A stretch of DNA of 64,000 nt from Gemmatimonadaceae bacterium (GTDB lineage: Bacteria; Gemmatimonadota; Gemmatimonadetes; Gemmatimonadales; Gemmatimonadaceae). The stretch covers positions 1 to 64,000 of the forward strand of contig JAUQWM010000042.1 in the NCBI GenBank assembly GCA_030835125.1, in the 5' to 3' direction. The notes under the pieces were generated by a model, which saw only the letters and a program-made list of their open reading frames with translations, did not search any database and was not told where the DNA came from. Each line of letters starts with the position of its first letter. Positions within the stretch are counted from its first letter, which is position 1. Shown here piece by piece: positions 1-64,000 of the stretch. Position numbers and translations under genes: made by a program.

Positions 1-1
1 G

Positions 2-436
2 GCGCTGGCGCAGCGCGCCAGCGAATGGTCGCGCGAGCGCGAACGACAGCTCGACGCCGCGCGCGACACCTCCGTGCGCGCGGTCCTCGCGGCGAGCGAC
101 CGGCTCGTTTCGCGGGTGGTCGACAGCGCGCGCGAGCGCGCCGCGGCCCCGGTGTGGGCGGCGCCCCACCTGGCGTGGCTCGGCGTCACCGTGCCGGCGG
201 CGGCGGAGTACCTGCCCGAGGGACCGATGACGGTCACCGCGGGCGGACCGCCACCTGGCGCGCCCGTCGGCGGGCGCCAGGTCCGGATGGAGCGGCTGGA
301 CGCACCGTTAGGCGCCGTCCTCGCGTCGAGCGACGGCCGGGTGCGCGTCGACGCCACGCTCGACCGGTTCCTGCGCGCGGAGCGGACGCGCCTCGCCCAG
401 GCCATCGTGGCGCGCGTCGCCGGGCTCGTTCCATGA
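2..436 (+). CDS. atpE: V/A-type ATPase subunit E, C-terminal part (5' end outside window)
   Basis: This is the C-terminal 144 residues of the peripheral-stalk subunit E of a rotary V/A-type ATPase; the reading frame is open from the window edge. The visible part begins with a charged helix rich in Arg, Glu and Gln. It ends with the segment LGAVLASSDGRVRVDATLDR followed by a long amphipathic helix, the usual end of the subunit E family. The stop overlaps the start of subunit C by an ATGA junction. Gene order with C, F, A, B and D downstream supports the call. Membrane subunits I and K would be expected further upstream, outside the window. Confidence 0.85.
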   Translation, partial: ALAQRASEWSRERERQLDAARDTSVRAVLAASDRLVSRVVDSARERAAAPVWAAPHLAWLGVTVPAAAEYLPEGPMTVTAGGPPPGAPVGGRQVRMERLDAPLGAVLASSDGRVRVDATLDRFLRAERTRLAQAIVARVAGLVP

Positions 437-1434
437 CAGTGTGGGTGGACGTCGTCGCCCGCGCGCGGGGGTTGTCCGGCCACCTCGCCGGCCCGGCCGA
501 CCTCCAGGCGATGTCGCGCGCCTCCAACCTGCGGCAACTCGACACCATCCTCGCCGCGCGGCACGGCCGGCCCCTGCCGGACACCGAACCATCGCCCGCC
601 GACATCGAGGCCGCCGAGCGCCGACAGCTCGGCGCCCAACTTCGCCTGCTCGCGCGATGGGCCGCGGACCGGGCGCCGTTGCTCGCCCCGCTGTACGACG
701 ACGAGGACTGCCGGAGCCTGCGGGCGATCCTCCGGGGCGCGGTGGGACGCGTCCCCGCGCCCGAGCGGCTCGCGGGACTGATCCCCACGCCGGCGCTGTC
801 CCTCCGTGCGCTCGTGTCGCTCGCCTCGTGCGAGTCGCCGGCGTCGATCGCCGCGCTCCTGTCGACCTGGGGGAATCCCTATGGACCAGCGCTGCTGGCG
901 GAGACCACGCGCCAGCAACCAGACCTGTTCGCCATGGAGCACGTGCTCGTCGAGACGTGGGCGGCCCGCGCCCGTCGCGCCGCGCGGAAGGGCGGCAAGG
1001 CACTGAGGCTCTTCGTCTCGCGCCGCGTGGACGTCGCCAACTGCTGGGCGGCCCTGCTGGTCGCCGAGCATGGCTTCGACGGCGCGGTCCCGGACCTCTT
1101 CATCGAGGGGGGCCGCCTGCTGTCGAAGGCCGACTTCGCGATCGCCGCCACCGCGCCCAGCCGCGGCGTCGCCGCCCAGGCGCTGGATCGACTCGTCAGG
1201 CACACGCCCCTGGAGGCCGTGACGACCACCGACACCCGTGCCGAGGAACGGATCCTGCGCGCGATGACGCGGGAACAGCACGACCTGGCGCGCGCCGAGC
1301 CGCTGGGCGCGGCGCCGGTGGTCGAGTACTGGCTCCGCCTGCGCGGCGAGCTGCTCGCGGTGCGGCGCATCGCCTGGTCGATCGCTGCCGGCGTGCCCGC
1401 GAGCGCCCGCCTGCCCGAGCTGGTGGAGGCCTGA
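433..1434 (+). CDS. atpC: V/A-type ATPase subunit C
   Basis: This 333-residue protein fits the helical subunit C (eukaryotic subunit d) that couples the central rotor to the membrane ring. The ATG at 433 overlaps the stop of subunit E, and the TGA at 1432-1434 overlaps the start of subunit F. It has no membrane segment or nucleotide-binding motif, as expected. Similarity is mostly in the helical repeats and in the NCWAALL segment at about residue 197, where the family has its conserved Asn/Arg-rich turn. The call rests strongly on its position between E and F, because this subunit is poorly conserved. Confidence 0.82.
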   Translation: MTVWVDVVARARGLSGHLAGPADLQAMSRASNLRQLDTILAARHGRPLPDTEPSPADIEAAERRQLGAQLRLLARWAADRAPLLAPLYDDEDCRSLRAILRGAVGRVPAPERLAGLIPTPALSLRALVSLASCESPASIAALLSTWGNPYGPALLAETTRQQPDLFAMEHVLVETWAARARRAARKGGKALRLFVSRRVDVANCWAALLVAEHGFDGAVPDLFIEGGRLLSKADFAIAATAPSRGVAAQALDRLVRHTPLEAVTTTDTRAEERILRAMTREQHDLARAEPLGAAPVVEYWLRLRGELLAVRRIAWSIAAGVPASARLPELVEA

Positions 1435-1760
1435 TGGCCACGCTCCGCACCATCGCCGGTCCCGTCATGGCCTCCGGGTTCCGCCTCGCGGGGCTGAACG
1501 TGGATGAGGCCCGGACGGCGCCGGAAGCGGCAGCCATCCTCGATCGCCTCGCCGCCGACCCCGGAACCGGCGTGGTCCTCATCGAGCAGGAATGGTTCGA
1601 CGCACTGCCCGAACTCCTGCGCCGCACACTGGAGAAGCAGCCGGTCCCGATCGTCGTGCCCATCCCGCGGGTGGAGTGGGAGGAAGGACGGCCGGGCGCG
1701 GTGTCGTACATCCTGGACCTGCTCCAGCGCGCGATCGGCTATCGCGTGAGGCTCCAGTGA
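1434..1760 (+). CDS. atpF: V/A-type ATPase subunit F
   Basis: This small cytosolic protein of 108 residues matches subunit F in size and position. Subunit F sits on the central stalk with subunit D and can modulate coupling. The sequence has the expected Rossmann-like pattern: an N-terminal strand, the segment GTGVVLIEQEWFDALPELLR and the strand VPIVVPIP, then a C-terminal helix SYILDLLQRAIGYRV. The start overlaps the subunit C stop (ATGA) and the stop overlaps the GTG start of subunit A. Confidence 0.88.
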   Translation: MATLRTIAGPVMASGFRLAGLNVDEARTAPEAAAILDRLAADPGTGVVLIEQEWFDALPELLRRTLEKQPVPIVVPIPRVEWEEGRPGAVSYILDLLQRAIGYRVRLQ

Positions 1761-3499
1761 GCGCCGCGCGCATCGTGCGGGTCGCCGGCGCGCTCGTCGA
1801 GGCGCGGCCCATGGAGGGCGCCCTCTACGAGCTGGCGTACGTCGGCACGCGACGCCTCCTCGGGGAAATCGTGCGCCAGGTCGGTGACACCGCCACGATC
1901 CAGGTCTACGAGGAGACGAACGGGCTCGCGCTCGGGGAACCGGTGGACACGGCGGGGACGTCGCTCACCGCGCACCTCGGGCCGGGCTTGTTAGGCGCGG
2001 TGCTCGACGGCACCGGGCGCCCGCTGGCGCGGCTGGCCGAGGCGGGGGGCGACTTCATCGGCGAGGGCGTCTCCGCGCCCACCCTCGACCCCGGCCGGCG
2101 CTGGGCCTTCACGCCCGCCGTCGCCGCCGGCACCCAGGTCCGTGGTGGGGATGTGCTGGGCACGGTGGAGGAGACCGAGGGTCTCACCCACGCCATCCTG
2201 GTGCCGCCGCGCACCTGCGGGACCGTGACCGCGATCGCCGCCGGTGAGTACTCGTGTGAGGACACGCTCGGCACACTCGATGACGGGACGCCACTCCGGC
2301 TGGCGCACCGCTGGCCCATTCGCGTCCCCCGGCCGATCGCTGCGCGTCTGGCGACGCGCCGGCCCTTCGTCACCGGCCAGCGCGTCTTCGACCTCCTCTT
2401 CCCGGTCGCCGAAGGCGGGGCCTGCGCTGTCCCGGGCGGGTTCGGCACCGGCAAGACCATCATCGAGCAGTCGCTGGCCCGGTTCGCTGATGCGGACATC
2501 ATCGTCTACGTCGGCTGCGGCGAGCGCGGCAACGAGATGACCGACGTGCTCACCGAGTTCCCGGCGCTGGTGGATCCCCGGACCGGCCGCCCGGTCATGG
2601 ACCGCTCGGTGCTGATCGTGAACACCTCGAACATGCCCGTCGCGGCCCGCGAGGCGTCGATCTACCTCGGCGTCACCGTCGCCGAGTACTATCGCGACCA
2701 GGGACGCCGCGTCGCGCTGATGATCGACTCCACCTCGCGATGGGCGGAGGCGCTGCGCGAGATGGGCGCGCGGCTCCAGGAGATGCCCGGTGAGGAAGGC
2801 TACCCGACGTACCTCGCCAGCCGCCTCAGCCTGTTCTTCGAGCGCGCGGCCGTCGCACGGGCGCAGGGAGCGCCGGAGCGCGAGGGCGCGGTCACGATCA
2901 TCGGCGCCATCTCACCGCCGGGCGGCGACTTCTCCGAGCCGGTCACCCAGGCATCGCTCCGCGTCACCGGCGCGATGTGGGCGCTGGATGCATCGCTGGC
3001 GCAGCAGCGCCACTATCCCGCAGTGGACTGGGACTCGAGCTTCAGCCTCTACGCCGACCAGGTCTCGCCCTGGTTCGCCGAGCATGCGGGACGGGACTGG
3101 GAAGAGATCCGGCACTACCTCATCGCGCTCCTCCAGCGGGAGCGGGAGCTGCGCGACATCGCCAGCCTGGTCGGGCCGGACGCCCTGGAGGACGAGGACC
3201 GGTTCGTGATGAACGTGGCCTGGATCATCCGCGACGTGCTGCTGCGCCAGAGCGCGTTTCATCCGCACGACGCGCGCTCGTCGATCGCGAAGACCTACGC
3301 CATGGCGTCGGCGGCGGTCCTGGCGGCGCGGACCGGACGGGACGCGCTCGCCCGCGGCATCCCGGCCGCGCGCCTCGACCTGCAGGGCGTGCGCCACGCG
3401 CTGTCCGTCCTCCGGGACGCGCCCGACGACGAGGTCGAGGTGCAGGCAGGTCGCGCGGTGGCGGCAGCGACCGGCATCGCCAGTGGAGTCGCCCGATGA
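1757..3499 (+). CDS. atpA: V/A-type ATPase catalytic subunit A
   Basis: This is the catalytic nucleotide-binding subunit of the rotary ATPase (580 residues, normal length). The GTG at 1757 is chosen as start because it overlaps the stop of subunit F (GTGA); the open frame further upstream is only the shadow of subunit F. The Walker A motif GGFGTGKT lies near residue 228, the Walker B-like strand is VALMIDSTSRWAEALREMG, and the PPGGDFSEPVTQ loop follows. The bulge region typical of A subunits (about residues 110-190) is present, which separates it from the F-type beta subunit. It ends in an ATGA overlap with subunit B. Confidence 0.96.
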   Translation: MSAARIVRVAGALVEARPMEGALYELAYVGTRRLLGEIVRQVGDTATIQVYEETNGLALGEPVDTAGTSLTAHLGPGLLGAVLDGTGRPLARLAEAGGDFIGEGVSAPTLDPGRRWAFTPAVAAGTQVRGGDVLGTVEETEGLTHAILVPPRTCGTVTAIAAGEYSCEDTLGTLDDGTPLRLAHRWPIRVPRPIAARLATRRPFVTGQRVFDLLFPVAEGGACAVPGGFGTGKTIIEQSLARFADADIIVYVGCGERGNEMTDVLTEFPALVDPRTGRPVMDRSVLIVNTSNMPVAAREASIYLGVTVAEYYRDQGRRVALMIDSTSRWAEALREMGARLQEMPGEEGYPTYLASRLSLFFERAAVARAQGAPEREGAVTIIGAISPPGGDFSEPVTQASLRVTGAMWALDASLAQQRHYPAVDWDSSFSLYADQVSPWFAEHAGRDWEEIRHYLIALLQRERELRDIASLVGPDALEDEDRFVMNVAWIIRDVLLRQSAFHPHDARSSIAKTYAMASAAVLAARTGRDALARGIPAARLDLQGVRHALSVLRDAPDDEVEVQAGRAVAAATGIASGVAR

Positions 3500-4902
3500 C
3501 CACCTTCCAGCGCACCTATCGGGGCGCCCACGCAGCGGCCGGGCCGCTCCTCTTCCTGCAGCACGCGCGCCGCGTCGCGTTAGGTGAGCGCGTGGTCGTG
3601 CGGCAGGAGGGCCAGCCGGACCGCCGTGGCCAGGTCATCGACGCCGGGGAGGAGCGCACCGTCATCCAGCTCCTCGACGACCCGGTCGGCCTCGCGCCGC
3701 ACCGCGTCGAGGTGATCCTCACCGGCGAGCCCGTGCGCACGGTCGTCGGGCGGGACCTCCTCGGCCGTGCCTTCTCGGGACACGGGGCACCCGTCGACGG
3801 GCTCCCGGCGCCGATCGGCAGCACGGTGCGGCCCGTCGCCGGGGCGCCGCTCAACCCGGTGCGCCGCGCGAAACCCTCGGACTTCATCGAGACCGGCGTG
3901 TCGGCCATCGACGCCATGAACACGCTCGTGCGCGGCCAGAAGCTCCCCGTCTTCTCGGGACCCGGCCTCCCCGGGCTGGACCTCGCCGCGCGGATCGTCG
4001 AGGGCGCGCGCGCACCCCACGGCGAGGCCTTCGCGGTGGTCTTTGCCGCCGTGGGGATCACCGCGCGCGAGACGCAGGTGTTCGTCGATCGCATCCGCGC
4101 CAGCGGCGCCATGGCGCGCACGGTGCTCTACCTGAACGAGGCGTCGCATCCATCCGTGGAGCGGTTGCTGGCGCCGCGGCTCGCGCTCACGGCCGCCGAG
4201 TACCTCGCGTTCGACGCGGGAATGCAGGTGCTGGTGGTGGTGGCCGACATGACGCACTACTGCGAGGCGCTGCGCGAGCTGGGCACGGCGCGCGAGGAAG
4301 TGCCGGGACGCCGCGGTTACCCGGGCTACATGTACACCGACCTCGCCAGCCTCTATGAACGCGCCGGCATCGTGAAGGGCCGCCCCGGGTCGATCACGCT
4401 CATCCCGATCGTGACGATGCCGGACGACGACATCACCCACCCCATCCCCGACCTCACCGGCTACATCACCGAGGGGCAGGTCGTCCTCAGCCGCGAGCTG
4501 CACCGCCGCGGCATCGACCCGCCCATCGACGTGCTGCCCTCGCTGTCGCGCCTGATGAACAGCGGCATCGGCGAAAAGCGGACGTGGCGCGACCATCGCG
4601 AGTGGTCGGACCAGCTCTACGCGTCGTATGCGCGCGGGCGCGAGGCGCGCAGCATGGCCGCGATCGTGGGCGCCGGCGGGCTGCTCCCTGCGGACCGGCG
4701 GGCGCTCGACTTCGCCGATGCCTTCGAGGCCGCGTTCATCGGCCAGGGCACCGCGCGGCGCACGATCATGGAGACCGCGGAAGCCGGGTGGCGGCTGCTC
4801 GACGCCCTCCCGCGCGAAGACCTGGCCCGGCTCAGTGACCGCGCGTTCCAGGAGCGGCAGGCCGCACGCGCCGCCGCTCCGCCGGAGGAGCCGGCGCCAT
4901 GA
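3496..4902 (+). CDS. atpB: V/A-type ATPase subunit B
   Basis: This is the non-catalytic nucleotide-binding subunit that alternates with subunit A in the hexamer (468 residues). At the P-loop position it has SGPGLPGLDLAARI, lacking the GKT lysine-threonine, which is the family hallmark. The segments MTHYCEALRELGTAREEVPGRRGYPGYMYTDLA and TGYITEGQVVLSREL are typical of B subunits. The start overlaps the subunit A stop (ATGA) and the end overlaps subunit D in the same way. A GTTAGGT heptamer encodes an Ala-Leu-Gly near residue 29. Confidence 0.96.
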   Translation: MTTFQRTYRGAHAAAGPLLFLQHARRVALGERVVVRQEGQPDRRGQVIDAGEERTVIQLLDDPVGLAPHRVEVILTGEPVRTVVGRDLLGRAFSGHGAPVDGLPAPIGSTVRPVAGAPLNPVRRAKPSDFIETGVSAIDAMNTLVRGQKLPVFSGPGLPGLDLAARIVEGARAPHGEAFAVVFAAVGITARETQVFVDRIRASGAMARTVLYLNEASHPSVERLLAPRLALTAAEYLAFDAGMQVLVVVADMTHYCEALRELGTAREEVPGRRGYPGYMYTDLASLYERAGIVKGRPGSITLIPIVTMPDDDITHPIPDLTGYITEGQVVLSRELHRRGIDPPIDVLPSLSRLMNSGIGEKRTWRDHREWSDQLYASYARGREARSMAAIVGAGGLLPADRRALDFADAFEAAFIGQGTARRTIMETAEAGWRLLDALPREDLARLSDRAFQERQAARAAAPPEEPAP

Positions 4903-5528
4903 CCGTCCGGCGACTGGCCGCCACCCGGCTCGAGTTGCTGCGCGCCCGGCGCGAGTTGCGGCGCGTGAAGCATGGGGCGTCGCTCGTCAGGCGGAAGCGC
5001 GAGGCGCTGGTCGCGGAATTGTTCCGATCGGCACGCCCGGCCCTCGACCTCCGCGATCGCGTCTCCCGCGCCGCCACCGAGGCCGCGCGATCCCTGCTCG
5101 ACGCCCTGGCCATCCACGGCCGGTCGGGCCTCGACGGGATGTCGAGGCCGTCGCGCGACATCTCCCTCGAACTGCGGCCGGCCGTCGTCTGGGGCATTCC
5201 CGTTTCGGACGTCACCGACCGGCCGCCCCTGTCGCGGACGCTCGACGCGCGCGGCACCGACCCGGCGCTCACCGGCCCCGCCGCAGCGACCACCGCTGCC
5301 CGGTTCGAGCGGCTCGCCGACCTCCTGGTCGAGGCCGCGCCGAAAGAACAGCGCGTGCGCCGGCTCGGGGATGCCGTGTCGCGCACGACCCGGCAGATGC
5401 GTACGCTGGAGCAGCGTGTCGCCCCGCGGCTCGAACAGCAGATCGTCCAGGTGCGGCGGCAGCTCGAGGAGCGGGAACGCGAAGACCGAACGCGGTTGAA
5501 CCGCTTCCGGCGGGGCTCGAACCTCTAG
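4899..5528 (+). CDS. atpD: V/A-type ATPase subunit D
   Basis: Subunit D is the central rotor shaft, functionally like the F-type gamma subunit. The 209-residue product starts with a Lys/Arg-rich coiled coil (about residues 5-60: TRLELLRARRELRRVKHG and on) and ends with a second long coiled coil (about 140-205), with a short globular part between, as in the family. It is the last gene of the operon; after its TAG stop at 5526-5528 there is a 90-bp gap before the efflux genes. Confidence 0.92.
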   Translation: MTVRRLAATRLELLRARRELRRVKHGASLVRRKREALVAELFRSARPALDLRDRVSRAATEAARSLLDALAIHGRSGLDGMSRPSRDISLELRPAVVWGIPVSDVTDRPPLSRTLDARGTDPALTGPAAATTAARFERLADLLVEAAPKEQRVRRLGDAVSRTTRQMRTLEQRVAPRLEQQIVQVRRQLEEREREDRTRLNRFRRGSNL

Positions 5529-5618
5529 GGACGGACCGTCGCTCCCTTCAAGCGTTTTCGGCGTCCTGTCCGTTTAGTTTGGGGCCGTGACAGGCTGGAC
5601 GAAACATGGGGAGGTCGA

Positions 5619-6794
5619 TTGTTCCGCAAGTTGAAGCAGTACTGCACTTTATGCGTCGTCGTCGCCGGCGGCGCCCTGGGCGCTTCCTGCACCAAACCGG
5701 CGGGGGGTGAGCCGGCCGCCAATCCCGCGACGAAGACCGGTGGCCCGACGGCCGGTCGCGCCGGCGGTCGGGGGGCCGCACCGACTCCCGTCGAGATCGA
5801 GATGGCGAAGCTCGGCTCCGTGTCGCGGACGTCCACCATCGCGGGGATGCTCGAGCCCATTCGCTCGGTCGGCGTGAACGCGCAGCTCTCCGGCATCCTC
5901 CTGTCGCTCAAGGCGGAAGAGGGCCACCGCGTGTCGCAAGGGGATGTCCTGGCCGAGATCGACGCCCGCGAACTGGAGGCGCAGGCGCGGAGCGCCGAGG
6001 CCGCGCTCCGGTTCGCGCAATCGACCGTCGACCGCTCGGAGCAGTTGTTCAAGGAGAAGATCATCACCCTGGCCGAGCTCGAGCGCGATCGCACCGCGTT
6101 CGAGTCGGCCAAGGCCAGCACCGAGCAGTTCCGGACCCGGCTCGGGTACGCGCACGTCGTCGCGCCGATTTCGGGCATCATCACCGAGAAGCGCGTCGAG
6201 GCCGGCGACATCGTGTCCAACCAGACGCGGCTCTTCACGGTGGCCGACGTCGCCACCCTCGTGACGCGGATCCAGGTGTCGGAGCTCGAGGTGAGTTCGC
6301 TCACGGTCGGCGACCAGGTCCCGCTGACGGTCGATGCGTTAGGCGGCGAGCGGGTCGCGGGCCGCATCCGCCGGATCTTCCCCGCCGCCGACAGTTCCAC
6401 ACGGCTCGTGCCGGTGGAGGTGGCGTTGACGGGAAGCCAGGTCGGCCGCCTGCGTCCAGGCTACACCGTGCGCGCGACGCTGGCGCTCGACCGCCGCGAT
6501 GGCGCGCTGCTGGTGCCGTCGCGCGCCGTCTCCGGGCCCGCCGGCGCACGCGCCGTGTACGTCGTCACCGGCGGCGAGATCCAGCGCCGCGCGGTGCGCG
6601 TCGGCAGCGACATGGCCGGGCTCTCCGAGATCCTCGAGGGGATCGCCGAGGGCGATTCCGTGATCGTCTCCGGGACGTCGACCCTGCGCGAAGGCGCCAA
6701 GGCGCGCATCGTGGAACCGTTGAGCGACCAGCTGCCGGTGACGAAGAGCATTGACCCGGCGGTGACGCCGGGACGGGGAGGACGGGGCCAGTGA
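5619..6794 (+). CDS. RND efflux periplasmic adaptor (MFP) lipoprotein
   Basis: This is the membrane-fusion subunit that links an RND pump to the outer membrane channel. The TTG at 5619 is taken as start because GGGGAGG precedes it by a few bases and the product then has a short signal ending in the lipobox LGASC. A linker rich in Gly and Pro follows. Next come a biotinyl-lipoyl-like half motif (EGHRVSQGDVLAEID), an alpha-helical hairpin (about residues 115-165), the second lipoyl half and beta-barrel domains. It overlaps the pump gene by GTGA, so the two are co-translated. No TolC-like gene is adjacent. Confidence 0.92.
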   Translation: MFRKLKQYCTLCVVVAGGALGASCTKPAGGEPAANPATKTGGPTAGRAGGRGAAPTPVEIEMAKLGSVSRTSTIAGMLEPIRSVGVNAQLSGILLSLKAEEGHRVSQGDVLAEIDARELEAQARSAEAALRFAQSTVDRSEQLFKEKIITLAELERDRTAFESAKASTEQFRTRLGYAHVVAPISGIITEKRVEAGDIVSNQTRLFTVADVATLVTRIQVSELEVSSLTVGDQVPLTVDALGGERVAGRIRRIFPAADSSTRLVPVEVALTGSQVGRLRPGYTVRATLALDRRDGALLVPSRAVSGPAGARAVYVVTGGEIQRRAVRVGSDMAGLSEILEGIAEGDSVIVSGTSTLREGAKARIVEPLSDQLPVTKSIDPAVTPGRGGRGQ

Positions 6795-9700
6795 GCAAGC
6801 GTCGCGGCATCGCCAGCTGGTCCATCAGCCGGCCCATCGGCACCATCATGGTGACGAGCACGCTGCTGGTCCTCGGGATCGTGTACGTGGGACGCATCCC
6901 CGTCGACCTGCTGCCGCGCATCGTGTACCCGCAGGTGCGCGTCAACGTGAGCAATCCCGGCGTGGAGCCGGCGGTGCTGGAGGAGACGATCGCCAAGCCG
7001 CTGGAGTCGGCGCTCGCCACCACGCAGGGCCTGACCCGCCTGGCGGCCGACGTATCCACCGGCAACGTGTCCATCACGCTCGACTTCGACTACGGCACCA
7101 ACGTCGACTTCGCGCTGCAGGACGCGGCCAAGAACGTCGAGCGCATCCGCGGCCGGCTGCCCGAGGAGGCGGATCCGCCCAACATCAACAAGTCCGATCC
7201 GTCGCAGCAGCAGATCTACCAGGTCGCCTTCTCGTCGCCGGAGCGCAACCAGATCGCCCTCCGGCAGTGGGTCGACCAGCGCCTGCGGCCGCAGTTGCTG
7301 TCGGTGCCCGGCGTGGCCGCCATCGAGATCTTCGGCGGGCTGGTGCGCGAGATCCAGGTCGAGCTGGACCCCGATCGCCTGCGCGGGTTCGGGCTGTCCG
7401 TGTCGCAGGTGATCGGCGCGCTGCGGAACGAAAATCAGGACCTCGCCGCCGGGCGCATCTCCACCCTCGATCGCGAGATGGTGGGCACGACGTCCGGCAA
7501 GTTCCGCTCGCTGGAGGACATCCGCAGCGTCCTGTTGACGTCCCCCGGCGGCGCCCGCGTGCCGCTGCGCGACATCGCGGCCATCCGCGACACCAGCCAG
7601 GAGCAGCGCAGCTGGGCGCGCCTCAACGGCGTGCCGGCCGTGCGGATCGGCATCCAGAAGCAGCCCGAGGCCAACACGGTCGAGGTGGTCGACGGGGTCC
7701 GCGCGAAGCTCGAGCAACTCCAGCGCGACGGCTACGTCCCCGCCGACATCCGCAACGAGGTCACCTACGACCAGTCCGGCTTCATCAGCGACGCGCTCAA
7801 GTCGGTTCGCGACGCGGCCATCATCGGCGCCGTGCTGTCGATGCTGGTCGTCATCCTCTTCCTGCGTTCCTTCCGGAAGACCTTCATCATCGGCGTGTCG
7901 ATCCCCCTGGCGATCCTGGCCACGTTCGTGATGATGGGCATGGGCGACCTTACCCTCAACATCATGTCGCTGGGCGGCCTCGCGTTAGGTACCGGCCTCC
8001 TGCTGGACAACGCGATCGTGATGCTGGAGAACATCTACCGGCGCCGCGAGTCCGAGGGACTCGACCCGGAGGAAGCTGCCCACGTCGGTGCCGCCGAGGT
8101 CACCAGCGCGGTCGTCGCGTCCACCACCACCAACCTGGCGTCGGTCGCGCCGTTCCTGCTCATCACCGGGCTGTCGGCGCTCATCTTCCGCGAGCTCATC
8201 CTCACCATCTCGTTCGCCATCCTCGCCTCGCTGCCGCTGGCCCTCACGCTGATCCCGATGCTGGCGGCCCAGCTGGGCAAGGTGCGCTTCAGCTCGGGCC
8301 TCGAGCGGTTCAAGCCGCTGCTGGCGTTCGAGCGCGGCTTCGAGCGGATGGTCGAGGGATACCGCGGCGCCGCGACCCGGGTGGTGCGGGGCCGCTGGCT
8401 CCTGCTGGGCGGCGTCGCCGGCCTCGGCGTGCTGGCCTGGTTCAGAGCGAAATCCTACCCGACCGAGTTCCTGCCGCAGGTCGATGACGGCACCGTCACC
8501 GCGACCCTGCGCATGCCCCCGGGCAGCACGCCGACGCAGGCCAACCGCCTGGCGTACGAAGTGGAGCGCATGGTCGGCGAGATGCCGGCGGTGCACAGCG
8601 TCTTCACCAACGCCGGCGCCGGCCGCGGTGGCCTCGACGTCCGCCTCGTGAAGGCCGGCGAGCGGGAACTGAGCGCCGACCAGTGGGTGCAGACGCTGCA
8701 ACGCCGTATCGACGAGCAGGGCTTCGCGGGCTCCCGCGTCTTTGTGCGCCCGCCGCGCATCCGCGGTCTGCGCACGTCGGCGGCCGGCACCGACGTCTCG
8801 GTGGCGATCGTGGGCGACCAGTTGGTGACGCTCGACGAGGTCGGCCAGGAGGTCGTCCGCCGGCTGCGCGGCGTGCCCGGCCTCGAGAACGTCCAGGTCC
8901 AGGCGGAAGAGGCACGGCCCATGCTCTCGATCGCCCTCGATCGCGAGCGCTCCCGCAACCTCGGGCTCGACGTCGCCGCCGTCGGGCAGACGGTCCGCAC
9001 CGCGCTCGACGGCACCATCGCCACTCGTTATGCCGAGGGGAACTTCGAGTACGACGTCCGCGTCCTCTTCCCGAAGCACAAGTTCCAGAGCGCCAGCGAC
9101 GTCGGCGGCACCCTGCTCTTCCCCGGCGGCCGCGGCACCGATCCCGTCTTCCTGCGGGACATCGCCAGCGTCAACGCCGCCGTCAGCCCGGCCACCATCC
9201 GCCGCGAGAACCAGAACCGCCGGATCGAGGTCAGCGGCGACGTCATCACCGCCGTCGCCTCCATCGGCTCCGTCACCGATTCCATTCGGGCCCGGCTCGC
9301 GGACCTGAGCCTCCCGGACGGCTACGGCCTCATGATCGGCGGCGAGCAGGAGGCCATCGAGGACACCAACGCCCAGATGGCCCTGGTCATCGGCCTGGCG
9401 ATCTTCCTGGTGTTCGTGGTCATGGCGGTCCAGTACGAGAGCCTCCTCGACCCGCTCATCATCCTCACCGCGGTGCCCCTCGCCCTCATCGGCGTGGTCG
9501 CCATCCTCGGCATCACCAACACGCCGTTCTCGGCGCCGGTGCTGCTGGGCATGATCATGCTCGCGGGCATCGTGGTGAACAATTCCATCCTCCTCGTGGA
9601 ATTCACCAACCAGTTCCGCGCCGAGACGAACGCCTCGGTGGAGGCGGCGGTGGTGGAAGCCGGGGTGGTCCGCATGCGTCCCATCCTCATGACCACCTTC

Positions 9701-9934
9701 ACGTCGCTCGTCGGCGCGATGCCGCTGGCACTCGGCCTGGGCGAAGGCGGCGAGTTGATGCGGCCCCTCGCGATCGCCGTCGTGGGTGGCCTGATGGTGT
9801 CGTCACTCCTCACGTTGTTCGTCGTGCCGAGCTTCTACGTCATCCTGCATCACGCCGGCGACGCGGTGAAGCGATTCGTGCTCGGCGATCGGATGGTGCG
9901 TCCGGTGCGCGTCGGCGAGGTCGCCGGGGACTGA
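6791..9934 (+). CDS. RND family efflux transporter permease (AcrB/HAE1-like)
   Basis: This inner-membrane proton-driven efflux pump has 1047 residues, the usual length, with two repeats of six membrane helices each preceded by a large periplasmic loop. The first helix (GTIMVTSTLLVLGIVYVGRIPVD) is near the N terminus and the RIPVDLLP turn is typical. Later helices include GLALGTGLLLDNAIVMLENIYRR, the motif carrying the proton-relay Asp, and in the second half GMIMLAGIVVNNSILLVEF. The GTG start overlaps the adaptor stop. The substrate cannot be read from sequence. Two GTYAGGC heptamers lie inside it (7029 as GCCTGAC, 7984 as GTTAGGT). Confidence 0.95.
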   Translation: MSKRRGIASWSISRPIGTIMVTSTLLVLGIVYVGRIPVDLLPRIVYPQVRVNVSNPGVEPAVLEETIAKPLESALATTQGLTRLAADVSTGNVSITLDFDYGTNVDFALQDAAKNVERIRGRLPEEADPPNINKSDPSQQQIYQVAFSSPERNQIALRQWVDQRLRPQLLSVPGVAAIEIFGGLVREIQVELDPDRLRGFGLSVSQVIGALRNENQDLAAGRISTLDREMVGTTSGKFRSLEDIRSVLLTSPGGARVPLRDIAAIRDTSQEQRSWARLNGVPAVRIGIQKQPEANTVEVVDGVRAKLEQLQRDGYVPADIRNEVTYDQSGFISDALKSVRDAAIIGAVLSMLVVILFLRSFRKTFIIGVSIPLAILATFVMMGMGDLTLNIMSLGGLALGTGLLLDNAIVMLENIYRRRESEGLDPEEAAHVGAAEVTSAVVASTTTNLASVAPFLLITGLSALIFRELILTISFAILASLPLALTLIPMLAAQLGKVRFSSGLERFKPLLAFERGFERMVEGYRGAATRVVRGRWLLLGGVAGLGVLAWFRAKSYPTEFLPQVDDGTVTATLRMPPGSTPTQANRLAYEVERMVGEMPAVHSVFTNAGAGRGGLDVRLVKAGERELSADQWVQTLQRRIDEQGFAGSRVFVRPPRIRGLRTSAAGTDVSVAIVGDQLVTLDEVGQEVVRRLRGVPGLENVQVQAEEARPMLSIALDRERSRNLGLDVAAVGQTVRTALDGTIATRYAEGNFEYDVRVLFPKHKFQSASDVGGTLLFPGGRGTDPVFLRDIASVNAAVSPATIRRENQNRRIEVSGDVITAVASIGSVTDSIRARLADLSLPDGYGLMIGGEQEAIEDTNAQMALVIGLAIFLVFVVMAVQYESLLDPLIILTAVPLALIGVVAILGITNTPFSAPVLLGMIMLAGIVVNNSILLVEFTNQFRAETNASVEAAVVEAGVVRMRPILMTTFTSLVGAMPLALGLGEGGELMRPLAIAVVGGLMVSSLLTLFVVPSFYVILHHAGDAVKRFVLGDRMVRPVRVGEVAGD

Positions 9935-10007
9935 GGCCGGGACCGGAAAGCAACGGGGCAGGCGGTCGCGATTGTCCAACTCCCGACCCCTGCCCCGAGG
10001 CCGTTCC

Positions 10008-11273
10008 GTGACGCATCGCGTTCCCGCCGTCATCGCGCTCGTTGCCGCCGCGATGGCGGCTGCCTGCTCCGGCGATTCCGGTCCCGGCTCGGCGGCCGGC
10101 GCCGGCCTCGCGACCGTCTTCGATTCCACCGGCGACACCGTCGTGGCGCGCGTCGATGGCGACGTCCCCGCGGGCGCGATCCGGTCGCTGACGGAAGTCC
10201 TGCGCATCGCGCCCTCGATGGACGACACCTCGCTCTTCAGCGAGGTGACCGACTTCGAGGTGGACGCCGCCAACCGGATGTGGGTGTACGACTACCAGGG
10301 GCGCCGACTCTTCCTCTTCGACACGGCCGGCACACTCGTCAGGCGCATCGGACGGCAGGGATCCGGGCCGGGCGAGTTCCGGCAGGGGAACGGCATGGTC
10401 GCCCTGGCCGACACGGGCATCGCGATCCTCGACTCGCAGAACGCGCGGGTCTCGTTCTTTACGTCGGCCGGTGACTTTCGCACCAGTTGGCCGGTGCCGT
10501 CCGGCTTCTCCACGTCGAACGGCCTGATCTCCGATGCCTCGCGCTCGCTCTATCTGCGCCGGCCGGTCACGCCGCCGCGCGAAGGCGAGATCCTCGGCCG
10601 CATGGGTCTCGTGCGACTCCAGGACGGCGGCGCGTTCGGCGATTCGCTCGCCCCGCCGGACCTGCCCGTCCAGCGGGACACGTACCTCGCCGTCAGTCCC
10701 GACGGCAACGGCCGGTCGTCCACGTCGTCGTCCTACGCCCCCAACTATTTCTGGGACTGGCACCCCGGCGGGTTCTTCGTCGCCGGGCAGGGGGGCCGGT
10801 TCGAGCTCGTCATCGCGCGCCCCGGCCAGAAGCCGGTCATCGTCAGGCGCACGTCGGCCAGCGTGCCCATCCCGCCTGACGAACGCGCCGAGGAGAAGGA
10901 GCGGATCACGTTCAGCATGCGCCAGACGCAGCCCGGCTGGACCTGGAACGGGCCGGAGATCCCCGAGTCGAAGGCGCCAGTGACCGGCGTTACGGTTACG
11001 CGCGACGGGAACATCTGGGCGCGGGTCGCCACGCCGTCCGAGCGCATCCCCGACGCCGAGCTGCCGGAACGCCGGGAGAAGGGACCGCCGGTCCGGCACT
11101 ACCGGTCGCCGGTCGTCTACGAGGTCTTCGCCCCGGACGGCCGGTTCCTCGGTCGGGTGGCACTGCCACCGAGGACGATCCTCGTCCAGGCCGACGGTGA
11201 GGTGGTCTGGTGCGTTTCGCGGGACGCGGACGACCTGCCGGCGGTGGTCCGCTACAGGGTCGAGTCAGAATAG
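10008..11273 (+). CDS. Six-bladed beta-propeller lipoprotein
   Basis: This is an exported lipoprotein of about 421 residues with NHL/TolB-like propeller character. The GTG at 10008 gives a compact signal peptide (THRVPAVIALVAAAMAAAC) ending in a lipobox; an in-frame TTG at 9972 would add 12 residues before it. Repeated propeller-like strands follow, including the hallmark segment RRIGRQGSGPGEF. The same Gly-Ser-Gly-Pro-Gly-Glu motif occurs in the paralogue at 61342-62505. Function is unknown. The stop at 11271-11273 is followed directly by a long heptad repeat array. Confidence 0.75.
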   Translation: MTHRVPAVIALVAAAMAAACSGDSGPGSAAGAGLATVFDSTGDTVVARVDGDVPAGAIRSLTEVLRIAPSMDDTSLFSEVTDFEVDAANRMWVYDYQGRRLFLFDTAGTLVRRIGRQGSGPGEFRQGNGMVALADTGIAILDSQNARVSFFTSAGDFRTSWPVPSGFSTSNGLISDASRSLYLRRPVTPPREGEILGRMGLVRLQDGGAFGDSLAPPDLPVQRDTYLAVSPDGNGRSSTSSSYAPNYFWDWHPGGFFVAGQGGRFELVIARPGQKPVIVRRTSASVPIPPDERAEEKERITFSMRQTQPGWTWNGPEIPESKAPVTGVTVTRDGNIWARVATPSERIPDAELPERREKGPPVRHYRSPVVYEVFAPDGRFLGRVALPPRTILVQADGEVVWCVSRDADDLPAVVRYRVESE

Positions 11274-11489
11274 GCATCAGGCATCAGGCATCAGGCATCG
11301 GGATCGGGAATCGGGAATCGGGAATCGGGAATCGGGAATCGGGCACCATGCGCCAGACATCGGGCATCAGGCATGCACCGCTGTGCCCCCTGATGCCTGA
11401 TGCCTGATGCCTGATGCCTGATGCCTGATGCCTGATGCCTGATGCCTGATGCCTGATGCCTGATGCCCGATGCCCGATGCCCGATGCCT
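11274..11489. repeat. Heptad tandem-repeat array A, hairpin-forming
   Basis: Starting at the base after a stop codon there are three copies of GCATCAG, then degenerate units (GCATCGG, then about four GGAATCG-type units), a short centre, about ten CTGATGC units and three CCGATGC units. The right half is the reverse complement of the left, so the transcript could fold into a long hairpin. TGTTTTT follows at 11489-11495, so it could act as a terminator for the upstream gene. Related arrays are at 36707 and 45556. Confidence 0.85.
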
Positions 11490-11538
11490 GTTTTTCGTCT
11501 AGCTTCTTGCGCCGGAGACGTCCCTCGCCCCATCCCCC

Positions 11539-14500
11539 GTGCGTACATCCATCCTCGCGGCGTGCCTGGCGGCGGCGCTGACGTCGTGCCTCACTGGCGA
11601 CCAGACCGGTGGCGCCGAGGCGGATGGTGCGCTGGTGCGGGACGTGCGCGCGCTTGCACCGGTTTCGCTTCCCTGGAACGTCAGGCTTTCGGTGCCGACG
11701 TCCCTGACCCGTTGTTCGCCAGCCGATTCATTCGCGCCCGCGGACCTGGCCTGCGAGGCGGGTCGCCTCGAGGAACGCGTCGCCGCCAGCCTCGCGGCGG
11801 TCGCCGGACGCGCTGCGGCGACCCTGGCCTCCGGGGTGGACGCCGATGCGATGCATGCCGCTGCGCTCGTGGACCTCCTGGCGGACGGCACGGCGGGAAA
11901 TACGCTCGACCGGTCCGTCTCATACCTCGAGATGATCACCCGACTCGCGCCCCGCCGGGCCAGCGCATGGACGGACCTGTCCGCGACGTACCTGATGCGC
12001 GCGGGGGCCAGGCAGGATGGTCGAGCGCTGGTGGCCGCCCTCGACGCCGCCACGCGCGCGCTGGAGATCGACACCGCGTCAGCGCCGGCGAGCTACAACC
12101 GCGCGGTCGCGCTCGACCTGCTCGCTATGGACGTCGAGGCCACCCGCGAGTGGCATCGCTTCCTGCGATTGGAGCCGCGGAGTCCGTGGAGTGCCTTCGC
12201 GAAGGGTCGCGCCGGCATCTGCGGGGTCGGCGTGCCGGGGCGCCCGGCACCGGACGGCCCGGCAGACACGCTGCGCGCGTTCGTCAGGCGCGACGCATTC
12301 GACGCCCGGATGTTCGCGTGGGAGGTCCTGCTCGGTCAGTGGGGCACCGAGTACCTCGCGGGCAACCTGGCCACCGCCGACGCGCGCCTGGCGGCCGCGG
12401 CGATCGTGGCGGGGGAATCGGCCGGCCGGTTCGGAGATTCGTCGCTCACCTCGGCGGTTCGCGCCATCGAGACCGCGCGCGGCGACACCGCGCGTTCGCG
12501 CGCGCTTGCCGGCGCACATGTCGCCTATGCGCGCGGGCGCGACAGCACCATTGCCAACCGCCACCGGGAGGCCGAACGCGACTTCGCCAGCGTCCTCGCG
12601 ACCCCGGGCATCTCCCCCGTCCTGCGCGACTGGGCGCAGCTCAGTCACGCCAACTCCACGCTGTTCCTGCTTCAGCCACGCGAGGCCACGCTCGCGGTGC
12701 GACACCTCCTGGCACGCCTCGACAAGGAGGCACACCCGTCGCTCGCTGGACGCGCGCACTGGATGCTGGCGGTGATCGCCTTTCGTGAGGGACGGGACAT
12801 CGAGGGCATCGAGGCGATGACGCGCGCGCGCGCGTTGTTCGAGCGTGCTGGCGAAGTCGATAACCACGCCGCGACGACGAGCCTGGCCGGTGAGCGCGCG
12901 CTGCGGCTTGGACTCGACGATGGATTTGCGGAGACTGTGGAGGCGCTGCGGCGGCTTCGCCCGTACCGGTCGGGCATCTGGCGCCATAACGCGCTCTACA
13001 TCCTGGTCACGAACGCGACGCGGCTCGGGCTCGACCGCGCCGCCATGACCCTGGTTGATGAAGGCGCCGCCGTGGCGGCGGGGACCCGCACCGTCGCCCT
13101 GACCGAGATGCGCCTGGTGCGCGCCCGCGCCCTGTGGGAAGCGGGTGACATGGAACGGGCGGGCGAAGCCCTTGCCATTGCTGCCGGAGCCATCGACTCC
13201 ATGCCGCCCGGGACGACGCGCGACGCATTCCGGGCCGAACTGGCGCTGACGCTGGCCAGTGGGCCGCTGGCCAGCACCGGCGCGCGCGCCTACGCGATGC
13301 TCGACACCGTCGTGAAGTTCCACGAGCGCTCTGGCCGCGCCACGCGGCTCATCCCGGCCTGGGTAGCCCGCGCGCGCGTCGGCCTCGCGCTGGGAGTGGC
13401 CGACTCGGCGGAAGCCGACCTCGGTCGCGCGACACGACTGTATGCGCTGCAGGGCGACAGCCTGACGAACCTGCCGGAACGCGCCGCCCTCCTCGAACGC
13501 GCGCGCGGCGTCTTCGACCAGCTCGCGATGACGCGCCTCGCGCGCGGTGACGCCAGCGGAGCGCTCGAAGCGCTGGAACGCGGGCGGGCGTCGTTCGTCG
13601 CGCCATCGCGGCCCACGTCGGCATCGACCGGGATCGACGGCATGGCGCTCGACCTCGCGCTCGTGGGTGACACGCTCCTGGCCTGGGTCATCGACCCGGC
13701 CGGCGTCACGGTGGAACGCGCGACCGTTCCGGGCGACTCGGTGCGGGTGGTCATCGAACGGGTGCGCGTCGCCATGGAACTGCGAACGCCCGGTGCTTCG
13801 GTGCGACCGCACCTCGCCAGGTTGTACGACTGGCTCGTGCGCCCGGTCGCGGCACGACTCGGCACCGACAGCACGACCCTCGCAATCGTGAGCGACGGCG
13901 CGCTGGCGGAAGTCCCCTTCGCGGCGCTGCTGGATTCGGCAACCGGCAGGTACTTCGTCGAGTCCCGGCCGCTGCGATGGGCGCCCACGTTGAGAGACGC
14001 CCGCCAGCGGCGGTCGCGTGCCCTGGGAGGCGTCTCACTGATCGTCTCGGCACCCGAGCTCGATCGTGGGGCATTCCCCTCGCTGGCGGCGCTCCCGGGT
14101 GCAGGTCGTGAAACGCGCACCGTCGCTTCCCGGGTGGTGCGGCCGCTGGTGCTCAGTGGTCGCGAGGCAGACAGCAGCAGCATCGTCGCGGCACTGCCGT
14201 CGGCCGCGCACTTCCACTTTGCCGGTCACGCCGTGTTCGACGACGCGCGCCCCAACCGGTCGCGGCTGGCGGTGATGCCGCGCGGGATCGACGCGGCATC
14301 CATTGCGCGGCTCGACCTGGGCGGACTGCGACTCGCGGTGCTTTCGGCCTGCGAGACGATGCGAGCCCCCGGCGTTCGCGGCACCGGGTTCACCGGCCTC
14401 ACCGAGGCATTCCTCGCGGCAGGCGCGGGCGGCGTGCTGGGGTCGTTGTGGCGCGTGGATGACGAGGCCACGGCGACGCTCATGGATGCCTTCTATCGGG

Positions 14501-14625
14501 TCCATGAGGCGACCCGCGACCCCGCGGTGTCATTGCGCGAGGCACAGCTGCAGCTGATCCGTGGCCCGGCAGGTCCGTCCCGCGACCCCGCGGCGTGGGG
14601 CGCGTTCAGACTGGCCGGGCGTTAG
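11539..14625 (+). CDS. TPR-repeat lipoprotein with C-terminal CHAT (caspase-like) domain
   Basis: A 1028-residue protein starts at a GTG with a signal ending in the lipobox ALTSC. About residues 90-690 are helical TPR-like repeats. The C-terminal 280 residues form a CHAT domain, a caspase-clan protease fold: the catalytic His is in HFHFAGHAVFDD (about residue 897) and the catalytic Cys in LSACETMRAPGVRGTGFTGL (about residue 938), followed by the conserved GVLGSLWRVDDEAT. Both catalytic residues are present, so activity is plausible. The lipid anchor places it outside the cytoplasm. The stop TAG lies inside a GTTAGGC heptamer. Only 25 bp separate it from the unknown gene downstream, suggesting co-transcription. 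Confidence 0.9.
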   Translation: MRTSILAACLAAALTSCLTGDQTGGAEADGALVRDVRALAPVSLPWNVRLSVPTSLTRCSPADSFAPADLACEAGRLEERVAASLAAVAGRAAATLASGVDADAMHAAALVDLLADGTAGNTLDRSVSYLEMITRLAPRRASAWTDLSATYLMRAGARQDGRALVAALDAATRALEIDTASAPASYNRAVALDLLAMDVEATREWHRFLRLEPRSPWSAFAKGRAGICGVGVPGRPAPDGPADTLRAFVRRDAFDARMFAWEVLLGQWGTEYLAGNLATADARLAAAAIVAGESAGRFGDSSLTSAVRAIETARGDTARSRALAGAHVAYARGRDSTIANRHREAERDFASVLATPGISPVLRDWAQLSHANSTLFLLQPREATLAVRHLLARLDKEAHPSLAGRAHWMLAVIAFREGRDIEGIEAMTRARALFERAGEVDNHAATTSLAGERALRLGLDDGFAETVEALRRLRPYRSGIWRHNALYILVTNATRLGLDRAAMTLVDEGAAVAAGTRTVALTEMRLVRARALWEAGDMERAGEALAIAAGAIDSMPPGTTRDAFRAELALTLASGPLASTGARAYAMLDTVVKFHERSGRATRLIPAWVARARVGLALGVADSAEADLGRATRLYALQGDSLTNLPERAALLERARGVFDQLAMTRLARGDASGALEALERGRASFVAPSRPTSASTGIDGMALDLALVGDTLLAWVIDPAGVTVERATVPGDSVRVVIERVRVAMELRTPGASVRPHLARLYDWLVRPVAARLGTDSTTLAIVSDGALAEVPFAALLDSATGRYFVESRPLRWAPTLRDARQRRSRALGGVSLIVSAPELDRGAFPSLAALPGAGRETRTVASRVVRPLVLSGREADSSSIVAALPSAAHFHFAGHAVFDDARPNRSRLAVMPRGIDAASIARLDLGGLRLAVLSACETMRAPGVRGTGFTGLTEAFLAAGAGGVLGSLWRVDDEATATLMDAFYRVHEATRDPAVSLREAQLQLIRGPAGPSRDPAAWGAFRLAGR

Positions 14626-14650
14626 GCACTTCTTCCACGTCGGGGACCCC

Positions 14651-15535
14651 ATGCCCAAGGTCAGGACACTCTACATCCAGGTCGGCGGACTCTGCATGCT
14701 GGTGCAGCGGATGGACCTGGAACGCCTCGTCGTGCTGATGCCGTCGCACACCAGGCCGAATCACCTGCATTGCCCGTACCTCCACGCCGCACCCGGGTTC
14801 ACCGGCGGCCGGGAGGTGCTGAAGCGCGTTGAAGGCGTGCTCGATCTCGGCGGGCTCTCGACGAGTGGAGGGCGCCAGGACCTCGACGGGGTCGTCCTGG
14901 ACGCGTCACACGCTACGGGCGGCTCTCCAGTCCGGGGGGAGTACATGGAAAACCCGCCAGCGGGCGCCCTGGTCACCCGTATCGTGCTGCCGCTGGCGGC
15001 GGCCGAGTTCCAGCCGCTGGGAGAGCAGGCGGAGCTGCACCTCCATGCCGGGAGCGACCACGAGGTGGTGTATAGCTACGGCCGTGTCGGCATCCGGATC
15101 GACCTCGATGACGCGCTGGATGCCCTCGAGATCCCCCGCCTCGGGGTGCGACTCCTGCCTGACGATAACGACAGCGTGGAGCTGGCGTTCCTGAACGTCA
15201 GGCCGAAGGACCTCGGGGCTCCGCTGGAGCGGATGGCGCCCAACGAGCACCTGCATCACGTTCACGGCTACTTCGACCTCCTCGACCTGAAGGCGCCAGC
15301 GCCGATGGTGCATTCGCCCCCAAGGCTGCGGACCGGGGTCGACAAGCGCCTCGGGGACACGGTCTGCGACAGGGGGCGGTACGCCACGCTGCCCCGGTGG
15401 GGCGCCAGTCATCCCGCCGGCGAGCACATCGGCGCGCAGCGCGACGAGACCGGGCGGGAGGACCCGCACATCCTCTCCATCGACCCGTATACCTGCACGG
15501 TGGGTGGTGGATGTTACCCACCCGGCGACTGCTAG
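14651..15535 (+). CDS. Uncharacterised protein with Cys/Gly-rich tail, next to the CHAT gene
   Basis: I do not recognise this 294-residue protein. The ATG at 14651 is preferred to the longer open frame, which runs into the CHAT gene. It has no signal peptide or membrane helix. The N-terminal part reads MPKVRTLYIQVGGLCMLVQR, followed by a beta-rich middle and a His-rich patch (MAPNEHLHHVHGYFDLL). The last 20 residues hold three cysteines in the pattern CTVGGGCYPPGDC. Its position 25 bp after a TPR-CHAT gene suggests a functional link, but the CHAT protein is predicted exported and this one cytosolic. Confidence 0.65.
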   Translation: MPKVRTLYIQVGGLCMLVQRMDLERLVVLMPSHTRPNHLHCPYLHAAPGFTGGREVLKRVEGVLDLGGLSTSGGRQDLDGVVLDASHATGGSPVRGEYMENPPAGALVTRIVLPLAAAEFQPLGEQAELHLHAGSDHEVVYSYGRVGIRIDLDDALDALEIPRLGVRLLPDDNDSVELAFLNVRPKDLGAPLERMAPNEHLHHVHGYFDLLDLKAPAPMVHSPPRLRTGVDKRLGDTVCDRGRYATLPRWGASHPAGEHIGAQRDETGREDPHILSIDPYTCTVGGGCYPPGDC

Positions 15536-15639
15536 GCCCACCGCTCGACAGTGGCCGCAGGATGCGTGGCTGGTGTCCATTCGCGCGACGGGCGATCTTT
15601 GGCGCGCACGCCCCTCCGCCACCTCGATCGCCACGTCGT

Positions 15640-16605
15640 ATGCCTGTCAGTGCCAGGAATTCCAATTGGACCGCCGCGATGCTCACCCTGCTGGCCGCAA
15701 CGGCCTGCGCGCCGCGCGGCGGCGTGACCACCGGCGCCGTCAGCGTCCCCGGCGTGCGCGTCGTCGAGACGGCGTCGGGACAGGACCTCGCCTTCTCCGA
15801 CCTGGTGCAGCGGATCGCGGGTGCCGATGTCGTCTTCTTCGGGGAGCAGCACGACGACCCCGAGACCCATCGCACCGAGCTCGGCGTCCTGGATGCCATC
15901 GGGCGCTCCGGGAGACCGGTGATCCTCTCCCTCGAGATGTTCGAGCGTGACGTCCAGGGCGTGCTCGACGACTACCTCGCCGGCCGCGTCGGCGAGGCGG
16001 AGTTCCTGGCGAAGTCGCGGCCCTGGGATCGGTACGTCACGGACTATCGCCCGATGGTGGAGCTGGCGAAGGCGAGGGGTTGGGCCGTCGTGGCGTCGAA
16101 CGTCCCGCGCTCCATGGCGTCGGCGATCGGCCGGAAGGGCCTGGCGGCGCTCGACACCCTCACGCCGGTGGAGCGCTCGTGGGCCGCGCGGGACAACCAG
16201 TGCCCCGACGATGCCTACCGCGCGCGTTTCATGGAGACCATGCGCGGGCACGGCAGCGGCGGCGCCGCGCCGGCGCCCGGTGACACGCTGCCGACCACGG
16301 TCGCGAACCGTTTCTACTACGCGCAGTGCGTGAAGGACGAGACCATGGCCGAGTCGATCGCCTCGGCGCGCGAGCGCGGTCCGCGGAACGCCATCGTCGT
16401 GCACTACGACGGCGCGTTCCACAGCGACTACCACCAGGGCACGGTCGCCCGGGTCCAGCGGCGCGCCCCGAACCTGCGGATGGTTGTCCTGTCGGCGGTG
16501 CCGGTGACCGACCAGTCCACGGCCACGGTGGTCGAGCACAAAGGACGCGCCGACTTCCTCATCTTCACCAAGCGGATTCCGCCGAGGGCGCCCGCGCGCC
16601 CCTGA
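15640..16605 (+). CDS. ChaN family lipoprotein (haem-binding-like)
   Basis: The product (321 residues) begins with a signal peptide containing the lipobox AATAC. Conserved ChaN features follow: VVFFGEQHDDPETHRTELGVL, the segment VILSLEMFERDVQGVLDDYLAG, SRPWDRYVTDYRPMVELAK and NAIVVHYDGAFHSDYHQGT. Members of this family (ChaN, DUF399) include a haem-binding lipoprotein in Campylobacter; the role elsewhere is uncertain. The ATG at 15640 is chosen because it places a normal signal peptide at the N terminus. Confidence 0.85.
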   Translation: MPVSARNSNWTAAMLTLLAATACAPRGGVTTGAVSVPGVRVVETASGQDLAFSDLVQRIAGADVVFFGEQHDDPETHRTELGVLDAIGRSGRPVILSLEMFERDVQGVLDDYLAGRVGEAEFLAKSRPWDRYVTDYRPMVELAKARGWAVVASNVPRSMASAIGRKGLAALDTLTPVERSWAARDNQCPDDAYRARFMETMRGHGSGGAAPAPGDTLPTTVANRFYYAQCVKDETMAESIASARERGPRNAIVVHYDGAFHSDYHQGTVARVQRRAPNLRMVVLSAVPVTDQSTATVVEHKGRADFLIFTKRIPPRAPARP

Positions 16606-16686
16606 CCGTCGCCGGGGCTGCGTCAGGCGAACCCCGGATCTCGGTCGTCATCTGCAGCGCACCCTCGCGACTCGCCTCCCGCCCAC

Positions 16687-17118
16687 GTGCCGCCCGGCTA
16701 TTCAGGGACTCCGCTGGCCAGGAAGCTCGGCATCAAGCCGGGCGCGAAATGGCTGGTGATCGGTGACGTGCCTGACGAGTACCCGGCGTGGGTCGCGCCC
16801 CTGCCGCCCCAGGCGGACATCGTCGCGCGCGCCAGGCCGCCCCTCGCCGCGGTGCACGTCTTCGCCACCAGGCGCCGGGCGCTGCAGAAGCACCTGGCCA
16901 GCCTGCGTCGCTCGCTGGTTCAGGACGGCTGCGTGTGGGTCTCGTGGCCGAAGAAGTCGTCAGGCGTCTCGACGGACGTCACCGAGGACGTGATCCGGGA
17001 GGTCGCGCTCCCGATGGGGTTCGTGGATGTCAAGGTGTGCGCGGTCAGCGAGGTCTGGTCCGGCCTGAAGCTGGTCATCCGGGTGGCGGAGCGGAGGGCG
17101 GGCGGCGCATCCGCGTGA
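16687..17118 (+). CDS. DUF3052 family protein
   Basis: This small cytosolic protein (143 residues, GTG start) opens with GYSGTPLARKLGIKPGAKWLVI, the signature of DUF3052. It ends with EVALPMGFVDVKVCAVSEVWSGLKLVIR, also typical of the family. The biochemical role is unknown. It stands alone, converging on the ADOP permease gene, with 27 bp between the two stops. Confidence 0.88.
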   Translation: MPPGYSGTPLARKLGIKPGAKWLVIGDVPDEYPAWVAPLPPQADIVARARPPLAAVHVFATRRRALQKHLASLRRSLVQDGCVWVSWPKKSSGVSTDVTEDVIREVALPMGFVDVKVCAVSEVWSGLKLVIRVAERRAGGASA

Positions 17119-17145
17119 TGCGCCGGCCCCCTCTCCCGTTCGGGC

Positions 17146-19650
17146 TCATTCCTCCCGCAGCGCCGCCACCGGATCCAGGCGCGCCGCGCGCCGCGCCGGC
17201 ACCCAGCACGCCAGCGTCGTCACCACCAGGAAGAACACCGCGATCGCGGCGAAGGTCAGCGGGTCGGTCGGGCTCACGCCCACCAGCATCGACGACATCA
17301 CGCGCGTCACCGCGAACGAGGCCACCAGGCCGATGCCGATCCCCAGCACCGAGAGCCGCAGCCCCTGCCGCGCGACCATCTGGAAGACGCTCGCGCTGCT
17401 GGCCCCGAACGCCATCCGCACGCCGATCTCCGCCGTCCGCTGCCTGACGAGTGTGCTCAGCACGCCGAACAGCCCCACCCCGGCCAGGACCGCCGCCACG
17501 ATCGCGAACACGCCGATGCACGCCATCGCGAAGCGTGTCGGCGCCCGCGCCCGGCCCACCAGCACGTCGAGCGTCCGCAGGTTGTTGATCACGTAGCGGG
17601 GGTTGACCTCACGGATCGCGGCCCGGATCGACGGCGCCAGGCTCGAGGGATCGCCGCTCGCGCGCACCACCCACTGGTTCGCGGCGCCGTGCCCGAACTG
17701 CCCGTCCACCACGTACATGGTCTCGCGCCCATCCACCGCCAGGGAGACGCTCCGCTGGTGCCTGACGACGCCGATCACCTCGAACCACTCCGGGTCCGGA
17801 CCGCCGGTGCGCGCGAGGAACCGCTGCCCCACCGCGCGCTGCCCGGGGAATGCCTTGGCCGCGAACACGTGGTCGATCACCGCCCGGTTCTGTCCCGGCA
17901 CGTTGTCCGCGTCCTCGAACACCCGCCCGTCCACCAGTCGCGTCTTCATGAGCGCGAAGTAGTCGGGCAGGACCACGCGCAGGTCCGCCTGCTGGAAGAG
18001 TGCCGGGTTGGCAAGCGCCGCCTCCAGGCCCCACCGGACGTTCGATGCCGTGCCATCCAGCGGGATCGGGTTTGCCGCCGAGACCCCGTCCACCCCCGGC
18101 AGCGCCCCCAGGCGCTCATGAATGAGGCGCGAGACCGCCGCCCGGCCGTCGGGCGTCGGCTCGTTGATGTTCACGAGCGCGAACGAGAGCACGCCGCGGG
18201 GATCGTACCCCGGTTCCGCGCGCTGCAGCGACACGAAGCTCCGGATCATGAGCCCTGACCCCACCAGCAGCACGAACGCCAGCGCGACTTCCGCCGTCAC
18301 CACGCCGGCGCGAAGCCACTTCCCCGCCCCCGACAGCGACGACGTCCGGCCCCCCGCCCGCAGCAGGTCGGCGACGTCCACCCGCGACGCCCGCATCGCC
18401 GGCACGACCCCGAACAGCAGCGCCGACCCGAGGGCCGCCAGGACCGCGAAGCCGAGCACCATCGGGTCGATCGCCACCTGGTCGAGCCGCGGCAGGTTGG
18501 CCGGGCCGATCGCGGTCAGCACCCGGATGCCCCCCCAGGCCAGCGCGACTCCGAGCGCCGCCCCCGCCGTCGCCAGCACCACGCTCTCCACCAGCATCTG
18601 CCGGATCAGCGAGGCGCGGTTGCCGCCTAACGCTGACCGCACCGCCAGTTCGCGCTCCCGCTGGCTCGTGCGCACCAGCAGCAGGTTGGCGACGTTCGCG
18701 CAGGCGATCAGCAGCACGAAGCCCACCGCGCCCATCAGCGTCAGCAGCGACTGCCTCGTATTCGCCACCAGGTAGTCGTGCATCGGCTCCACGCGCCAGA
18801 CGACACCGGCCGTCTCCTTGATCGGGAACCGCTTGCGGAGGTCGGTGACCAGCGTGTTGACCTCCTGTTGCGCAGCGGCGAAGGTCGTTGCCGGCGCCAT
18901 CCGGCCCACCGCGCGCAGGAAGACGTTCACCCGCGAACCGGCCGCGAAGTTCTGCCGCAGCGTGACGTAGAGGTCCGGGCGGCGCTCCACGTTCGACCCC
19001 TCGAACCAGAGCAGCTCCATCCCCGGCTCCAGGATGCCCACCACCTGCACCGACTGGTTGCCGAGGGGGAACGTCCGGCCGATCATCGAGGAGTCGCCGC
19101 CGAACTGCTGCGACCAGAACTCATGGCTCAGGATCGCGGTGCCCGGCGGCGGCGCGGGCGGCGGAACCTGGGCCTGTCCCGCCACCGGCGGTCCGTTCGC
19201 CCCCGGGGGCGGCCCGATCGGCGCGCCGTCCTCGGCCACGAAGTCGCGCCCGAGGACGACCCTCGTTCCCAATGCCCGGAAGAAGTTTGGCGTCACCCCC
19301 GCCACGCGCAGCATCCGCGCCTCGCCGCGATCGTCGAACATCGGCTGCTGGCCGGTGGTCAGCCCCGCCACCTCATCGAAGGCCCTGGTCGTCTCGCGCA
19401 GGTCCGCGAAATCGGCGGGCGCCATCGGGAAGTCGCGCACGCTGCGCGCCGAGAGGTCGCCGGTGATGAAGGCCAGCCGGTCTCGATGCTCGTAGGGAAG
19501 CGGCTGCAGCAGGACCGTGTTCACCACGCTGAAGATCGCCGTCGACGCGCCGATCCCCAGCGCGATCGTGACGAGCGCGGTCACGGTGAAGACCGGCGAC
19601 TTCGCCAGCGTGCGAATCGCGAACGCGACGTCCCTGCGCAGGTTGCCCAT
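17146..19650 (-). CDS. ADOP-type ABC transporter permease (MacB/FtsX-like)
   Basis: The protein (834 residues) has the duplicated FtsX architecture: an N-terminal helix (SPVFTVTALVTIALGIGASTAIFSVVN), a large MacB-like periplasmic region, three helices, a second periplasmic region and three C-terminal helices ending in ARRAARLDPVAALREE. The motif ALRTL/AIRTLAKSPVFT near the start is typical of the ADOP family that is multiplied in Acidobacteria and Gemmatimonadota. No ATPase gene is adjacent. These permeases usually move macrolides, peptides or lipoproteins; the substrate here is unknown. A TTA-GGC pair encodes Leu-Gly in SALGGNRASL. Confidence 0.9.
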   Translation of the reverse strand: MGNLRRDVAFAIRTLAKSPVFTVTALVTIALGIGASTAIFSVVNTVLLQPLPYEHRDRLAFITGDLSARSVRDFPMAPADFADLRETTRAFDEVAGLTTGQQPMFDDRGEARMLRVAGVTPNFFRALGTRVVLGRDFVAEDGAPIGPPPGANGPPVAGQAQVPPPAPPPGTAILSHEFWSQQFGGDSSMIGRTFPLGNQSVQVVGILEPGMELLWFEGSNVERRPDLYVTLRQNFAAGSRVNVFLRAVGRMAPATTFAAAQQEVNTLVTDLRKRFPIKETAGVVWRVEPMHDYLVANTRQSLLTLMGAVGFVLLIACANVANLLLVRTSQRERELAVRSALGGNRASLIRQMLVESVVLATAGAALGVALAWGGIRVLTAIGPANLPRLDQVAIDPMVLGFAVLAALGSALLFGVVPAMRASRVDVADLLRAGGRTSSLSGAGKWLRAGVVTAEVALAFVLLVGSGLMIRSFVSLQRAEPGYDPRGVLSFALVNINEPTPDGRAAVSRLIHERLGALPGVDGVSAANPIPLDGTASNVRWGLEAALANPALFQQADLRVVLPDYFALMKTRLVDGRVFEDADNVPGQNRAVIDHVFAAKAFPGQRAVGQRFLARTGGPDPEWFEVIGVVRHQRSVSLAVDGRETMYVVDGQFGHGAANQWVVRASGDPSSLAPSIRAAIREVNPRYVINNLRTLDVLVGRARAPTRFAMACIGVFAIVAAVLAGVGLFGVLSTLVRQRTAEIGVRMAFGASSASVFQMVARQGLRLSVLGIGIGLVASFAVTRVMSSMLVGVSPTDPLTFAAIAVFFLVVTTLACWVPARRAARLDPVAALREE

Positions 19651-19898
19651 GATCCCGACCTCGTCTGGAAGGTGCTGATCCCGTCCGGCTGGATATTGCT
19701 GCCCGGGACGGCATCGCGCGTCGGAAAGTGACGGTTCGACACCGTTTCAACACCAAACGCTGCTGCGGCGATTCCAGGCGCGTCCCGTCGGCGGCGGACC
19801 CCGGCCGGCGAGGCCCGGCGTCCGGGGCCTCATGCACCACGGGTGTCCGTTGAGGGTATCCCCGTCTCCATGCAGCGTCCAGGAACGCCCATCTTCTC

Positions 19899-20330
19899 AT
19901 GACTTCACGCCTGCTAGCACTGGCCATCGCGCTCACCGCCGCTGGTTGTGCGTCCTCCCCGGCCGTCACCGGCCCCATCGTCTACAGCCAGTCGGAGGCT
20001 GCAGACTCGGTGAAGGTCCGGGTCGGCGAGACCATCGTCGTCGAGGGAATCCGGGTGCGGTTCATCGAGGTCCGCAACGACAGCCGCTGCCCGGTCGATG
20101 TCGTCTGCGTCTGGGCCGGCGACGCAACGGTGGTCCTCGCCGTGGAGCTGGATTGCGAGTGCAAGGCTCCGGCGTACCAGCTCGAGCTGCACACCACGCT
20201 CGAGCCGAAAGCCGGTGATGCGCATGGGTACCGCGTGCACCTCCGGCACCTGGAACCATCCCCGCATTCCCTCGTGCCCGTCCCCGCAGGCGATTATCGG
20301 GCCTGGCTCCGGCTCGTGCGCATCGGCTGA
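19899..20330 (+). CDS. Small hypothetical lipoprotein
   Basis: A 143-residue protein begins with MTSRLLALAIALTAAGC, a clear lipoprotein signal. The mature part is beta-rich, with two close cysteine pairs: CPVDVVC near residue 67 and CEC near residue 87. It contains VRVGETIVVEGIRVRFIEV, a strand pattern seen in small exported beta-sandwich proteins. No known family is recognised. It is divergent from the ADOP permease across a 248-bp spacer in which I see no clear site. Confidence 0.7.
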   Translation: MTSRLLALAIALTAAGCASSPAVTGPIVYSQSEAADSVKVRVGETIVVEGIRVRFIEVRNDSRCPVDVVCVWAGDATVVLAVELDCECKAPAYQLELHTTLEPKAGDAHGYRVHLRHLEPSPHSLVPVPAGDYRAWLRLVRIG

Positions 20331-20511
20331 GACTCGCTGGGCGGCGCTTGCCAGAAACAGGTTCGCGCGTCCGAAAGGCCGGGCTCGCCGCCGCAAGGTC
20401 GCTGGTGCGCGCTCGCGCGTCGCGATTCATCTTCCGGCGTCGCTTTCTTTCCTGATCGCCGCGGCCGGTCGGCTGCGGCGCGGCGGAATCCCCACGGGAG
20501 GAACCCACTCC

Positions 20512-23259
20512 TTGGCGCGCTGGACCCTGTCGATGCGGCAACGCCTCGCCACCGCGATCTGCGGGACGCTGGCGCTTGGACTGGTGACCTTCGGCGTCAT
20601 CGCGTGGAGCGGGACGCGCCGCGCGGCCATCGAAGCGTCGCGGCTGCGGCTCGCCCTGGTGACCCGCCGCACGGCCGACCTCCTCATCAACTCCACCGCG
20701 TCGGCGGAAGCCCAGGTGGTGGCCCTCGCGCGCGACCGCAGCATCCGGGATGTCGCCAGGCTCACGGAGGGAACCGCGCGCGACAGTGCCGTCGCCCGCC
20801 TCCAGCGCGCGGACTCGTTGTCGGCCCCCATCCTGGCCTTCGAGATCTGGGACAGCACCGCGCGCGTGCTCTTCGCGTCCAGCAACTCGTTAGGCGCGGT
20901 CGGCGACACGGTGCGTCGCACCATCCTGGCATCCCTCGCGCCGGACGACTCCGCGGTCACGGGACCGTTCGTGGCCCAGGGCGACAGCGTCGCGTACGCC
21001 ACCGTCAGCCCCGTCGGGCTGAATGGCACCGTGACCCGCTGGGTGGCGGTCTGGCGTCGCCTGTCCGCGACCGAGGCGTCCCGGCGTTCCCTGACGGACC
21101 TCATCGGGACCCACGCCCGTCTCGCGCTCGGCAATGCGACCGGCGACCTCTGGACCGACCTGAACTCGATCACGACGCCGCCGGCAGGAAACCCCGGCGA
21201 CACGCTCTTCGAGGGCACGTCCACGAACGGGGAACGGGTGCTGGGCAGTCGCGTGCCAATCGCCGGCAGCCCCTGGGAGGTGGCGGTCGAGTTCCCGTTC
21301 TCGGACATCCTCGAACCGACCATGCGCCTCGCGCGCTGGTTCTTCCTCGGTGGCCTGGCCCTGCTGCTCGTCGGCGGCATCATCGCCGCCGTCATCGCGC
21401 GATCGCTCACGCGCCCCATCGCGCAACTGGCCGGCGCCACCGAGGGCATCCGCTCCGGGGACTACACCCGCCGCGCCCCGCTGGACCGCGACGACGAAAT
21501 CGGCAAGCTCGCCATGGCCTTCAACACCATGGCCGACGCCATCGCCGACGCGCGGGTGAAGCTCCAGGAACATGCGGGTGACCTGGAGCGACGGAGCGCG
21601 GCCCTCAGTGACCAGTCCAGGCAGACGGAGGAGGCAAACCGGCAGCTTCGCGCCGCCGTCGAGTCGGCCGAGCAGGCGCGATCGTCGCTCGAGGTGGCGC
21701 TGCGCGAGAACGCGCGCACCGTCGCCGAGCTGGATTCCGTGCTGTCGAGCGCCCCGGTCGGGTTCGCCTTCCATGACCGTTCGCTCCGGTACGTGCGCGT
21801 CAACGAGCGCCTGGCGACCTTCCTCGGCCGCCCCGCCGTCGACATCGTCGGTCGCCGTCCGTCGGAGATCGTCCCCGGCGTCGGTCACGACCTCGAGGCC
21901 GGGCTCTCGCGCGCCCTCGACACCGAGCGCCCCGTGCTCGACCTGGAGCTGTCCATCCCGGGACCGTTAGGCAGCGACCCGGCGCGGGAATGGCTGGCCA
22001 CCCTGTTCCCGGTGCGGACGCGCGAGGGAGAACTCCTGGGCGTCGGCTCGGTGCTGGTGGACATGAGCGCCTACAAGGGACTCGAGCGGCAGTTCCTCCA
22101 GGCCCAGCGCATGGACGCGGTCGGCCGTCTCGCCGGCGGGATCGCCCACGACTTCAACAACATCCTCACCGCCGTGGCGAGCTTCACCGAGTTCGCCATC
22201 CGCGCCCTGCCGAAGGAGCATGCGGCCGTCGAGGACCTCGAGCAGGTGCGCCAGGCCGTGAACCGCGCCGCGGGCCTGATCCGCCAGCTCCTCGCGTTCA
22301 GCCGCCAGCAGGTGATGCAGCCGGTCGTGCTCAACCTCAGCGATGTGGTGCGGAACCTCGTCCCCATGATCCGGCGGTTGATTCCCGAGAGCGTGGCCCT
22401 GCACAGCTTCCTCGATCCGGACCTCTGGCTCGTCCGCGCCGATCCGGTGCAGATCGAGCAGATCCTCGTCAACCTCGTGGTGAACTCGCGCGACGCGATG
22501 CCGGACGGCGGAACCCTGACCATTGCCACCGGGCATGCCACGCTCGACGAGTCGTACCTCCAGAACGGCCACCGCGACGCCGCCCCGGGCGATTACGCGG
22601 TGTTGTCGGTGTCCGACTCCGGCGTCGGCATGGACGCCGCCACGAAGGCGCGCGTGTTCGAGCCCTTCTTCACGACCAAGCCCTCCGGCCATGGCACGGG
22701 GCTGGGCCTGGCCACGGTCTACGGCATCGTCAAGCAGTCGGGCGGCAGCATATGGCTCTACAGCGAGCCGGGTCGCGGCACCACGGTCAAGATCTTCTTC
22801 CCGCGACACGAGCACGCCGCGACCGCTCCCGCCGTCGAGGGCGAACCGGCCACCGCCGAGGGTCGCCCGGCCGTCATCCTGCTCGTGGAAGACGATGACC
22901 TCGTGCGCGGCGCCGCGCTCAAGGCCCTCAGCCGGCGCGGCCACCGCGTGCTCGAGGCGGTGGACGGGGAGGCCGCGCTCTCGATCATTGCCCGCGAGAC
23001 CGGCCCGATCGACCTCGTCATCACCGACCTGGTCATGCCGCGACTCGGCGGCCGCGAACTCGGTGAGCGGCTCCGCGCCAGCGGGCATGAAGCCGCCGTC
23101 CTGTACATGTCAGGCTACACCGGTGACGCCGTGACCCAGCGCGCGATGGTGAGTGAGGGTGCCGACTTCCTCGAGAAGCCGTTCACCCCCGACCAGCTCG
23201 TGGCCCGCGTCGACGAGATCCTCTTCCATCATCGCCCGGCCGGGGCACACCAGGGTTGA
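20512..23259 (+). CDS. Hybrid sensor histidine kinase / response regulator
   Basis: A membrane sensor kinase of 915 residues. The TTG at 20512 is preferred because GGGAGGA lies about nine bases upstream; an in-frame ATG at 20533 has no such site. Order: first helix (about 13-35), extracytoplasmic sensor, second helix (WFFLGGLALLLVGGIIAAVIA, near 277), HAMP, coiled coil, PAS (about 410-520), HisKA with the phospho-acceptor His in GGIAHDFNN (near 545), HATPase with SDSGVGMD and GTGLGL, then a REC domain with the acceptor Asp in VITDLVMP (near 840). The stimulus is unknown. No separate regulator is adjacent. Confidence 0.93.
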   Translation: MARWTLSMRQRLATAICGTLALGLVTFGVIAWSGTRRAAIEASRLRLALVTRRTADLLINSTASAEAQVVALARDRSIRDVARLTEGTARDSAVARLQRADSLSAPILAFEIWDSTARVLFASSNSLGAVGDTVRRTILASLAPDDSAVTGPFVAQGDSVAYATVSPVGLNGTVTRWVAVWRRLSATEASRRSLTDLIGTHARLALGNATGDLWTDLNSITTPPAGNPGDTLFEGTSTNGERVLGSRVPIAGSPWEVAVEFPFSDILEPTMRLARWFFLGGLALLLVGGIIAAVIARSLTRPIAQLAGATEGIRSGDYTRRAPLDRDDEIGKLAMAFNTMADAIADARVKLQEHAGDLERRSAALSDQSRQTEEANRQLRAAVESAEQARSSLEVALRENARTVAELDSVLSSAPVGFAFHDRSLRYVRVNERLATFLGRPAVDIVGRRPSEIVPGVGHDLEAGLSRALDTERPVLDLELSIPGPLGSDPAREWLATLFPVRTREGELLGVGSVLVDMSAYKGLERQFLQAQRMDAVGRLAGGIAHDFNNILTAVASFTEFAIRALPKEHAAVEDLEQVRQAVNRAAGLIRQLLAFSRQQVMQPVVLNLSDVVRNLVPMIRRLIPESVALHSFLDPDLWLVRADPVQIEQILVNLVVNSRDAMPDGGTLTIATGHATLDESYLQNGHRDAAPGDYAVLSVSDSGVGMDAATKARVFEPFFTTKPSGHGTGLGLATVYGIVKQSGGSIWLYSEPGRGTTVKIFFPRHEHAATAPAVEGEPATAEGRPAVILLVEDDDLVRGAALKALSRRGHRVLEAVDGEAALSIIARETGPIDLVITDLVMPRLGGRELGERLRASGHEAAVLYMSGYTGDAVTQRAMVSEGADFLEKPFTPDQLVARVDEILFHHRPAGAHQG

Positions 23260-23280
23260 CGACCGGGCGAGGCCCGACGC

Positions 23281-24435
23281 CTAACGCCTGGTGGCAGCCA
23301 TGGCCGTCGCGCCCAGACCCGATGACCGCTCCGCGCCAAAGGACAGGAACGCATCGTAGACCGGTCGCTTCGCGCCCGCGGCGGTGCGCAGGCTGACCGA
23401 CCCGAAGGTCGCCAGCGTCCCCTGGTCACCGCTGGCCATCGGATGGAGGAAGAGCCAGTTCACGAGCAGCACCGACCGCGTGGCGAGCATCGCGTCGAGG
23501 CGGGCCAGCCAGGCCACCTGCTCGGCCTCACCCGGCTGCCAGGCCACGGCGCTGCCTGACGAGCTGGCGGGCCATCCCGTCTCGGTGATGGCGATCGGCT
23601 TGCTGCCGATCAGGGCGAACACCGGATCGAGGTACGACGCCGGGACGTCCGCTGGCGCCGCCAGCCCGAGGTACGGGTAGAGCGTCAACCCGACGACGTC
23701 GATGCGATTCGCGTCGTGCAGGGTGTACGCCTCCGGGTGCGGCGTCGTCCACCCGCTGAATGTGCCCAGCCCCATCATGTGCTCGACGTTGAACACCGGG
23801 CCCACTCTCGTCTGTGGCGAGGCCGCCTTGATCGCGTCGTAGGCCTCGTTGTAGGCGGCCACCCAGCGCTGGTAGTCGGCCGGATCCTGCTCCGCGTAGA
23901 AGTCGGACTCGTTGCCCAGGAAGAGCAGCGCCGGACGATGGGTCGCGGCATAGCTGCTCACCGCGGCGCGGAACGCGACGCGGGCCTCGGCATTGCCCCA
24001 GTCGTTCGTCGCGTTCGCGGGAACGGCGATGTAGAGCGTCTGGCCACTGCGCCATCCAAACACGGCAATCGGCGCGAACCGCGAGCCACCGGCGGAGTTC
24101 TCCGCCACCAGGCGAGCCGCAACTGGCACGGTCCCGGCGTTGGTGCCGTTGACGACATCGTCTCGCCACGCGCCGTTCCACATGACGGCGCCGCGACCGA
24201 AACTCGCGACCTCGTCGAGGAAGGCGTTGAGCTGTGAGAAGTCAGCCGGGAAGCCGGCGGGCGAGAGGGCGACGCCACGTGTCAGCCCGCTCGGCGTGTC
24301 GGGTGGATCGGCGGGTTCCGACGGACCATCGCTGCAGGCAGTGGCCGCGAACGCGACCAGCAGGGTCAGCCCCGCCGACACCAGGCGGCGGCGACGAGAG
24401 GGACGCGCAGGAACATCCCGATGCGCTGGCTCCAT
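23281..24435 (-). CDS. Glycoside hydrolase-like TIM-barrel lipoprotein
   Basis: The 384-residue product, starting at the ATG at 24433-24435, has an Arg-rich N terminus and a signal ending in the lipobox FAATAC. The body looks like a clan GH-A barrel: LLFLGNESDFY carries a plausible acid/base Glu after Asn, and PIAITETGWPASS carries a plausible nucleophile Glu. The arrangement resembles GH53 or related families, but I cannot assign one or a substrate. Its TAG stop overlaps a GTTAGGC heptamer, as in the CHAT gene. Confidence 0.72.
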   Translation of the reverse strand: MEPAHRDVPARPSRRRRLVSAGLTLLVAFAATACSDGPSEPADPPDTPSGLTRGVALSPAGFPADFSQLNAFLDEVASFGRGAVMWNGAWRDDVVNGTNAGTVPVAARLVAENSAGGSRFAPIAVFGWRSGQTLYIAVPANATNDWGNAEARVAFRAAVSSYAATHRPALLFLGNESDFYAEQDPADYQRWVAAYNEAYDAIKAASPQTRVGPVFNVEHMMGLGTFSGWTTPHPEAYTLHDANRIDVVGLTLYPYLGLAAPADVPASYLDPVFALIGSKPIAITETGWPASSSGSAVAWQPGEAEQVAWLARLDAMLATRSVLLVNWLFLHPMASGDQGTLATFGSVSLRTAAGAKRPVYDAFLSFGAERSSGLGATAMAATRR

Positions 24436-24551
24436 GGTGGCTCCGGTCGAACATGGAAACGCGGCACTTGGGGCCGCTGTCGACTTGACGACCCACCGAC
24501 GCCGCAGGTCTCGCGGTCGGCGCGCCCCGTTCTGCCCGGCGGCGCTGGCCG

Positions 24552-25007
24552 TCAGTGCACGGGCGTCAGTTGCGCCGATGCCGCCTTCCATGCGCCGTCC
24601 TTCCTCACCCAGACGTCGACGTACCGCGTGCGGCCGACGGTGCCATCCTTGCGCCGCCACGTCCCGAGTGCCGTGATCATCGCCGCATCGCCGTGGACGC
24701 GGATGCTCACCTCGCTGAGGTCGTACGCAAGCACCTCGTGCGGCTTCCGGGCGTTCTCGAGGAAGGCGGCCCGATCCATCACCGAACCGCTGGTCACAAT
24801 GCACTGAAAGTCCTGGGTCAGGTGCCGATCGTACCAGTCGGCGTCGGACTGCAGGAACGCGCGCACGTAACCGGCGTTCAGTTCACGAAGCAGGGCCTCC
24901 TCGGGCGCGCGGCCCGGACTCGCGGCGACAAGCGGTACTGCGGCCATCAGGGTGATGACGGCCTTCCTGGCTCGCGTGCGCGAGCTCCCCCGATCGTTGA
25001 TGGACAT
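24552..25007 (-). CDS. Exported NTF2-like (DUF4440/SnoaL-type) protein
   Basis: The product (151 residues) has a basic N terminus and a short hydrophobic stretch (AVITLMAAVPLVAASPG) that looks like a signal peptide. The mature part fits the NTF2-like fold: ELNAGYVRAFLQSDADWYDRHLTQDFQCI, then SGSVMDRAAFLENARKPHEV, and a closing strand YVDVWVRKDGAWKAASAQLTPV. Such proteins are small-ligand binders or enzymes; no function can be assigned. The start at 25007 is chosen because it precedes the signal. Confidence 0.8.
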   Translation of the reverse strand: MSINDRGSSRTRARKAVITLMAAVPLVAASPGRAPEEALLRELNAGYVRAFLQSDADWYDRHLTQDFQCIVTSGSVMDRAAFLENARKPHEVLAYDLSEVSIRVHGDAAMITALGTWRRKDGTVGRTRYVDVWVRKDGAWKAASAQLTPVH

Positions 25008-25069
25008 GGTGGTGTTCTCCGACGTGTCGTGATATGCCGGCGGCCCCGTGCCGCACGGGTCCTGCTTCA

Positions 25070-26563
25070 CTACCGGCGCGCCATCCGCACCCCCTCGCGA
25101 TACCACAGGTGGACGGCGGCATAGGATCGCCACGGACGCCAGGACTCGGCCTCCCGGGCGAGCTGCCGCGTCGTCATGCCGCCCACGGCGCGGCGCAGCA
25201 CCAGGTCAGAGGCCGGGAACGCGTCGGGCCAGTGCAACGCACGCATCGCGATGTACTCCGCCGTCCACGGTCCGATGCCCCTGATCTCCAGGAGCCGACG
25301 CACCAGCGCCTTCACGTCGGTGTCGGGCGACATCGACATTCCCTCGGTCGTCACCACCCGGGCGATCTCGTGCAGGGTTGCCGCGCGCGCCCTGGTGAGC
25401 CCGATGGCGCGGATCGCGTCGACTCCTGCCTCGAGGAGTCGCTCCGCCGATGGCGGGATAAGTGACAGCGATGCTTCGCCGGTCTCCACGCGTTCGCCGA
25501 GCGTCGCCACGAGGCGAGACATCAGGGTCGTCGCGCCCGCCACGCTGACCTGTTGCCCCAGCACCGCGCGCACCGCCAGTTCGAAGCCATCCCAGGCCCC
25601 GGGCACGCGCAATCCCCGCGCTCCCCGCGACACCCGCCCGAATCCGGACCGCGACAGGTGGTCCTCGATCGCGTCGGGCTCAGCCACCAGGTCGAAGAGG
25701 TGCTTGACCCGGGCGCATAACGGCATGAGGACGGGCGCCAGGGACGCGTCGGCCTCCATCACCAGCACGTCGTGCCCCGCCAGCGCCGTGCCCGGCTGCG
25801 GCTCGCGAACGCGCACCACGCCGGAGTGACCATCCAGCCTGACGACGCGTTCCCAGGTTCCGTTCTGCACTCGCTCCACGCCCGGTGTCGCGCGCGCCCC
25901 CAGGAAGTCGAGCAGGGGCCGGAACGCGAGCGGTGGACGATACGCGAGCGTGAGCGTCAGGCACGCGTCTGCCGCCGGCAACCGATGGCGCGACGCCCGG
26001 CCGGCACCGCCGCGTCGCAACGAGTCCGGGTTCAGCCGGTAGCGTTCCTTGAACAGCGCATTGAACCGCCGCACGCTCTGGAATCCGCTGGACTCGGCGA
26101 CCCGCGCCATGGGCATGCGCGTCTCGGTCAGCAACTGCTTCGCCAGCAGGAGCCGGTGCGTCTGCGCCAGTTCGATGGGTGACACGCCGAGTTCCTGCTG
26201 CATCGCCCGCCGGAGCTGGCGCCCGCTCACCCCCAGCTCGCGCGAGAGTTCCTCCAGTCCCTGCCCGTTCAGTGCTCCCGCGGCGATGCGGCGCGCCGCG
26301 GCCTCGGCGAGCCTGGGTACCGCGTCCACCGCCGCGCGCCCCGGTGCCAGCTCGGGCCTGCACCGCAGGCAGGGCCGGAAGCCGGCCCGCTCGGCCGCAG
26401 CGGCGCTGCTGAAGTAGCGCCGGTTTCGCCGCAACGTCCGTCGCGCCGGACAGATGGGACGACAATAGACGGTGGTCGTCGTGATCCCCACGAAGAACAC
26501 GCCATCGAACCTGGCATCGGCCGCTTCCACGGCCCGGTTGCAGCTCTCGCGGTCAAGCAACAT
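25070..26563 (-). CDS. Ada-type methylphosphotriester/AraC regulator fused to AlkA 3-methyladenine DNA glycosylase
   Basis: This DNA alkylation repair fusion has 497 residues. Residues 1-75 are the Ada zinc domain: FFVGITTTTVYCRPICPAR gives Cys34 and Cys38, and CLRC gives Cys65 and Cys68; one of these would accept methyl groups from phosphotriesters. Residues 80-190 are an AraC-type HTH. The rest is AlkA-like, with the helix-hairpin-helix LLEIRGIGPWTAEYIAMRAL and the catalytic Asp in FPASDLVLRRA. No O6-methylguanine transferase PCHR motif is present. Start ATG 26563; in-frame ATG 26578 and GTG 26590 are alternatives. Confidence 0.93.
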   Translation of the reverse strand: MLLDRESCNRAVEAADARFDGVFFVGITTTTVYCRPICPARRTLRRNRRYFSSAAAAERAGFRPCLRCRPELAPGRAAVDAVPRLAEAAARRIAAGALNGQGLEELSRELGVSGRQLRRAMQQELGVSPIELAQTHRLLLAKQLLTETRMPMARVAESSGFQSVRRFNALFKERYRLNPDSLRRGGAGRASRHRLPAADACLTLTLAYRPPLAFRPLLDFLGARATPGVERVQNGTWERVVRLDGHSGVVRVREPQPGTALAGHDVLVMEADASLAPVLMPLCARVKHLFDLVAEPDAIEDHLSRSGFGRVSRGARGLRVPGAWDGFELAVRAVLGQQVSVAGATTLMSRLVATLGERVETGEASLSLIPPSAERLLEAGVDAIRAIGLTRARAATLHEIARVVTTEGMSMSPDTDVKALVRRLLEIRGIGPWTAEYIAMRALHWPDAFPASDLVLRRAVGGMTTRQLAREAESWRPWRSYAAVHLWYREGVRMARR

Positions 26564-26626
26564 GGCCCAAGCATACATCGCCGGGGCCACGCTGTCTCGC
26601 CGTTTTCGGACGTCGAACCGGCCCCC

Positions 26627-27985
26627 TCAGGCGGTCGGTTGCGCGAACATCAGCTCGACCCCGTTCGGGTCCTGCACGCCGAACTCGCGCTGGCCGTAGA
26701 ACGCCGTGTGCAGGTCGAGGATGAAGTGAACGTCCGGTCCTTGCGGCTCGCGACCGGCGAGGAGGTCCCGGGAACGCTCGAGCTGCTGGCGCCGCAATGC
26801 CTCGTAGAGAGCGTCGATGCGGTTCGTGTCGAACCAGAGGCTGAGTCCGGCGTATGGGCGCCACGACGCCCCGGCCGTGACGAACATCACGTCAGCAGCG
26901 CCTAACGACACCGACGCCCAGTCCATCCGGCCATCCTCGCCATGCGATCCGGCCAGCTCGAACCCGATCGCCTGGTACCAGGTCACCGTCGCATTGACGT
27001 CGGGGACGGCCACCATGGGTCGCACCGCCTTCACCGCCGGCCGCAGGGCGGCCATGGCCGGGACCTCGGGGGAATCGTCCATTGCCGGCTCCCGGGCGCC
27101 TCCGGCCTGCAGGAGTCCCATGGCCTTCGTGTCTCCGCGCAGCATCGCCACCGCCAGGGGCGTGCGACCGCGGGCGTCCTTCGCCTCGAGGTCGGCGCCG
27201 AGGTCGATGAGCCGCTCCAGGATGCGATAGTGCTCCCCGGTCCGGAACGTGCCTCCAAGGAGGCCGTCCGCCGGTGCAATGACGTAGTGCAGCGCGCTCT
27301 GCTCCTGCTCGTGCGTCGACAATCGGCGGCGCAGGGCCTGCGGGTCTTCCTCGACGACGCGCTGGACCAGGTCCGGATCGCCCATCGCGATGGCGGAGAA
27401 GATGTTGTGCCGCGCGCCGTGCTCCACCAGTAACGCGACGACGTCCAGGCGCGGCGCGGCGAAGATCGTCGCCCACCCGATCACGTCCATGGCGTGCAGG
27501 TCGCCCGCGCCGTGGACATCCGATCCACCGTCGAGCAGTGCGCGTACCGAGTCGATCGGTCCGTACCCGGCGGCAACGTGCAGCGGGAGCGCATTGTCGC
27601 CGTCTTCTCGGACGTTGGGATCCGCGCCGAGCGACAGCAGCAGCCGGACCGTCCCGGGATGCTTGAGCGCCTGGTGGAGTGGCGTCGTGCCGCCGGGGCC
27701 GCGGGCATTCACCAGCGCCGGGTCGGCTTCGGCCATCGCGCGCAGCGCCCGGGTGTCGCCGGCGCTGCACGCCGCCAGGAAGGCATCGATGCCCGACGCA
27801 TTCCGCCGGTCCACCTCAGCCTTGAGGGCGCGCCAGCTCCCGAAGCCGTGGGCACGTGCGATTTCGAGTTGTGCCTCGGCGAGGCGCGCGCCGGGGTTGG
27901 CCCGGCGCAGTTCCCGCAGGCGTTCCTTCGCGAGTTTCCGGAGGTACTCGAGGGACGCCCGATCGGGGAGATCGGTTTGGGACAT
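26627..27985 (-). CDS. Ankyrin-repeat protein with C-terminal VOC (glyoxalase-like) domain
   Basis: This 452-residue cytosolic protein has a short N-terminal helical region (LRELRRANPGARLAEAQLEIARAHGFGSWRALKAEV) often found before ankyrin repeats. About five ankyrin repeats follow (about 65-305; for example GGTTPLHQALKHPGTVRLLLSLGADPNV and RTPLAVAMLRGDTKAMGLLQAGGA). Residues 325-450 form a VOC-fold domain (MVAVPDVNATVTWYQAIGFELAG to FGVQDPNGVELMFAQP). The metal positions of true glyoxalases are only partly visible, so this may be a binding domain. The fusion looks genuine because the frame is uninterrupted. Confidence 0.85.
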   Translation of the reverse strand: MSQTDLPDRASLEYLRKLAKERLRELRRANPGARLAEAQLEIARAHGFGSWRALKAEVDRRNASGIDAFLAACSAGDTRALRAMAEADPALVNARGPGGTTPLHQALKHPGTVRLLLSLGADPNVREDGDNALPLHVAAGYGPIDSVRALLDGGSDVHGAGDLHAMDVIGWATIFAAPRLDVVALLVEHGARHNIFSAIAMGDPDLVQRVVEEDPQALRRRLSTHEQEQSALHYVIAPADGLLGGTFRTGEHYRILERLIDLGADLEAKDARGRTPLAVAMLRGDTKAMGLLQAGGAREPAMDDSPEVPAMAALRPAVKAVRPMVAVPDVNATVTWYQAIGFELAGSHGEDGRMDWASVSLGAADVMFVTAGASWRPYAGLSLWFDTNRIDALYEALRRQQLERSRDLLAGREPQGPDVHFILDLHTAFYGQREFGVQDPNGVELMFAQPTA

Positions 27986-28153
27986 GGGACCCTTCCTTCC
28001 GTGATGCCCGGTGTCCGCGTGACTCGGGCAGGAAGTCAGGGTTGGCTGACATCACATGCCGGCTGGGTGGGTTCAACCCTTCACGCGGACCGTCGGCCGC
28101 CCTGTCGGCCGTCCCTGACATTAATCCCGGTTGGATCCCGAATCCAAGGCCAC

Positions 28154-28648
28154 CTACTGCGGGTTGGATGGCGTCACGTCGAACTGGCCACTGAGTACCG
28201 TCTTCGTCCCCGTGGCGCCGGAGATGTCGTTGGCCGGAGCCAGGAACGTGAACGTTCCCACCACGCGTGTTGCCGTCGCGGTCGTGAGGGTCACGGACCC
28301 CGATCCCTGGGTGATCGCCGTCAACCAGCTCAATGACGTCGAGCCCGTAGTCTCGATGTAGGTCGCGGAGTTCCCCGGATCGGTCAGGTCGTACGTGTCG
28401 ACCCCGGTCACGTTGTACACACCGAGCGTGATGGACTTCGAGCCCCCCACGCCCGACTGGACCGCCGTGATGACCAGCGACCCGTTGGCGTATGCCGCCA
28501 CGACGGCCGTGGCGTTGAACGTCACGCCACTCACGCTCGCGGTGAGCGTGCCGTCCGTGTTGCCGGGATCGAGCGGACCTTCGTTGTCATCGCCACAGGC
28601 GACGGAGGCAAGCAGCAGGGCGAGCACCGTGCGGGAGTGGAGTTTCAT
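28154..28648 (-). CDS. DUF6252-like lipoprotein
   Basis: The 164-residue protein has the signal MKLHSRTVLALLLASVACGDD with a lipobox. It is a Ser/Thr/Gly-rich beta protein with the order LTASVSGVTFNATAVVA, TYDLTDPGNSATYIET and GTFTFLAPA, which resembles DUF6252 family members. These are small surface or periplasmic lipoproteins of unknown function. The ATG at 28648 is chosen over a longer frame because it puts the signal at the N terminus. Confidence 0.75.
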   Translation of the reverse strand: MKLHSRTVLALLLASVACGDDNEGPLDPGNTDGTLTASVSGVTFNATAVVAAYANGSLVITAVQSGVGGSKSITLGVYNVTGVDTYDLTDPGNSATYIETTGSTSLSWLTAITQGSGSVTLTTATATRVVGTFTFLAPANDISGATGTKTVLSGQFDVTPSNPQ

Positions 28649-28718
28649 GGGACCTCGCAGTCGGAGGGGAGCCGGTCGAGACAGCACCAAGTTATGCCCA
28701 CCGTGCGCCGTCGCCAGT

Positions 28719-31163
<2,445 letters not shown>

Positions 31164-31302
31164 GGGCGGACGGTGTCGTACGGATTCTGCACTCCGGTTC
31201 GACACCGCGCCGCCCGCGAGGGATTGGCGGTCACCGAAACGGGGCACGGCGAGTTCTCGGCAGACCCGGACGTCGCGGTGCCCGAACCGTCAGCCCGTCG
31301 CC

Positions 31303-32103
31303 TCACCCCCCGCGCGCCACGCGCTGCATCTCGGCTGCGGCGAAGGCGTGGAGGTCCACCGCCGGGATCAGGTAGCTCGGTGCGTTCCCGACCCGTCCGC
31401 CCGTGTTCCCGGTCCTGGCCAGGAACGCATCGACGAGCACGGCGAAGAACCCGGCGGGCCACCGGGCATGTGCGCCCTGCGAGCTGTCGACCTCCGCCTG
31501 CGCGCGCCACACCCGCTTCCCGTGCTCGAGCACCGGCACGCGGTAGCGCGCGATCCGCTTGTCGGGGAAGTCGGCGACATGCTCCGTGTAGTGCAGGTAG
31601 GTCACGTTGTCGTGATCCGAACCCAGGAGCAGGATCCGCCCCTGCAGTGCCGTGAAGCGTTCGAGTGCGCTGCCGGCGCCCATGGCGTTGTCCCATGGTT
31701 GCTCGGAGAACAGGTGCCCCGCCTGGCGGCCCCACGCCACGAACCGCGTGACGTGGTCGTTCACGACGGAACCTGGCCACGTGCGCAGGAACTCCGGCAG
31801 GATCCCGTGGTCGCGGGCACAACGGGCATTGCGCGCGTCGAACGGTGGCAGGTGCTCGAGCAGGAACGCCTCCTCCGACGCCGAAAGGTTGCCGCGCCCG
31901 ACCTCGTCGTAGTGGCGGGGACAGCCGGCATACATCAGCAACGTGCCTTCCGTCCCGATCGCGTCCTTGATGGCGAGGTGGATCTCGTCCGGGCCGCCGA
32001 CGACCTGGCCGACGGCGCGAACGGACGCATGCACCATCAGGACGTCGCCGGGCACGACGCCCAGCGCGCGAAGGTCAGCAGTGAGGCGTGCCCTGGTGTG
32101 CAT
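31303..32103 (-). CDS. AAC(3)-family aminoglycoside N-acetyltransferase-like protein
   Basis: The protein has 266 residues, the usual length of antibiotic N-acetyltransferases of the AAC(3) family. Conserved parts include the N-terminal GVVPGDVLMVHASVRAVGQVVGG and the segment MGAGSALERFTALQGRILLLGSDHDNVTYLHYTEH, which holds the active-site His region. The family acetylates the 3-amino group of aminoglycosides, but many chromosomal members have no proven resistance role. No mobile element or resistance cassette is nearby, so a housekeeping or self-protection role is equally likely. It lies 29 bp downstream of the amidase gene on the same strand. Confidence 0.85.
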   Translation of the reverse strand: MHTRARLTADLRALGVVPGDVLMVHASVRAVGQVVGGPDEIHLAIKDAIGTEGTLLMYAGCPRHYDEVGRGNLSASEEAFLLEHLPPFDARNARCARDHGILPEFLRTWPGSVVNDHVTRFVAWGRQAGHLFSEQPWDNAMGAGSALERFTALQGRILLLGSDHDNVTYLHYTEHVADFPDKRIARYRVPVLEHGKRVWRAQAEVDSSQGAHARWPAGFFAVLVDAFLARTGNTGGRVGNAPSYLIPAVDLHAFAAAEMQRVARGG

Positions 32104-32132
32104 CGCGGATCCGTGGGGTGGACCCGCGCAAC

Positions 32133-33773
32133 CTAACGATCGATGACCACCGTGGGAATGAAGGTCGGGGCCTTGCGGGCGTGCAGCGCCTGCTCGAGGG
32201 CGAAGGCGAACCCGAGCAGTTTCGCCTCACTCCAGGCGGGTCCCATGATCGAGACCCCGACCGGAAGGTCGTGGATGAAGCCCGCCGGGACCGTGACGCG
32301 CGGGTAGCCGGAGACGGCGGAGAGCGAGGAGTTCCGGACGATGGGCCGGTCCCCGTTGACCATGTCGGACGCGAAGGGCGCCGACGCCGCGAGTCCCACG
32401 ACGGCGTCGAGCCGATGGTCGCGCAGCGCGCGGTCCAGGCCGTCGGTGCGCGCCAGCTTCCGGCACGCCTCGACGGCGGCGCCGTATTCGGGAGTCGCGC
32501 GCCCGCGCGTCTGCTGCGATGCCTCGAACCACTCCTGGCCGAACCACCGCAGCTCGGTGTCCGCGTTCTCGAGGTTGAACCGGATCAGGTCGGCCAGGGA
32601 GCGGTGCCGCACCTCAGGCCCCCGCGTCGCCAGGTACTCTGCGATCGCGTCCTTGAACTCGCAGATCAGCACGAACGTCTCGGGCCGCTGCAGTTCGTCC
32701 ATCGACGGGATCGCGACGTTGTCGACGATCGTGGCCCCGGCGGTGCGCATGACCTCGACCGTGCGGTCCAGGACGGCGACCAGGGCAGTGTCCAGTTCGT
32801 ACTGGCGGCGCATGACCCCGATCCGCGCACCACGGAGGGCCCGCGGGTCGAGGCCGGCCGTGTAGTCCGTCCCGGCGTGACCGTTGCTTGCGGCGGTCGC
32901 TGCATCCTGCGGGTCGGTCCCGGCCATCACGCCGAGCAGGATTGCCGCGTCGCGAACGGTCCGGGCCATCGGGCCCGCCGTGTCCTGCGAATACGAGACG
33001 GGGATGAGCCCCGCGCGACTCACCAGGCCGACCGTCGGCTTGATCCCGACCAGGCAGTTGGCGCTGGCCGGGCAGGCAATCGAGCCATCGGTTTCAACGC
33101 CGATGCCCACCGTGGCAAGGTTCGACGCAATCGATGCGCCCGTCCCGCTGCTCGACCCGCAGGCGGTCCGGTCGAGGACATACGGGTTCCGGCCAAGTCC
33201 GCCCCTGGCGCTCCAGCCACTCGTGGCACGTGTGGAGCGCACATTCGACCATTCACTCAGGTTGGTCTTGCCGAGGATGATCGCGCCCGCGGCGCGCAGG
33301 CGCTCGGCGATGAACGCGTCGCGCTTCGCGAAGGAACCCAGGAGGGCCAGCGAACCCGCCGAGGTGTGCATCCCATCGGCCGTGTCGACCACATCCTTGA
33401 GCAGCACCGGGATGCCATGGAGCGGCCCCCGCACCTTCCCGGCCTTGCGCTCCTCGTCCAGCGTGTCGGCGATCCGGAGCGCTTCCGGGTTGGTCTCGAG
33501 GATCGAGCGGAGGAACGGACCGGAGCGGTCGACCCGCTCGATCCGCTCGAGATACAGCTCGGTGATGCGGCGCGCCGTGTACCGGCCCTCGCGCATCGCG
33601 CGCTGCAGCTCATCGATCGTGATCTCGTTGAGCGCGAAGGAAGGCTGGGGATCCTGGCTGGGCGCGGGTGCGCGCTCCATGGGATCGGGAACGGAAGTCC
33701 CCGGCCTGAATCGGAATCCGGTCGCCACTGCCCCCAGCGAGGCCGCCGAGTGCAGGAACTTGCGGCGATCTAT
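32133..33773 (-). CDS. Amidase-signature hydrolase with Tat signal; start codon uncertain
   Basis: The body (531 residues from a GTG at 33728) is an amidase-signature enzyme: GPLHGIPVLLKDVVDTADGMHTSAGS carries the catalytic Lys, and GSSSGTGASIASNLATVGIGVETDGSI carries the cis-Ser and nucleophile Ser. The reading frame continues upstream into DRRKFLHSAASLGAVATGFR, a convincing twin-arginine signal, yet no ATG, GTG or TTG precedes it before the in-frame TAA at 33903. The codon one residue before DRRKF, where a start would be expected, is ATA (33771-33773). I extend the feature to that ATA. Either an unusual start or a mutated ATG is involved. The substrate is unknown; a secreted amide hydrolase is likely. 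Confidence 0.8.
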   Translation of the reverse strand: MDRRKFLHSAASLGAVATGFRFRPGTSVPDPMERAPAPSQDPQPSFALNEITIDELQRAMREGRYTARRITELYLERIERVDRSGPFLRSILETNPEALRIADTLDEERKAGKVRGPLHGIPVLLKDVVDTADGMHTSAGSLALLGSFAKRDAFIAERLRAAGAIILGKTNLSEWSNVRSTRATSGWSARGGLGRNPYVLDRTACGSSSGTGASIASNLATVGIGVETDGSIACPASANCLVGIKPTVGLVSRAGLIPVSYSQDTAGPMARTVRDAAILLGVMAGTDPQDAATAASNGHAGTDYTAGLDPRALRGARIGVMRRQYELDTALVAVLDRTVEVMRTAGATIVDNVAIPSMDELQRPETFVLICEFKDAIAEYLATRGPEVRHRSLADLIRFNLENADTELRWFGQEWFEASQQTRGRATPEYGAAVEACRKLARTDGLDRALRDHRLDAVVGLAASAPFASDMVNGDRPIVRNSSLSAVSGYPRVTVPAGFIHDLPVGVSIMGPAWSEAKLLGFAFALEQALHARKAPTFIPTVVIDR

Positions 33774-34426
33774 TCCCCGATCCCTGTCTTCCGAACCGCT
33801 GATATGTCCCCCGCCGAACGCGCAGTCCCGCTTCGGACAAGTGAAAGGCGTATTTGTTCCCCGGGATACGAGAATCCGTGGGGAAACGTTGGCGCAAGGC
33901 CGTTAGGCGTGGGTCGCGGATGCGGGGGCCGGCGACGTTTGTGGCAACAGTGCTCCCGGAACACGCCGAAGGGAGCAGCAAACCGGCGCTCTAACGACGC
34001 GCCAGCGGGTTCGTGTCAGGGAAACCCCATGTGGCCACTCGACCGGAAGGGAGTGGCTTCGCCTGCCTGCGTCGTTCCGTCCCAGACCGGGAAACGGGAC
34101 GACACCGACCCGGCGACTTGCTTTGGGACTCGGCACGAGACATTTGCCTGCACCCGAACGCTGAATCCGCTTCGTGCCCGGACAATCCGCAACAACCTCC
34201 GACGTCGATTGTCGCGATGCGACGAACAACGGCGGCGCGAATCACCCATGACGTTCGCGATGCAGCGAGCGCAGGAGTCATGAGCTCCGCACCCGAAACA
34301 GGCTCAGCTGCGTATTCTCGACCGGGTTGTGCGATGCGGCACTGCCCTGCGTCGTGCGCATCGACAGCTTGGATTCCGGAGACACGCTTCGCTCCGTACT
34401 ACCGAGCCCTGCATAACGAGGTCACC
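33774..34426. other. Non-coding stretch between amidase and lipoprotein genes
   Basis: About 650 bp hold no convincing gene. The open frames crossing it lack family similarity, signal peptides or ribosome-binding sites. It contains one GTTAGGC heptamer (33902-33908). Its GC content drops relative to its neighbours after about 33820. It probably holds divergent promoters for the amidase (minus) and the lipoprotein (plus), but I cannot point to a clear promoter. Confidence 0.5.
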
Positions 34427-35071
34427 ATGATGAACCCGGGATATTCAACCGGCCTGAAGCGGTCGCTCGCGCTTGGGGTCGCCCTGATCGCCACTGGCTG
34501 CAACGTCGACGGCCTGATGGGCGGGAACGACGCGAGGGTCCGCCTGGTCCTGTCACGCGAAGGCGGATCCAACCCACTCGCGGCGATCGCGACGAGCGCG
34601 ATGCCGTCCGATGCGCAAGCCGACAAGAACGGCGATGCCCATCCGAACCACAGCGCCTGGTCCTTCCAGTCGGCGAACGTCACGCTGTCGAGCGTGATGG
34701 TGCGGACCCTCGATGGGGAGCTGATCCCGCTCGAGGTGGACATGCCGTTCAGCGTCGATGTCGTGAAGATCGATGGGGGGCGCGAGGTGCAGTTGCCCGA
34801 CGGAGTGCTCCCGGTCGGCTCGTACGACCAGGTGGTCCTGGTCATGACCGCGGTGCAGGGTGAAGCGGCCGATGGCACGTTGATCACGATCGAGCCGCCC
34901 GGCGGTGGCTGGACCGCGGTGATCCCGATCTGCGCCTTCGACGTGGCCGAGGGCGAGACCGCGACGGTGGGGCTCACGCTCAACGTCCGCAACTCGTTCC
35001 TGCGGGTCGGCAGTCACTGGAGCTTCCTGCCACGCTTCCGGCCGCGACTGGAGTGCCCAGCTGCACCGTAA
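34427..35071 (+). CDS. DUF4382-like lipoprotein
   Basis: The 214-residue protein is read from the first of two tandem ATG codons at 34427. The signal SLALGVALIATGC ends in a lipobox. The mature domain has the pattern SANVTLSSVMVRTLDGELIPL, then VQLPDGVLPVGSYDQVVLVM, and a strand-rich end, similar to DUF4382 domains in exported lipoproteins. Function unknown. Upstream open-frame extensions carry no signal and are rejected. It converges on the tRNA-Gln gene, with a shared hairpin terminator in between. Confidence 0.75.
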   Translation: MMNPGYSTGLKRSLALGVALIATGCNVDGLMGGNDARVRLVLSREGGSNPLAAIATSAMPSDAQADKNGDAHPNHSAWSFQSANVTLSSVMVRTLDGELIPLEVDMPFSVDVVKIDGGREVQLPDGVLPVGSYDQVVLVMTAVQGEAADGTLITIEPPGGGWTAVIPICAFDVAEGETATVGLTLNVRNSFLRVGSHWSFLPRFRPRLECPAAP

Positions 35072-35128
35072 TGCAGCTTCATTCTTCCGCTGCTACATGC
35101 AGGCAGGACACGAGCGCACGGGAAACGA

Positions 35129-35156
35129 AAACGGCAGGCCGCAAGGCCTGCCGTTT
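35129..35156 (-). terminator. Intrinsic terminator of tRNA-Gln, possibly bidirectional
   Basis: A perfect 12-bp stem (AAACGGCAGGCC with its complement) closes a 4-base loop. On the minus strand it is followed by TCGTTTCC, giving TTTTCGTTT at the end of the stem, just downstream of tRNA-Gln. On the plus strand it lies 58 bp after the lipoprotein stop and could serve that gene too. Confidence 0.85.
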
Positions 35157-35160
35157 GAGT

Positions 35161-35232
35161 TGCCCCTCCTGGGCTCGAACCAGGACTCTTCTGATCCAGA
35201 GTCAGACGTGTTGCCAGTTACACCAAGGGGCA
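35161..35232 (-). tRNA. tRNA-Gln (anticodon CTG)
   Basis: The 72-nt minus-strand sequence folds as a cloverleaf. The acceptor stem is TGCCCCT with AGGGGCA, the D arm reads GTGTAACTGGCAACAC, and the anticodon stem TCTGA/TCAGA closes the loop CTCTGGA, giving anticodon CTG. The T arm is CCTGG-TTCGAGC-CCAGG. The CCA end is not encoded. Confidence 0.96.
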
Positions 35233-35347
35233 GTTGAACCCGCCGACGGCTACCTTCCCACCCTCGGAGCGGGGAAGCAAACATACCCGACTGCCGCCCC
35301 CGGCGGCAACCCCTCGGAACCACCGTAACCTCTGGCAGCACAGTCTT

Positions 35348-36634
35348 TTGCGACACGCGCGCAACTCCGTGGCGGCAGCCATCTTGGCGCTCGGCTTCAT
35401 CGCCACGCTCCCCGCCTGCCGGGCCTCCATCGACGCCTTCGATGCCTGGCCGGCCCGAGCCCGCCACGACGCCGACCACGCCTTCGCCGCTTTCGCCTAC
35501 CGCTTCTACAACGTTCACCGCGACTCCACGTTCCACCGCGCGCGGAACCTCATGGGCCAGTATGCGCTCATCCCGTCGCGACTCTATCGCGACTCGACCT
35601 TCTGGAACCACGCGGGCCCGGACAGCGCGCGCACCCTCTTCGTTGGCGCGTCCTTCCGCGACGACCGGTACGCGTTCTCCGCCAACCGCAACGCGTCCAC
35701 CCCCCGCGCCCTCGGCGACGAACGGCACGCGCTCACCCTGAAGTGGCTCGGCGGCGGCGACTACGAGTGGTACACCACGGTCGACCACGCCATCGGCGAC
35801 GCCACGCCCGCGGCCATCGCCGCGGCGATCGTCGCCACGCTCACCGCGGCCGAAGGGCGTGACCCGGAGGCGTCCCTCGCCGACGCGGCCGGCGCCTTCC
35901 CCTCGTCAGGCAGGCACCTCGCGCAGCTCTTCGACCTCGACTCGCTGCGCACGATCCACGACGGGGGCGCGACCACCACCACCCTCGGGCTCACCTTCCG
36001 CGGCGACCGCCTGCGCACGCGCTACCCGTTCCTCGCCGCGTATGTCAACAAGTACATCGCCCCCGCCAACTACCGGGTCCAGCTCACCGACCATTCGGGG
36101 CGGTCATTCGTGGACCTGGTGGGGCGCCAGGGCAGCCTCACCGTCACCCTCCGCTCTCGCGACCACCGCCTGGTCTCCCTGGGCCCGGGACCGGTCGCGA
36201 TGCCCGACTCGCTGCGGCTCCTCGTCGACGTCTCGATGAAGTACGGGATGTTCCGCGTCGGCCTGTCGGGATTGGTCGGCGACTTCACCATCGAGCGAAG
36301 CCCCCACCACCGCGCGTGGATGATGCGCTTCCGCAGGGAACCCGCCTGGCACTTCCCGCTCGCCGTGGACAAGCTGATCCGGAACCCGCTCAGGCGCCCC
36401 TTCCAGGGCAACGGCGCCGAATTCCTGTTAGGCATCCGCGACGACCTGGGCCCGCAGACCATGAGCGTGCGCCACGCACGGCTGGCGGTGAACGAGAGCG
36501 CGATCATGCGCTGGCTGGGCCGCCTGGGTGCGACCGCGTTCGGCGAGTTCACCGGCCGCACGGAACTCGAGGAGAACCTGTTCCTCTACGAACTGTTCGA
36601 GGCGCTCAGGAGGGACGTCAGTCGAGGTTCGTGA
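35348..36634 (+). CDS. Hypothetical lipoprotein between two tRNA genes
   Basis: The protein has about 428 residues if it starts at the TTG at 35348; earlier (TTG 35234) and later (GTG 35369) starts are possible. I prefer 35348 because the product begins MRHARNSVAAAILALGFIATLPAC, a normal signal with lipobox. The mature part is rich in aromatic and charged residues, with two repeated motifs of the type YRFYNVHRDSTFHRARN and LYRDSTFWNHAGPDSARTLF. No family is recognised. A late TTA-GGC pair encodes LLGIRDDLG. Its stop codon lies inside the first unit of a GTGACTC heptad array. Confidence 0.72.
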   Translation: MRHARNSVAAAILALGFIATLPACRASIDAFDAWPARARHDADHAFAAFAYRFYNVHRDSTFHRARNLMGQYALIPSRLYRDSTFWNHAGPDSARTLFVGASFRDDRYAFSANRNASTPRALGDERHALTLKWLGGGDYEWYTTVDHAIGDATPAAIAAAIVATLTAAEGRDPEASLADAAGAFPSSGRHLAQLFDLDSLRTIHDGGATTTTLGLTFRGDRLRTRYPFLAAYVNKYIAPANYRVQLTDHSGRSFVDLVGRQGSLTVTLRSRDHRLVSLGPGPVAMPDSLRLLVDVSMKYGMFRVGLSGLVGDFTIERSPHHRAWMMRFRREPAWHFPLAVDKLIRNPLRRPFQGNGAEFLLGIRDDLGPQTMSVRHARLAVNESAIMRWLGRLGATAFGEFTGRTELEENLFLYELFEALRRDVSRGS

Positions 36635-36733
36635 CGCGTGACTCGTGACTCGTGACTCGGCGATTCAGGCAGATACGTCGCCGCCCAACGCCTCCCGATC
36701 CCCCCCGATGCCTGATGCCTGATGCCTGAAGCC
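36631..36733. repeat. Heptad arrays B1 (GTGACTC) and B2 (CTGATGC)
   Basis: Two short heptad tracts flank a 46-bp spacer. B1 (36631-36660) is GTGACGC followed by three GTGACTC units and overlaps the stop codon of the upstream gene. B2 (36707-36733) is CGATGC followed by CTGATGC units and a degenerate CTGAAGC. B1 units recur inside the Nudix gene near 59334-59361; B2 units match arrays A and C. Confidence 0.8.
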
Positions 36734-36743
36734 CAGAAACAAG

Positions 36744-36772
36744 AAAGCGCCCCGATCCCCTGGAGGCGCCTT
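36744..36772 (-). terminator. Putative terminator of tRNA-Ala
   Basis: On the minus strand AAGGCGCC pairs with GGCGCTTT over eight positions (one G-T), around a 13-base loop, and is followed by CTTGTTTC. It lies about 90 bp downstream of tRNA-Ala, so it is a plausible but distant terminator. Confidence 0.55.
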
Positions 36773-36860
36773 GCTTCAATTCAGGTTCGGGTTCGCCGTG
36801 CTCACCGCCATTGGAACTCTACGTCCTACCGGACGGCGGCCGGCTGTACCCGAAAATCTA

Positions 36861-36933
36861 TGGAGCTGAGGGGAATCGAACCCCTGACCTCTGCAGTGCG
36901 ATTGCAGCGCTCTCCCAACTGAGCTACAGCCCC
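36861..36933 (-). tRNA. tRNA-Ala (anticodon CGC)
   Basis: The 73-nt minus-strand sequence starts GGGGCTGTAGCTCAGTTGGG and ends CAGCTCCA. The acceptor stem pairs with one G-T, the D arm is standard, and the anticodon stem CTGCA/TGCAG closes the loop ATCGCAC, giving CGC (codon GCG). The T arm is AGGGG-TTCGATT-CCCCT. CCA is not encoded. Confidence 0.95.
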
Positions 36934-37241
36934 GCAAAAGGAGCGCGCCACACTTCAATATCGTCCGGTCGCACTCCGGCTTTTAACGACACGACCCCGC
37001 TCGTCGCGGGGCCGGACCGTTGACACGAAACCTACCCGTGCCGGACCGGAAGTCAACCCGTTCTACCCTTCCAACCACCTCAAGACGAGCGTTCACGACT
37101 CGCGTAACATGCGACACGACAGCCTGCTACACCACGTCTCCGCGTAAGCTCCAGGCAACGATCGCGTCACGATGGCCAGGTCGAGTGGCGGCTGCGGCGA
37201 GCCAACGGCAACACCGCAGCCATCCAGACCCGTGCCAACTA
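36934..37241. other. Non-coding stretch upstream of tRNA-Ala
   Basis: About 300 bp with no supported gene; the frames that cross it have no family features. It includes a small hairpin, CCCCGC/GCGGGG with a 5-base loop (36995-37011). The promoter of the tRNA-Ala gene should lie at its left end, but I see no unambiguous -35/-10 pair. Confidence 0.45.
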
Positions 37242-37622
37242 CTACGGAGCTTCCGCAGTTCCCAGGGGCGCCTGGCGCCCACCGAGCGGCGTCCGCGGGG
37301 CCACCGAGGGCACGCCCTCGCGGCTGACCGAAACGGCCGTCTCACGATCCTGGAAGCGCGGCGTTGAGGCCGACGCTGCGAGTTGCGCCTGGCGCTGGCG
37401 CGCACGGCCACGAGCCTCACCACCGGCCCGGCCGATCGCCTCCATGTGCGCCCGATCACGACTCACCACTTCCCCACCCTTGCGACCGGCACGACGGGCT
37501 TCGTCAGCCGTCCATTCGTGCGCCGTTCCCTTCGCGTGCGCCGCCTTTCCACCCTTGCTGGCGATATCGCGCTGACGCGAAGGATCCATCGAAGCGAAAC
37601 CTCTCTTGCTCTTCCCGCTCAT
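37242..37622 (-). CDS. KGG-repeat stress protein (YciG/GsiB-like)
   Basis: A hydrophilic protein of 126 residues. The ATG at 37620-37622 is preceded by GGGAGGG, and the product starts MSGKSKRGFASMDPSRQRDI. It carries the KGG-type motifs ASKGGKAAHAKGTAHEW and RAGRKGGEVVSRDRAHMEAIGRAGGEARG, as in bacterial stress-induced proteins such as YciG and GsiB. The C-terminal 50 residues are disordered and Pro/Arg-rich. A role in desiccation or general stress tolerance is inferred from the family. The leader upstream contains two hairpins. Confidence 0.82.
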   Translation of the reverse strand: MSGKSKRGFASMDPSRQRDIASKGGKAAHAKGTAHEWTADEARRAGRKGGEVVSRDRAHMEAIGRAGGEARGRARQRQAQLAASASTPRFQDRETAVSVSREGVPSVAPRTPLGGRQAPLGTAEAP

Positions 37623-37660
37623 AGACCCTCCCACAGGCAATGAAGTCGGGTTACCGCGCA

Positions 37661-37734
37661 CCGGATTCATTTGATCCGGTCACGCCTCTTGTCCGAGACA
37701 CGCCGGGGGATCGAATCCCCCGTACACGAACAAG
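37661..37734 (-). promoter_or_regulatory. Structured leader upstream of the KGG gene
   Basis: Two strong hairpins lie between the KGG gene and rnz: CCGGAT/ATCCGG with a 7-base loop (37661-37679) and CGGGGG/CCCCCG with a 7-base loop (37704-37722). On the minus strand the second hairpin is enclosed by CTTGTTC/GGACAAG, a 7-bp outer stem with one G-T wobble, which fits transcription from that strand. The inner loop looks like a tRNA T arm, but no full cloverleaf forms. The role is unknown. Confidence 0.4.
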
Positions 37735-37847
37735 ATGTCCCAGGCCCTGAAAGACCGTCTGCAACCTGCGTCACACACCGCCAACAGGACCGCATGCACT
37801 GATTTGCCAGAAAAGCGCGCCAATCGTGACGCTATATTCTCACGGCC

Positions 37848-38774
37848 ATGCCGCTAACTCTCCGATTCCTCGGCACTTCCGCCGCCCGACCAACCGTCGA
37901 ACGGAACGTCTCCTCGCTCGCCGTCCTCCGCGAAGGTGAGGCGCTCCTCGTCGACTGCGGCGAAGGCACCCAGCGCCAGATGATGCGGTACGGCATCACT
38001 TTCAACATCGACGACGTCTTCTTCACCCACTTCCACACCGACCACGTACTCGGAATCGTCGGGCTCCTGCGCACGATGTCCCTGCAGGGACGCACCGCAC
38101 CGCTTCGCCTCTGGGGACCCACCGGTGCCGAGCGAATGCTCAAACGCGCCGAGTCGTTCGGATCAGAGCGTCTTGCATTCGGACTCGAAATTCGCGAGTT
38201 GGCCCCCGGTGACGCCATTCCCCGTAGGGAGTACGCGATTCATGCCTTTGGGCTAGAGCACCGCGGACCGCCCTCACTCGGATACGCGATCGTGGAAGCG
38301 GAACGGCGAGGGCGATTCAACCCGGAACTCGCGGCGCAACTTGGGATTCCGGAGGGCCCGCTCTGGGGCCGGATCCACAAGGGTGAGGCGATCACCCTCG
38401 AGGACGGGCGCGTGATCGAGCCCGCGGTGCTGGTGGGCGAAACGCGCCCTGGCCGGAAGGTGGTGATCACGGGGGATACCCGCCCGTGTGCCGCGACCAT
38501 CCTCGCCGCCGAAGGAGCGGACTTGTTGGTCCACGAGGCCACCTTTGGCAGCGAAGAGGCCGCGCGAGCCGTGGAAACGGGACACTCCACCGCGATGGAG
38601 GCGGCCACCGTGGCGAAGATGGCTGGCGTGCGCCAGCTCGTGCTCACCCATGTCTCCGCGCGCTACGCCCGCGATGCCGCGGAACTCGAGACGGAAGCCC
38701 GGTCAGTCTTCCCCGCTTCGCGCGTCGCGCGCGATGGCCTGGAAATCGACGTCGGGTTTCGCGACGGCGACTAG
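37848..38774 (+). CDS. rnz: Ribonuclease Z
   Basis: This 308-residue metallo-beta-lactamase-fold enzyme is tRNA 3' endonuclease RNase Z. It has LRFLGTSAARPTVERNVSSL at the N terminus, the metal motif HFHTDHVLG near residue 62, the HRGPPSLGYAI segment, TGDTRPC, HEATFGSEEA, and the terminal HSTAMEAA and LTHVSARY motifs. All ligand positions are present. It would process tRNA precursors that lack an encoded CCA, consistent with both tRNAs in the window. TATATT lies about 12 bp upstream of the ATG, suggesting a short leader. Confidence 0.95.
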   Translation: MPLTLRFLGTSAARPTVERNVSSLAVLREGEALLVDCGEGTQRQMMRYGITFNIDDVFFTHFHTDHVLGIVGLLRTMSLQGRTAPLRLWGPTGAERMLKRAESFGSERLAFGLEIRELAPGDAIPRREYAIHAFGLEHRGPPSLGYAIVEAERRGRFNPELAAQLGIPEGPLWGRIHKGEAITLEDGRVIEPAVLVGETRPGRKVVITGDTRPCAATILAAEGADLLVHEATFGSEEAARAVETGHSTAMEAATVAKMAGVRQLVLTHVSARYARDAAELETEARSVFPASRVARDGLEIDVGFRDGD

Positions 38775-38804
38775 GTCCGCGACGTCGCGCGACGCCGGCT
38801 CAGG

Positions 38805-39086
38805 TCACAGGGCCTTGCTGATCGGCATGCTGCGCCGGAACAGCCGCGCCACCTCGGCATCCGGCAGCGCCTGCAGCACCTGCGCCGCCGACAGGCGCTC
38901 GCGCGGGTCGCTGGCCGTGGACCCGTGCGCGTTGATCCACGCGTAGCGATCGCCCCGTGACGAGGTGCCATCCGGGTGCTGAAACACGAGCATCGCGCTG
39001 CTGTGGCTCGGCAGCATCACGGTCACCCGCCAGTCCAGCCCGGCCGGTCCGTGGAAGTCACGCATAACGAGTTTCTCTTTCTTCAT
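38805..39086 (-). CDS. Small hypothetical protein, last gene of a five-gene operon
   Basis: The product has 93 residues and is not recognised. It has no signal or membrane helix. The segment DWRVTVMLPSHSSAMLVFQHPDGTSSRGDRYAWIN is beta-rich and is followed by a helical end (LSAAQVLQALPDAEVARLFRRSMPI). It overlaps the DUF2203 gene by ATGA, so it is probably translated with it. Confidence 0.75.
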   Translation of the reverse strand: MKKEKLVMRDFHGPAGLDWRVTVMLPSHSSAMLVFQHPDGTSSRGDRYAWINAHGSTASDPRERLSAAQVLQALPDAEVARLFRRSMPISKAL

Positions 39087-39493
39087 GGCGCCTCATCCAG
39101 GGGCTGTCGGCCGGCGTACCCGTCGCTGACCTCGTGCCAGTAACCCACCGCGTCCTCGTCCAGCTTCCAGCACAGGCAGACCGGCCGCCCGTCACGCTCC
39201 CCGGGAAAGTCCACCAGGCCCTGCTCGAACCCCTTGAAGTCGACACCGAGCTCCCGCAGCTCGCCGAGGTATCCCTCGATCTCGGCGGCGAGCTTCCGGA
39301 CCTCGCCCTCGAGCGTCGTGAGCTGCGCCGACGGTGCATCGGCCCGCGCCCAGGTCGCGGTGGTCTCGTACGACTGCAGGGCGCGTGTCCACGCCCGATG
39401 GGTGTCGACGATGTCGCGCACGATGCGCCGCACCAGCGGCAGCATGCGGTTGGCCTGTTCGGCCGTGAACGTGCGGGTGGCCGCCTGCGTCAT
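39083..39493 (-). CDS. DUF2203 family protein
   Basis: A 136-residue protein with the DUF2203 signature: FTAEQANRMLPLVRRIVRDI at the N terminus, a coiled-coil middle, and DFKGFEQGLVDFPGERDGRPVCLCWKLDEDAVGYWHEVSDGYAGRQPL at the end. The family is widespread but has no established function. It overlaps the thioesterase gene upstream and the small unknown gene downstream, each by four bases. Confidence 0.9.
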   Translation of the reverse strand: MTQAATRTFTAEQANRMLPLVRRIVRDIVDTHRAWTRALQSYETTATWARADAPSAQLTTLEGEVRKLAAEIEGYLGELRELGVDFKGFEQGLVDFPGERDGRPVCLCWKLDEDAVGYWHEVSDGYAGRQPLDEAP

Positions 39494-40002
39494 GGTTGAT
39501 ACTCCCTGGTATGTCGCGCTTCCTCGTCACGTTCCTCGAGCCGGCGACGCCGCCGCTCCACGGCTGCCTTGTACCGCCGGACCTCGTCCGGCGTCTCCGG
39601 CTTCAGGTCCGGCACTTCCACGGGCCGCCCGTCCTGGTCCACGGCCACGAACGTGAGGTAACACGAGTTCGTGTGCCGGCGCTTCCCCGTGAGCAGTTCC
39701 TCGGCCTCCACCCGCACCCCGACCTCCATCGACGTGCGCCCGACGTAGTTCACGCTGGCGTGCATGACGACCAGGTCGCCCAGGTAGATGGGTTCGCGGA
39801 AATCCACGCGATCGATCGACGCCGTCACGCACGACAACCGGGCATGCCGGATCGCCGCCACCGCCGCCGCCTTGTCCATCATCGCCAGCACCACGCCGCC
39901 GAAGACATGCCCGAGGTTGTTCGCCTGGCCCGGCATCATGATCTCCGACGTCTCGTGCTGCGACTCCTTCACCGTCCGGACGGCGCGCGCCGGCGTGCTC
40001 AC
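39490..40002 (-). CDS. Acyl-CoA thioesterase, hotdog fold
   Basis: The product has 170 residues with a GTG start at 40002 that overlaps the stop of the PLP-enzyme gene. The motif MMPGQANNLGHVFGGVVLAMMDKAAAVAAIRHA is the hotdog active-site helix of YciA/BFIT-type thioesterases, with the Asn and Asp positions present. SIDRVDFREPIYLGDLVVMHASVNYVGRTSMEVGV follows. These enzymes hydrolyse medium and long acyl-CoA; the preference here is unknown. The C-terminal 30 residues are a charged helix. Confidence 0.92.
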   Translation of the reverse strand: MSTPARAVRTVKESQHETSEIMMPGQANNLGHVFGGVVLAMMDKAAAVAAIRHARLSCVTASIDRVDFREPIYLGDLVVMHASVNYVGRTSMEVGVRVEAEELLTGKRRHTNSCYLTFVAVDQDGRPVEVPDLKPETPDEVRRYKAAVERRRRRLEERDEEARHTREYQP

Positions 40003-41267
40003 GACGCGCTCCCGCTGGCACGCGCCACGCCCTCGACCAGCCGGTCCACTTCCCCGGCCGTGGTATAGCACGCGCACCCCGCCCGCACGACACCGTCGCG
40101 GGCATGGCCCAGCCGCTCGATCACGGTGGCCGCGTAGAAGTCGCCATGCGAAACGAACACCCCGTCCTGCGCCAGCGAGATCGCGACCTGCTCCGACGGA
40201 ACGCCGTCCACCACGAACGAGACGGTCGGCGTCCGTGGCTCACCCGGCGGCGGCCCGTATCGGCGCACGCCCGGAATCGTGCCAAGCCCGTCCCACATCC
40301 GGCGCACCAGCGCTTCGGCTTCGAGGTGGAGCGCGCCCATCGCCGTCACGATTCGCTCCCGCCGCGTCGCGCCGGAGCCGAGCGACGCGAAGAACTCCAC
40401 CGCCGCGCCCGTGCCCACGATCCCCTCATGGTTCTGCGTTCCCGTCTCGAGCCGCTCGGGGGCCTCGTCAGGCGCGGGGGCGAGCTTCGGGACGTCCAGC
40501 GACGAGAGCAGTTCGTGCCGGCCGTACAGGAATCCCGCGTGCGGGCCGTAGAACTTGTAGGCCGAGCAGGCCAGGAAGTCGCACCCGGCAGCCCGGACGT
40601 CGATGAGGCCATGGGCCGCGTAGTGTACCGCATCGACGAAGACGAGGGCGCCCATGTCGTGGGCGAGGGTCGCCGCCGCGGTGACGTCGGTGATGGTCCC
40701 CAGCGCGTTCGACGCCGCGCCGATCGCCAGGAGCCGGGTGTTGCGGGTGATCGCCCGCTCCAGCGCCGCCCAGTCGAGCGTCCCCGTCTCCACGGAGAAC
40801 GGCACCGTCCGGACGGTGATTCCCCGCTCGCGCTCGAGCGCGCGCCACGGGGCGATGTTCGCGTGATGATCGAGGTCGGTGACGACCACCTCGTCCCCGG
40901 GCCCCCAACCCCTGCCTAACGCCCTGGCGACGTGGAACGTGATCGTCGTCATGTTGTTCCCGAACGCCACCTCGGTCGGCGAGGCATGCACGAAGTCGGC
41001 GACCGCCACGCGGGCCGCCGCCAGCGCCTCATCGGTCTCGGCGCTGGTCGGGTAGCTCCAGTGCGTGTTGGCGTTGTGGTGGTAGAGGTAGTTCGCCATC
41101 GCCTCCACCACGCGCCGCGGCACCTGCGTCCCGCCCGGACCGTCGAAGTACGCGACCGGGTGTCCATTGTGGATGCGCTCCAGGGCCGGGAACTGGGAGC
41201 GGAGCAGCGATGCCGGCATCCCCGTGGCCTGTGGCCTGACGCCCATGGCCTGCGTGGAAGCGCTCAC
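39999..41267 (-). CDS. Class V aminotransferase / cysteine desulfurase-like PLP enzyme
   Basis: This PLP enzyme has 422 residues and fits the cysteine desulfurase-like group of the VC1184 type. PLP contacts are visible in VVTDLDHHANIAPWRAL, VFVDAVHYAAHG (the pyridine-binding Asp) and SAYKFYGPHAGFLYG (the Schiff-base Lys). The GTG at 41267 overlaps the stop of the oxidoreductase gene. Residues 8-18 are encoded by a run of heptad-like DNA. Whether it releases sulfur or acts as a lyase or transaminase is not clear; no SufU or IscU partner is adjacent. Confidence 0.88.
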   Translation of the reverse strand: MSASTQAMGVRPQATGMPASLLRSQFPALERIHNGHPVAYFDGPGGTQVPRRVVEAMANYLYHHNANTHWSYPTSAETDEALAAARVAVADFVHASPTEVAFGNNMTTITFHVARALGRGWGPGDEVVVTDLDHHANIAPWRALERERGITVRTVPFSVETGTLDWAALERAITRNTRLLAIGAASNALGTITDVTAAATLAHDMGALVFVDAVHYAAHGLIDVRAAGCDFLACSAYKFYGPHAGFLYGRHELLSSLDVPKLAPAPDEAPERLETGTQNHEGIVGTGAAVEFFASLGSGATRRERIVTAMGALHLEAEALVRRMWDGLGTIPGVRRYGPPPGEPRTPTVSFVVDGVPSEQVAISLAQDGVFVSHGDFYAATVIERLGHARDGVVRAGCACYTTAGEVDRLVEGVARASGSAS

Positions 41268-42157
41268 GCCTTCCTCCCCACGGCCACGCCCGCCCACCGC
41301 TCCAGCACCTGCACCGTCTCGACGTGATCCGCCTCCTCGCCGAGCTCGCGACGGGCTTCGCGCAACAGCTCCGACACGAGCTGCAGCAGCGGCGACGTCA
41401 CCCCGTGCTCGCGGGCGAAGTCGGCGGCGATCCGCACGTCCTTGTCCATGAGCGCCAGCTTGAACGTCCGGGGGAACGCGCGGGTCATCACCCGCTCGGG
41501 GAACAGGTTCATCGAGGTGTTCGACCGGCCGCTCGACGCATTGATCACGTCCAGCGCCGTCTCGGTGGAGACCCCGGCCTTCTCGAGCGCGACCAGCCCC
41601 TCGGACAGCGCCCAGATGTGGACACCGAGCATCGCCTGGTTGACCGCCTTCACGGCATGGCCCGCCCCCACGGGTCCGCAGTGCACGATCTTCTCGCCAA
41701 AGGCCTCGAGGATCGGCCGCGCGCGCTGCATCGTCGCCTCGTCGCCACCGCACATCACGGTGAGGATCCCCTTCGTCGCGCCGGAGACGCCCCCGCTCAC
41801 CGGGGCATCCACGAACCCGACCCCGCGCTCCGACAGGCGGGCGGCGATGCGGCGCGACGTAGCCGGGTCCCCCGAGGTGCAGTCGATCAGCGTCGCGCCG
41901 GACTCCAACGCCCCCAGCATGCCGTCAGCGCCGTCGAGCAGCGACTCGACTTCGCGGGACGTCGGAAGGCAGGTGATGACGATCGACGCACCGCGGGCAG
42001 CGTCGGCCGGTGATGTCGCGGCACTCGCCTTGTGGTCGGCGGCGAACTGCCGGGCGCGATCCGCCGTCCTGTTCCAGACGGACAGCGTGTAGAGCGGCGC
42101 GAGGTGGCGAGCCATCGGCGCGCCGATCGCTCCAAGGCCTAGGAACGCGACTTTCAT
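41264..42157 (-). CDS. NAD(P)-dependent beta-hydroxyacid dehydrogenase family oxidoreductase
   Basis: The 297-residue protein begins with the dinucleotide motif VAFLGLGAIGAPMARHL. It has the substrate loop VDAPVSGGVSGATKGILTVMCGG, and AVKAVNQAMLGVHIWALSEG with the catalytic Lys region. It belongs to the 3-hydroxyisobutyrate dehydrogenase / glyoxylate-succinic semialdehyde reductase family. The precise substrate cannot be read. It is the first gene of an operon of five genes joined by 4-bp overlaps (PLP enzyme, thioesterase, DUF2203, unknown). Confidence 0.92.
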   Translation of the reverse strand: MKVAFLGLGAIGAPMARHLAPLYTLSVWNRTADRARQFAADHKASAATSPADAARGASIVITCLPTSREVESLLDGADGMLGALESGATLIDCTSGDPATSRRIAARLSERGVGFVDAPVSGGVSGATKGILTVMCGGDEATMQRARPILEAFGEKIVHCGPVGAGHAVKAVNQAMLGVHIWALSEGLVALEKAGVSTETALDVINASSGRSNTSMNLFPERVMTRAFPRTFKLALMDKDVRIAADFAREHGVTSPLLQLVSELLREARRELGEEADHVETVQVLERWAGVAVGRKA

Positions 42158-42193
42158 TGGGCGGATGGCGGGGGTACCGGAATACTACAGGTG

Positions 42194-42218
42194 GGACTTG
42201 GGAGTTGGGAGTTGAGAG
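42194..42218. repeat. Short heptad tract E (GGAGTTG)
   Basis: GGACTTG, GGAGTTG, GGAGTTG and a partial AGAG lie in the leader region just upstream of the oxidoreductase gene. The tract is short and shows the same 7-base period as the larger arrays. Confidence 0.6.
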
Positions 42219-42295
42219 CGTCTCCTCTCCAGCCTCACCACCTTCGCAAACCGGTCTCCAGCCCCGACAACCGCCGTTCAGGTATCAGCCGTCCG

Positions 42296-42877
42296 TCAGT
42301 GGACCGCCCCGATCGCCCATGCCGCGGCAGCGCGCACACCCGCGTCGGCGTCCGCCAGCAGCCGCACGAGCGAGGCGCTTGCAGTCGAGTCGTGACTGAA
42401 TCCCAGCGCGACCGCCCCCAGCCGACGGATCCGGGCGTCCGGGTCGCGCAGGGCCGTCAGCAGGTGCTGGCGCCCACCTGCTCGTTCGCTGCGGCCAAGC
42501 AGCCTCGCCGCCGCCCGCGACAGGCAGTCGTCACCCGAACGCAACGCCGCCACGATGGCGGGCACCGACTCCGCCGGCACATTGCCCTGCCGGATGGCCA
42601 TCGTGATCGCGTACGCGGTGCTGTCGCGATCGGGCGACCGGCTCGTGCTCCAGGCGTTGAAGGACTGCAGGATCATCTCGCACTGGATCGCGTTCGCGCC
42701 GCGGACACCCTCCAGGAAGGCCGCCAGGTCCGTGGCGGTCGCCCTGGACTCGCGCCCTGACTGAGGCTCCACAACCGCCGGTGTCAGCCGGGCAGCGCCA
42801 TTCGCGCGCGCACGAGCGGCGATGGGCAGCACGACCACCGCCGCCGCGAGCGTCAGCACCACCTTCGCGGCGCTCAC
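42296..42877 (-). CDS. Exported HEAT-repeat protein
   Basis: The product (193 residues, GTG start) has a signal-like N terminus (AAKVVLTLAAAVVVLPIAARARA) and then about three HEAT repeats, for example HLLTALRDPDARIRRLGAVALGFSH and RLLADADAGVRAAAAWAIGAV. The start overlaps the stop of the M56-HEAT gene by GTGA. It is probably a periplasmic partner or an accessory of that protein, but the role is unknown. Confidence 0.8.
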   Translation of the reverse strand: MSAAKVVLTLAAAVVVLPIAARARANGAARLTPAVVEPQSGRESRATATDLAAFLEGVRGANAIQCEMILQSFNAWSTSRSPDRDSTAYAITMAIRQGNVPAESVPAIVAALRSGDDCLSRAAARLLGRSERAGGRQHLLTALRDPDARIRRLGAVALGFSHDSTASASLVRLLADADAGVRAAAAWAIGAVH

Positions 42878-45084
42878 CTGGACCGGCTCCGGTTGCCAAG
42901 CGCCTTGACGGCTCGCTCGCGCACCTCGGCGTCGGCATCCTTGAGCGCCGTCCGCAATGCCGGCACCACCGCCGGGTCATCGAACTGGTCGAGCGATTCC
43001 ACCACGGCCTGGCGAACCTCGGCACTCGGGTCGGAGATGTGCGCCACCAGCACCCGCACCGCGGCCGGGTCCTCGATATGGCCGAGCGCATGGGCAACGG
43101 AGTGCCGAACCTCGGGATCCCGGTCGTCCATCGCTCGGATCAGTTCCGGCGGCGCCGTTCGAAGGTTCTCCACGTTCCCGAAGCCTTCCGCGGCGGCCCT
43201 GCGCACCTCGACGTCGCTGTCCGACAGCCCACCCGCGAACGCCTGGATCGCGCGCCGGTCGCCGAGGCTCGCCAGCGAGTGGATCACCGCGCGCCGCACC
43301 TCGGCGTCGGCATCACGGGCCGCCGCCAGCAGGGCAGGCACGGCATCGTTGTCCTCCATCGAACCCAGCGCTTCGGCAGCCGCCCGACGCACCTCGACGT
43401 CGGCGTCGCGGAGGGCGCGACTCACCGCCGGAACCGCGCGGGCGCCCTCGAGGTTGTCGATGGCCTCGATCACCGCGCGCCGGACTCCGGGATCGCCATC
43501 GCGATCGAGCACGCGAATCAGGGCATTGATCGCGGCCGGGTCCTCGATGTTCGACAATGCCTCGGCGGCCTCGATCCGGACCGCCACCTCGGTATCGCGC
43601 TCCAGCGCCTGCACGAGGGCGGACGTGGCCCGTTGGCTGTCAATTTCGCCGAGGGCCGAAGCGGCGTTCTTCCGCACCTCGGTGTCCCGGTCACGCGTCA
43701 GCGCCTCGGTGAGCGCCGGGATCGCCAGCGGATCGGAGATCTGCCCGAGCGCCCAGGCAGCGCTCCGGCGCACCAGCGCGCTCTCATCGGTGCGCAACAC
43801 CTCCATCAGCGCGCGCGTGGCGATGCTGTCCCTGGTGCCGCCTAACGCCTCGGCGGCGGCCTGGCGCACCGCGACCACGGGGTCCCTGAGCGCGCCGACC
43901 AGCGCGCTGGCGGCGGCTTCCATCGACGGCGTGCGGCGGCGCGGCGCCTCCGCGTCAGGCGCGTCCGGTGCCGTGGACTGCGCCGGCATCACGCCCTCCG
44001 GCGGTTCCGCCACGGCGCGGCCGGCCGGCGCACCCTCCATCGACGCCACGCCGAGGGTGAGGCCGGCCACCAGCACGAGGGTGCCCAGCGCCCACCGCGC
44101 GGACGGGATCGCGCCACCCGACTCCAGGATGGCGAGCATGCGTCCCTCGAACTCCGACCGACGCGCCAGCGGCATCAGGGGTGCCGGGTGCCACGCCGGG
44201 CGCGCCTGACGGACGATGTCGAGCAGGTGCGCGGCGTAGTCCGAGGGCCTGGCGCCGGCATGCACGACCCGGTCGTCGGTCGCACGTTCGGCCTCGGCGC
44301 GCAGCCGCGCCGCCGCCAGCCATACCAGCGGGTTGAACCAGTACAGGACTCGCGCCACCTCGGAAAGCAGGTGGGGGACGATGTCCAGGCGCCGGATGTG
44401 GCTCAGTTCATGGAGGAGGACGACCTCGAGCCGCTCAGGCGACCAGGCCGCGTACTCGTCAGGCAGCAGGACGATGGGTCGGAACCATCCCGCCGTGCAT
44501 GGCATGGCCACCCGCGAGCTGGCGATCACGCGAGGCGTGGCGTGCAGGCCGAGTCGCGTGGCGCACGCGGCGGCAAGGCGTGCCGCCGTGGCGTCGGCGG
44601 GCACGCTGGCCCGCCGCATGCGACCGAGCGCGACGAACCCGGCGACCAGGCGCAGGGAGAGGACGATCGCGCCGGCCAGCCAGATGGCGAACAGTCCTGC
44701 CGCGGGTGACAGCGATCGAATCCAGCTCACGTCCTCGGTGGCCGACGGTCGGGGCAGGATGCCAGTCAATCCGTCCGGCGGGAGCGCGGTCTGCGATCGA
44801 TCCTTCGCCACGTCCCTGTCGCCGGGTTGGATCGAAGCCGACTGCGTGATCGTCTGTCGCGGAGCCGCGATGCCCCGGATTCCCACGGGCAGCGTGATGG
44901 GCAAGCGCAGCGGCGCGACGAGCGACAAGAGCGGCATCGCCATCACACCGGCCAGCGCGCCGGTCCAGAGCACGTGGCGCACCGCGGCGGGTTGTGCCTT
45001 GAGGAGGCGCGCCACGATGAAGGCGATGGCGAGCAGGACCGCACCACGCCATGCCGCGTCCGGGAGCCAGGTCAGCGTCGTCAT
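42874..45084 (-). CDS. BlaR1-like M56 metallopeptidase fused to HEAT repeats
   Basis: This 736-residue protein starts with membrane helices (AVLLAIAFIVARLL, VLWTGALAGVMAMPLLSLV, and AGLFAIWLAGAIVLSLRLVAGF). The M56 protease motif HELSHIRRLDIVPHLLSEVARVLYWFNPLVWLAAARL follows near residue 225, then a further helix near residue 340. About eleven HEAT repeats (residues 390-735) replace the beta-lactam sensor domain of BlaR1/MecR1. The family cleaves or triggers cleavage of the BlaI repressor. The ATG start directly follows the blaI stop, so the pair is co-expressed. The HEAT region suggests sensing of a protein or another ligand. Confidence 0.9.
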   Translation of the reverse strand: MTTLTWLPDAAWRGAVLLAIAFIVARLLKAQPAAVRHVLWTGALAGVMAMPLLSLVAPLRLPITLPVGIRGIAAPRQTITQSASIQPGDRDVAKDRSQTALPPDGLTGILPRPSATEDVSWIRSLSPAAGLFAIWLAGAIVLSLRLVAGFVALGRMRRASVPADATAARLAAACATRLGLHATPRVIASSRVAMPCTAGWFRPIVLLPDEYAAWSPERLEVVLLHELSHIRRLDIVPHLLSEVARVLYWFNPLVWLAAARLRAEAERATDDRVVHAGARPSDYAAHLLDIVRQARPAWHPAPLMPLARRSEFEGRMLAILESGGAIPSARWALGTLVLVAGLTLGVASMEGAPAGRAVAEPPEGVMPAQSTAPDAPDAEAPRRRTPSMEAAASALVGALRDPVVAVRQAAAEALGGTRDSIATRALMEVLRTDESALVRRSAAWALGQISDPLAIPALTEALTRDRDTEVRKNAASALGEIDSQRATSALVQALERDTEVAVRIEAAEALSNIEDPAAINALIRVLDRDGDPGVRRAVIEAIDNLEGARAVPAVSRALRDADVEVRRAAAEALGSMEDNDAVPALLAAARDADAEVRRAVIHSLASLGDRRAIQAFAGGLSDSDVEVRRAAAEGFGNVENLRTAPPELIRAMDDRDPEVRHSVAHALGHIEDPAAVRVLVAHISDPSAEVRQAVVESLDQFDDPAVVPALRTALKDADAEVRERAVKALGNRSRSR

Positions 45085-45495
45085 TCAACGTCCCTCCTGT
45101 CGGGCAGCGCGGATGCGCTTGGCGAGCGCATCCAGTCGGTCCGGGTCGAGATCGGCATCGGAGAGATTGGCCAGGGCGACCACCGCCCGATCCACCGAGC
45201 CGTCGAAGAACGTATCCACCAGGGTTCGCATCGCGGTCTTGCGGGCTCGCTCGGCGGGCACGGCCGGTCGGTACACGTACCGTGGACCGTCCTCTTCCTG
45301 GGTGAGGTGCCCCTTGTCCCGGAGTTTTCCCAGCATCGCCCGTACGGCCGAATAGGACGGGGGATTCGGGAGGGCCTCGAGGACTTCGGCAACGGAAGCC
45401 CGGCCAAGCCGGTAGACGATCTCGATGATCTGCCGCTCGCGGCGACCGACGTCGAGGGGATTGAGCTGCGTGGTGCTTCGCCGGGAGGGCGTCAT
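45085..45495 (-). CDS. BlaI/MecI/CopY family transcriptional repressor
   Basis: The 136-residue protein has the winged-helix pattern LDVGRRERQIIEIVYRLGRASVAEVLEALPNPPSYSAVRAMLGKLRDKGHLTQEEDGPRYVYRP. The usual protease cleavage region and C-terminal dimer helices follow. It is the first gene of an operon with the M56-HEAT protein and a HEAT protein. Two inverted repeats lie 6 to 39 bp upstream of its start, so it is expected to repress its own operon. The inducing signal is unknown. Confidence 0.93.
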   Translation of the reverse strand: MTPSRRSTTQLNPLDVGRRERQIIEIVYRLGRASVAEVLEALPNPPSYSAVRAMLGKLRDKGHLTQEEDGPRYVYRPAVPAERARKTAMRTLVDTFFDGSVDRAVVALANLSDADLDPDRLDALAKRIRAARQEGR

Positions 45496-45500
45496 TGTGT

Positions 45501-45534
45501 GCTACTCCAGTAGCAGTGTGCTACTAGCGTAGCA
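45501..45534. promoter_or_regulatory. Tandem operator dyads for the BlaI-type repressor
   Basis: Two perfect inverted repeats lie just upstream of the blaI start: GCTACT-CC-AGTAGC (45501-45514) and TGCTAC-TAGC-GTAGCA (45519-45534). Both contain the CTAC/GTAG half-sites typical of BlaI/MecI operators (core TACNNNNGTA). They are 4 bp apart, so two dimers could bind side by side. Confidence 0.85.
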
Positions 45535-45555
45535 TGGCTCCGGGCGGAACTCAAG

Positions 45556-45722
45556 AGGCATCAGGCATCAGGCATCAGGGCCGGCTGCCAGAAAGGCGCC
45601 CTGGACCGCTGGTCCGGGACGCCTCTGCCCTGATGCCCGATGCCCGATGCCCCATGCCCCATGCCCCATGCCCGCTGATGCCTGATGCCTGATGCCTGAT
45701 GCCTGATGCCTGATGCCTGGCC
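45556..45722. repeat. Heptad tandem-repeat array C, hairpin-forming
   Basis: Three GCATCAG units (from 45556) face a right arm of CTGATGC, CCGATGC and CCATGCC-type units and then six CTGATGC units (about 45676-45722), around a centre with GGCGCC-type inverted sequence (45596-45628). The transcript could form a large hairpin. It lies just downstream of the DUF5916 gene on the minus strand and shares its unit with array A. Confidence 0.85.
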
Positions 45723-45724
45723 CC

Positions 45725-48292
45725 TCAGAGACTGAACCAGTAGCTCGCCTTGATGAGGAACGTGTTCGCCGGGTGCGACGAAAAGAGATTCTGGTAGTCG
45801 CGGAACCCGCCGAAGTTGCCGAGATCGCGGTCTGCCTGCTCCCGTCCCTGGCCCCACACCAGGAAGAGCGTGGATCCGGGCCGGTACTCCCACCGCATCA
45901 CCAGGTTCGACCGGAACTGCTTGAAGTTGAAGTCATTGTCTCCCGGGTCTCCACCGGCGCTGAATGGGCGGTACCGCTCGGCGTATTGCGCGTGGCGAGG
46001 CGCGGTGACTTCACGCCAGTCGCTGTATTCACCCACCGACACGAACGGCGACGCATAGAACTGTACCGACAGCGTCGGGGATGCCGTGAAATTGATCCGC
46101 GTATTCAGGTTCAGCGTCTGCTGCGCCAGGTGTCCGACCGTGTAGTGCGTCGTGTCATGGCCCGCCACGCCGAAGTTCCGGATCCACTGCCGGTCGTCGA
46201 TGTTCTTCTGGTACGTCAGGCCGACCTGTCCCGACAGGCGGCTCGCCACCCGGAGGTTGATGTAGGGGTTGAGGCCGTAGTTGAACGACGCGCCGCCGTC
46301 GCGACGGTTGTACCACGTGCTGAGGCCCGGAACGATGTTCTTGCGCGAGTCCCCCGAGAAGCCGAACCACGTATTGAGGTTCGCGTCCTCGTTCAGGTAC
46401 GGGCCCCCCCGCAGGCACGCGCCACAGACCGAGGCACGCTCGCCGCCGATCCCGGCGTACATGAACCACATGTTCTTGAACGTGATGTTCGTGTTGACGT
46501 TGCCGCCCACGCCAGTGTTGGTGCCGTCCACCATGAACGAGTTCCACTGGTTGAAGTTCACCTGCAGGCGGCGGTAGAACGCCTTCGGTTCCTGGAAGAC
46601 CAGCGCGAACCAGTTCGACCATCCCATGTTGTTGACGTTGGTCATGAAGCCGACGTCGTTGATCTCCAGCCCGGGCGACTTGTACCAGCCGCCGGTATAG
46701 AAACGCGTGATGCCGCCGCCGTTCTTGTTCAGCCCGACGTTCACGGCGTACCCGCTGAGGTCCGTGCGCGTCGGGTCGTACTCGATGTCGTCGCCCGGGC
46801 GCTGGTAGTAGTGCACCGAACTGCGCTGCGTCGCCGCAATCGCCTCGGCGGACCCGCGCACCACGCTCCCCACCGCGCTGCCGCTCAGCGAGAGGTTGCC
46901 GCCGGGCCCGAAACGATGTCGCGCATCGATGCCCGCCGTGTAGCCGGCGCTCCGGAGGTACGGCTCCGCCGTCGGATCGAGCTGGCGATTGACGGCGGTG
47001 AGGACGGCGCCCACACCGCTCCGCCCGCCGCGCAGGTCCTGGTTCAGCCGCGCCACGAAGTAGTTCGTCATCGGCTCGACTTCGACGGCGTCACCCACCA
47101 TCTCGCGGTCGGTGACCGCGTTGAGGATGCCGATCGACAGTCCGTTCCCGAGCCGCCCCGTGACCTTGGCGGCCCCGAGGATCGTGCTCGAGGTTGGAAC
47201 CGCACCGGCGCTCGGGCTCAGGAACCCGAGCTGCGGTGCGCGACCGATCCGGCGTGAATAGAACAGGCCGGTGCACTGGCCGTCGTTGCAGTCCTGGTCG
47301 AACCGGAGGATGCCGGTACCCTCGAGGAAGAAGGGGCGCTGCTCGCCGAAGAACTGCTCGAAGGCCGACAGGTTGAGGACCGACGGATCCGCCTCGACCT
47401 GGCCGAAGTCCGGGTTGATCGCCGCGTCCAGCGTGAGGTTGGAGGACAGGCCGTACTTGATGTCGGCGCCCATCGTGCCCCGTTGCGTCCGCGCGAAGTC
47501 GTTGGCGCGCGACACGCTCGCGTTCGACTGCACCGAATAGGGCATGACCTCGAGGCGCCGGGGGCTGGAGATGCCGACGATGCCGTGCACTTCTCCCAGC
47601 TGCGACGCCAGTCCCGCCTGGGATCGCCGCCAGACAGGCCAGCTCGAGCGCTCGTTCGAGCGCCCCACTTCACGGTGCACCGCGACGCCGAACGTGTGCG
47701 ACTCCCGTTTCGGGTAGCGGAGCTGGCTGAGCGGGATACGGAACTCGGCCAGCCAGCCGAGCGAGTCGATCGAGGTCTTCACATCCCAGACCGCGTCCCA
47801 CGAGACGTCCTCGTTGGTGTCGTTGTAGAGGTAGATGTCGCGCTTCACGCCGGCGGGGTTGACCATGAACTGGTAGCCCGTGCGCTTGTCGTGATACGAG
47901 TCGACGATGACCCGGATGTAGTCGGACTGCGTCCGCTCATCGCGACGCGACAGCAGCGCCATGATGCTGTCGGGGTTCGGGTCGAAGGCACGGACCAGCA
48001 CGTAGAGGTTCCGGTCGTCATAGGCGAATCGTGCCTCGGTCCGGAACGTCGGGTCGACGTCCTCCTTCGGGTCGAACTGCCGGAACCCGTCGACGGCAGG
48101 CGCCTGCTGCCAGGTGTCGTCGTTCCCCACGCCATCGATCTGCGGGGACGAAGACGTACGCACCGCCGTAGCGATCGTGGCCGCGACCGGGTGGGTCGTC
48201 GCCGCCGGCGCGTCCGCGCGCCTCGCGAGCTGCTGGGCCGCCGCCGGGGTTGCCACACACGCAGCGAATACCAGGAAAAAGGATCGAGTCAT
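45725..48292 (-). CDS. DUF5916 exported protein with carbohydrate-binding-like N-terminal domain
   Basis: The product (855 residues from the ATG at 48292) has a Sec signal (FFLVFAACVATPAAAQQ). About residues 35-215 fit a CBM9-like domain: SSPQIDGVGNDDTWQQAP, FRQFDPKEDVDPTFRTEARFAYDDRNLYVLV, and WLAEFRIPLSQLRYP. The rest is DUF5916 with beta-barrel-like strands (DFGQVEADPSVLNLSAFEQFFGEQRPFFLEG) and ends in FLIKASYWFSL, an outer-membrane-type terminal Phe/Leu strand. It is probably a surface barrel of unknown substrate. It is followed by the heptad array C. Confidence 0.9.
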   Translation of the reverse strand: MTRSFFLVFAACVATPAAAQQLARRADAPAATTHPVAATIATAVRTSSSPQIDGVGNDDTWQQAPAVDGFRQFDPKEDVDPTFRTEARFAYDDRNLYVLVRAFDPNPDSIMALLSRRDERTQSDYIRVIVDSYHDKRTGYQFMVNPAGVKRDIYLYNDTNEDVSWDAVWDVKTSIDSLGWLAEFRIPLSQLRYPKRESHTFGVAVHREVGRSNERSSWPVWRRSQAGLASQLGEVHGIVGISSPRRLEVMPYSVQSNASVSRANDFARTQRGTMGADIKYGLSSNLTLDAAINPDFGQVEADPSVLNLSAFEQFFGEQRPFFLEGTGILRFDQDCNDGQCTGLFYSRRIGRAPQLGFLSPSAGAVPTSSTILGAAKVTGRLGNGLSIGILNAVTDREMVGDAVEVEPMTNYFVARLNQDLRGGRSGVGAVLTAVNRQLDPTAEPYLRSAGYTAGIDARHRFGPGGNLSLSGSAVGSVVRGSAEAIAATQRSSVHYYQRPGDDIEYDPTRTDLSGYAVNVGLNKNGGGITRFYTGGWYKSPGLEINDVGFMTNVNNMGWSNWFALVFQEPKAFYRRLQVNFNQWNSFMVDGTNTGVGGNVNTNITFKNMWFMYAGIGGERASVCGACLRGGPYLNEDANLNTWFGFSGDSRKNIVPGLSTWYNRRDGGASFNYGLNPYINLRVASRLSGQVGLTYQKNIDDRQWIRNFGVAGHDTTHYTVGHLAQQTLNLNTRINFTASPTLSVQFYASPFVSVGEYSDWREVTAPRHAQYAERYRPFSAGGDPGDNDFNFKQFRSNLVMRWEYRPGSTLFLVWGQGREQADRDLGNFGGFRDYQNLFSSHPANTFLIKASYWFSL

Positions 48293-48332
48293 GGGGAGAA
48301 GCGTGTAGTCAGGGTATTGAACAGACGGTGGT

Positions 48333-48357
48333 GAGGCTCGAGGCTCGAGGCTCGAGG
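48333..48357. repeat. Short heptad tract D (GAGGCTC)
   Basis: Three tandem GAGGCTC units and a partial fourth lie in the leader between the divergent DUF5916 and mgtE genes. The unit sequence differs from the other arrays but has the same 7-base period. Confidence 0.65.
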
Positions 48358-48469
48358 AACGCATTACGGCCGCAGTCTACGGGCGATGTCTTGGTCTTCG
48401 CCCCACGCGGGACGTGAGTGGGACATCGACGACCCCTGAAGGGTTGGCAATGCGTGACAGGCCGTCCTT

Positions 48470-48508
48470 GTTGGCGCCTGACGACACTCGTAACTTGCCC
48501 GCGCCAAC
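48470..48508 (+). promoter_or_regulatory. Leader hairpin upstream of mgtE
   Basis: A perfect 8-bp stem, GTTGGCGC with GCGCCAAC, encloses a 23-base loop, 36 bp before the mgtE ATG. A smaller stem, ACCC/GGGT, lies at 48432-48444. This could be a Mg-responsive leader or a simple structured 5' region; it does not match the M-box pattern I know. Confidence 0.35.
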
Positions 48509-48544
48509 GACGGTGCCTTGCAAGCCCTTGGCAGGACGTGATGT

Positions 48545-49930
48545 ATGACGCCAGCTCAGCACAAACCCGATCGCCCGGTCGCGGACCTGCTCGTCCCCGA
48601 CATCCTGGCGCTCATGCAGGAAGCGCCCGGCGACCTCGCGGCCGAGACCGAGGAGATGCACGCCGCGGACCTCGCCGACGTCGTCGAGGCGTTGCCGCCG
48701 GCCCAGGTCGGCGAATTCCTGCGCGCGCTTCCCCCCAATCGCGCCGCGCAGGTCATCGAGTACCTCGACGACGAACTGCGGTCCGAATTCCTGGAGCACG
48801 TCAGCTCCGAGCAGGCCGCCGAGATCATCTCGGAAATGACGCCCGACGACCGGGCCGACGTGCTGGAGGGGCTCGAGGCCGAGACCGCCGACGAGATCCT
48901 GTCGGACCTGTCGGAACAGGCGCGCCAGGAAACCGAGCGCCTGCTGCAGTACGAGCCGGACAGCGCCGGCGGGCTGATGACGACGGACTTCGTCTCCGTC
49001 GGGCAGCAGCTGACCATCGAGGACGCGCTCGTCCAGATCCGCGTCGCCGCCCGGTCGGGGCGCCGCGAGTCGATGCACGCCATCTACGTGATCGACGACG
49101 ACGGGCGGCTGGTCGGGGTGATGTCGCTGCGGGAGCTGGTCGCCGCGCCCGAAGGAGCCAGCGTCGCCGACGTCATGCACGCGGAACTCGTGTCGGTGCC
49201 GGCGACGGCCGACCGCGAGGTCGTGGCGCGCATCACGTCGGAGTACGACCTCGTGGCGGTGCCGGTGGTGGACGGCTTCGGGCGGATCGTCGGCGTGATC
49301 ACCGTGGACGACGTCATCGACGCCATCGAGGAGGAGCAGACCGAGGACGTCCAGCGGCTGGGCGCGGTGCAGCCCCTCGACGATCCCTACTTCGTGTCCA
49401 GCTTCTGGGACGTCGTGCGGCGCCGCGTGGTCTGGCTGGTGGTGCTGTTCATCGGCGCCATCTTCACCAGCACCGCGATGCAATCGTACATGTCCACCAT
49501 CGGGCAGGCCATGATGCTGACCGCGTTCGTGCCGCTGATCATCAGCTCCGGGGGCAACTCGGGCTCGCAGTCGGCGACGCTGATCATCCGCGCCCTGGCC
49601 GTCGGCGACGTCGAGATCGGCGATGCCCTGCGCATCTTCCTGCGGGAACTGGGCCAGGGCATAGCGTTAGGCACCTGCCTCGGCATCATCGGCTTCACCC
49701 TGGTGATGTTCGGGACCCCCCACGGGGCGCGCTTCGGTGCCGTCGTCGCGCTGTCGATCGTCCTGGTCGTGCTCGTCGGGACCGTGGTGGGGTCGATGCT
49801 GCCGCTGCTGCTCCGCCGCGTCGGGTTCGACCCGGCCGTCGCGTCGTCGCCCTTCGTGGCGTCGATCGTCGACGTGACCGGGATCGTCGTCTACTTCACC
49901 GTGGCCCGCCGCCTGCTCGGCATCGATTGA
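48545..49930 (+). CDS. mgtE: Magnesium transporter MgtE
   Basis: This 461-residue Mg channel has the expected order. An N-terminal superhelical domain (ADLADVVEALPPAQVGEFLRALP to ERLLQYEPDSAGGLMTTDFVSV) comes first, then two CBS domains (about residues 145-265). Five membrane helices follow, beginning VVWLVVLFIGAIFTSTAM, with the conserved LIISSGGNSGSQSATLIIRALA segment. Acidic residues of the N and CBS domains, which sense Mg, are plentiful. The TTG start of the EamA gene overlaps its stop, so the two are co-translated. Confidence 0.95.
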   Translation: MTPAQHKPDRPVADLLVPDILALMQEAPGDLAAETEEMHAADLADVVEALPPAQVGEFLRALPPNRAAQVIEYLDDELRSEFLEHVSSEQAAEIISEMTPDDRADVLEGLEAETADEILSDLSEQARQETERLLQYEPDSAGGLMTTDFVSVGQQLTIEDALVQIRVAARSGRRESMHAIYVIDDDGRLVGVMSLRELVAAPEGASVADVMHAELVSVPATADREVVARITSEYDLVAVPVVDGFGRIVGVITVDDVIDAIEEEQTEDVQRLGAVQPLDDPYFVSSFWDVVRRRVVWLVVLFIGAIFTSTAMQSYMSTIGQAMMLTAFVPLIISSGGNSGSQSATLIIRALAVGDVEIGDALRIFLRELGQGIALGTCLGIIGFTLVMFGTPHGARFGAVVALSIVLVVLVGTVVGSMLPLLLRRVGFDPAVASSPFVASIVDVTGIVVYFTVARRLLGID

Positions 49931-50805
49931 GCCACGCCCCGGCACGCGGCAGGGCCACCCTCGCGCTGGTCGGGGCCGCCTTCGGCTTCTCGACCATCGC
50001 GATCTTCACCACGCTCCTGACCGCTTCGGGCACATCCCTGCTGGCGGCGATGGCTGGACGCTACGTCTTCGCGACCCTCGCGCTGGTCCCGGTGACCGGC
50101 GGGTTCGCGGCGATGCGCCTGCCACCGCGCAAGGCGGCGGAGATCACCGTCGTCGGCGGCGCCGGCCAGGCCGCGATCGCGTTCCTGAGTCTTTCCGCGC
50201 TGGCCTACATCCCGGCCGCGACCCTCGTCTTCCTGTTCTACACGTTCCCCGCCTTTGTCGCCCTGCGGGCAGCCCTCCTCCGCACCGAGCGGCTCACCGG
50301 CGCCCGGTTGTTCTCCCTGGCGCTGTCGTTCGCCGGTGTCGGCGTAATGGTTGGCTGGCCGGGCGCGGAGTCGATCCATCCACTTGGCGCCGGCCTGGCG
50401 CTCGCGGCGGCAGTGGTCTACGCGCTGTTCATCCCGCTGATCGACCGGCTCCGGACAGGCGTGGGCGTGGTCGTCTCCACCACCTATGTCGCAATCGGGG
50501 CCACGGCCATCTTCGTGGTGGCCGCGGCAATGACCGGTGAGCTGGTACTGCCGTCCGCGCCGGTGTCATGGCTGTACATGGCTGGCCTTGGCGTCCTCAG
50601 CACCGCCCTCGCGTTCACCCTCTTCCTGCACGGCGTGCAGGTGCTGGGCCCGGTCCACGCGGCGATCGTCACGACGACAGAACCATTCTTCGTCTCGATC
50701 CTCGCTGCCCTCGTGCTCGGCCAGCCGATCAACCTGCAGACGGTGCTCGGCGGCACCCTCATCGCCATCGCCGTCCTCCTGCTCCAGCGCCCCTCCCGCG
50801 GCTGA
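49927..50805 (+). CDS. EamA/DMT family transporter
   Basis: The 292-residue protein has ten predicted membrane helices in two EamA repeats. The first reads LALVGAAFGFSTIAIFTTLLTASGTS with AGRYVFATLALVP, and the second GAGLALAAAVVYALFIPLIDRL with EPFFVSILAALVLGQPINLQTVLGG, which includes the conserved EP motif. The TTG at 49927 overlaps the mgtE stop by four bases. The substrate is unknown; this family exports amino acids, nucleosides and drugs. Confidence 0.9.
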   Translation: MSHAPARGRATLALVGAAFGFSTIAIFTTLLTASGTSLLAAMAGRYVFATLALVPVTGGFAAMRLPPRKAAEITVVGGAGQAAIAFLSLSALAYIPAATLVFLFYTFPAFVALRAALLRTERLTGARLFSLALSFAGVGVMVGWPGAESIHPLGAGLALAAAVVYALFIPLIDRLRTGVGVVVSTTYVAIGATAIFVVAAAMTGELVLPSAPVSWLYMAGLGVLSTALAFTLFLHGVQVLGPVHAAIVTTTEPFFVSILAALVLGQPINLQTVLGGTLIAIAVLLLQRPSRG

Positions 50806-50818
50806 ACCAATGGGGTCG

Positions 50819-52747
50819 CTAACGCGCGGCGACCGCGGGGCGGGACGCTTCCCGTGCCACGGGCTCGGCGCCATCCGCGGCAACCGTCGAGGACGGCGGC
50901 GCCATGATCCCGTCTTCCAGCCACGCGTGCTCGCCACGGAGGACTTCCTGCGCCAGGCGGTAATGCGCCGTGTCGTTCGTGCCGTTCAGCGCGGCGAACA
51001 ACCGGCGAATCCGCACCCGCGACTCCCGGCAGAACACGTCCGCCAGCCGCTCCGCTCCGGGCTGCCCGCGCTGCGCCAGCATCCGCGCCCGCGTGCACGC
51101 CGCCGCCATCGCATACAGCTCGGCACCGATGTCCACCGCGCGGAACATCACCATCTGCCGGCGCTCGAGCTTCGCGCCGTGGCGCACCATCAAATGGAAC
51201 AGCGCGCGGCCCAGCCTGTTCGTCGCCCGGTCCGCGAACCGCAGGTGCGTGGCAAGCTTCCCGAACTCGGAGTACATCGCCGGCCGGAGCGCCCCCAGCA
51301 CGCGTGACGGATACCAGGCGGCGTAGAACGGCGCCGAGCGCGCGAGCGCCCGCAGGCGCTGCTTCATGGTGCTGTCGGGATTCACGATCGGGAATGCGAG
51401 GTCGAAATGATGATCCACCGCTTCGCGCGCGATGAACAGGCGCATGATCTCCGACGTGCCCTCGAAGATCAGGTTGATGCGCGAGTCGCGCATCGCCCGC
51501 TCCACCCCGATCGGCGCCTCCCCCCGCGCCCGCAGCGAGTCGGCGGTTTCGTACCCGCGGCCGCCGCGGATCTGCAGCGTGTCGTCGATGATCCGCCACC
51601 CGGTCTCGGTATTCCACAGCTTCGCGATCGCGGCCTCGAGGCGGATGTCGTACCCGCCGCGCTCATACAGGGCCGTCGACAGCTCCGCCACCGCCTCGAT
51701 GGCGAACGTGTCCGCGGCCATGCGGCCGATCTTGTTCGCGATCGCGTCGTGCTTGCCGATCGCCACGCCCCACTGTACGCGCGTCGCCGCCCATTCACGG
51801 GCGATCCGCAGCATCACCTTCGATCCGCCGGCCGCGCTCGCCGGCAGCGTCAGGCGACCGGTGTTCAGCGTGATCAGCGCCAGCTTGAGCCCCTTCCCTT
51901 CGCCCCAGAGGATGTTCTCACGCGGAACCCTGACGTCCGTGAACCGGATCAGGCCGTTCTCCATCGCCTTGAGCCCCATGAAGCGGCACCGATGCACCAC
52001 CTCGACGCCGGGCGCGGAGCCCTCGACGATGAAGGCGGTGATCTGCTTCCGCGGGCGCCCGTCCTTCCCGACTTCGTCGGGCGTGCGCGCCATGACGACG
52101 AACAGGTCCGCCCGCGTGCCGTTCGTGCACCACAGCTTCTCGCCATTGAGGAGGAAGTGCGTCCCGTCCGCGGTCGGCGTCGCCGTGGTCGACATGTTGG
52201 CGGGGTCTGACCCCGCGTCGACTTCGGTGAGCGCAAAGGCGCTGATCGCGCCCCGTGCCAGCCTCGGGAAGAAGCGCTGCTTCTGCTCCTCGGTGCCGAA
52301 CAGCTTGAGCGGTTGCGGGACGCCGATCGACTGGCTGGCCGAGAGCAGCGCGGTCAGGCTGCCGTCCTGGGACGTGACCAGCTCGATCGCCCGGATGTAG
52401 GACATCTGCGAGAGCCCGAGTCCGCCGTACTCGAGCGGGACCTTGATGCCGAACGCGCCGATGTCGCGCAGCGCCTGCACCACCGACTCCGGGATCTCGC
52501 CGGTCCGGTCGATCGCGTCGGAGTCCACCGCCCCCAGCACGCCGCGCAGCTTCGCCATGAACTCGGCGGCCCGCGCGGACTCGTCCGGGTCGTGCGTCTC
52601 GGGATGTGGGTGGATGAGGTCGAGACGGAACCGGCCGAGGAAGAGTTCGCGAACGAAGCTCGGGTGCTCCCACGCGGTTTCGCGCGCCGATTCGGCGACG
52701 TCGCGCGCTTCGCGTTCGGTGGCGAGGGCCTGCGCTGGTGACGACAT
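50819..52747 (-). CDS. Acyl-CoA dehydrogenase, VLCAD/ACAD9-like with C-terminal extension
   Basis: The product has 642 residues, longer than the 380 of short-chain enzymes because of a C-terminal helical domain as in VLCAD and ACAD9. FAD and acyl-CoA motifs include VPLEYGGLGLSQMSYIRAIEL, SAFALTEVDAGSDPANMSTTATP and LWCTNGTRADLFVVMA. The catalytic Glu is in INLIFEGTSEIMRLFIAREAV. It catalyses the first step of beta-oxidation of long acyl-CoAs. No electron-transfer flavoprotein gene is adjacent. Start ATG 52747. Confidence 0.93.
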   Translation of the reverse strand: MSSPAQALATEREARDVAESARETAWEHPSFVRELFLGRFRLDLIHPHPETHDPDESARAAEFMAKLRGVLGAVDSDAIDRTGEIPESVVQALRDIGAFGIKVPLEYGGLGLSQMSYIRAIELVTSQDGSLTALLSASQSIGVPQPLKLFGTEEQKQRFFPRLARGAISAFALTEVDAGSDPANMSTTATPTADGTHFLLNGEKLWCTNGTRADLFVVMARTPDEVGKDGRPRKQITAFIVEGSAPGVEVVHRCRFMGLKAMENGLIRFTDVRVPRENILWGEGKGLKLALITLNTGRLTLPASAAGGSKVMLRIAREWAATRVQWGVAIGKHDAIANKIGRMAADTFAIEAVAELSTALYERGGYDIRLEAAIAKLWNTETGWRIIDDTLQIRGGRGYETADSLRARGEAPIGVERAMRDSRINLIFEGTSEIMRLFIAREAVDHHFDLAFPIVNPDSTMKQRLRALARSAPFYAAWYPSRVLGALRPAMYSEFGKLATHLRFADRATNRLGRALFHLMVRHGAKLERRQMVMFRAVDIGAELYAMAAACTRARMLAQRGQPGAERLADVFCRESRVRIRRLFAALNGTNDTAHYRLAQEVLRGEHAWLEDGIMAPPSSTVAADGAEPVAREASRPAVAAR

Positions 52748-52812
52748 GCGTGCCTGCCGGTCGGGGCGTATGCTCAACGGCAGCCGCGGTGCGAACCGCC
52801 GCTCCTCGTATT

Positions 52813-53568
52813 CTACCGCGCGTCGCGCCCTTCGGCTCGCGGTCCCGCCGCCCGGGATCGATCACGACTCACGACGAGGATCGTCCCGACGACCCCGACC
52901 AGCGCGAAGGCAAACCACTGGACGGCATAGGCCCGGTGCGGCCCCTCGTCGAGTGGAGGCGGGTCCACGCGCACCGGCCGCCCCGCCGCGACGGCCGGCG
53001 CCTCGCCCGAATCGGCGCGCTGGACCAGCACCACCTTCGCCAGCGGGTACGGAAGGCGCGCCGCGAGTGAATCGCGGTCGAGTCGGCGCGCCGCACGCTC
53101 CACGCTCGTGGTCGAGACGGGCCCGGTGGCCACCGCGTACTCCTCGACGAAGCCGTCGACCACCGCCGCCGTATCCTCGTGGTACAGCGCGAGATCAATC
53201 CGCATGCCATCCGGCGCGTAAACCCAGCCCCGGTTCACCAGCACGGCCGTGTCGCCCGCGCCGACGAGCATCGGCGTGATCACGTGAACTCCCGGCGACC
53301 CGTTCCGTGACCGCGACGTGAGCACGAACTCGTGGTCGAAGTCGTAGCGCCCTACGGCGGTCGCTCGACGGAACCGGACCGCGGTCTCTGCCGCCAGGTC
53401 GGTGACCGGACGTGGCACCTCGCTCAATCGTGCCAGGACCTGCGCGTTCATCGCCCTGCGCTCCCCCAGCCGCGCGAGCTGCCAGAATCCGAGCCGCACG
53501 CAGCCGAGCGAGACCACGATCGCGAATACCGCGAAGAAGAGCGTGCCCCGGCCGATCGCGCGCTCCAT
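52813..53568 (-). CDS. SURF1 family cytochrome oxidase biogenesis protein
   Basis: The product (251 residues) has two membrane helices, at the N terminus (FFAVFAIVVSLGCVRLGFWQLARL) and C terminus (AYAVQWFAFALVGVVGTILVV). It has the SURF1 motifs GFWQLARL, PMLVGAGDTAVLVNRGWV and HRAYAVQWFAFA. SURF1 proteins assist haem insertion in cytochrome c oxidase. No cytochrome oxidase genes lie in the window. Confidence 0.93.
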   Translation of the reverse strand: MERAIGRGTLFFAVFAIVVSLGCVRLGFWQLARLGERRAMNAQVLARLSEVPRPVTDLAAETAVRFRRATAVGRYDFDHEFVLTSRSRNGSPGVHVITPMLVGAGDTAVLVNRGWVYAPDGMRIDLALYHEDTAAVVDGFVEEYAVATGPVSTTSVERAARRLDRDSLAARLPYPLAKVVLVQRADSGEAPAVAAGRPVRVDPPPLDEGPHRAYAVQWFAFALVGVVGTILVVSRDRSRAAGPRAEGRDAR

Positions 53569-53569
53569 G

Positions 53570-54406
53570 CTAGAACAGCGAGAGCTGTTCGCCCAGGTGC
53601 GACGGGTCCACCACGGGGAGTCCGAGATGCGACTGGAGCTCGCGCGCCGAGGCGGGACTGTGGCCGGCGAAGTGGTTGTTGAAGTAGCCGTAGACCGCGA
53701 TGCGACTGGCCAGGGCAGGCAGGATCCGCGCCCAGGCCTCGATTTCCCGCGTCCGGTCGACCTGCACGCGCGAGTAGTCGACGATCGCCCGATCCGGCCC
53801 CATCCAGCGCACGTACGTGAAGTCCGCCGTGGGTCGCCCGGCCAGGCCCAGCATCACCTTCCGCGGGATCCAGCGGGCGTCGGTGAGGGCCAGCGCGACG
53901 TTATGCTCGGCCAGGAGCGCGATCACCCCGTCGTGAATCCATCCACGCTGCCGGAACTCCACGGCTACCCGCATGTCGCGGGGGAGCATCGGCAGGAACG
54001 TGGCCAGCGCCGGCAACTCCGATGGCGAGAAGTCCGGTCCCAGCTGGACCAGGATCGGGCCCAGCTTCGGGCCCAGTTCCCGCACCCGCTCGCAGAAGAG
54101 GTCGAGTGGTGCGGCGACGTTCCGCAGCCGGCTCTCGTGGGTGATTTCCTGCGGCATCTTGAGCGCGAACTGGAACTCGTCAGGCACGCGGCTCGCCCAG
54201 TCGCGGACCGTGCTCGCCGCGGGAATCGCGTAGAACGTGGAGTCGACCTCGACGGTGTCGAACGCCCGGCTGTAGACGCGCAGGAAGTCGACCGGGCGGG
54301 TGCCCTCCGGATAGAAGGGTCCGACCCAGGCTTCGTAGTTCCATCCCTGCGATCCGATCCGGATTGGCAAAGGGCGATCGTCACTGAAGGGCGAACACGC
54401 AATCAT
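53570..54406 (-). CDS. DUF72 family protein
   Basis: The product (278 residues) shows the DUF72 TIM-barrel pattern: IRIGSQGWNYEAWVGPFYPEGT, the conserved FDTVEVDSTFYAIPAASTVRDWASRVP, FQFALKMPQEITHE, and VAVYGYFNNHFAGHSPASA near the end. Homologues are widespread and of uncertain enzymatic role. The stop is next to the SURF1 start with a single base between, so the genes are co-transcribed. Confidence 0.92.
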   Translation of the reverse strand: MIACSPFSDDRPLPIRIGSQGWNYEAWVGPFYPEGTRPVDFLRVYSRAFDTVEVDSTFYAIPAASTVRDWASRVPDEFQFALKMPQEITHESRLRNVAAPLDLFCERVRELGPKLGPILVQLGPDFSPSELPALATFLPMLPRDMRVAVEFRQRGWIHDGVIALLAEHNVALALTDARWIPRKVMLGLAGRPTADFTYVRWMGPDRAIVDYSRVQVDRTREIEAWARILPALASRIAVYGYFNNHFAGHSPASARELQSHLGLPVVDPSHLGEQLSLF

Positions 54407-54623
54407 GCGCCGAGGTTGAGGAAGAGCGCACCGCGGCTGACCGCAAACAATCGTGCATGCCCTTGGTCCGACAGGCTACGTGACAGAAAGGGCAGTCGGC
54501 CCGCTCGGCGACGCCGCCGTATGCCTGCCACTCTAAACCGTTGTTCAGAAAGGCCTTACGTGTCGCAGTGTGATGTCGGCGCCCGCCGCCCGTTAGTGAG
54601 TTGTTTGCGTGAAACGCTATCTC

Positions 54624-54652
54624 AGTGATATCGTAGTGATACCAACCGAACC
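54624..54652. promoter_or_regulatory. Direct and inverted repeats upstream of the SPFH gene
   Basis: The sequence TATCTCAGTGATATCGTAGTGATACC contains AGTGATA twice, 11 bp apart, and partly inverted TATC/GATA. It sits between the promoter region and the ATG at 54669 and is unlike its GC-rich surroundings. It may be an operator, possibly for the ribbon-helix-helix protein encoded downstream. Confidence 0.35.
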
Positions 54653-54668
54653 CAACGGAGCTACCGGA

Positions 54669-55538
54669 ATGTTCAAGGAGAAGGAGCAACACGCCCCCAG
54701 CGGCCTCGTCGTCCTCCTCATCGGCCTCGTGCTGCTCGCCGCATCGATCTACGGCGTCATCTCGGCCGCCAGTGCCGAGTCCCCGGCAGGCGTCATGGCC
54801 TCGGCGCTCCTCATGGTCGTGGTGATCACGCTGCTGAGCGGCCTCTTCACCGTGAACCCTAACGAGGGACGGGTCCTCACCCTCTTCGGGAAGTACATCG
54901 GCACCGTGCGCCAGCAGGGCCTCTGGTTTGCCAACCCCTTCTACGCCAAGAAGCGGATCTCGCTCCGGATCCGGAACTTCGAGACCGCCCGGCTCAAGGT
55001 GAACGACAACCACTCCAACCCGATCGAGATCGCGGCGATCGTCGTGTGGAAGGTCATCGATTCCGCCGAGGCGCTGTTCGAGGTCGACGACTACCAGCAC
55101 TACGTGCAGACGCAGAGCGAATCGGCGGTTCGCGCGCTGGCGCAGACGTACCCCTACGATGCCCACGGGAACGAGGACATCGCGCTGAGCACGCACCCGG
55201 CGGAGGTGGCGAAGGGTCTGCAGGCCGCGATCCAGGACCGGCTCGAGAAGGCGGGGGTCAACGTGATCGAGGCACGGATCAGCCACCTGGCGTATGCCCC
55301 GGAAATCGCGTCGGCCATGCTCCGGCGCCAGCAGGCCAGCGCCATCATCGCCGCCCGGCAGAAGATCGTCGAGGGTGCGGTAGGGATGGTGGAGACCGCG
55401 CTCGAGCTGATCTCGCAGAAGTCCATCGTGACGCTGGACGACGAGCGCAAAGCCGCGATGGTGAGCAACCTGCTCGTCGTCCTCTGCTCGGATCGTGACG
55501 CGCAGCCGATCGTGAACACCGGGACCATCTACCAGTGA
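54669..55538 (+). CDS. SPFH (band 7/stomatin-like) membrane protein
   Basis: The product has 289 residues from the ATG at 54669, which follows a GGAG eight bases upstream; an in-frame GTG at 54609 is less likely. Two adjacent helices ([21 protein letters not shown] and [20 protein letters not shown]) precede the SPFH domain ([30 protein letters not shown] to [24 protein letters not shown]). The C terminus has the coiled-coil [37 protein letters not shown] proteins scaffold membrane microdomains. A ribbon-helix-helix gene and a small membrane protein gene follow. Confidence 0.92.
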
Positions 55539-55610
55539 CCCGCCCGCGGTCCCGGGTCACCCACGGACCGGACGCCGGGCCACGGCACCGGTCCGTGGGG
55601 CGGAGGCATC

Positions 55611-55811
55611 ATGGCTGAGCGGAAATCCTTCCTGCTCCGGGTCGATCCCGAACTGCTGGAGAAGGTGCAGCGCTGGGCCAACGACGACCTGCGCAGCCTG
55701 AACGGCCAGATCGAGTTCATCCTGCGTCGCGCCCTCCGCGAGGCCGGCCGGGTGCCGGGTCGCGAGCGCGACGGTGACGGACCTACCGGAGGCGCCGGCA
55801 CGCCGGCGTGA
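55611..55811 (+). CDS. Arc/CopG-like ribbon-helix-helix protein
   Basis: A 66-residue protein with the RHH pattern KSFLLRVDPELLEKVQRWANDDLRSLNGQIEFILRRALRE, followed by a Gly/Arg-rich tail. Small Arc-type proteins are DNA-binding regulators or antitoxins; no toxin gene is adjacent. The ATG is preceded by GGAGG. Position after the SPFH gene suggests a regulator or an SPFH-linked factor. Confidence 0.85.
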   Translation: MAERKSFLLRVDPELLEKVQRWANDDLRSLNGQIEFILRRALREAGRVPGRERDGDGPTGGAGTPA

Positions 55812-55818
55812 GGCACGA

Positions 55819-56196
55819 ATGATCTTCATTCCGATGCAGCCCCAGGCGGCACCACCAACCCAGCATTCCCGCGAACTGGGACGGCGGGTCGAGCAGGTGG
55901 TGCGCGACTACCAGCGAGACCACCCCGAGCTGACGGACGCCGAGATCCGCACGGCCCTGTCGCACTCCACCGGGACACGCGACGATCCCGACGCCGTCGC
56001 CCGGAACCGGCGGGTGGCGCTGATCACCGTGGCGGCCGCGCTGGGCATCGCGGGCGCCATCGTGGGCGCCACGCAACCCGCGGCCGGCGGCGGGTCCGGA
56101 AACGACCTGCTGATGAAGGGCGTCTCGATCGCGATCGCGGTCATCGCCGTCGCCTTCGCCGTGATCCGGATCATCGGGCGCGCGAACCGCGACTGA
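55819..56196 (+). CDS. Small membrane protein linked to SPFH gene
   Basis: The product has 125 residues from the ATG at 55819 (GAGG lies just upstream); an in-frame GTG at 55774 overlaps the previous gene and would lengthen it. The N-terminal half is hydrophilic and helical (SRELGRRVEQVVRDYQRDHPELTDAEIRTALSHS). Two helices follow (RVALITVAAALGIAGAIVGATQP and LLMKGVSIAIAVIAVAFAVIRIIG). No family recognised. Confidence 0.75.
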   Translation: MIFIPMQPQAAPPTQHSRELGRRVEQVVRDYQRDHPELTDAEIRTALSHSTGTRDDPDAVARNRRVALITVAAALGIAGAIVGATQPAAGGGSGNDLLMKGVSIAIAVIAVAFAVIRIIGRANRD

Positions 56197-56202
56197 GCGG
56201 CG

Positions 56203-56907
56203 TCAGTCGTCGCCGGCGGCCGCGACCAGGACCCGCGACGCCAGGGCCGCGCCCACCTGGCACGTCGCGGACCCGATCGCCAGGGTCAGCGGCCCGTCGA
56301 ACGGGGCGCGCTGCGTGAGCGTGACCTCCGCGCCGGGCCGCAGGCCTAACGCGTCGAGGTAGCGGAGCATGCCGGGGTCCTCGTCGCCGACGCGCACCAC
56401 CCGCGTCGTCGTGCCGACCGCGGCGTCGGCCAGGGACTGGTGCGGCGTCTCATCGATCGTCCCGTCGCGGGTGGGGATCGGCGCGCCGTGCGGGTCGGTC
56501 ACCGGCTCCCCGATCGCCGCCGCCATCCGGTCGATCAGCGTGTCGCTGGCGGCGTGCTCCAGCCGCTCGGCCTCGGCGTGCACCCCGTCCCAGCCGTAGC
56601 CTAACGCCTGGACGAGGTAGGCCTCGATGACCCGGTGGCGCCGGATCGTGCGCAACGCCGCCCGCCGGCCCGCCGCCGTCAGGCGGACGCCCCGGTAGCG
56701 CTCGTAGGACACCAGCCCCTGGTCCGCCAGCCGCTGGACCATCCCGCTCACCGAGGCCGGCGCGATCGACAGGTGCTGGGCAATGTCGTTGGTCGCCGCC
56801 GCGCCGCTGTCCCGCTCGAACGCGTAGATCGCCTTCAGGTAGTCCTCCACCGGCGCCGTCAGCGGCTCGGCGCGCGCGGCCTTCGCCTTGCGCTTCCGCG
56901 CCGTCAC
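56203..56907 (-). CDS. mntR: DtxR/MntR family metal-dependent repressor
   Basis: The protein has 234 residues with a GTG start at 56907 overlapping the stop of the universal stress gene. A basic N terminus precedes the winged helix (VEDYLKAIYAFERDSGAAATNDIAQHLSIAPASVSGMVQRLADQGLVSYERYRGVRLTAAG). The metal-binding dimer domain carries HRVIEAYLVQALGYGWDGVHAEAERLEHAASDTLIDRM, and an SH3-like FeoA domain closes the protein. It is encoded with a manganese transporter, and a DtxR-type dyad lies upstream of that transporter, so it should repress the operon in response to Mn or Fe. Two TTA-GGC pairs encode its Ala-Leu-Gly. Confidence 0.93.
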   Translation of the reverse strand: MTARKRKAKAARAEPLTAPVEDYLKAIYAFERDSGAAATNDIAQHLSIAPASVSGMVQRLADQGLVSYERYRGVRLTAAGRRAALRTIRRHRVIEAYLVQALGYGWDGVHAEAERLEHAASDTLIDRMAAAIGEPVTDPHGAPIPTRDGTIDETPHQSLADAAVGTTTRVVRVGDEDPGMLRYLDALGLRPGAEVTLTQRAPFDGPLTLAIGSATCQVGAALASRVLVAAAGDD

Positions 56908-57341
56908 GGCCCTGCCTTGCCCGGCGCGCGGACCAGCAGCACCGGGACCATCGACTTGTGGCGCACGCCATTGGCGACGCTGCCGTGAATGACGTCGCCG
57001 ATCAGCCGGTGCCCATGCGTCGCCATCGCGATCAGGTCGCATCGCTCCCGCTCGGCAGCGGCGCTGATCTCGGTCGCGGGGTCCCCGGTCGCCAGGAGGG
57101 CTTCCGCCGGAACGCCCCCCGCGACCAGGCCCGCGGCGACGCGATCGAGGTACTCCCGGTCCTCGCGCATCTCCTCCGATTCGCGCAGGTCGAGCTGCCT
57201 GATGTTCCGGGCCGCCCAGCCGTCGGCGACGTGGATGAGCAGCAGCGAGGCGCCACACAGCCGCGCCAGCGGTCCCACGTGCTCGATGATGTGCGCGTCG
57301 GTGCCTGAATTCTCGAGGCAGACCAGGATGCGCTTGTACAT
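56904..57341 (-). CDS. Universal stress protein (UspA family)
   Basis: A 145-residue Usp with the N-terminal strand YKRILVCLENSGTDAHIIEH. The ATP-type motif CDLIAMATHGHRLIGDVIHGSVANGVRHKSMVPVLLV (pattern G-2x-G-9x-G-S/T) is present. The start overlaps the mntH stop (ATGA) and the end overlaps the mntR start. An accessory role in metal stress is inferred from position. Confidence 0.93.
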   Translation of the reverse strand: MYKRILVCLENSGTDAHIIEHVGPLARLCGASLLLIHVADGWAARNIRQLDLRESEEMREDREYLDRVAAGLVAGGVPAEALLATGDPATEISAAAERERCDLIAMATHGHRLIGDVIHGSVANGVRHKSMVPVLLVRAPGKAGP

Positions 57342-58729
57342 CAGGAAAACCACCCGCCTACGGTCTGCACCAGCAGCCATCCGTTCAGCGAAGCGATCAG
57401 GCCGGCGACCACGTACGCCAGGACCTTGATCCAGCCTGGATTGACGAACCTTCCCATCTTCTCGGGATCGGACGTGAACATGACCAGGGGGAAGACGGCG
57501 AACGACAGTTGCAGGCTGAGGATGACCTGGCTGAGGATGAGCAGCCGCGCGGTGCCGCTCTCCCCGTACAAGATCGCCGTGATCGCGGCGGGCACAATGG
57601 CAATCGCCCGGGTAATCAGCCGGCGCAGCCAGGGACGGATCCGGAGGTTGAGGAACCCCTCCATCACGATCTGCCCGGCCAGCGTGCCCGTCAGTGTCGA
57701 GTTCTGGCCGGACGCGAGCAGGGCCAGCGCGAAGATGACGCTCGCGCCTCCCACGCCGAGCAGCGGCGTCAGCAGCTGGTACGCGTCCTGGATCTCTGCC
57801 ACCTGCGTGTTGCCGGTGCGGTGGAAGGTCGCGGCGGCCACGATGAGGATGGCGGCATTGATGAACAGCGCGAACGAAAGGGCGATGGTCGAATCGATGA
57901 ACGCATACCGGACCGCTTCGCGCTTGCCGTCGTGCGTCTCCTCGTACTTCCGGGTCTGCACGATCGAGGAGTGCAGGTAGAGGTTGTGCGGCATGACCGT
58001 CGCACCCAGGATGCCGATCGCGATGTAGAGCATCGCCGGGTTGCGGACGATCTCGGCGGTCGGGATGAAGCCACGTGCCACGCCGCCCAGGTCCGGCTTC
58101 GACACGATGATCTCGAACAGGAAGCACAGGCCCACCACGGCGACCAGCGTGATCACCAGCGCCTCGAGCAGCCGGAAGCCCTTGTTCTGCAGGTAGAGCA
58201 CGATCAGCACGTCGAACGCGGTGATCGCCACGCCCCACGCCAGCGGGATGCCGAACAGCAGGTTGAGCGCGATCGCCGTACCGATGACCTCGGCCAGGTC
58301 GCAGGCCGCGATGGCGATTTCGCAGAGGACCCAGAGTGCCAACGACACCGGGCGCGAGTAGTGGTCGCGACAGGCCTGCGCGAGATCCCTTCCCGTGACG
58401 ATCCCCAGTTTCGAGGACAGTCCCTGCAGCAGGACTGCCATCAGGTTCGAGAGCAGGATCACGCTCAGCAGCGCGTACCCGAACTGCGAACCACCGGCGA
58501 GGTCGGTCGCCCAGTTGCCCGGGTCCATGTAGCCCACGGCCACGAGGTACCCGGGGCCCGCGAACGCCATGATTTTCCGAAGCCAATGCGTGTGCGCGAC
58601 CGGAATCGAGCGATAGACCTCGGCCAGGCTGGGCGTCACCCGGGTGCGGCGCCAGCCCCGATCTGGCGGCGCGGGCAGTGCCGCGTCAGGCGACGGAGTA
58701 TCGGGGGCAGGGGCTTCCGGGACGGTCAT
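57341..58729 (-). CDS. mntH: Nramp family manganese/divalent metal transporter
   Basis: The protein has 462 residues with eleven predicted helices. Nramp hallmarks are present: the unwound TM1 motif [20 protein letters not shown] (near residue 70) and the TM6 segment [22 protein letters not shown]. It imports Mn or related divalent metals with proton coupling. The N-terminal 35 residues are Pro-rich and probably cytosolic. It leads an operon with a Usp gene and the metal repressor, and a DtxR-type dyad lies 53 bp upstream of its ATG. Confidence 0.95.
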
Positions 58730-58781
58730 CGGGTCTTCGTGCCGCGGTTGGGCCGGGTGTTCCAGCGGGCGAAACGAGAAT

Positions 58782-58795
58782 TTAGGCTCGCCTAA
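58782..58795. promoter_or_regulatory. DtxR/MntR-type operator upstream of mntH
   Basis: TTAGGC-TC-GCCTAA is a perfect 14-bp inverted repeat 53 bp before the mntH start. It resembles the TTAGG...CCTAA half-sites of DtxR/IdeR-type boxes and lies in an otherwise AT-richer promoter segment. The metal repressor is encoded at the end of the same operon. Confidence 0.8.
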
Positions 58796-58832
58796 CTTAC
58801 TGCCCGTGGTGCCCGCCGGCAAGGGAGCGGGA

Positions 58833-59531
58833 TCATGCCCCCTGCAGCGACCGGAGGCGGACGGCCAGCTGCCGGAGCATGCGCTCGGTCATTCCCCAGA
58901 CGATCCGCGCACCCACCGTGTAGCTGCTGACCCGCCACTCGTCGCCACGCACGTGTACGAGGTTCTCCTCGACGAGGTCGGGATCGGCAAAGGTGCTCCA
59001 GGGGACCCAGAACGCGTCGGCCAGTTCGGGGCTGATCGTCATCGGCAGGTCGGAAGGCGCGATGGCGACGAAGGGCGTCACGATGATCGGCGGGAGGACC
59101 GGGGTCCGCGGGCGAAGCTCGTCGAGGGAGCCGAGGACGATGCCAGAGGCGGCGAGGTCGATGCCCGTCTCCTCGAGCGTCTCGCGGACCGCGGTGTCCT
59201 GGAGGGTCGCATCAGACGAATCGCGGCGGCCGCCCGGGAGCGCGACCTGTCCGCTCCAGGGATCGCCATCACGCGTCGCCCGGAGGATCAGCAACACCTC
59301 GAGTTCGCGACTCGCGATGTGTGATTCGCCATCGTGACTCGTGATTCGTGACTCGTGACTCGGCAGTGCCTCTGGCCTCTGGCCTCCGGCCTGTGGCCTC
59401 GCCGTCAGGATGATCGCCACGGCCGCCCGCGCCGGATTGCCGTCGTCTGGCGCCGCAAGACCGGGATTGGTGCGCAGGTCCGCGGCGAGGGCCGGGAGCA
59501 GCGGATGCGCGTCGAGGAGCGGGTGCCTCAC
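58833..59531 (-). CDS. Nudix hydrolase (CoA pyrophosphatase-like) with a repeat-derived insert
   Basis: The 232-residue protein has a GTG start at 59531. The Nudix box is visible as [26 protein letters not shown], close to the GX5EX7REUXEEXGU pattern. The fold begins AAVAIIL and should continue with [13 protein letters not shown], but about 32 residues (44-75) are inserted between these strands. The DNA of this insert (59307-59405) is made of 7-bp units (GTGACTC and CTCTGGC types) and keeps the frame. CoA pyrophosphatase NudL-like activity is a family-based guess. Confidence 0.85.
59307..59405. repeat. Heptad array F inside the Nudix gene
   Basis: GCGACTC, GTGATTC, GTGACTC and CTCTGGC/CTCCGGC/CTGTGGC units follow one another for about 99 bp within the coding frame. 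The length is a multiple of three, so the frame is preserved. The GTGACTC units match array B1 at 36631. Confidence 0.85.
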
Positions 59532-59540
59532 CGCGCTGCC

Positions 59541-59903
59541 CTATCCTTCCACCTCACCGCCAGCCGCGACCCAGGCGCGGAATCCGCCCACCATCGAGGC
59601 CACGTCCTGGTAGCCCATCTGCCTGAGCATATCCGCCGCCAGGGCCGATCGGTTGCCACCGGCGCAGTAGAGGATGACTTTCTGTCCGCGGTTGGCGACC
59701 CGCTCGATGTTCTGCTCGAGGATGCCGCGCGGGATGAAGACCGAACCCGCCGCGGTCCCCAGGGCCGCTTCGTTAGGCTCGCGGATGTCGACCACCACGG
59801 TGCCCGGGTGATCGCGCTGGAGGCGCATGGTCTCGGCGGCCGTCACTTCCGCGATGCGTTCCTTGGCTTCGCGGACCAGGTCGGCGTAGGACTTGGTGGT
59901 CAT
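59541..59903 (-). CDS. Rhodanese-domain sulfurtransferase
   Basis: The product (120 residues) is a single-domain rhodanese. The HPGTVVVDIREPNEAALG segment leads in, and the active-site loop is YCAGGNRSALAADMLRQMGY, with the catalytic Cys and Arg. The end GGFRAWVAAGGEVEG is typical. It could transfer sulfane sulfur or act in redox stress. It lies 10 bp upstream of the Nudix gene on the same strand. Confidence 0.93.
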   Translation of the reverse strand: MTTKSYADLVREAKERIAEVTAAETMRLQRDHPGTVVVDIREPNEAALGTAAGSVFIPRGILEQNIERVANRGQKVILYCAGGNRSALAADMLRQMGYQDVASMVGGFRAWVAAGGEVEG

Positions 59904-59933
59904 GGGGGGGAATTTAGCGCAAAGCGCGCCAAC

Positions 59934-60009
59934 CTCTGCCCTCTGCCCTCTGACCTCTGACCTCCGACCTCCGACCTCCGACCTCCGACCTCTGACCTCC
60001 GACCTCGCT
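59934..60009. repeat. Heptad array G (CTCTGAC/CTCCGAC) upstream of the symporter
   Basis: About ten 7-bp units (CTCTGCC twice, CTCTGAC, CTCCGAC, CTCTGAC, CTCCGAC) fill the gap between the divergent rhodanese and symporter genes and end 20 bp before the ATG. They probably lie in the 5' leader or promoter region of the symporter gene. Confidence 0.85.
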
Positions 60010-60028
60010 CCACGGTACCTTGGCCCCC

Positions 60029-61294
60029 ATGTCACTGACCACACGGGTCCTGATCGCGCTCCTGGCCGGCCTTGGTGTCGGCCTGCTGGTGTCCGCGAGT
60101 GGGAATCCCACGCTGGCCAGCGTGGCGCGGTGGGTCGAGCCCGTCGGCACGCTCTTCATCAACGCGATCCGGATGACGGTGATCCCCCTCGTCGTCGGGA
60201 GCCTGGTCGCGGGGATCGCCGGGGCGCCGAACCCGGGCGCGCTCGGCAAGGTCGGCGTGCGGGCGTTCGCGATCTTCCTCGTCACGCTGTTCGCCGGCGC
60301 CATTTTCTCCGCGCTGGTGGCCCCGCCAATGCTCTCGAGCCTTGCCATCGACCCGGCGGCCCAGGAGGCGTTGCGCGCGAGCGCATCCAGCACGGCCGCG
60401 ACGACGGCCGAAAGCGTGCAGCGAATTCCCGGGTTCGCGCAGTGGCTGATCGATCTCGTGCCGGCGAACCCCGTGAAGGCGGCCGCGGACGGCGCGATGC
60501 TGCCGCTCATCGTGTTCGCCATCGCCTTCGGGCTGGCGGTCGCCCAGCTCACCGGCGAGTCGCGCGGCACCGTGGTCCGGGTCTTCGAGGCGATCCGCGA
60601 CGCGGCGATGACGCTGGTGCGCTGGATCCTGTGGACGGCGCCGGTCGGCGTCTTCGCCCTGGCGCTGGCGCTGGCGGCGCGGCTGGGCGCGTCGGCCATC
60701 GGGGCGGTCGCCGGGTACGTGGGGCTCGTGGCGATCATGACCGTGGTCTTCGGGGTGGTGGTGCTGTACCCGATGGCCTCGTGGCTGGGGCGCATCCCGA
60801 TGCGCGAGTTCGCGCAGGCGGCGCTGCCGGCGCAGGCCGTCGCGTTCAGTTCGCGTTCATCGCTCGCCGCGCTTCCGGCCATGATCGAGGCCGCACGCAC
60901 GAGGCTTCACCTGCCGGAGGAGATCCCGAGCTTCTTCCTGCCGCTGGCGGCGTCGGTGTACCGCATCGGCGCGGCCGTGGGCCAGACCGTCGGCGTGGTC
61001 TTCATCGCGCAATTGTACGGCGTGGCGCTCGGGCCCGCGGCACTGGCCAGCGTGGTGCTGACGGTCGTGGCGACGAGCTTCAGCGTCCCGGGCATCCCCG
61101 GCGGATCGATCGTGATCATGGCGCCCGTGCTGATGGATGCCGGGCTCCCGGTGGAGGGGATCGGTATTCTCTTGGGCGTCGACACCATCCCGGACATGTT
61201 CCGCACCACGATCAACGTGACCGGACACCTGGCCGCGGCGGTGGCGGTGAGTCGCGGACGGATCTCGGACAACCAACCGCGACCACACACCTGA
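60029..61294 (+). CDS. Dicarboxylate/amino-acid:cation symporter (DAACS, GltP-like)
   Basis: The 421-residue protein has the DAACS topology: eight membrane helices with two re-entrant hairpins. Features include VEPVGTLFINAIRMTVIPLVVGSLV and the first hairpin AFSSRSSLAALPAMIEAA (in place of the usual SSSSTLP). The segment VLTVVATSFSVPGIPGGSIVIMAPVLMDAGLPVEGIGILLGVDTIPDMFRTTINVTG contains the second hairpin and the conserved Asp and Asn. It imports dicarboxylates or acidic amino acids. The ATG at 60029 is used; no good ribosome site is visible because the array G lies close upstream. Confidence 0.93.
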   Translation: MSLTTRVLIALLAGLGVGLLVSASGNPTLASVARWVEPVGTLFINAIRMTVIPLVVGSLVAGIAGAPNPGALGKVGVRAFAIFLVTLFAGAIFSALVAPPMLSSLAIDPAAQEALRASASSTAATTAESVQRIPGFAQWLIDLVPANPVKAAADGAMLPLIVFAIAFGLAVAQLTGESRGTVVRVFEAIRDAAMTLVRWILWTAPVGVFALALALAARLGASAIGAVAGYVGLVAIMTVVFGVVVLYPMASWLGRIPMREFAQAALPAQAVAFSSRSSLAALPAMIEAARTRLHLPEEIPSFFLPLAASVYRIGAAVGQTVGVVFIAQLYGVALGPAALASVVLTVVATSFSVPGIPGGSIVIMAPVLMDAGLPVEGIGILLGVDTIPDMFRTTINVTGHLAAAVAVSRGRISDNQPRPHT

Positions 61295-61341
61295 ACTGAA
61301 CAGCAAGCGCCATCCCGGAACGCACCCTGAATCAGGAGCGT

Positions 61342-62505
61342 CTATTGATTGAAGCGGAAGCGGACGAGTCGTTCAACGTCATCCTCATCTCTCTGTACCG
61401 CAAGCACGTGTGTCCGACCGAACCCCTTCACGACGGTTCGCAGGGGGAATACAAGCTGCCGGACCAATCCCTTGTTGCTGATCTCATCGTATAAGGGATG
61501 TGCACCTGCCTCGGTGCTGCGTCGCACCCAGACAGAGCCGTTATGGTGAAAGGTCACTGCGTCCGCCAGAAAGGGTGGAAGGAATGGCGGCCAGGAGTCA
61601 GGTTCCTGGATGGGGCGTCGTTCCATCGCGGTCATCGAGCTGCCATCGCGCGCCAGCGTCGTTGTCAGTTGCGCTTGCTGTCGCTCGATGCGCCATTCTC
61701 GCTTGATGGCGTCGTCTACCCGTATTTTCGTGTAGGGTATCTCGCGGGTTGCATGGCGCGTTCCGTCAGCTCGAATGAAGGCAACGCGGTACGGGTCTGG
61801 GTAGACGATCGCAACAGTCCCGTCCAGCCCGACCGCCCATTGCGTTACCGCCGGGAAGGGCCGTTCTGATTCACCTGGACTTCCCACAACGAATCCTGCG
61901 ACGAGCCTTGCTCCGGGGCCTATCGGGCGAGGCACGAAGCCAACCGTATCTGACTGGCATCGGGAAGTCCAGCGTTCGATCGCTGCGGAGTCTGTAATGC
62001 GCAGTGCACCGCCTTCAGACACCGCTACCGGCGTTGCCTCGGAGTAGTACCGGCCCATGCGATCCGCTGCGCGGAACTGCTGGGTTCTAGCTGACCGGCT
62101 TCCTTGGCACTGACCCGCTATGGCAGTCATGACGCCGCGGGGGCGAGCGTCCGCGCCAATGAAGAGAAGTCGCTCGTTTCCGCGATCGACCAGTGCGGAA
62201 GAATCTCCCCCCAATGCCAGCAAGCGCCACGGCAACGCGTACTCACCTGGCCCACTGCCCTTGCGTCCGACAATCGAGGCACCTTTCCACTGTGCGTCTA
62301 TGATGTAGAGCAGCCCGTCAGCTATGTCGAGAACAAGTGCCCGGCCATCACTGAGCTCGTGCACGGCTCCTACGCGGGTGAACCCGAATGCAAGCACGGT
62401 CTCCGGACGCATGACGGTCCGAGGAACCACCTGGCCGGCGGCGCTCGCTGTGTTCCCGGCGACACCAGCAACGGACAGCAGCAGAGTAATGGCTGTTCTA
62501 GCCAC
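61342..62505 (-). CDS. Exported six-bladed beta-propeller protein
   Basis: The product (387 residues) starts at a GTG (62505) whose codon overlaps the stop of the DsbA-like gene; the alternative ATG at 62547 overlaps it by 50 bp. The chosen start gives a neat Sec signal (MARTAITLLLSVAGVAGNTASAAGQ). The propeller shows VGRKGSGPGEYALPWRLL, the same motif as the protein at 10008. A C-terminal segment SWPPFLPPFLADAVTFHHNGSVWVRR has a close match in the partial gene at the window end. Function unknown. Confidence 0.82.
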   Translation of the reverse strand: MARTAITLLLSVAGVAGNTASAAGQVVPRTVMRPETVLAFGFTRVGAVHELSDGRALVLDIADGLLYIIDAQWKGASIVGRKGSGPGEYALPWRLLALGGDSSALVDRGNERLLFIGADARPRGVMTAIAGQCQGSRSARTQQFRAADRMGRYYSEATPVAVSEGGALRITDSAAIERWTSRCQSDTVGFVPRPIGPGARLVAGFVVGSPGESERPFPAVTQWAVGLDGTVAIVYPDPYRVAFIRADGTRHATREIPYTKIRVDDAIKREWRIERQQAQLTTTLARDGSSMTAMERRPIQEPDSWPPFLPPFLADAVTFHHNGSVWVRRSTEAGAHPLYDEISNKGLVRQLVFPLRTVVKGFGRTHVLAVQRDEDDVERLVRFRFNQ

Positions 62506-63208
62506 CCCGGACCTCGTCCGCACTCCTTCTGCCCGGAAACGGGTCATGGTCGCTCAGAATCGCCTCGACGACGCGGATGACCTCATCAGCTGGCGGCGGG
62601 GTCGGGAAACGCCAACCGTTGATGAAGATGGTCGGGGTCGCATGAAGCTGCATCTTGCTAGCCAAAGCCAAGCCGGTCTCAATCCGCGGCATCAACGGCG
62701 GATTGGTGACGCACCTAACCAGCGCAGTAGTGTCGACACCAGCAGCGAGCGCGAACTGGCCCCAGGACTTCAGCCCAATGGAGTCCTGTTGGGAATACAC
62801 GGCATCTGCGAACTGCTCGAATCGACCTTGCAAAAAGGCACACTCCGCCGCTATTGCCGCGGACATGGCGAACTTGTGACCCTGCAAAGGGAAGTGAACA
62901 TGTACGATCGACACTTTGGGACCGAACTTGGACCGGATACGAGGAACGACCGATTCGTGATAGAACTTGCAGGCTGGGCACTCGAAATCCGCAAACTCGA
63001 TCAGATTCACCACAGCGTTAGAATCGCCTGTGTGGATTCCGTTCCGAATGATATCCCTCCAGTCCTCGTGATACATCGGACTGGAGGGACGCAACACCGG
63101 ACCCTGCGGGGGGAGCGGGAAGAACTCGCGACGCACCACCGCGGCCGCCACTACGACGGCGGCCGCCGTGAGTAGTGCGGAGACGAGCCTTTCCCAGGTG
63201 GTCGTCAT
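62498..63208 (-). CDS. DsbA-like thiol oxidoreductase with N-terminal membrane anchor
   Basis: The 236-residue product has an N-terminal membrane helix (LVSALLTAAAVVVAAAVV) and a thioredoxin-fold domain of the DsbA type. The active site is FADFECPACKFYHESVVPRI, with the CPAC motif. The cis-Pro loop is HATPTIFINGWRFPTPP. It should act on the outer face of the membrane, forming or isomerising disulfides. It lies 43 bp after the gene for a six-cysteine peptide, its most likely substrate, and overlaps a beta-propeller gene. Confidence 0.92.
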   Translation of the reverse strand: MTTTWERLVSALLTAAAVVVAAAVVRREFFPLPPQGPVLRPSSPMYHEDWRDIIRNGIHTGDSNAVVNLIEFADFECPACKFYHESVVPRIRSKFGPKVSIVHVHFPLQGHKFAMSAAIAAECAFLQGRFEQFADAVYSQQDSIGLKSWGQFALAAGVDTTALVRCVTNPPLMPRIETGLALASKMQLHATPTIFINGWRFPTPPPADEVIRVVEAILSDHDPFPGRRSADEVRGG

Positions 63209-63251
63209 CAGACAGAAACAGCAGTCCAGTTGGAGAAAGCGCCTTCTGGAT

Positions 63252-63488
63252 TCAAATGGGATAGTCGTAACAAGTCAGGTCGCCAGTTGTTTCGCACGTG
63301 GCGAAGGTCCACTCGGGACACACCACATCACAGATCAACCTGATGTCATTGATCGACTTGTTCTCGCAGTCTGCGGAGAAGGACTGATTGCATCCGACAA
63401 GCGCGCCTGCCGACGCTGCTTCCGGCAATGAGAGGGCGGCGAGCCCAAGGATCAACACCAGCGCCGGTCTGAGAATCGATGATCGCAT
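63252..63488 (-). CDS. Small exported six-cysteine peptide
   Basis: The 78-residue product has a signal peptide (SSILRPALVLILGLAALSLPEAASA) and then about 52 residues with six cysteines in the pattern C-x7-C-x11-C-x3-C-x7-C-x7-C. The mature part is acidic and rich in Thr and aromatics (VVCPEWTFATCETTGDLTCYDYPI). No family is recognised. Its position before a DsbA-like gene and between two beta-propeller genes suggests disulfide-dependent maturation. A family such as NVEALA peptides in Bacteroides has a similar neighbourhood but a different sequence. Confidence 0.8.
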   Translation of the reverse strand: MRSSILRPALVLILGLAALSLPEAASAGALVGCNQSFSADCENKSINDIRLICDVVCPEWTFATCETTGDLTCYDYPI

Positions 63489-63628
63489 CGAACGCCTCGG
63501 GAAAGTGGTGAGTCACGGGAGTATGTCCCGTGCCATTCTCCACTGGCGGCCACGTTCCGGCAATAGAGCCGGGACGGTCTCTTGGATCTAGATCCCACCT
63601 CCGCAACAGCGCCATCGTACACACGCAA

Positions 63629-64000
63629 TTACCGGAAAACCGGAAGCTGATGCCTGGCGAGCTGCTGAGATCCAATCGCGACATTGGTTACAACATAGAC
63701 GGACTTTTCACCGAAGCCCATTACGCAGGACCGCGGCGGAAGTTCGACCCTGGCCGCCAGTGTTGCATTCTGGTCCACGACGTCGTAGAGCGGTGGTGAG
63801 TCTGCCGGCACGGTTCTTCGAATCCAGAGCTTGCCATCAGGCGCAAACAACGCTGGCCGGCCGAGAAACGGCGGTAGAAACTCCGGCCATGTGGGCGGCT
63901 CGTCGATGGGTGAACGTACGGACCGACACATCTGTACTTGCCTCGCCTCGCGCCACACCCTCTTCTCAACTTCGGTAACGCGGATTGAATCGAAGGGGAG
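63629..64000 (-). CDS. Beta-propeller protein, C-terminal part (5' end outside window)
   Basis: The frame is open to the window edge, so the start lies beyond 64000. The visible 123 residues align with the end of the protein at 61342: IRVTEVEKRVWREARQ matches IRVDDAIKREWRIERQ, and PPTWPEFLPPFLGRPALFAPDGKLWIRR matches its SWPPFLPPFL region. It is therefore a second member of that family, in the same cluster. Its stop lies 140 bp upstream of the cysteine-rich peptide gene. Confidence 0.8.
   Translation of the reverse strand, partial: LPFDSIRVTEVEKRVWREARQVQMCRSVRSPIDEPPTWPEFLPPFLGRPALFAPDGKLWIRRTVPADSPPLYDVVDQNATLAARVELPPRSCVMGFGEKSVYVVTNVAIGSQQLARHQLPVFR

Follow-up and report, generated by a model that had tools for sequence, protein, structure and literature searches.

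A predicted TPR-CHAT lipoprotein gene and its cysteine-tailed neighbour as parts of a conserved sigma/anti-sigma module identified by sequence comparison

Sequence comparison indicates that a CHAT-domain lipoprotein gene from a Gemmatimonadaceae bacterium and the gene following it belong to a conserved module, which is composed of an ECF sigma factor, a single-span anti-sigma factor, an outward-facing TPR-CHAT protein, a protein of the GLC family without an export signal and often, after these, one peptidase. As judged from the gene neighbourhoods, this module is split in the source genome into a CHAT–GLC pair in the window (the whole 64,000-nucleotide stretch of DNA that was analyzed) and a second GLC gene with predicted sigma and anti-sigma genes on another contig. 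The explanation favoured here, which is tentative and falls somewhat short of probable, is that the CHAT–GLC pair forms half of a membrane-spanning proteolytic switch, to which GLC would be coupled via the sigma factor and not as a direct substrate.

The CHAT gene (11539..14625, + strand, GTG start) encodes a protein of 1028 amino acids from the full-length TPR-CHAT orthologue group, other genomes of the phylum containing full-length orthologues at 31–41% identity. Residues 758–1027 match the Pfam CHAT family (PF12770) with 187.7 bits (cut-off 24). The histidine and cysteine of the caspase clan, which the initial annotation had considered to be kept, were read from the sequence as the catalytic-type His897 in FAGHA (codon 14227..14229, + strand) and Cys938 in LSACET (codon 14350..14352, + strand), and neither varies in 13 of 13 aligned full-length orthologues. 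By profile and His–Cys dyad the product is a member of the CHAT peptidase family, and proteolysis is predicted. The lipid anchor proposed earlier is likewise predicted from the translation, in which the N-terminus VRTSILAACLAAALTSC is lipobox-like under the lipobox rule (LTSC with Cys17; predicted lipoprotein signal at 11539..11589, + strand). The TPR region that had also been proposed is assigned by homology: TPR matches are present in relatives, but at E ≤ 1 the window protein itself gave none. Of 37 full-length CHAT proteins, 30 carry a lipobox or a hydrophobic segment at the N-terminus; the other seven have no recognizable anchor under the rule applied here, which counts against the favoured explanation, and wrong start calls are perhaps the cause.

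The neighbouring gene (14651..15535, + strand) starts with an ATG 25 nt after the end of the CHAT stop codon at 14625 and encodes the unfamiliar 294-residue protein, terminating in CTVGGGCYPPGDC, that had been noted at this distance; relatives, whose N-termini align with its opening residues, support 14651 as the start. A leave-out profile, which was built from proteins adjoining orthologous CHATs with the window protein excluded from the building set, matched this predicted cytoplasmic protein with an E value of 8.5e-13, and 0 of 100 shuffled copies fell below E 0.6. By the profile match and its tail cysteine (Cys282) the neighbour is a GLC family member. The working name GLC follows the N-terminal strand motif GGLCMLV (14684..14704, + strand), which aligns with GLCxFV-type motifs of relatives.

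Single- and two-sequence searches with the neighbour returned only a paralogue from its own genome at E ≤ 1e-3. A search of 99 genomes gave, besides this paralogue, two weak matches at 0.007–0.009; searches of 394 other genomes and of plasmids gave no match, and none of 16 candidate stretches was confirmed. The reading of the neighbour as an orphan gene was rejected once CHAT neighbourhoods were compared. Among 27 aligned GLC members, the only invariant columns are His40 (window codon 14768..14770, + strand; 27 of 27) and the tail cysteine, column identity averages 19% and the stretch preceding the tail varies in length; a search for a conserved cleavage site, suggested by the initial annotation, found no motif in the body. 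The window protein matched no Pfam, NCBIfam or PADLOC family, none of the 27 members matched Pfam or PADLOC at E ≤ 0.1, and the sole NCBIfam match among members was a weak one (0.014) to a radical SAM model. Furthermore, no relative was found among solved structures, and fold recognition with models of low confidence gave no structural match at Z ≥ 2; in one relative the C-terminus is predicted to be disordered, with residues 237–268 under pLDDT 50. The available parts of the literature searched, like the databases above, yielded no description of the family. On these comparisons, GLC is a new and very diverse protein family, undescribed in the literature and databases searched.

GLC was found in 21 of 23 genomes with a full-length CHAT orthologue (E ≤ 1e-30) versus 1 of 372 without (Fisher 1.4e-31). 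The co-occurrence test proposed in the initial annotation thus supports a conserved pair, and a lack of linkage in other genomes, by which that annotation would have been refuted, was not observed. Of the 46 distinct GLC members, 44 have at least one gene for CHAT, ECF sigma or anti-sigma within 6 kb; within the same distance CHAT accompanies 42 and a sigma or anti-sigma gene 25, and CHAT is directly adjacent on the same strand in 31. No GLC member was present at 73 control loci with generic CHAT genes, which come mostly from other phyla, and viral contigs contributed two generic CHAT loci and nothing more. The linkage of GLC to the module persists across rearranged gene orders in many loci.

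On the other contig of the source genome, the second GLC gene adjoins the predicted ECF sigma and anti-sigma genes, away from CHAT. The sigma protein matches Sigma70_r4_2 with 33.8 bits, above the cut-off, and the anti-sigma-like protein has one transmembrane segment at 71–89 and a zf-HC2 score of 14.3 bits, below the cut-off of 22.2. The initial annotation did not include this sigma/anti-sigma pair. In an Acidobacteriota locus (L080), the gene order is sigma, fusion protein, GLC and Trypsin_2, and the fusion protein consists of an anti-sigma-like N-terminus, a transmembrane segment (65–83), TPR and CHAT, an arrangement that ties the anti-sigma factor to CHAT and places CHAT outside. A motif search upstream of 77 CHAT, GLC and sigma genes found no shared promoter motif, which counts against the favoured explanation; control of the module by sigma is thus putative.

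In the window GLC protein, neither a signal peptide nor a transmembrane segment was found by a 19-residue hydropathy rule. Transmembrane segments are absent from 37 of 37 GLC and 26 of 26 sigma proteins, and a single one is present in 22 of 26 anti-sigma proteins of at least 250 amino acids; of the peptidases neighbouring GLC, 18 of 19 have no N-terminal hydrophobic segment. A looser 15-residue rule identified a hydrophobic N-terminal stretch in 6 of 37 GLC proteins, which is counted against the favoured explanation. CHAT is predicted to be outside the membrane and GLC inside, an arrangement that favours indirect over direct coupling. By these hydropathy rules, applied to 37 GLC and 37 CHAT proteins, the puzzle of an exported protease whose partner lacks a signal is real and family-wide. 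We infer the following mechanism: an envelope signal would activate CHAT, activated CHAT would cleave the anti-sigma factor in its outer part, and this cut would release sigma, leading to expression of the module. GLC, linked to CHAT through this switch, would be an adaptor or inhibitor partnering a cytoplasmic peptidase. The cysteine tail of GLC, specific to each system, would be a label by which a shared component recognizes every GLC of that system.

The strongest competing explanation, although on the doubtful side, is that TPR-CHAT cuts GLC directly, as Csx29 cuts Csx30, with the tail or the preceding linker as a cleavage or docking site. This would suit the immediate same-strand adjacency of the two genes, the variable pre-tail length with the disordered C-terminus of one relative, the tail as the only strongly conserved terminal element of GLC and the proteases of several clans that adjoin it. 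However, CHAT and GLC are predicted to lie on opposite sides of the membrane, in agreement with the L080 fusion, the GLC body has no conserved cleavage motif, tails differ between systems, and the second GLC of the source genome sits with sigma and anti-sigma, apart from CHAT. Of the paired system initially envisaged, the conserved gene pair, the tail and the topology puzzle remain, whereas cutting of the neighbour by CHAT is opposed by the predicted topology and the missing motif.

The switch explanation assigns a role to the tail of GLC, IDPYTCTVGGGCYPPGDC in the window (15479..15532, + strand), in which Cys282 (15494–15496) is the invariant tail cysteine. A cysteine lies within the final 20 residues of 43 of 46 GLC members versus 100 of 515 controls, which bears out the weight first given to the cysteine tail; in the remaining three it is 29–35 residues from the end. 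By these alignments the tail cysteine is a family signature and the one near-constant feature of GLC. Tail sequences vary from system to system, and the window tail is 82% identical to that of the own-genome paralogue; in four paralogue pairs the tails are 71–86% identical, whereas the bodies share only 27–30% identity. The observed mean of within-genome tail sharing was reached in 0 of 2000 label shuffles, a permutation that ignores relatedness. Six of the 12 identical residues in the window and paralogue tails have different codons, and tail residues are kept through synonymous changes in the four best pairs; recent gene conversion therefore does not explain the likeness, and the synonymous differences indicate purifying selection on the tail. 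An orphan GLC gene retains the tail of one particular system. Tail sharing is absent from one pair at a single locus (L055), which counts against the favoured explanation. The sharing between paralogues resembles an address label. In the source genome the coded motif YTCT-x-GG has exactly two occurrences, both within GLC genes. Each of the 3 genomes tested shows this pattern, its tail motif being found twice and solely in the two GLC genes; a general protein tag was ruled out in these three genomes by this confinement.

The peptidases adjoining GLC vary in clan (C14, S8, M28, Trypsin_2, M48 or a second CHAT). A BLAST search for same-strand genes of the C14, S8, M28, trypsin-like or second-CHAT type within 4.5 kb was positive for only 20 of 46 GLC genes, which counts against the favoured explanation; Pfam identified two further peptidase neighbours, a trypsin (L075) and an M48 peptidase (L193). 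In the window the gene after GLC encodes a ChaN/Tiki-family protein, at most a putative peptidase, which is likewise counted against that explanation. An extension of that explanation, itself unlikely, is that GLC is an address-labelled adaptor, the hypervariable body of which would bind one of several unrelated peptidases while the tail would plug into the common sigma/anti-sigma/CHAT switch; the candidate peptidases are caspase, subtilase, trypsin-like, M28 and M48 enzymes, all cytoplasmic. It is rather improbable that GLC is instead an effector, such as a toxin or pore-former, which is inactive until the neighbouring cytoplasmic peptidase removes its tail, with sigma and CHAT controlling expression only. 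The diversity of the body, the several GLC copies per genome (up to four) and a peptidase neighbour in about half of the loci would fit such a role, but no membrane-active or enzymatic motif was recognized in GLC, Pfam and solved structures hold no relative, and an ordinary removable inhibitory peptide needs no conservation of tails between same-system paralogues. Finally, GLC body similarity is rank-correlated with that of CHAT (0.71), sigma (0.62) and anti-sigma (0.77), as expected of joint inheritance, but it is very improbable that GLC merely rides with the CHAT–sigma module as a fast-evolving gene whose tail likeness reflects recent duplication, given the linkage through rearranged gene orders, the system-specific tail of the orphan GLC and the purifying selection indicated on the tail.

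Several known systems resemble this module. In bacterial gasdermin/protease pairs, a small protein with a functionally important C-terminal segment adjoins a caspase-like protease, as GLC does; gasdermins have a conserved cysteine near the N-terminus, whereas that of GLC is C-terminal, and the sequences do not match. The identification of GLC as a bacterial gasdermin was dropped, as there was no match of any kind and no structure model, all being of low confidence, reached Z ≥ 2.

The remaining comparisons are drawn from the cited papers. As in the type III-E CASP/Craspase system, with Csx29 (TPR-CHAT), Csx30 and CASP-sigma (PMC10028731), the module combines a TPR-CHAT protein with an ECF-type sigma factor and its inhibitor, tying a protease to a transcriptional response. 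The window CHAT also has a weak match to the NCBIfam Csx29 model, its 19.6 bits being below the cut-off of 300. However, CHAT here is anchored and predicted to be outside the membrane, inhibition of sigma falls to a transmembrane anti-sigma factor, GLC and the swapped peptidases are additional, and on inspection of gene lists only, neither a Cas7-11 gene among the predicted neighbours nor a CRISPR array in the window was noticed. The ECF54 group, near whose sigma genes those for CHAT, subtilase and carboxypeptidase lie and for which proteolytic control has been proposed (PMC8999054), is similar by gene context alone; it is described there as controlled without an anti-sigma factor, whereas most sigma-bearing loci here have one. 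In the regulated proteolysis of membrane anti-sigma factors of the RseA/DegS type (mentioned in PMC10028731), a cytoplasmic sigma-binding end, one transmembrane segment and an outer part open to an envelope protease correspond to the arrangement predicted here, but the proposed outer protease would be CHAT, of the caspase clan, which some Acidobacteriota fuse to the anti-sigma-like end. The EACC2/caspase/ECF-sigma systems, which are conflict-type neighbourhoods with a constant partner domain (PMC8195603), also combine a caspase-type peptidase, an ECF sigma factor and a constant partner; GLC is set apart from EACC2 and TRADD-N solely by matching no Pfam family.

The module would allow the Csx29/Csx30/sigma logic to be studied outside a CRISPR context and joins caspase-clan proteases, anti-sigma release across the membrane and exchangeable effector peptidases, which are usually separate fields. 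Should the tail act as a label, natural matched and mismatched pairs of this short element would be available within one genome, so that recognition could be tested at once. If the adaptor reading is true, bacteria could swap the executing protease and yet retain the same trigger.

The gene pair described in the initial annotation was borne out: the CHAT gene at 11539-14625 (Pfam match 187.7 bits) is followed, after a gap of 25 nt, by the neighbouring gene P0001 at 14651-15535. The CHAT protein also keeps the histidine and cysteine ascribed to it, with His897 and Cys938 invariant across 13 full-length orthologues. The genome holding the window comprises 4.48 Mb in 73 contigs; its phylum is taken to be Gemmatimonadota, since the named CHAT loci nearest to that of the window belong to Gemmatimonadota and Longimicrobium. 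Between the CHAT gene and a gene for a propeller lipoprotein, the intergenic stretch 11272-11490 is occupied by a pair of inversely oriented arrays of 7-bp repeats, AGGCATC x15 and then CCTGATG x15, which could form a long hairpin; an 18-mer of these arrays recurs at 36707 and, inverted once more, at 45559-45715. A second CHAT lipoprotein of the genome, from another subgroup and with clear TPRs, lies on contig C22 (locus L009, 5822-8674) beside a hybrid two-component regulator; a GLC gene is absent there, and the short genes before this CHAT look sigma-like and zinc-finger-like by eye.

In simple searches P0001 appeared to be an orphan gene: 99 related genomes yielded only its own-genome paralogue and two weak matches, a two-sequence profile had no match among the phylum's 394 other genomes, and nothing could be confirmed by scanning genome contigs. 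This reading was rejected once the surroundings of CHAT genes had been compared. A search with the CHAT protein found orthologues at E<=1e-15 in 72 of 395 genomes, 23 of them at E<=1e-30; all 33 loci with a CHAT at E<=1e-30 (the window included) and some weaker ones were fetched (L numbers), and their genes were predicted with a home-made gene caller, so that starts are approximate. Many of these loci carry, directly 3' of CHAT, a gene of ~240-370 residues that begins like xFxGLCxFV...VLMP and finishes in a cysteine tail. A profile of 16 such neighbours, with P0001 and the paralogue (P0003) left out, matches P0001 at 8.5e-13 and P0003 at 5.1e-13, and a separate profile of seven of the most divergent members matches most core members; as judged by profile similarity, P0001 therefore genuinely belongs to this diverse family, here named GLC for the motif at the N-terminus. 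P0003 is encoded on the minus strand of contig C16 (L008:8884-9732), with genes for an ECF-type sigma factor and an anti-sigma-like TM protein after it; it shares ~30% body identity with P0001, and residues 276-293 are 82% identical. Among six sequences modelled with AlphaFold2, P0001 gave a poor model (pLDDT 34.8) and a relative from L077 a middling one (59.1, pTM 0.64), mostly of strands and with a C-terminus under pLDDT 50; structural matches to the GLC models were sought and none was found.

Co-occurrence of the two families, proposed as a check in the initial annotation, proved to be strong. A profile of 27 GLC members gave 40 matches in 22 of 395 genomes: 21 of 23 genomes with a full-length CHAT orthologue carry GLC, as do 1 of 49 whose CHAT matches are all weaker and 0 of 323 with no CHAT match. 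Its seeds were neighbours of CHAT genes, and it may be biased to linked members; the genome search itself is position-blind. At E<=1e-30, 29 of 33 CHAT loci hold a GLC gene; two of the other four (L019 and L057) lie at contig ends, and L061 and L067 contain sub-threshold candidates, each with a tail cysteine. Of 46 distinct GLC genes (L078 duplicates L044 and was dropped), 42 lie within 6 kb of a CHAT gene, 31 of them immediately beside it on the same strand, and 25 lie within 6 kb of a sigma or anti-sigma gene. The two exceptions with neither neighbour are L193 and L194, the latter close to the end of a contig. No GLC gene was found at 73 generic CHAT control loci, which come mostly from other phyla.

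Sigma, anti-sigma, TPR-CHAT and GLC genes demonstrably form a recurrent module, the order and orientation of which vary; in the genome of the window it is split over two contigs. In the acidobacterial locus L080 the gene row is sigma, a single chain running from an anti-sigma-like end through a TM segment to TPR-CHAT, GLC and Trypsin_2. The CHAT proteins of L082 and L083 (also Acidobacteriota) likewise have a TM segment after an anti-sigma-like N-terminus in one chain, and a sigma-like gene lies 5' of all three fusions, most clearly in L080. The label 'anti-sigma-like' comes mainly from likeness by eye and position, because the only zf-HC2 match among these fusions, a weak one (0.017), is in L083. 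The similarity of GLC bodies follows that of CHAT (rank correlation 0.71 over 40 loci), sigma (0.62 over 25) and anti-sigma (0.77 over 24), and the tail has a small extra partial correlation with each (0.19-0.30, reached by at most 3 of 500 permutations). This co-variation shows joint inheritance and points to no particular reader of the tail.

The only invariant columns in the alignment of 27 members are H40 and C282, the tail cysteine. Cysteine occurs among the last 20 residues of 43 of 46 GLC members versus 100 of 515 control proteins, and lies 29-35 residues from the end in the remaining three, of which L047 and L052 have a Gly-rich tail. Position -2 from this cysteine is mostly Y or F and position -1 mostly T, S or N. 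With the cysteine omitted, tail identity averages 0.257 for within-genome pairs of low body identity versus 0.146 between genomes, a mean reached by 0 of 2000 label shuffles. Four pairs are conspicuous, their bodies being 27-30% and their tails 71-86% identical: P0001/P0003, L193/L045, two members in L077 and two in L053. Same-genome members from other systems mismatch in the tail: in genome G300, the orphan GLC of L193 (7536-8309, with a zinc-ribbon M48 peptidase after it) carries a tail that belongs to a different system, matching L045 and not L054. A third same-locus pair, in L055, counts against a simple rule, as its tails do not match (0.29); its two members adjoin two different CHATs. 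Codons of matched tails differ synonymously, and each of the three genomes tested has the coded motif at exactly two sites, both in GLC genes. The existence of the tail signature is demonstrated, and we read the tail as a putative system-specific recognition element under purifying selection.

Many of the GLC neighbours scanned with Pfam were picked for a peptidase-like look, and 19 of 22 gave a peptidase family: C14 caspase (L046, L187, L189, L077, L064, L055 and L188), S8 (L067, where the GLC candidate is below the family threshold, L060, L190 and L056), M28 (L042 and L192), Trypsin_2 (L080 and L075), M48 (L193), divergent M20 (L008) and a second CHAT (L046 and L187). The scanned neighbours in L195, L043 and L048 gave no Pfam family. 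BLAST places such a peptidase no more than 4.5 kb away, in the same orientation, for 20 of 46 GLC genes. M28 peptidases follow GLC at L042:5524-7425, L192:6002-7972 and L045:11617-13527, the last assigned by BLAST alone; a long N-terminal region precedes their M28 domain, without a Pfam match in L042 and L192, and its start looks HAD-like by eye. Adjoining a CHAT locus, L050:12683-15033 encodes two similar proteins in tandem, each with a signal-like N-terminus and both with the same C-terminal string, GRGTPKAQNSAFVP. In the window, GLC is followed at 15679-16605 (start uncertain) by a ChaN/Tiki-superfamily protein (PF04187, 198 bits), a possible but uncertain local equivalent of these peptidases. 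Tiki proteins are metalloproteases.

Among anti-sigma proteins of 250 aa or longer, 22 of 26 have a TM segment by a 19-residue hydropathy rule, compared with none of 37 GLC and none of 26 sigma proteins; under a less strict rule, 6 of 37 GLC N-termini are picked out. An N-terminal hydrophobic segment or lipobox is present in 30 of 37 full-length CHATs, and 18 of 19 neighbouring peptidases examined lack an N-terminal hydrophobic segment. These counts predict one compartment common to CHAT and the outer part of the anti-sigma protein, and another for GLC, sigma and the peptidase. Putative cleavage of GLC by CHAT, suggested in the initial annotation by analogy with Csx30 and gasdermin systems, would be topologically awkward.

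In published work, the inhibitor Csx30 of an ECF-like sigma factor is cut by Csx29 (PMC10028731); ECF54 sigma factors are surrounded by genes for CHAT proteins, subtilases and carboxypeptidases and are proposed to be under proteolytic control (PMC8999054); and caspase and ECF sigma genes have been reported in shared neighbourhoods together with an unvarying partner domain (PMC8195603). With these precedents, coupling of CHAT to sigma is not a new idea; literature searches found no description of the GLC family, its tail or the swapping of peptidases. The roles of protease, substrate and reader of the tail are inferred. In the most likely account, CHAT would operate a sigma/anti-sigma switch from outside, and GLC would be the labelled partner of a cytoplasmic peptidase.

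What the first reader, a model, noticed from the sequence alone, without database searches (positions are those of the whole stretch)
61342..64000. Candidate system: exported six-cysteine peptide, dedicated DsbA and two beta-propellers
On the minus strand the order is beta-propeller (cut by the edge), a 78-residue exported peptide with six cysteines, an anchored DsbA-like protein (CPAC) and a second beta-propeller that overlaps the DsbA gene by 8 bp. The peptide has a signal, no known family, and an even number of cysteines, as expected for disulfides made by the adjacent DsbA. A similar layout (small Cys-rich NVEALA peptides beside six-bladed propeller proteins) is known in Bacteroides, but the sequences differ. 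It may be a secreted peptide with a maturation and binding apparatus.
Basis: partly seen in the sequence, partly recalled or inferred. Interest (0 to 1): 0.72.

Follow-up and report, generated by a model that had tools for sequence, protein, structure and literature searches.

The report
Exported cysteine-rich peptides with dedicated DsbA
A bacterium of the poorly known phylum Gemmatimonadota carries a small gene cassette that seems to make, fold and handle a short exported protein held together by disulfide bonds, and the same cassette recurs in dozens of related genomes, each time with a very different peptide.

Summary
Window 61342-64000 (minus strand) holds most of a five-gene cassette: LuxR-type regulator, propeller 1, 78-aa exported peptide, anchored DsbA, propeller 2. 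It is an island of 61% GC in a 70% GC window. The peptide's own family (six invariant cysteines) is rare: 5 of 394 genomes of the class, always directly upstream of the same kind of DsbA. Searching from the DsbA shows something larger. In 54 of 66 loci of this DsbA subfamily (40 genomes) there is an adjacent, Sec-type exported, cysteine-rich miniprotein. These are mostly unrelated in sequence, and 57 of 60 have an even cysteine number. Generic DsbAs of the same phylum have none convincing (0/23). In the tree, all peptide-linked DsbAs lie on one side of a fully supported branch. The propeller is real but optional: same strand at 24 of 54 peptide loci, against 0/23 and 0/56 at generic DsbAs; elsewhere carboxypeptidase-regulatory/TonB-plug, PDZ or MacB genes follow. 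Best reading: a cassette family for hypervariable disulfide-folded exported peptides, each with its own thiol oxidase. What the peptides do is unknown; I favour an extracellular antagonist or recognition role. NVEALA membership was tested and not met.

The parts
61342..62505 (-). propeller 2: exported NHL-type six-bladed beta-propeller (GTG start at 62505; alternative ATG start 62547)
   Evidence: PF17170 DUF5128 20.9 bits, below the 22.9 cut-off; AlphaFold2 pLDDT 79.9, pTM 0.78; Foldseek best hits NHL domains E 2e-10; 31% identical to propeller 1
62498..63208 (-). dedicated DsbA: membrane-anchored thiol-disulfide oxidoreductase, CPAC active site
   Evidence: Thioredoxin_4 PF13462 E=5e-23; CxxC and Thr-cisPro invariant, plus two further invariant Cys (123, 166) among 20 peptide-linked DsbAs; tree
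63252..63488 (-). 78-aa exported six-cysteine peptide (P0001); signal about 1-28, mature about 29-78
   Evidence: mature part modelled beta-alpha-beta-beta with block-mean pLDDT 86-95 from residue 31
63629..64000 (-). C-terminal part of propeller 1 (complete gene runs to contig position 64804, 391 aa)
   Evidence: propeller profile E=3.8e-72. A LuxR-family regulator (contig 64801-65664, outside the window) overlaps its start by 4 bp

Best explanation
This is one copy of a Gemmatimonadota cassette that makes a disulfide-folded exported miniprotein. Shown by sequence: a short precursor with a Sec-type signal and an even set of cysteines is encoded next to a membrane-anchored DsbA of a distinct subfamily, often under its own regulator and in an operon with an exported propeller or another surface or binding-type protein. 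Inferred: the peptide is exported by Sec and cut by signal peptidase; the anchored DsbA, facing the periplasm, oxidises its cysteines; the folded miniprotein is then released or displayed; the propeller (or carboxypeptidase-regulatory/TonB-plug protein in other loci) binds it as receptor, carrier or self-protection. Most likely use, inferred from fast divergence with fixed cysteines, patchy distribution, low-GC islands and local regulators: antagonism or recognition between cells (toxin-like or signal peptide), rather than housekeeping. The confidence given refers to the maturation cassette; the antagonism/recognition step I put at about 0.4.
For: Peptide-only search of 394 genomes gives 4 further homologues, all immediately upstream of a DsbA of the same kind. 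DsbA-based retrieval: strict scan 38/66 loci with an exported peptide of >=4 Cys within 700 bp upstream, against 1.1% in shuffles and 7/66 on the opposite strand; relaxed scan 54/66 loci, 60 credible peptides, 57 with even Cys number, binomial p=3e-14. Controls: 0 convincing at 23 generic Gemmatimonadota DsbAs; 8/80 flagged at DsbA relatives in all phyla, of the credible ones three again Gemmatimonadota and one Chloroflexi. Tree: all 65 peptide-linked DsbAs on one side of a 100% SH-aLRT branch, all 42 generic ones on the other. Fixed cysteines with divergent loops; mature parts diverge faster than the DsbA in the pairs compared. Propeller 24/54 on the same strand against 0/23 and 0/56. Cassettes have lower GC than their surroundings in 48/52 loci; DsbA GC3 0.67 against 0.87 for generic ones. 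Regulators (AraC, LuxR, ECF) make up 9 of 10 upstream genes picked for scanning.
Against: No experiment. Twelve of 66 subfamily loci show no peptide by these rules, some of them with a contig end near. The peptide rule was relaxed after the first look. No dedicated exporter across the outer membrane and no immunity gene was recognised. Propeller or TonB-type partners are not constant. AlphaFold on 17 rows is a shallow model, and Foldseek finds no significant match for the peptide.
Confidence: 0.78

Rival explanations
1. The peptides are not released: they are small periplasmic or surface-bound ligand-binding or adhesion domains that stay with the propeller or TonB-type protein as a subunit of an uptake or sensing complex. 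The DsbA simply folds them.
For: Downstream partners are often surface or uptake types: CarboxypepD_reg in 12 and TonB plug in 5 of 41 downstream genes. Best structural overlap of the peptide model, not significant, is the PAN/apple-type lectin SML-2 (TMq 0.38-0.39, prob 0.12-0.15).
Against: Partners vary while the peptide-DsbA pair stays; fast divergence and tandem duplication of peptides (L122, L142, L155, L161) fit released effectors better than a fixed subunit.
Confidence: 0.25
2. The cysteines bind metal (metallothionein-like or zinc-ribbon miniproteins), or the DsbA works in reverse as a reductase keeping them reduced; disulfides are not the point.
For: Cys-rich small proteins often bind metals, and the window also has an Nramp/DtxR-type metal operon at 56203-58789, though it is not part of the cassette.
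Against: The redox partner is an oxidase-type DsbA (Thioredoxin_4; nearest solved chains are DsbA- and BdbD-like) rather than a TlpA/DsbD type. Spacings are varied and counts even; cysteines differ in pairs between relatives (the G168 homologue has an extra first and last Cys absent together in the other four; the CC-CC family has 6- and 8-Cys forms).
Confidence: 0.08
3. Only the DsbA-propeller part is functional and the peptide ORFs are chance or decaying reading frames.
For: The individual peptide families are rare and short, and none tested has a database family.
Against: Shuffle and strand controls, even cysteine counts, signal ends of the small-x-Ala type in 71 of 72 (AxA in 51), homologues conserved in frame across genera, controls at generic DsbAs.
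Confidence: 0.02

Closest known systems
Disulfide bacteriocins with their own thiol oxidoreductase (pediocin PA-1/PedC, sublancin/BdbB)
   Same: Short cysteine peptide encoded with a dedicated thiol-disulfide oxidoreductase; PedC is described as a putative thiol-disulfide oxidoreductase whose co-production improved potency of recombinant pediocin (PMC4919988, title and abstract); sublancin is an antimicrobial peptide in whose papers BdbB recurs (PMC4336743, PMC6391423; the link itself from general knowledge).
   Different: Here a Sec signal in a diderm phylum, no recognised ABC exporter, glycosyltransferase or immunity gene in the cassette, no matching peptide family, and many unrelated peptides served by one DsbA subfamily.
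Bacteroides NVEALA peptides beside six-bladed propeller proteins
   Same: The propeller profile also matches the exported propeller BF0058 of B. fragilis (4raa, E 2.6e-7).
   Different: No NVEALA match in the peptide or anywhere in the genome; here the steady partner is a DsbA and the propeller is optional.
MdbA/BdbD-type DsbA oxidases (Thioredoxin_4, PF13462)
   Same: Fold family, CxxC and cis-Pro, anchored; nearest solved chains 7unn, 4pwo (DsbA), 3eu3 (BdbD).
   Different: Separate clade with a conserved N-terminal anchor region, two additional invariant cysteines, low GC3 and a peptide gene next door.
Disulfide-rich peptide scaffolds of animals and plants (conotoxins, defensins, nodule cysteine-rich peptides)
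   Same: Fixed cysteine framework with hypervariable loops behind a signal peptide (comparison from general knowledge).
   Different: Bacterial, no sequence or significant structural match in the PDB; the CxC of CS-alpha-beta defensins is absent.

Membership tests
DsbA family (Thioredoxin_4, PF13462) | Profile match above the curated cut-off, CxxC and cis-Pro | tested here: met
   82.5 bits against cut-off 23.2; C77, C80, T191, P192 invariant in 20
Peptide-linked DsbA subfamily (defined here) | Falls on the subfamily side of the tree and has a Cys-rich exported peptide adjacent | tested here: met
Six-bladed propeller, PF17170 DUF5128 | Score over Pfam's cut-off | tested here: inconclusive
   20.9 bits, cut-off 22.9; fold NHL-type by model and Foldseek
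NVEALA peptides (PF14055) | NVEALA profile match in the peptide or genome | tested here: not met
   No match in P0001 at E<=1, nor in the whole genome at E<=0.1
Class II or glycocin-type bacteriocin with dedicated oxidoreductase | Known bacteriocin family match, and ABC-type exporter or immunity gene in the cassette | tested here: not met
   No Pfam/NCBIfam match above cut-off; the cassette is regulator, two propellers, peptide, DsbA. MacB-type permeases occur in only 3 of 41 downstream genes elsewhere
CS-alpha-beta defensin fold | beta-alpha-beta-beta with CxxxC in the helix and CxC in the last strand | tested here: not met
   Order beta-alpha-beta-beta and CxxxC present, CxC absent; Foldseek not significant
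PAN/apple domain | Profile or structural match | tested here: inconclusive
   No Pfam match; Foldseek SML-2 rmsd 2.3-2.4 over 44 columns but E about 4-6
Disulfide-bonded secreted peptide | Disulfides present in the mature product | not testable with these tools
   Inferred from even Cys counts and the adjacent oxidase

The most novel reading that the evidence does not exclude
Gemmatimonadota own a large, undescribed class of hypervariable disulfide-rich exported peptides, comparable in logic to conotoxins: one conserved folding enzyme and changeable partners serve many peptide scaffolds (at least a six/eight-cysteine, a CC-CC and a four-cysteine type), carried on low-GC cassettes and used in antagonism or kin recognition between cells.
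Probability: 0.4. Interest if true: 0.9.

Novelty: new variant of a known kind. Interest (0 to 1): 0.76.

Why it matters
It points to a source of disulfide-rich miniproteins in a widespread but little-cultured phylum that sequence-family searches miss, because the peptides share almost no sequence (no Pfam or NCBIfam match in those tested). The dedicated DsbA is the usable hook: a search with it retrieves the peptides at most loci. If the peptides are antibacterial or signalling molecules, this is a new pool of natural scaffolds with their own folding enzyme; if they are surface domains, it is a new way of building receptors.

Tried and rejected
(1) Chance ORF: rejected by shuffles, strand control, even cysteine counts and generic-DsbA controls. 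(2) NVEALA membership: not met. (3) Lipoprotein: LVGC at 30-33 resembles a lipobox, but it lies well past the hydrophobic stretch and is not kept in homologues; rejected by inspection. (4) Defence system: no PADLOC match. (5) Weak NCBIfam hit Syntroph_Cxxx (15.5 bits against cut-off 50): chance. (6) A GC3-based gene caller missed the cassette genes; the cause was their low GC3, which became a finding. (7) The genome-contig scan used a generic DsbA motif and returned mostly ordinary DsbAs of many phyla; kept as a control. (8) Other phyla: DsbAs in 30 further genomes score at most 165 bits, mostly without the N-terminal anchor region, so the subfamily looks centred on Gemmatimonadota; one Chloroflexi candidate (L245). 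(9) Literature: nothing on this arrangement in the held open-access library; subscription papers are not covered. (10) Promoter scan: nothing.

Full report
Observation. The propeller cut by the window edge is complete in the contig and is preceded, with a 4-bp overlap, by a LuxR-family regulator. The cassette is therefore regulator, propeller 1, peptide, DsbA, propeller 2. It ends before an SDF-family symporter on one side and a CotH-like gene on the other. The five genes stand out by composition: 61% GC against 70% in the window and GC3 of 0.64-0.72 against 0.89-0.95 in neighbours. This argues that they form one unit.

The peptide. P0001 has a Sec-type signal and six cysteines (33, 41, 53, 57, 65, 73). 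Neither Pfam nor NCBIfam gives a match above its cut-off. A search of 394 genomes of the class with the peptide alone gave one clear hit and many weak ones. The clear one (G009) and three weak ones (G317, G168, G295) turned out to have a DsbA homologue immediately downstream, information not used to find them. Their alignment shows six invariant Cys and an invariant Trp in C-x3-C-[PS]-x-W. A profile search found only these five genomes clearly. Two further weak hits (G023, G182) are not convincing peptide homologues, but they too lie beside a DsbA, with a different cysteine-rich peptide and a propeller.

From the DsbA outwards. The DsbA alignment was used to collect 66 loci from 40 genomes. 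A strict scan (700 bp upstream, hydrophobic start, at least four Cys) is positive in 38 of 66. Shuffled DNA gives 1.1%, the opposite strand 7 of 66. Six of 64 were positive on the same strand downstream; the relaxed scan lists six peptides placed directly after the DsbA (L112, two in L139, L140, L143, L144), which probably accounts for them. Two of the 38 look spurious. The relaxed scan finds 62 ORFs at 54 loci, of which two are judged spurious. Of the remaining 60, 57 have an even number of cysteines in the mature part. The relaxation was made after seeing the first result, so the strict numbers should be preferred for significance. Sixty-one of the 66 loci were found by DsbA similarity alone, so the association is not built in.

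Controls. At 23 generic Gemmatimonadota DsbAs no convincing peptide was found (one low-complexity ORF, L275). Among 80 DsbA relatives from many phyla the only convincing cases were three Gemmatimonadota and one Chloroflexi locus. A tree of 123 DsbAs puts all 42 generic rows on one side of a 100% SH-aLRT branch with no peptide. The other side has 81 rows, 65 with a peptide. The tree is a quick search with many weak inner branches, but this split is firm.

Diversity. Cysteine spacings fall into at least three scaffolds. One is a six/eight-Cys type to which P0001 belongs, mostly with a CxxxC or CxxxxC core and a last Cys near the C-terminus. The second is a CC-CC-C-C type, often in tandem copies. 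The third is a four-Cys type. In the P0001 family the G168 member has an extra first and last Cys that the others lack together, as expected if they pair. The second genome of the window's genus (G001, 72% complete) shows no P0001 but has two such DsbA loci with different peptides. In closely related pairs the mature peptide tends to diverge more than the DsbA: L122/L142 have DsbA 79% identical and mature peptides 37-53%, with non-synonymous change per site near the synonymous level outside the cysteines. These are few pairs, partly saturated, and one pair (L246/L252) does not show it, so positive selection is not shown.

Structure. AlphaFold2 on 17 rows gives the mature P0001 as beta-alpha-beta-beta with block-mean pLDDT 86-95 from residue 31. 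Foldseek finds no significant relative; the best overlap is with the PAN/apple-type lectin SML-2, E about 4. Propeller 2 models with pTM 0.78 and matches NHL six-bladed propellers. The propeller profile also hits the exported propeller BF0058 of Bacteroides.

Partners. A propeller on the same strand lies by the DsbA in 24 of 54 peptide loci, against 0 of 23 and 0 of 56 generic DsbA loci. It sits downstream, often with an ATGA-type overlap, or between peptide and DsbA. Other downstream genes are carboxypeptidase-regulatory domain proteins (12 of 41), TonB plugs (5), PDZ (4) and MacB-like permeases (3). Nine of ten upstream genes picked for scanning are regulators of AraC, LuxR or ECF type (picked because they looked like regulators, so this is not a rate). 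Within the window's genome, four other DsbA loci and a propeller paralogue on contig 22 have no peptide.

Mechanism and limits. Shown: adjacency, specificity to one DsbA subfamily, even cysteine number, export-type signals, low-GC islands (48 of 52 loci). Inferred: Sec export, oxidation by the neighbouring DsbA, and a binding role for the propeller. The biological use is open. I favour antagonism or recognition between cells because fast divergence with fixed cysteines, patchy presence and local regulators fit it; no exporter or immunity gene was identified, and a cell-bound binding domain is the main rival.

Relation to the known. It works like the disulfide bacteriocins that carry their own thiol oxidoreductase (PedC, BdbB; PMC4919988, PMC4336743), but it is not a member: no family match, a Sec signal, no exporter or immunity gene. 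It resembles the Bacteroides NVEALA/propeller layout, but NVEALA was tested and not met. I found no description in the open-access library searched; papers outside it were not seen. The phylum is inferred: G250 of the window's family matches a contig of the same length (288,580) titled Gemmatimonadaceae in the named collection.

Noticed in passing
contig G000:C20 61342-65664 (window 61342-64000 and beyond): The cassette is a sharp low-GC, low-GC3 island. The same drop is seen in 48 of 52 related loci, and the DsbA subfamily has GC3 0.67 against 0.87 for generic DsbAs; this suggests horizontal movement or weak codon adaptation.
   Followed up: partly
window 59932-60006, also 59332-59362 and 59368-59400: Heptamer tandem repeats (ACCTCTG x10.7; TCGTGAC; GCCTCTG) between and inside small genes; they run into the apparent start of a rhodanese ORF.
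   Followed up: no
window 56203-58789 (-): Nramp-type metal transporter, a UspA-like ORF and a DtxR/MntR-type repressor with FeoA domain in one run.
   Followed up: no
L037 6951-7313 and L038 6448-6810 (G023, G182): A different cysteine-rich exported peptide with CC pairs upstream of a DsbA and a propeller; unrelated to P0001.
   Followed up: partly
L155, L161, L122, L142: Two or three tandem copies of a CC-CC-C-C exported peptide family beside the DsbA; in L155 and L161 a MacB-type permease follows.
   Followed up: partly
L245 (Chloroflexi MAG), about 543-815 relative to the DsbA start: An eight-cysteine exported ORF directly downstream of a DsbA in another phylum; possible transfer or parallel case.
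   Followed up: partly
L042 (G011:C3), 3766-8340: Tandem array of near-identical type IV pilin-like genes.
   Followed up: no
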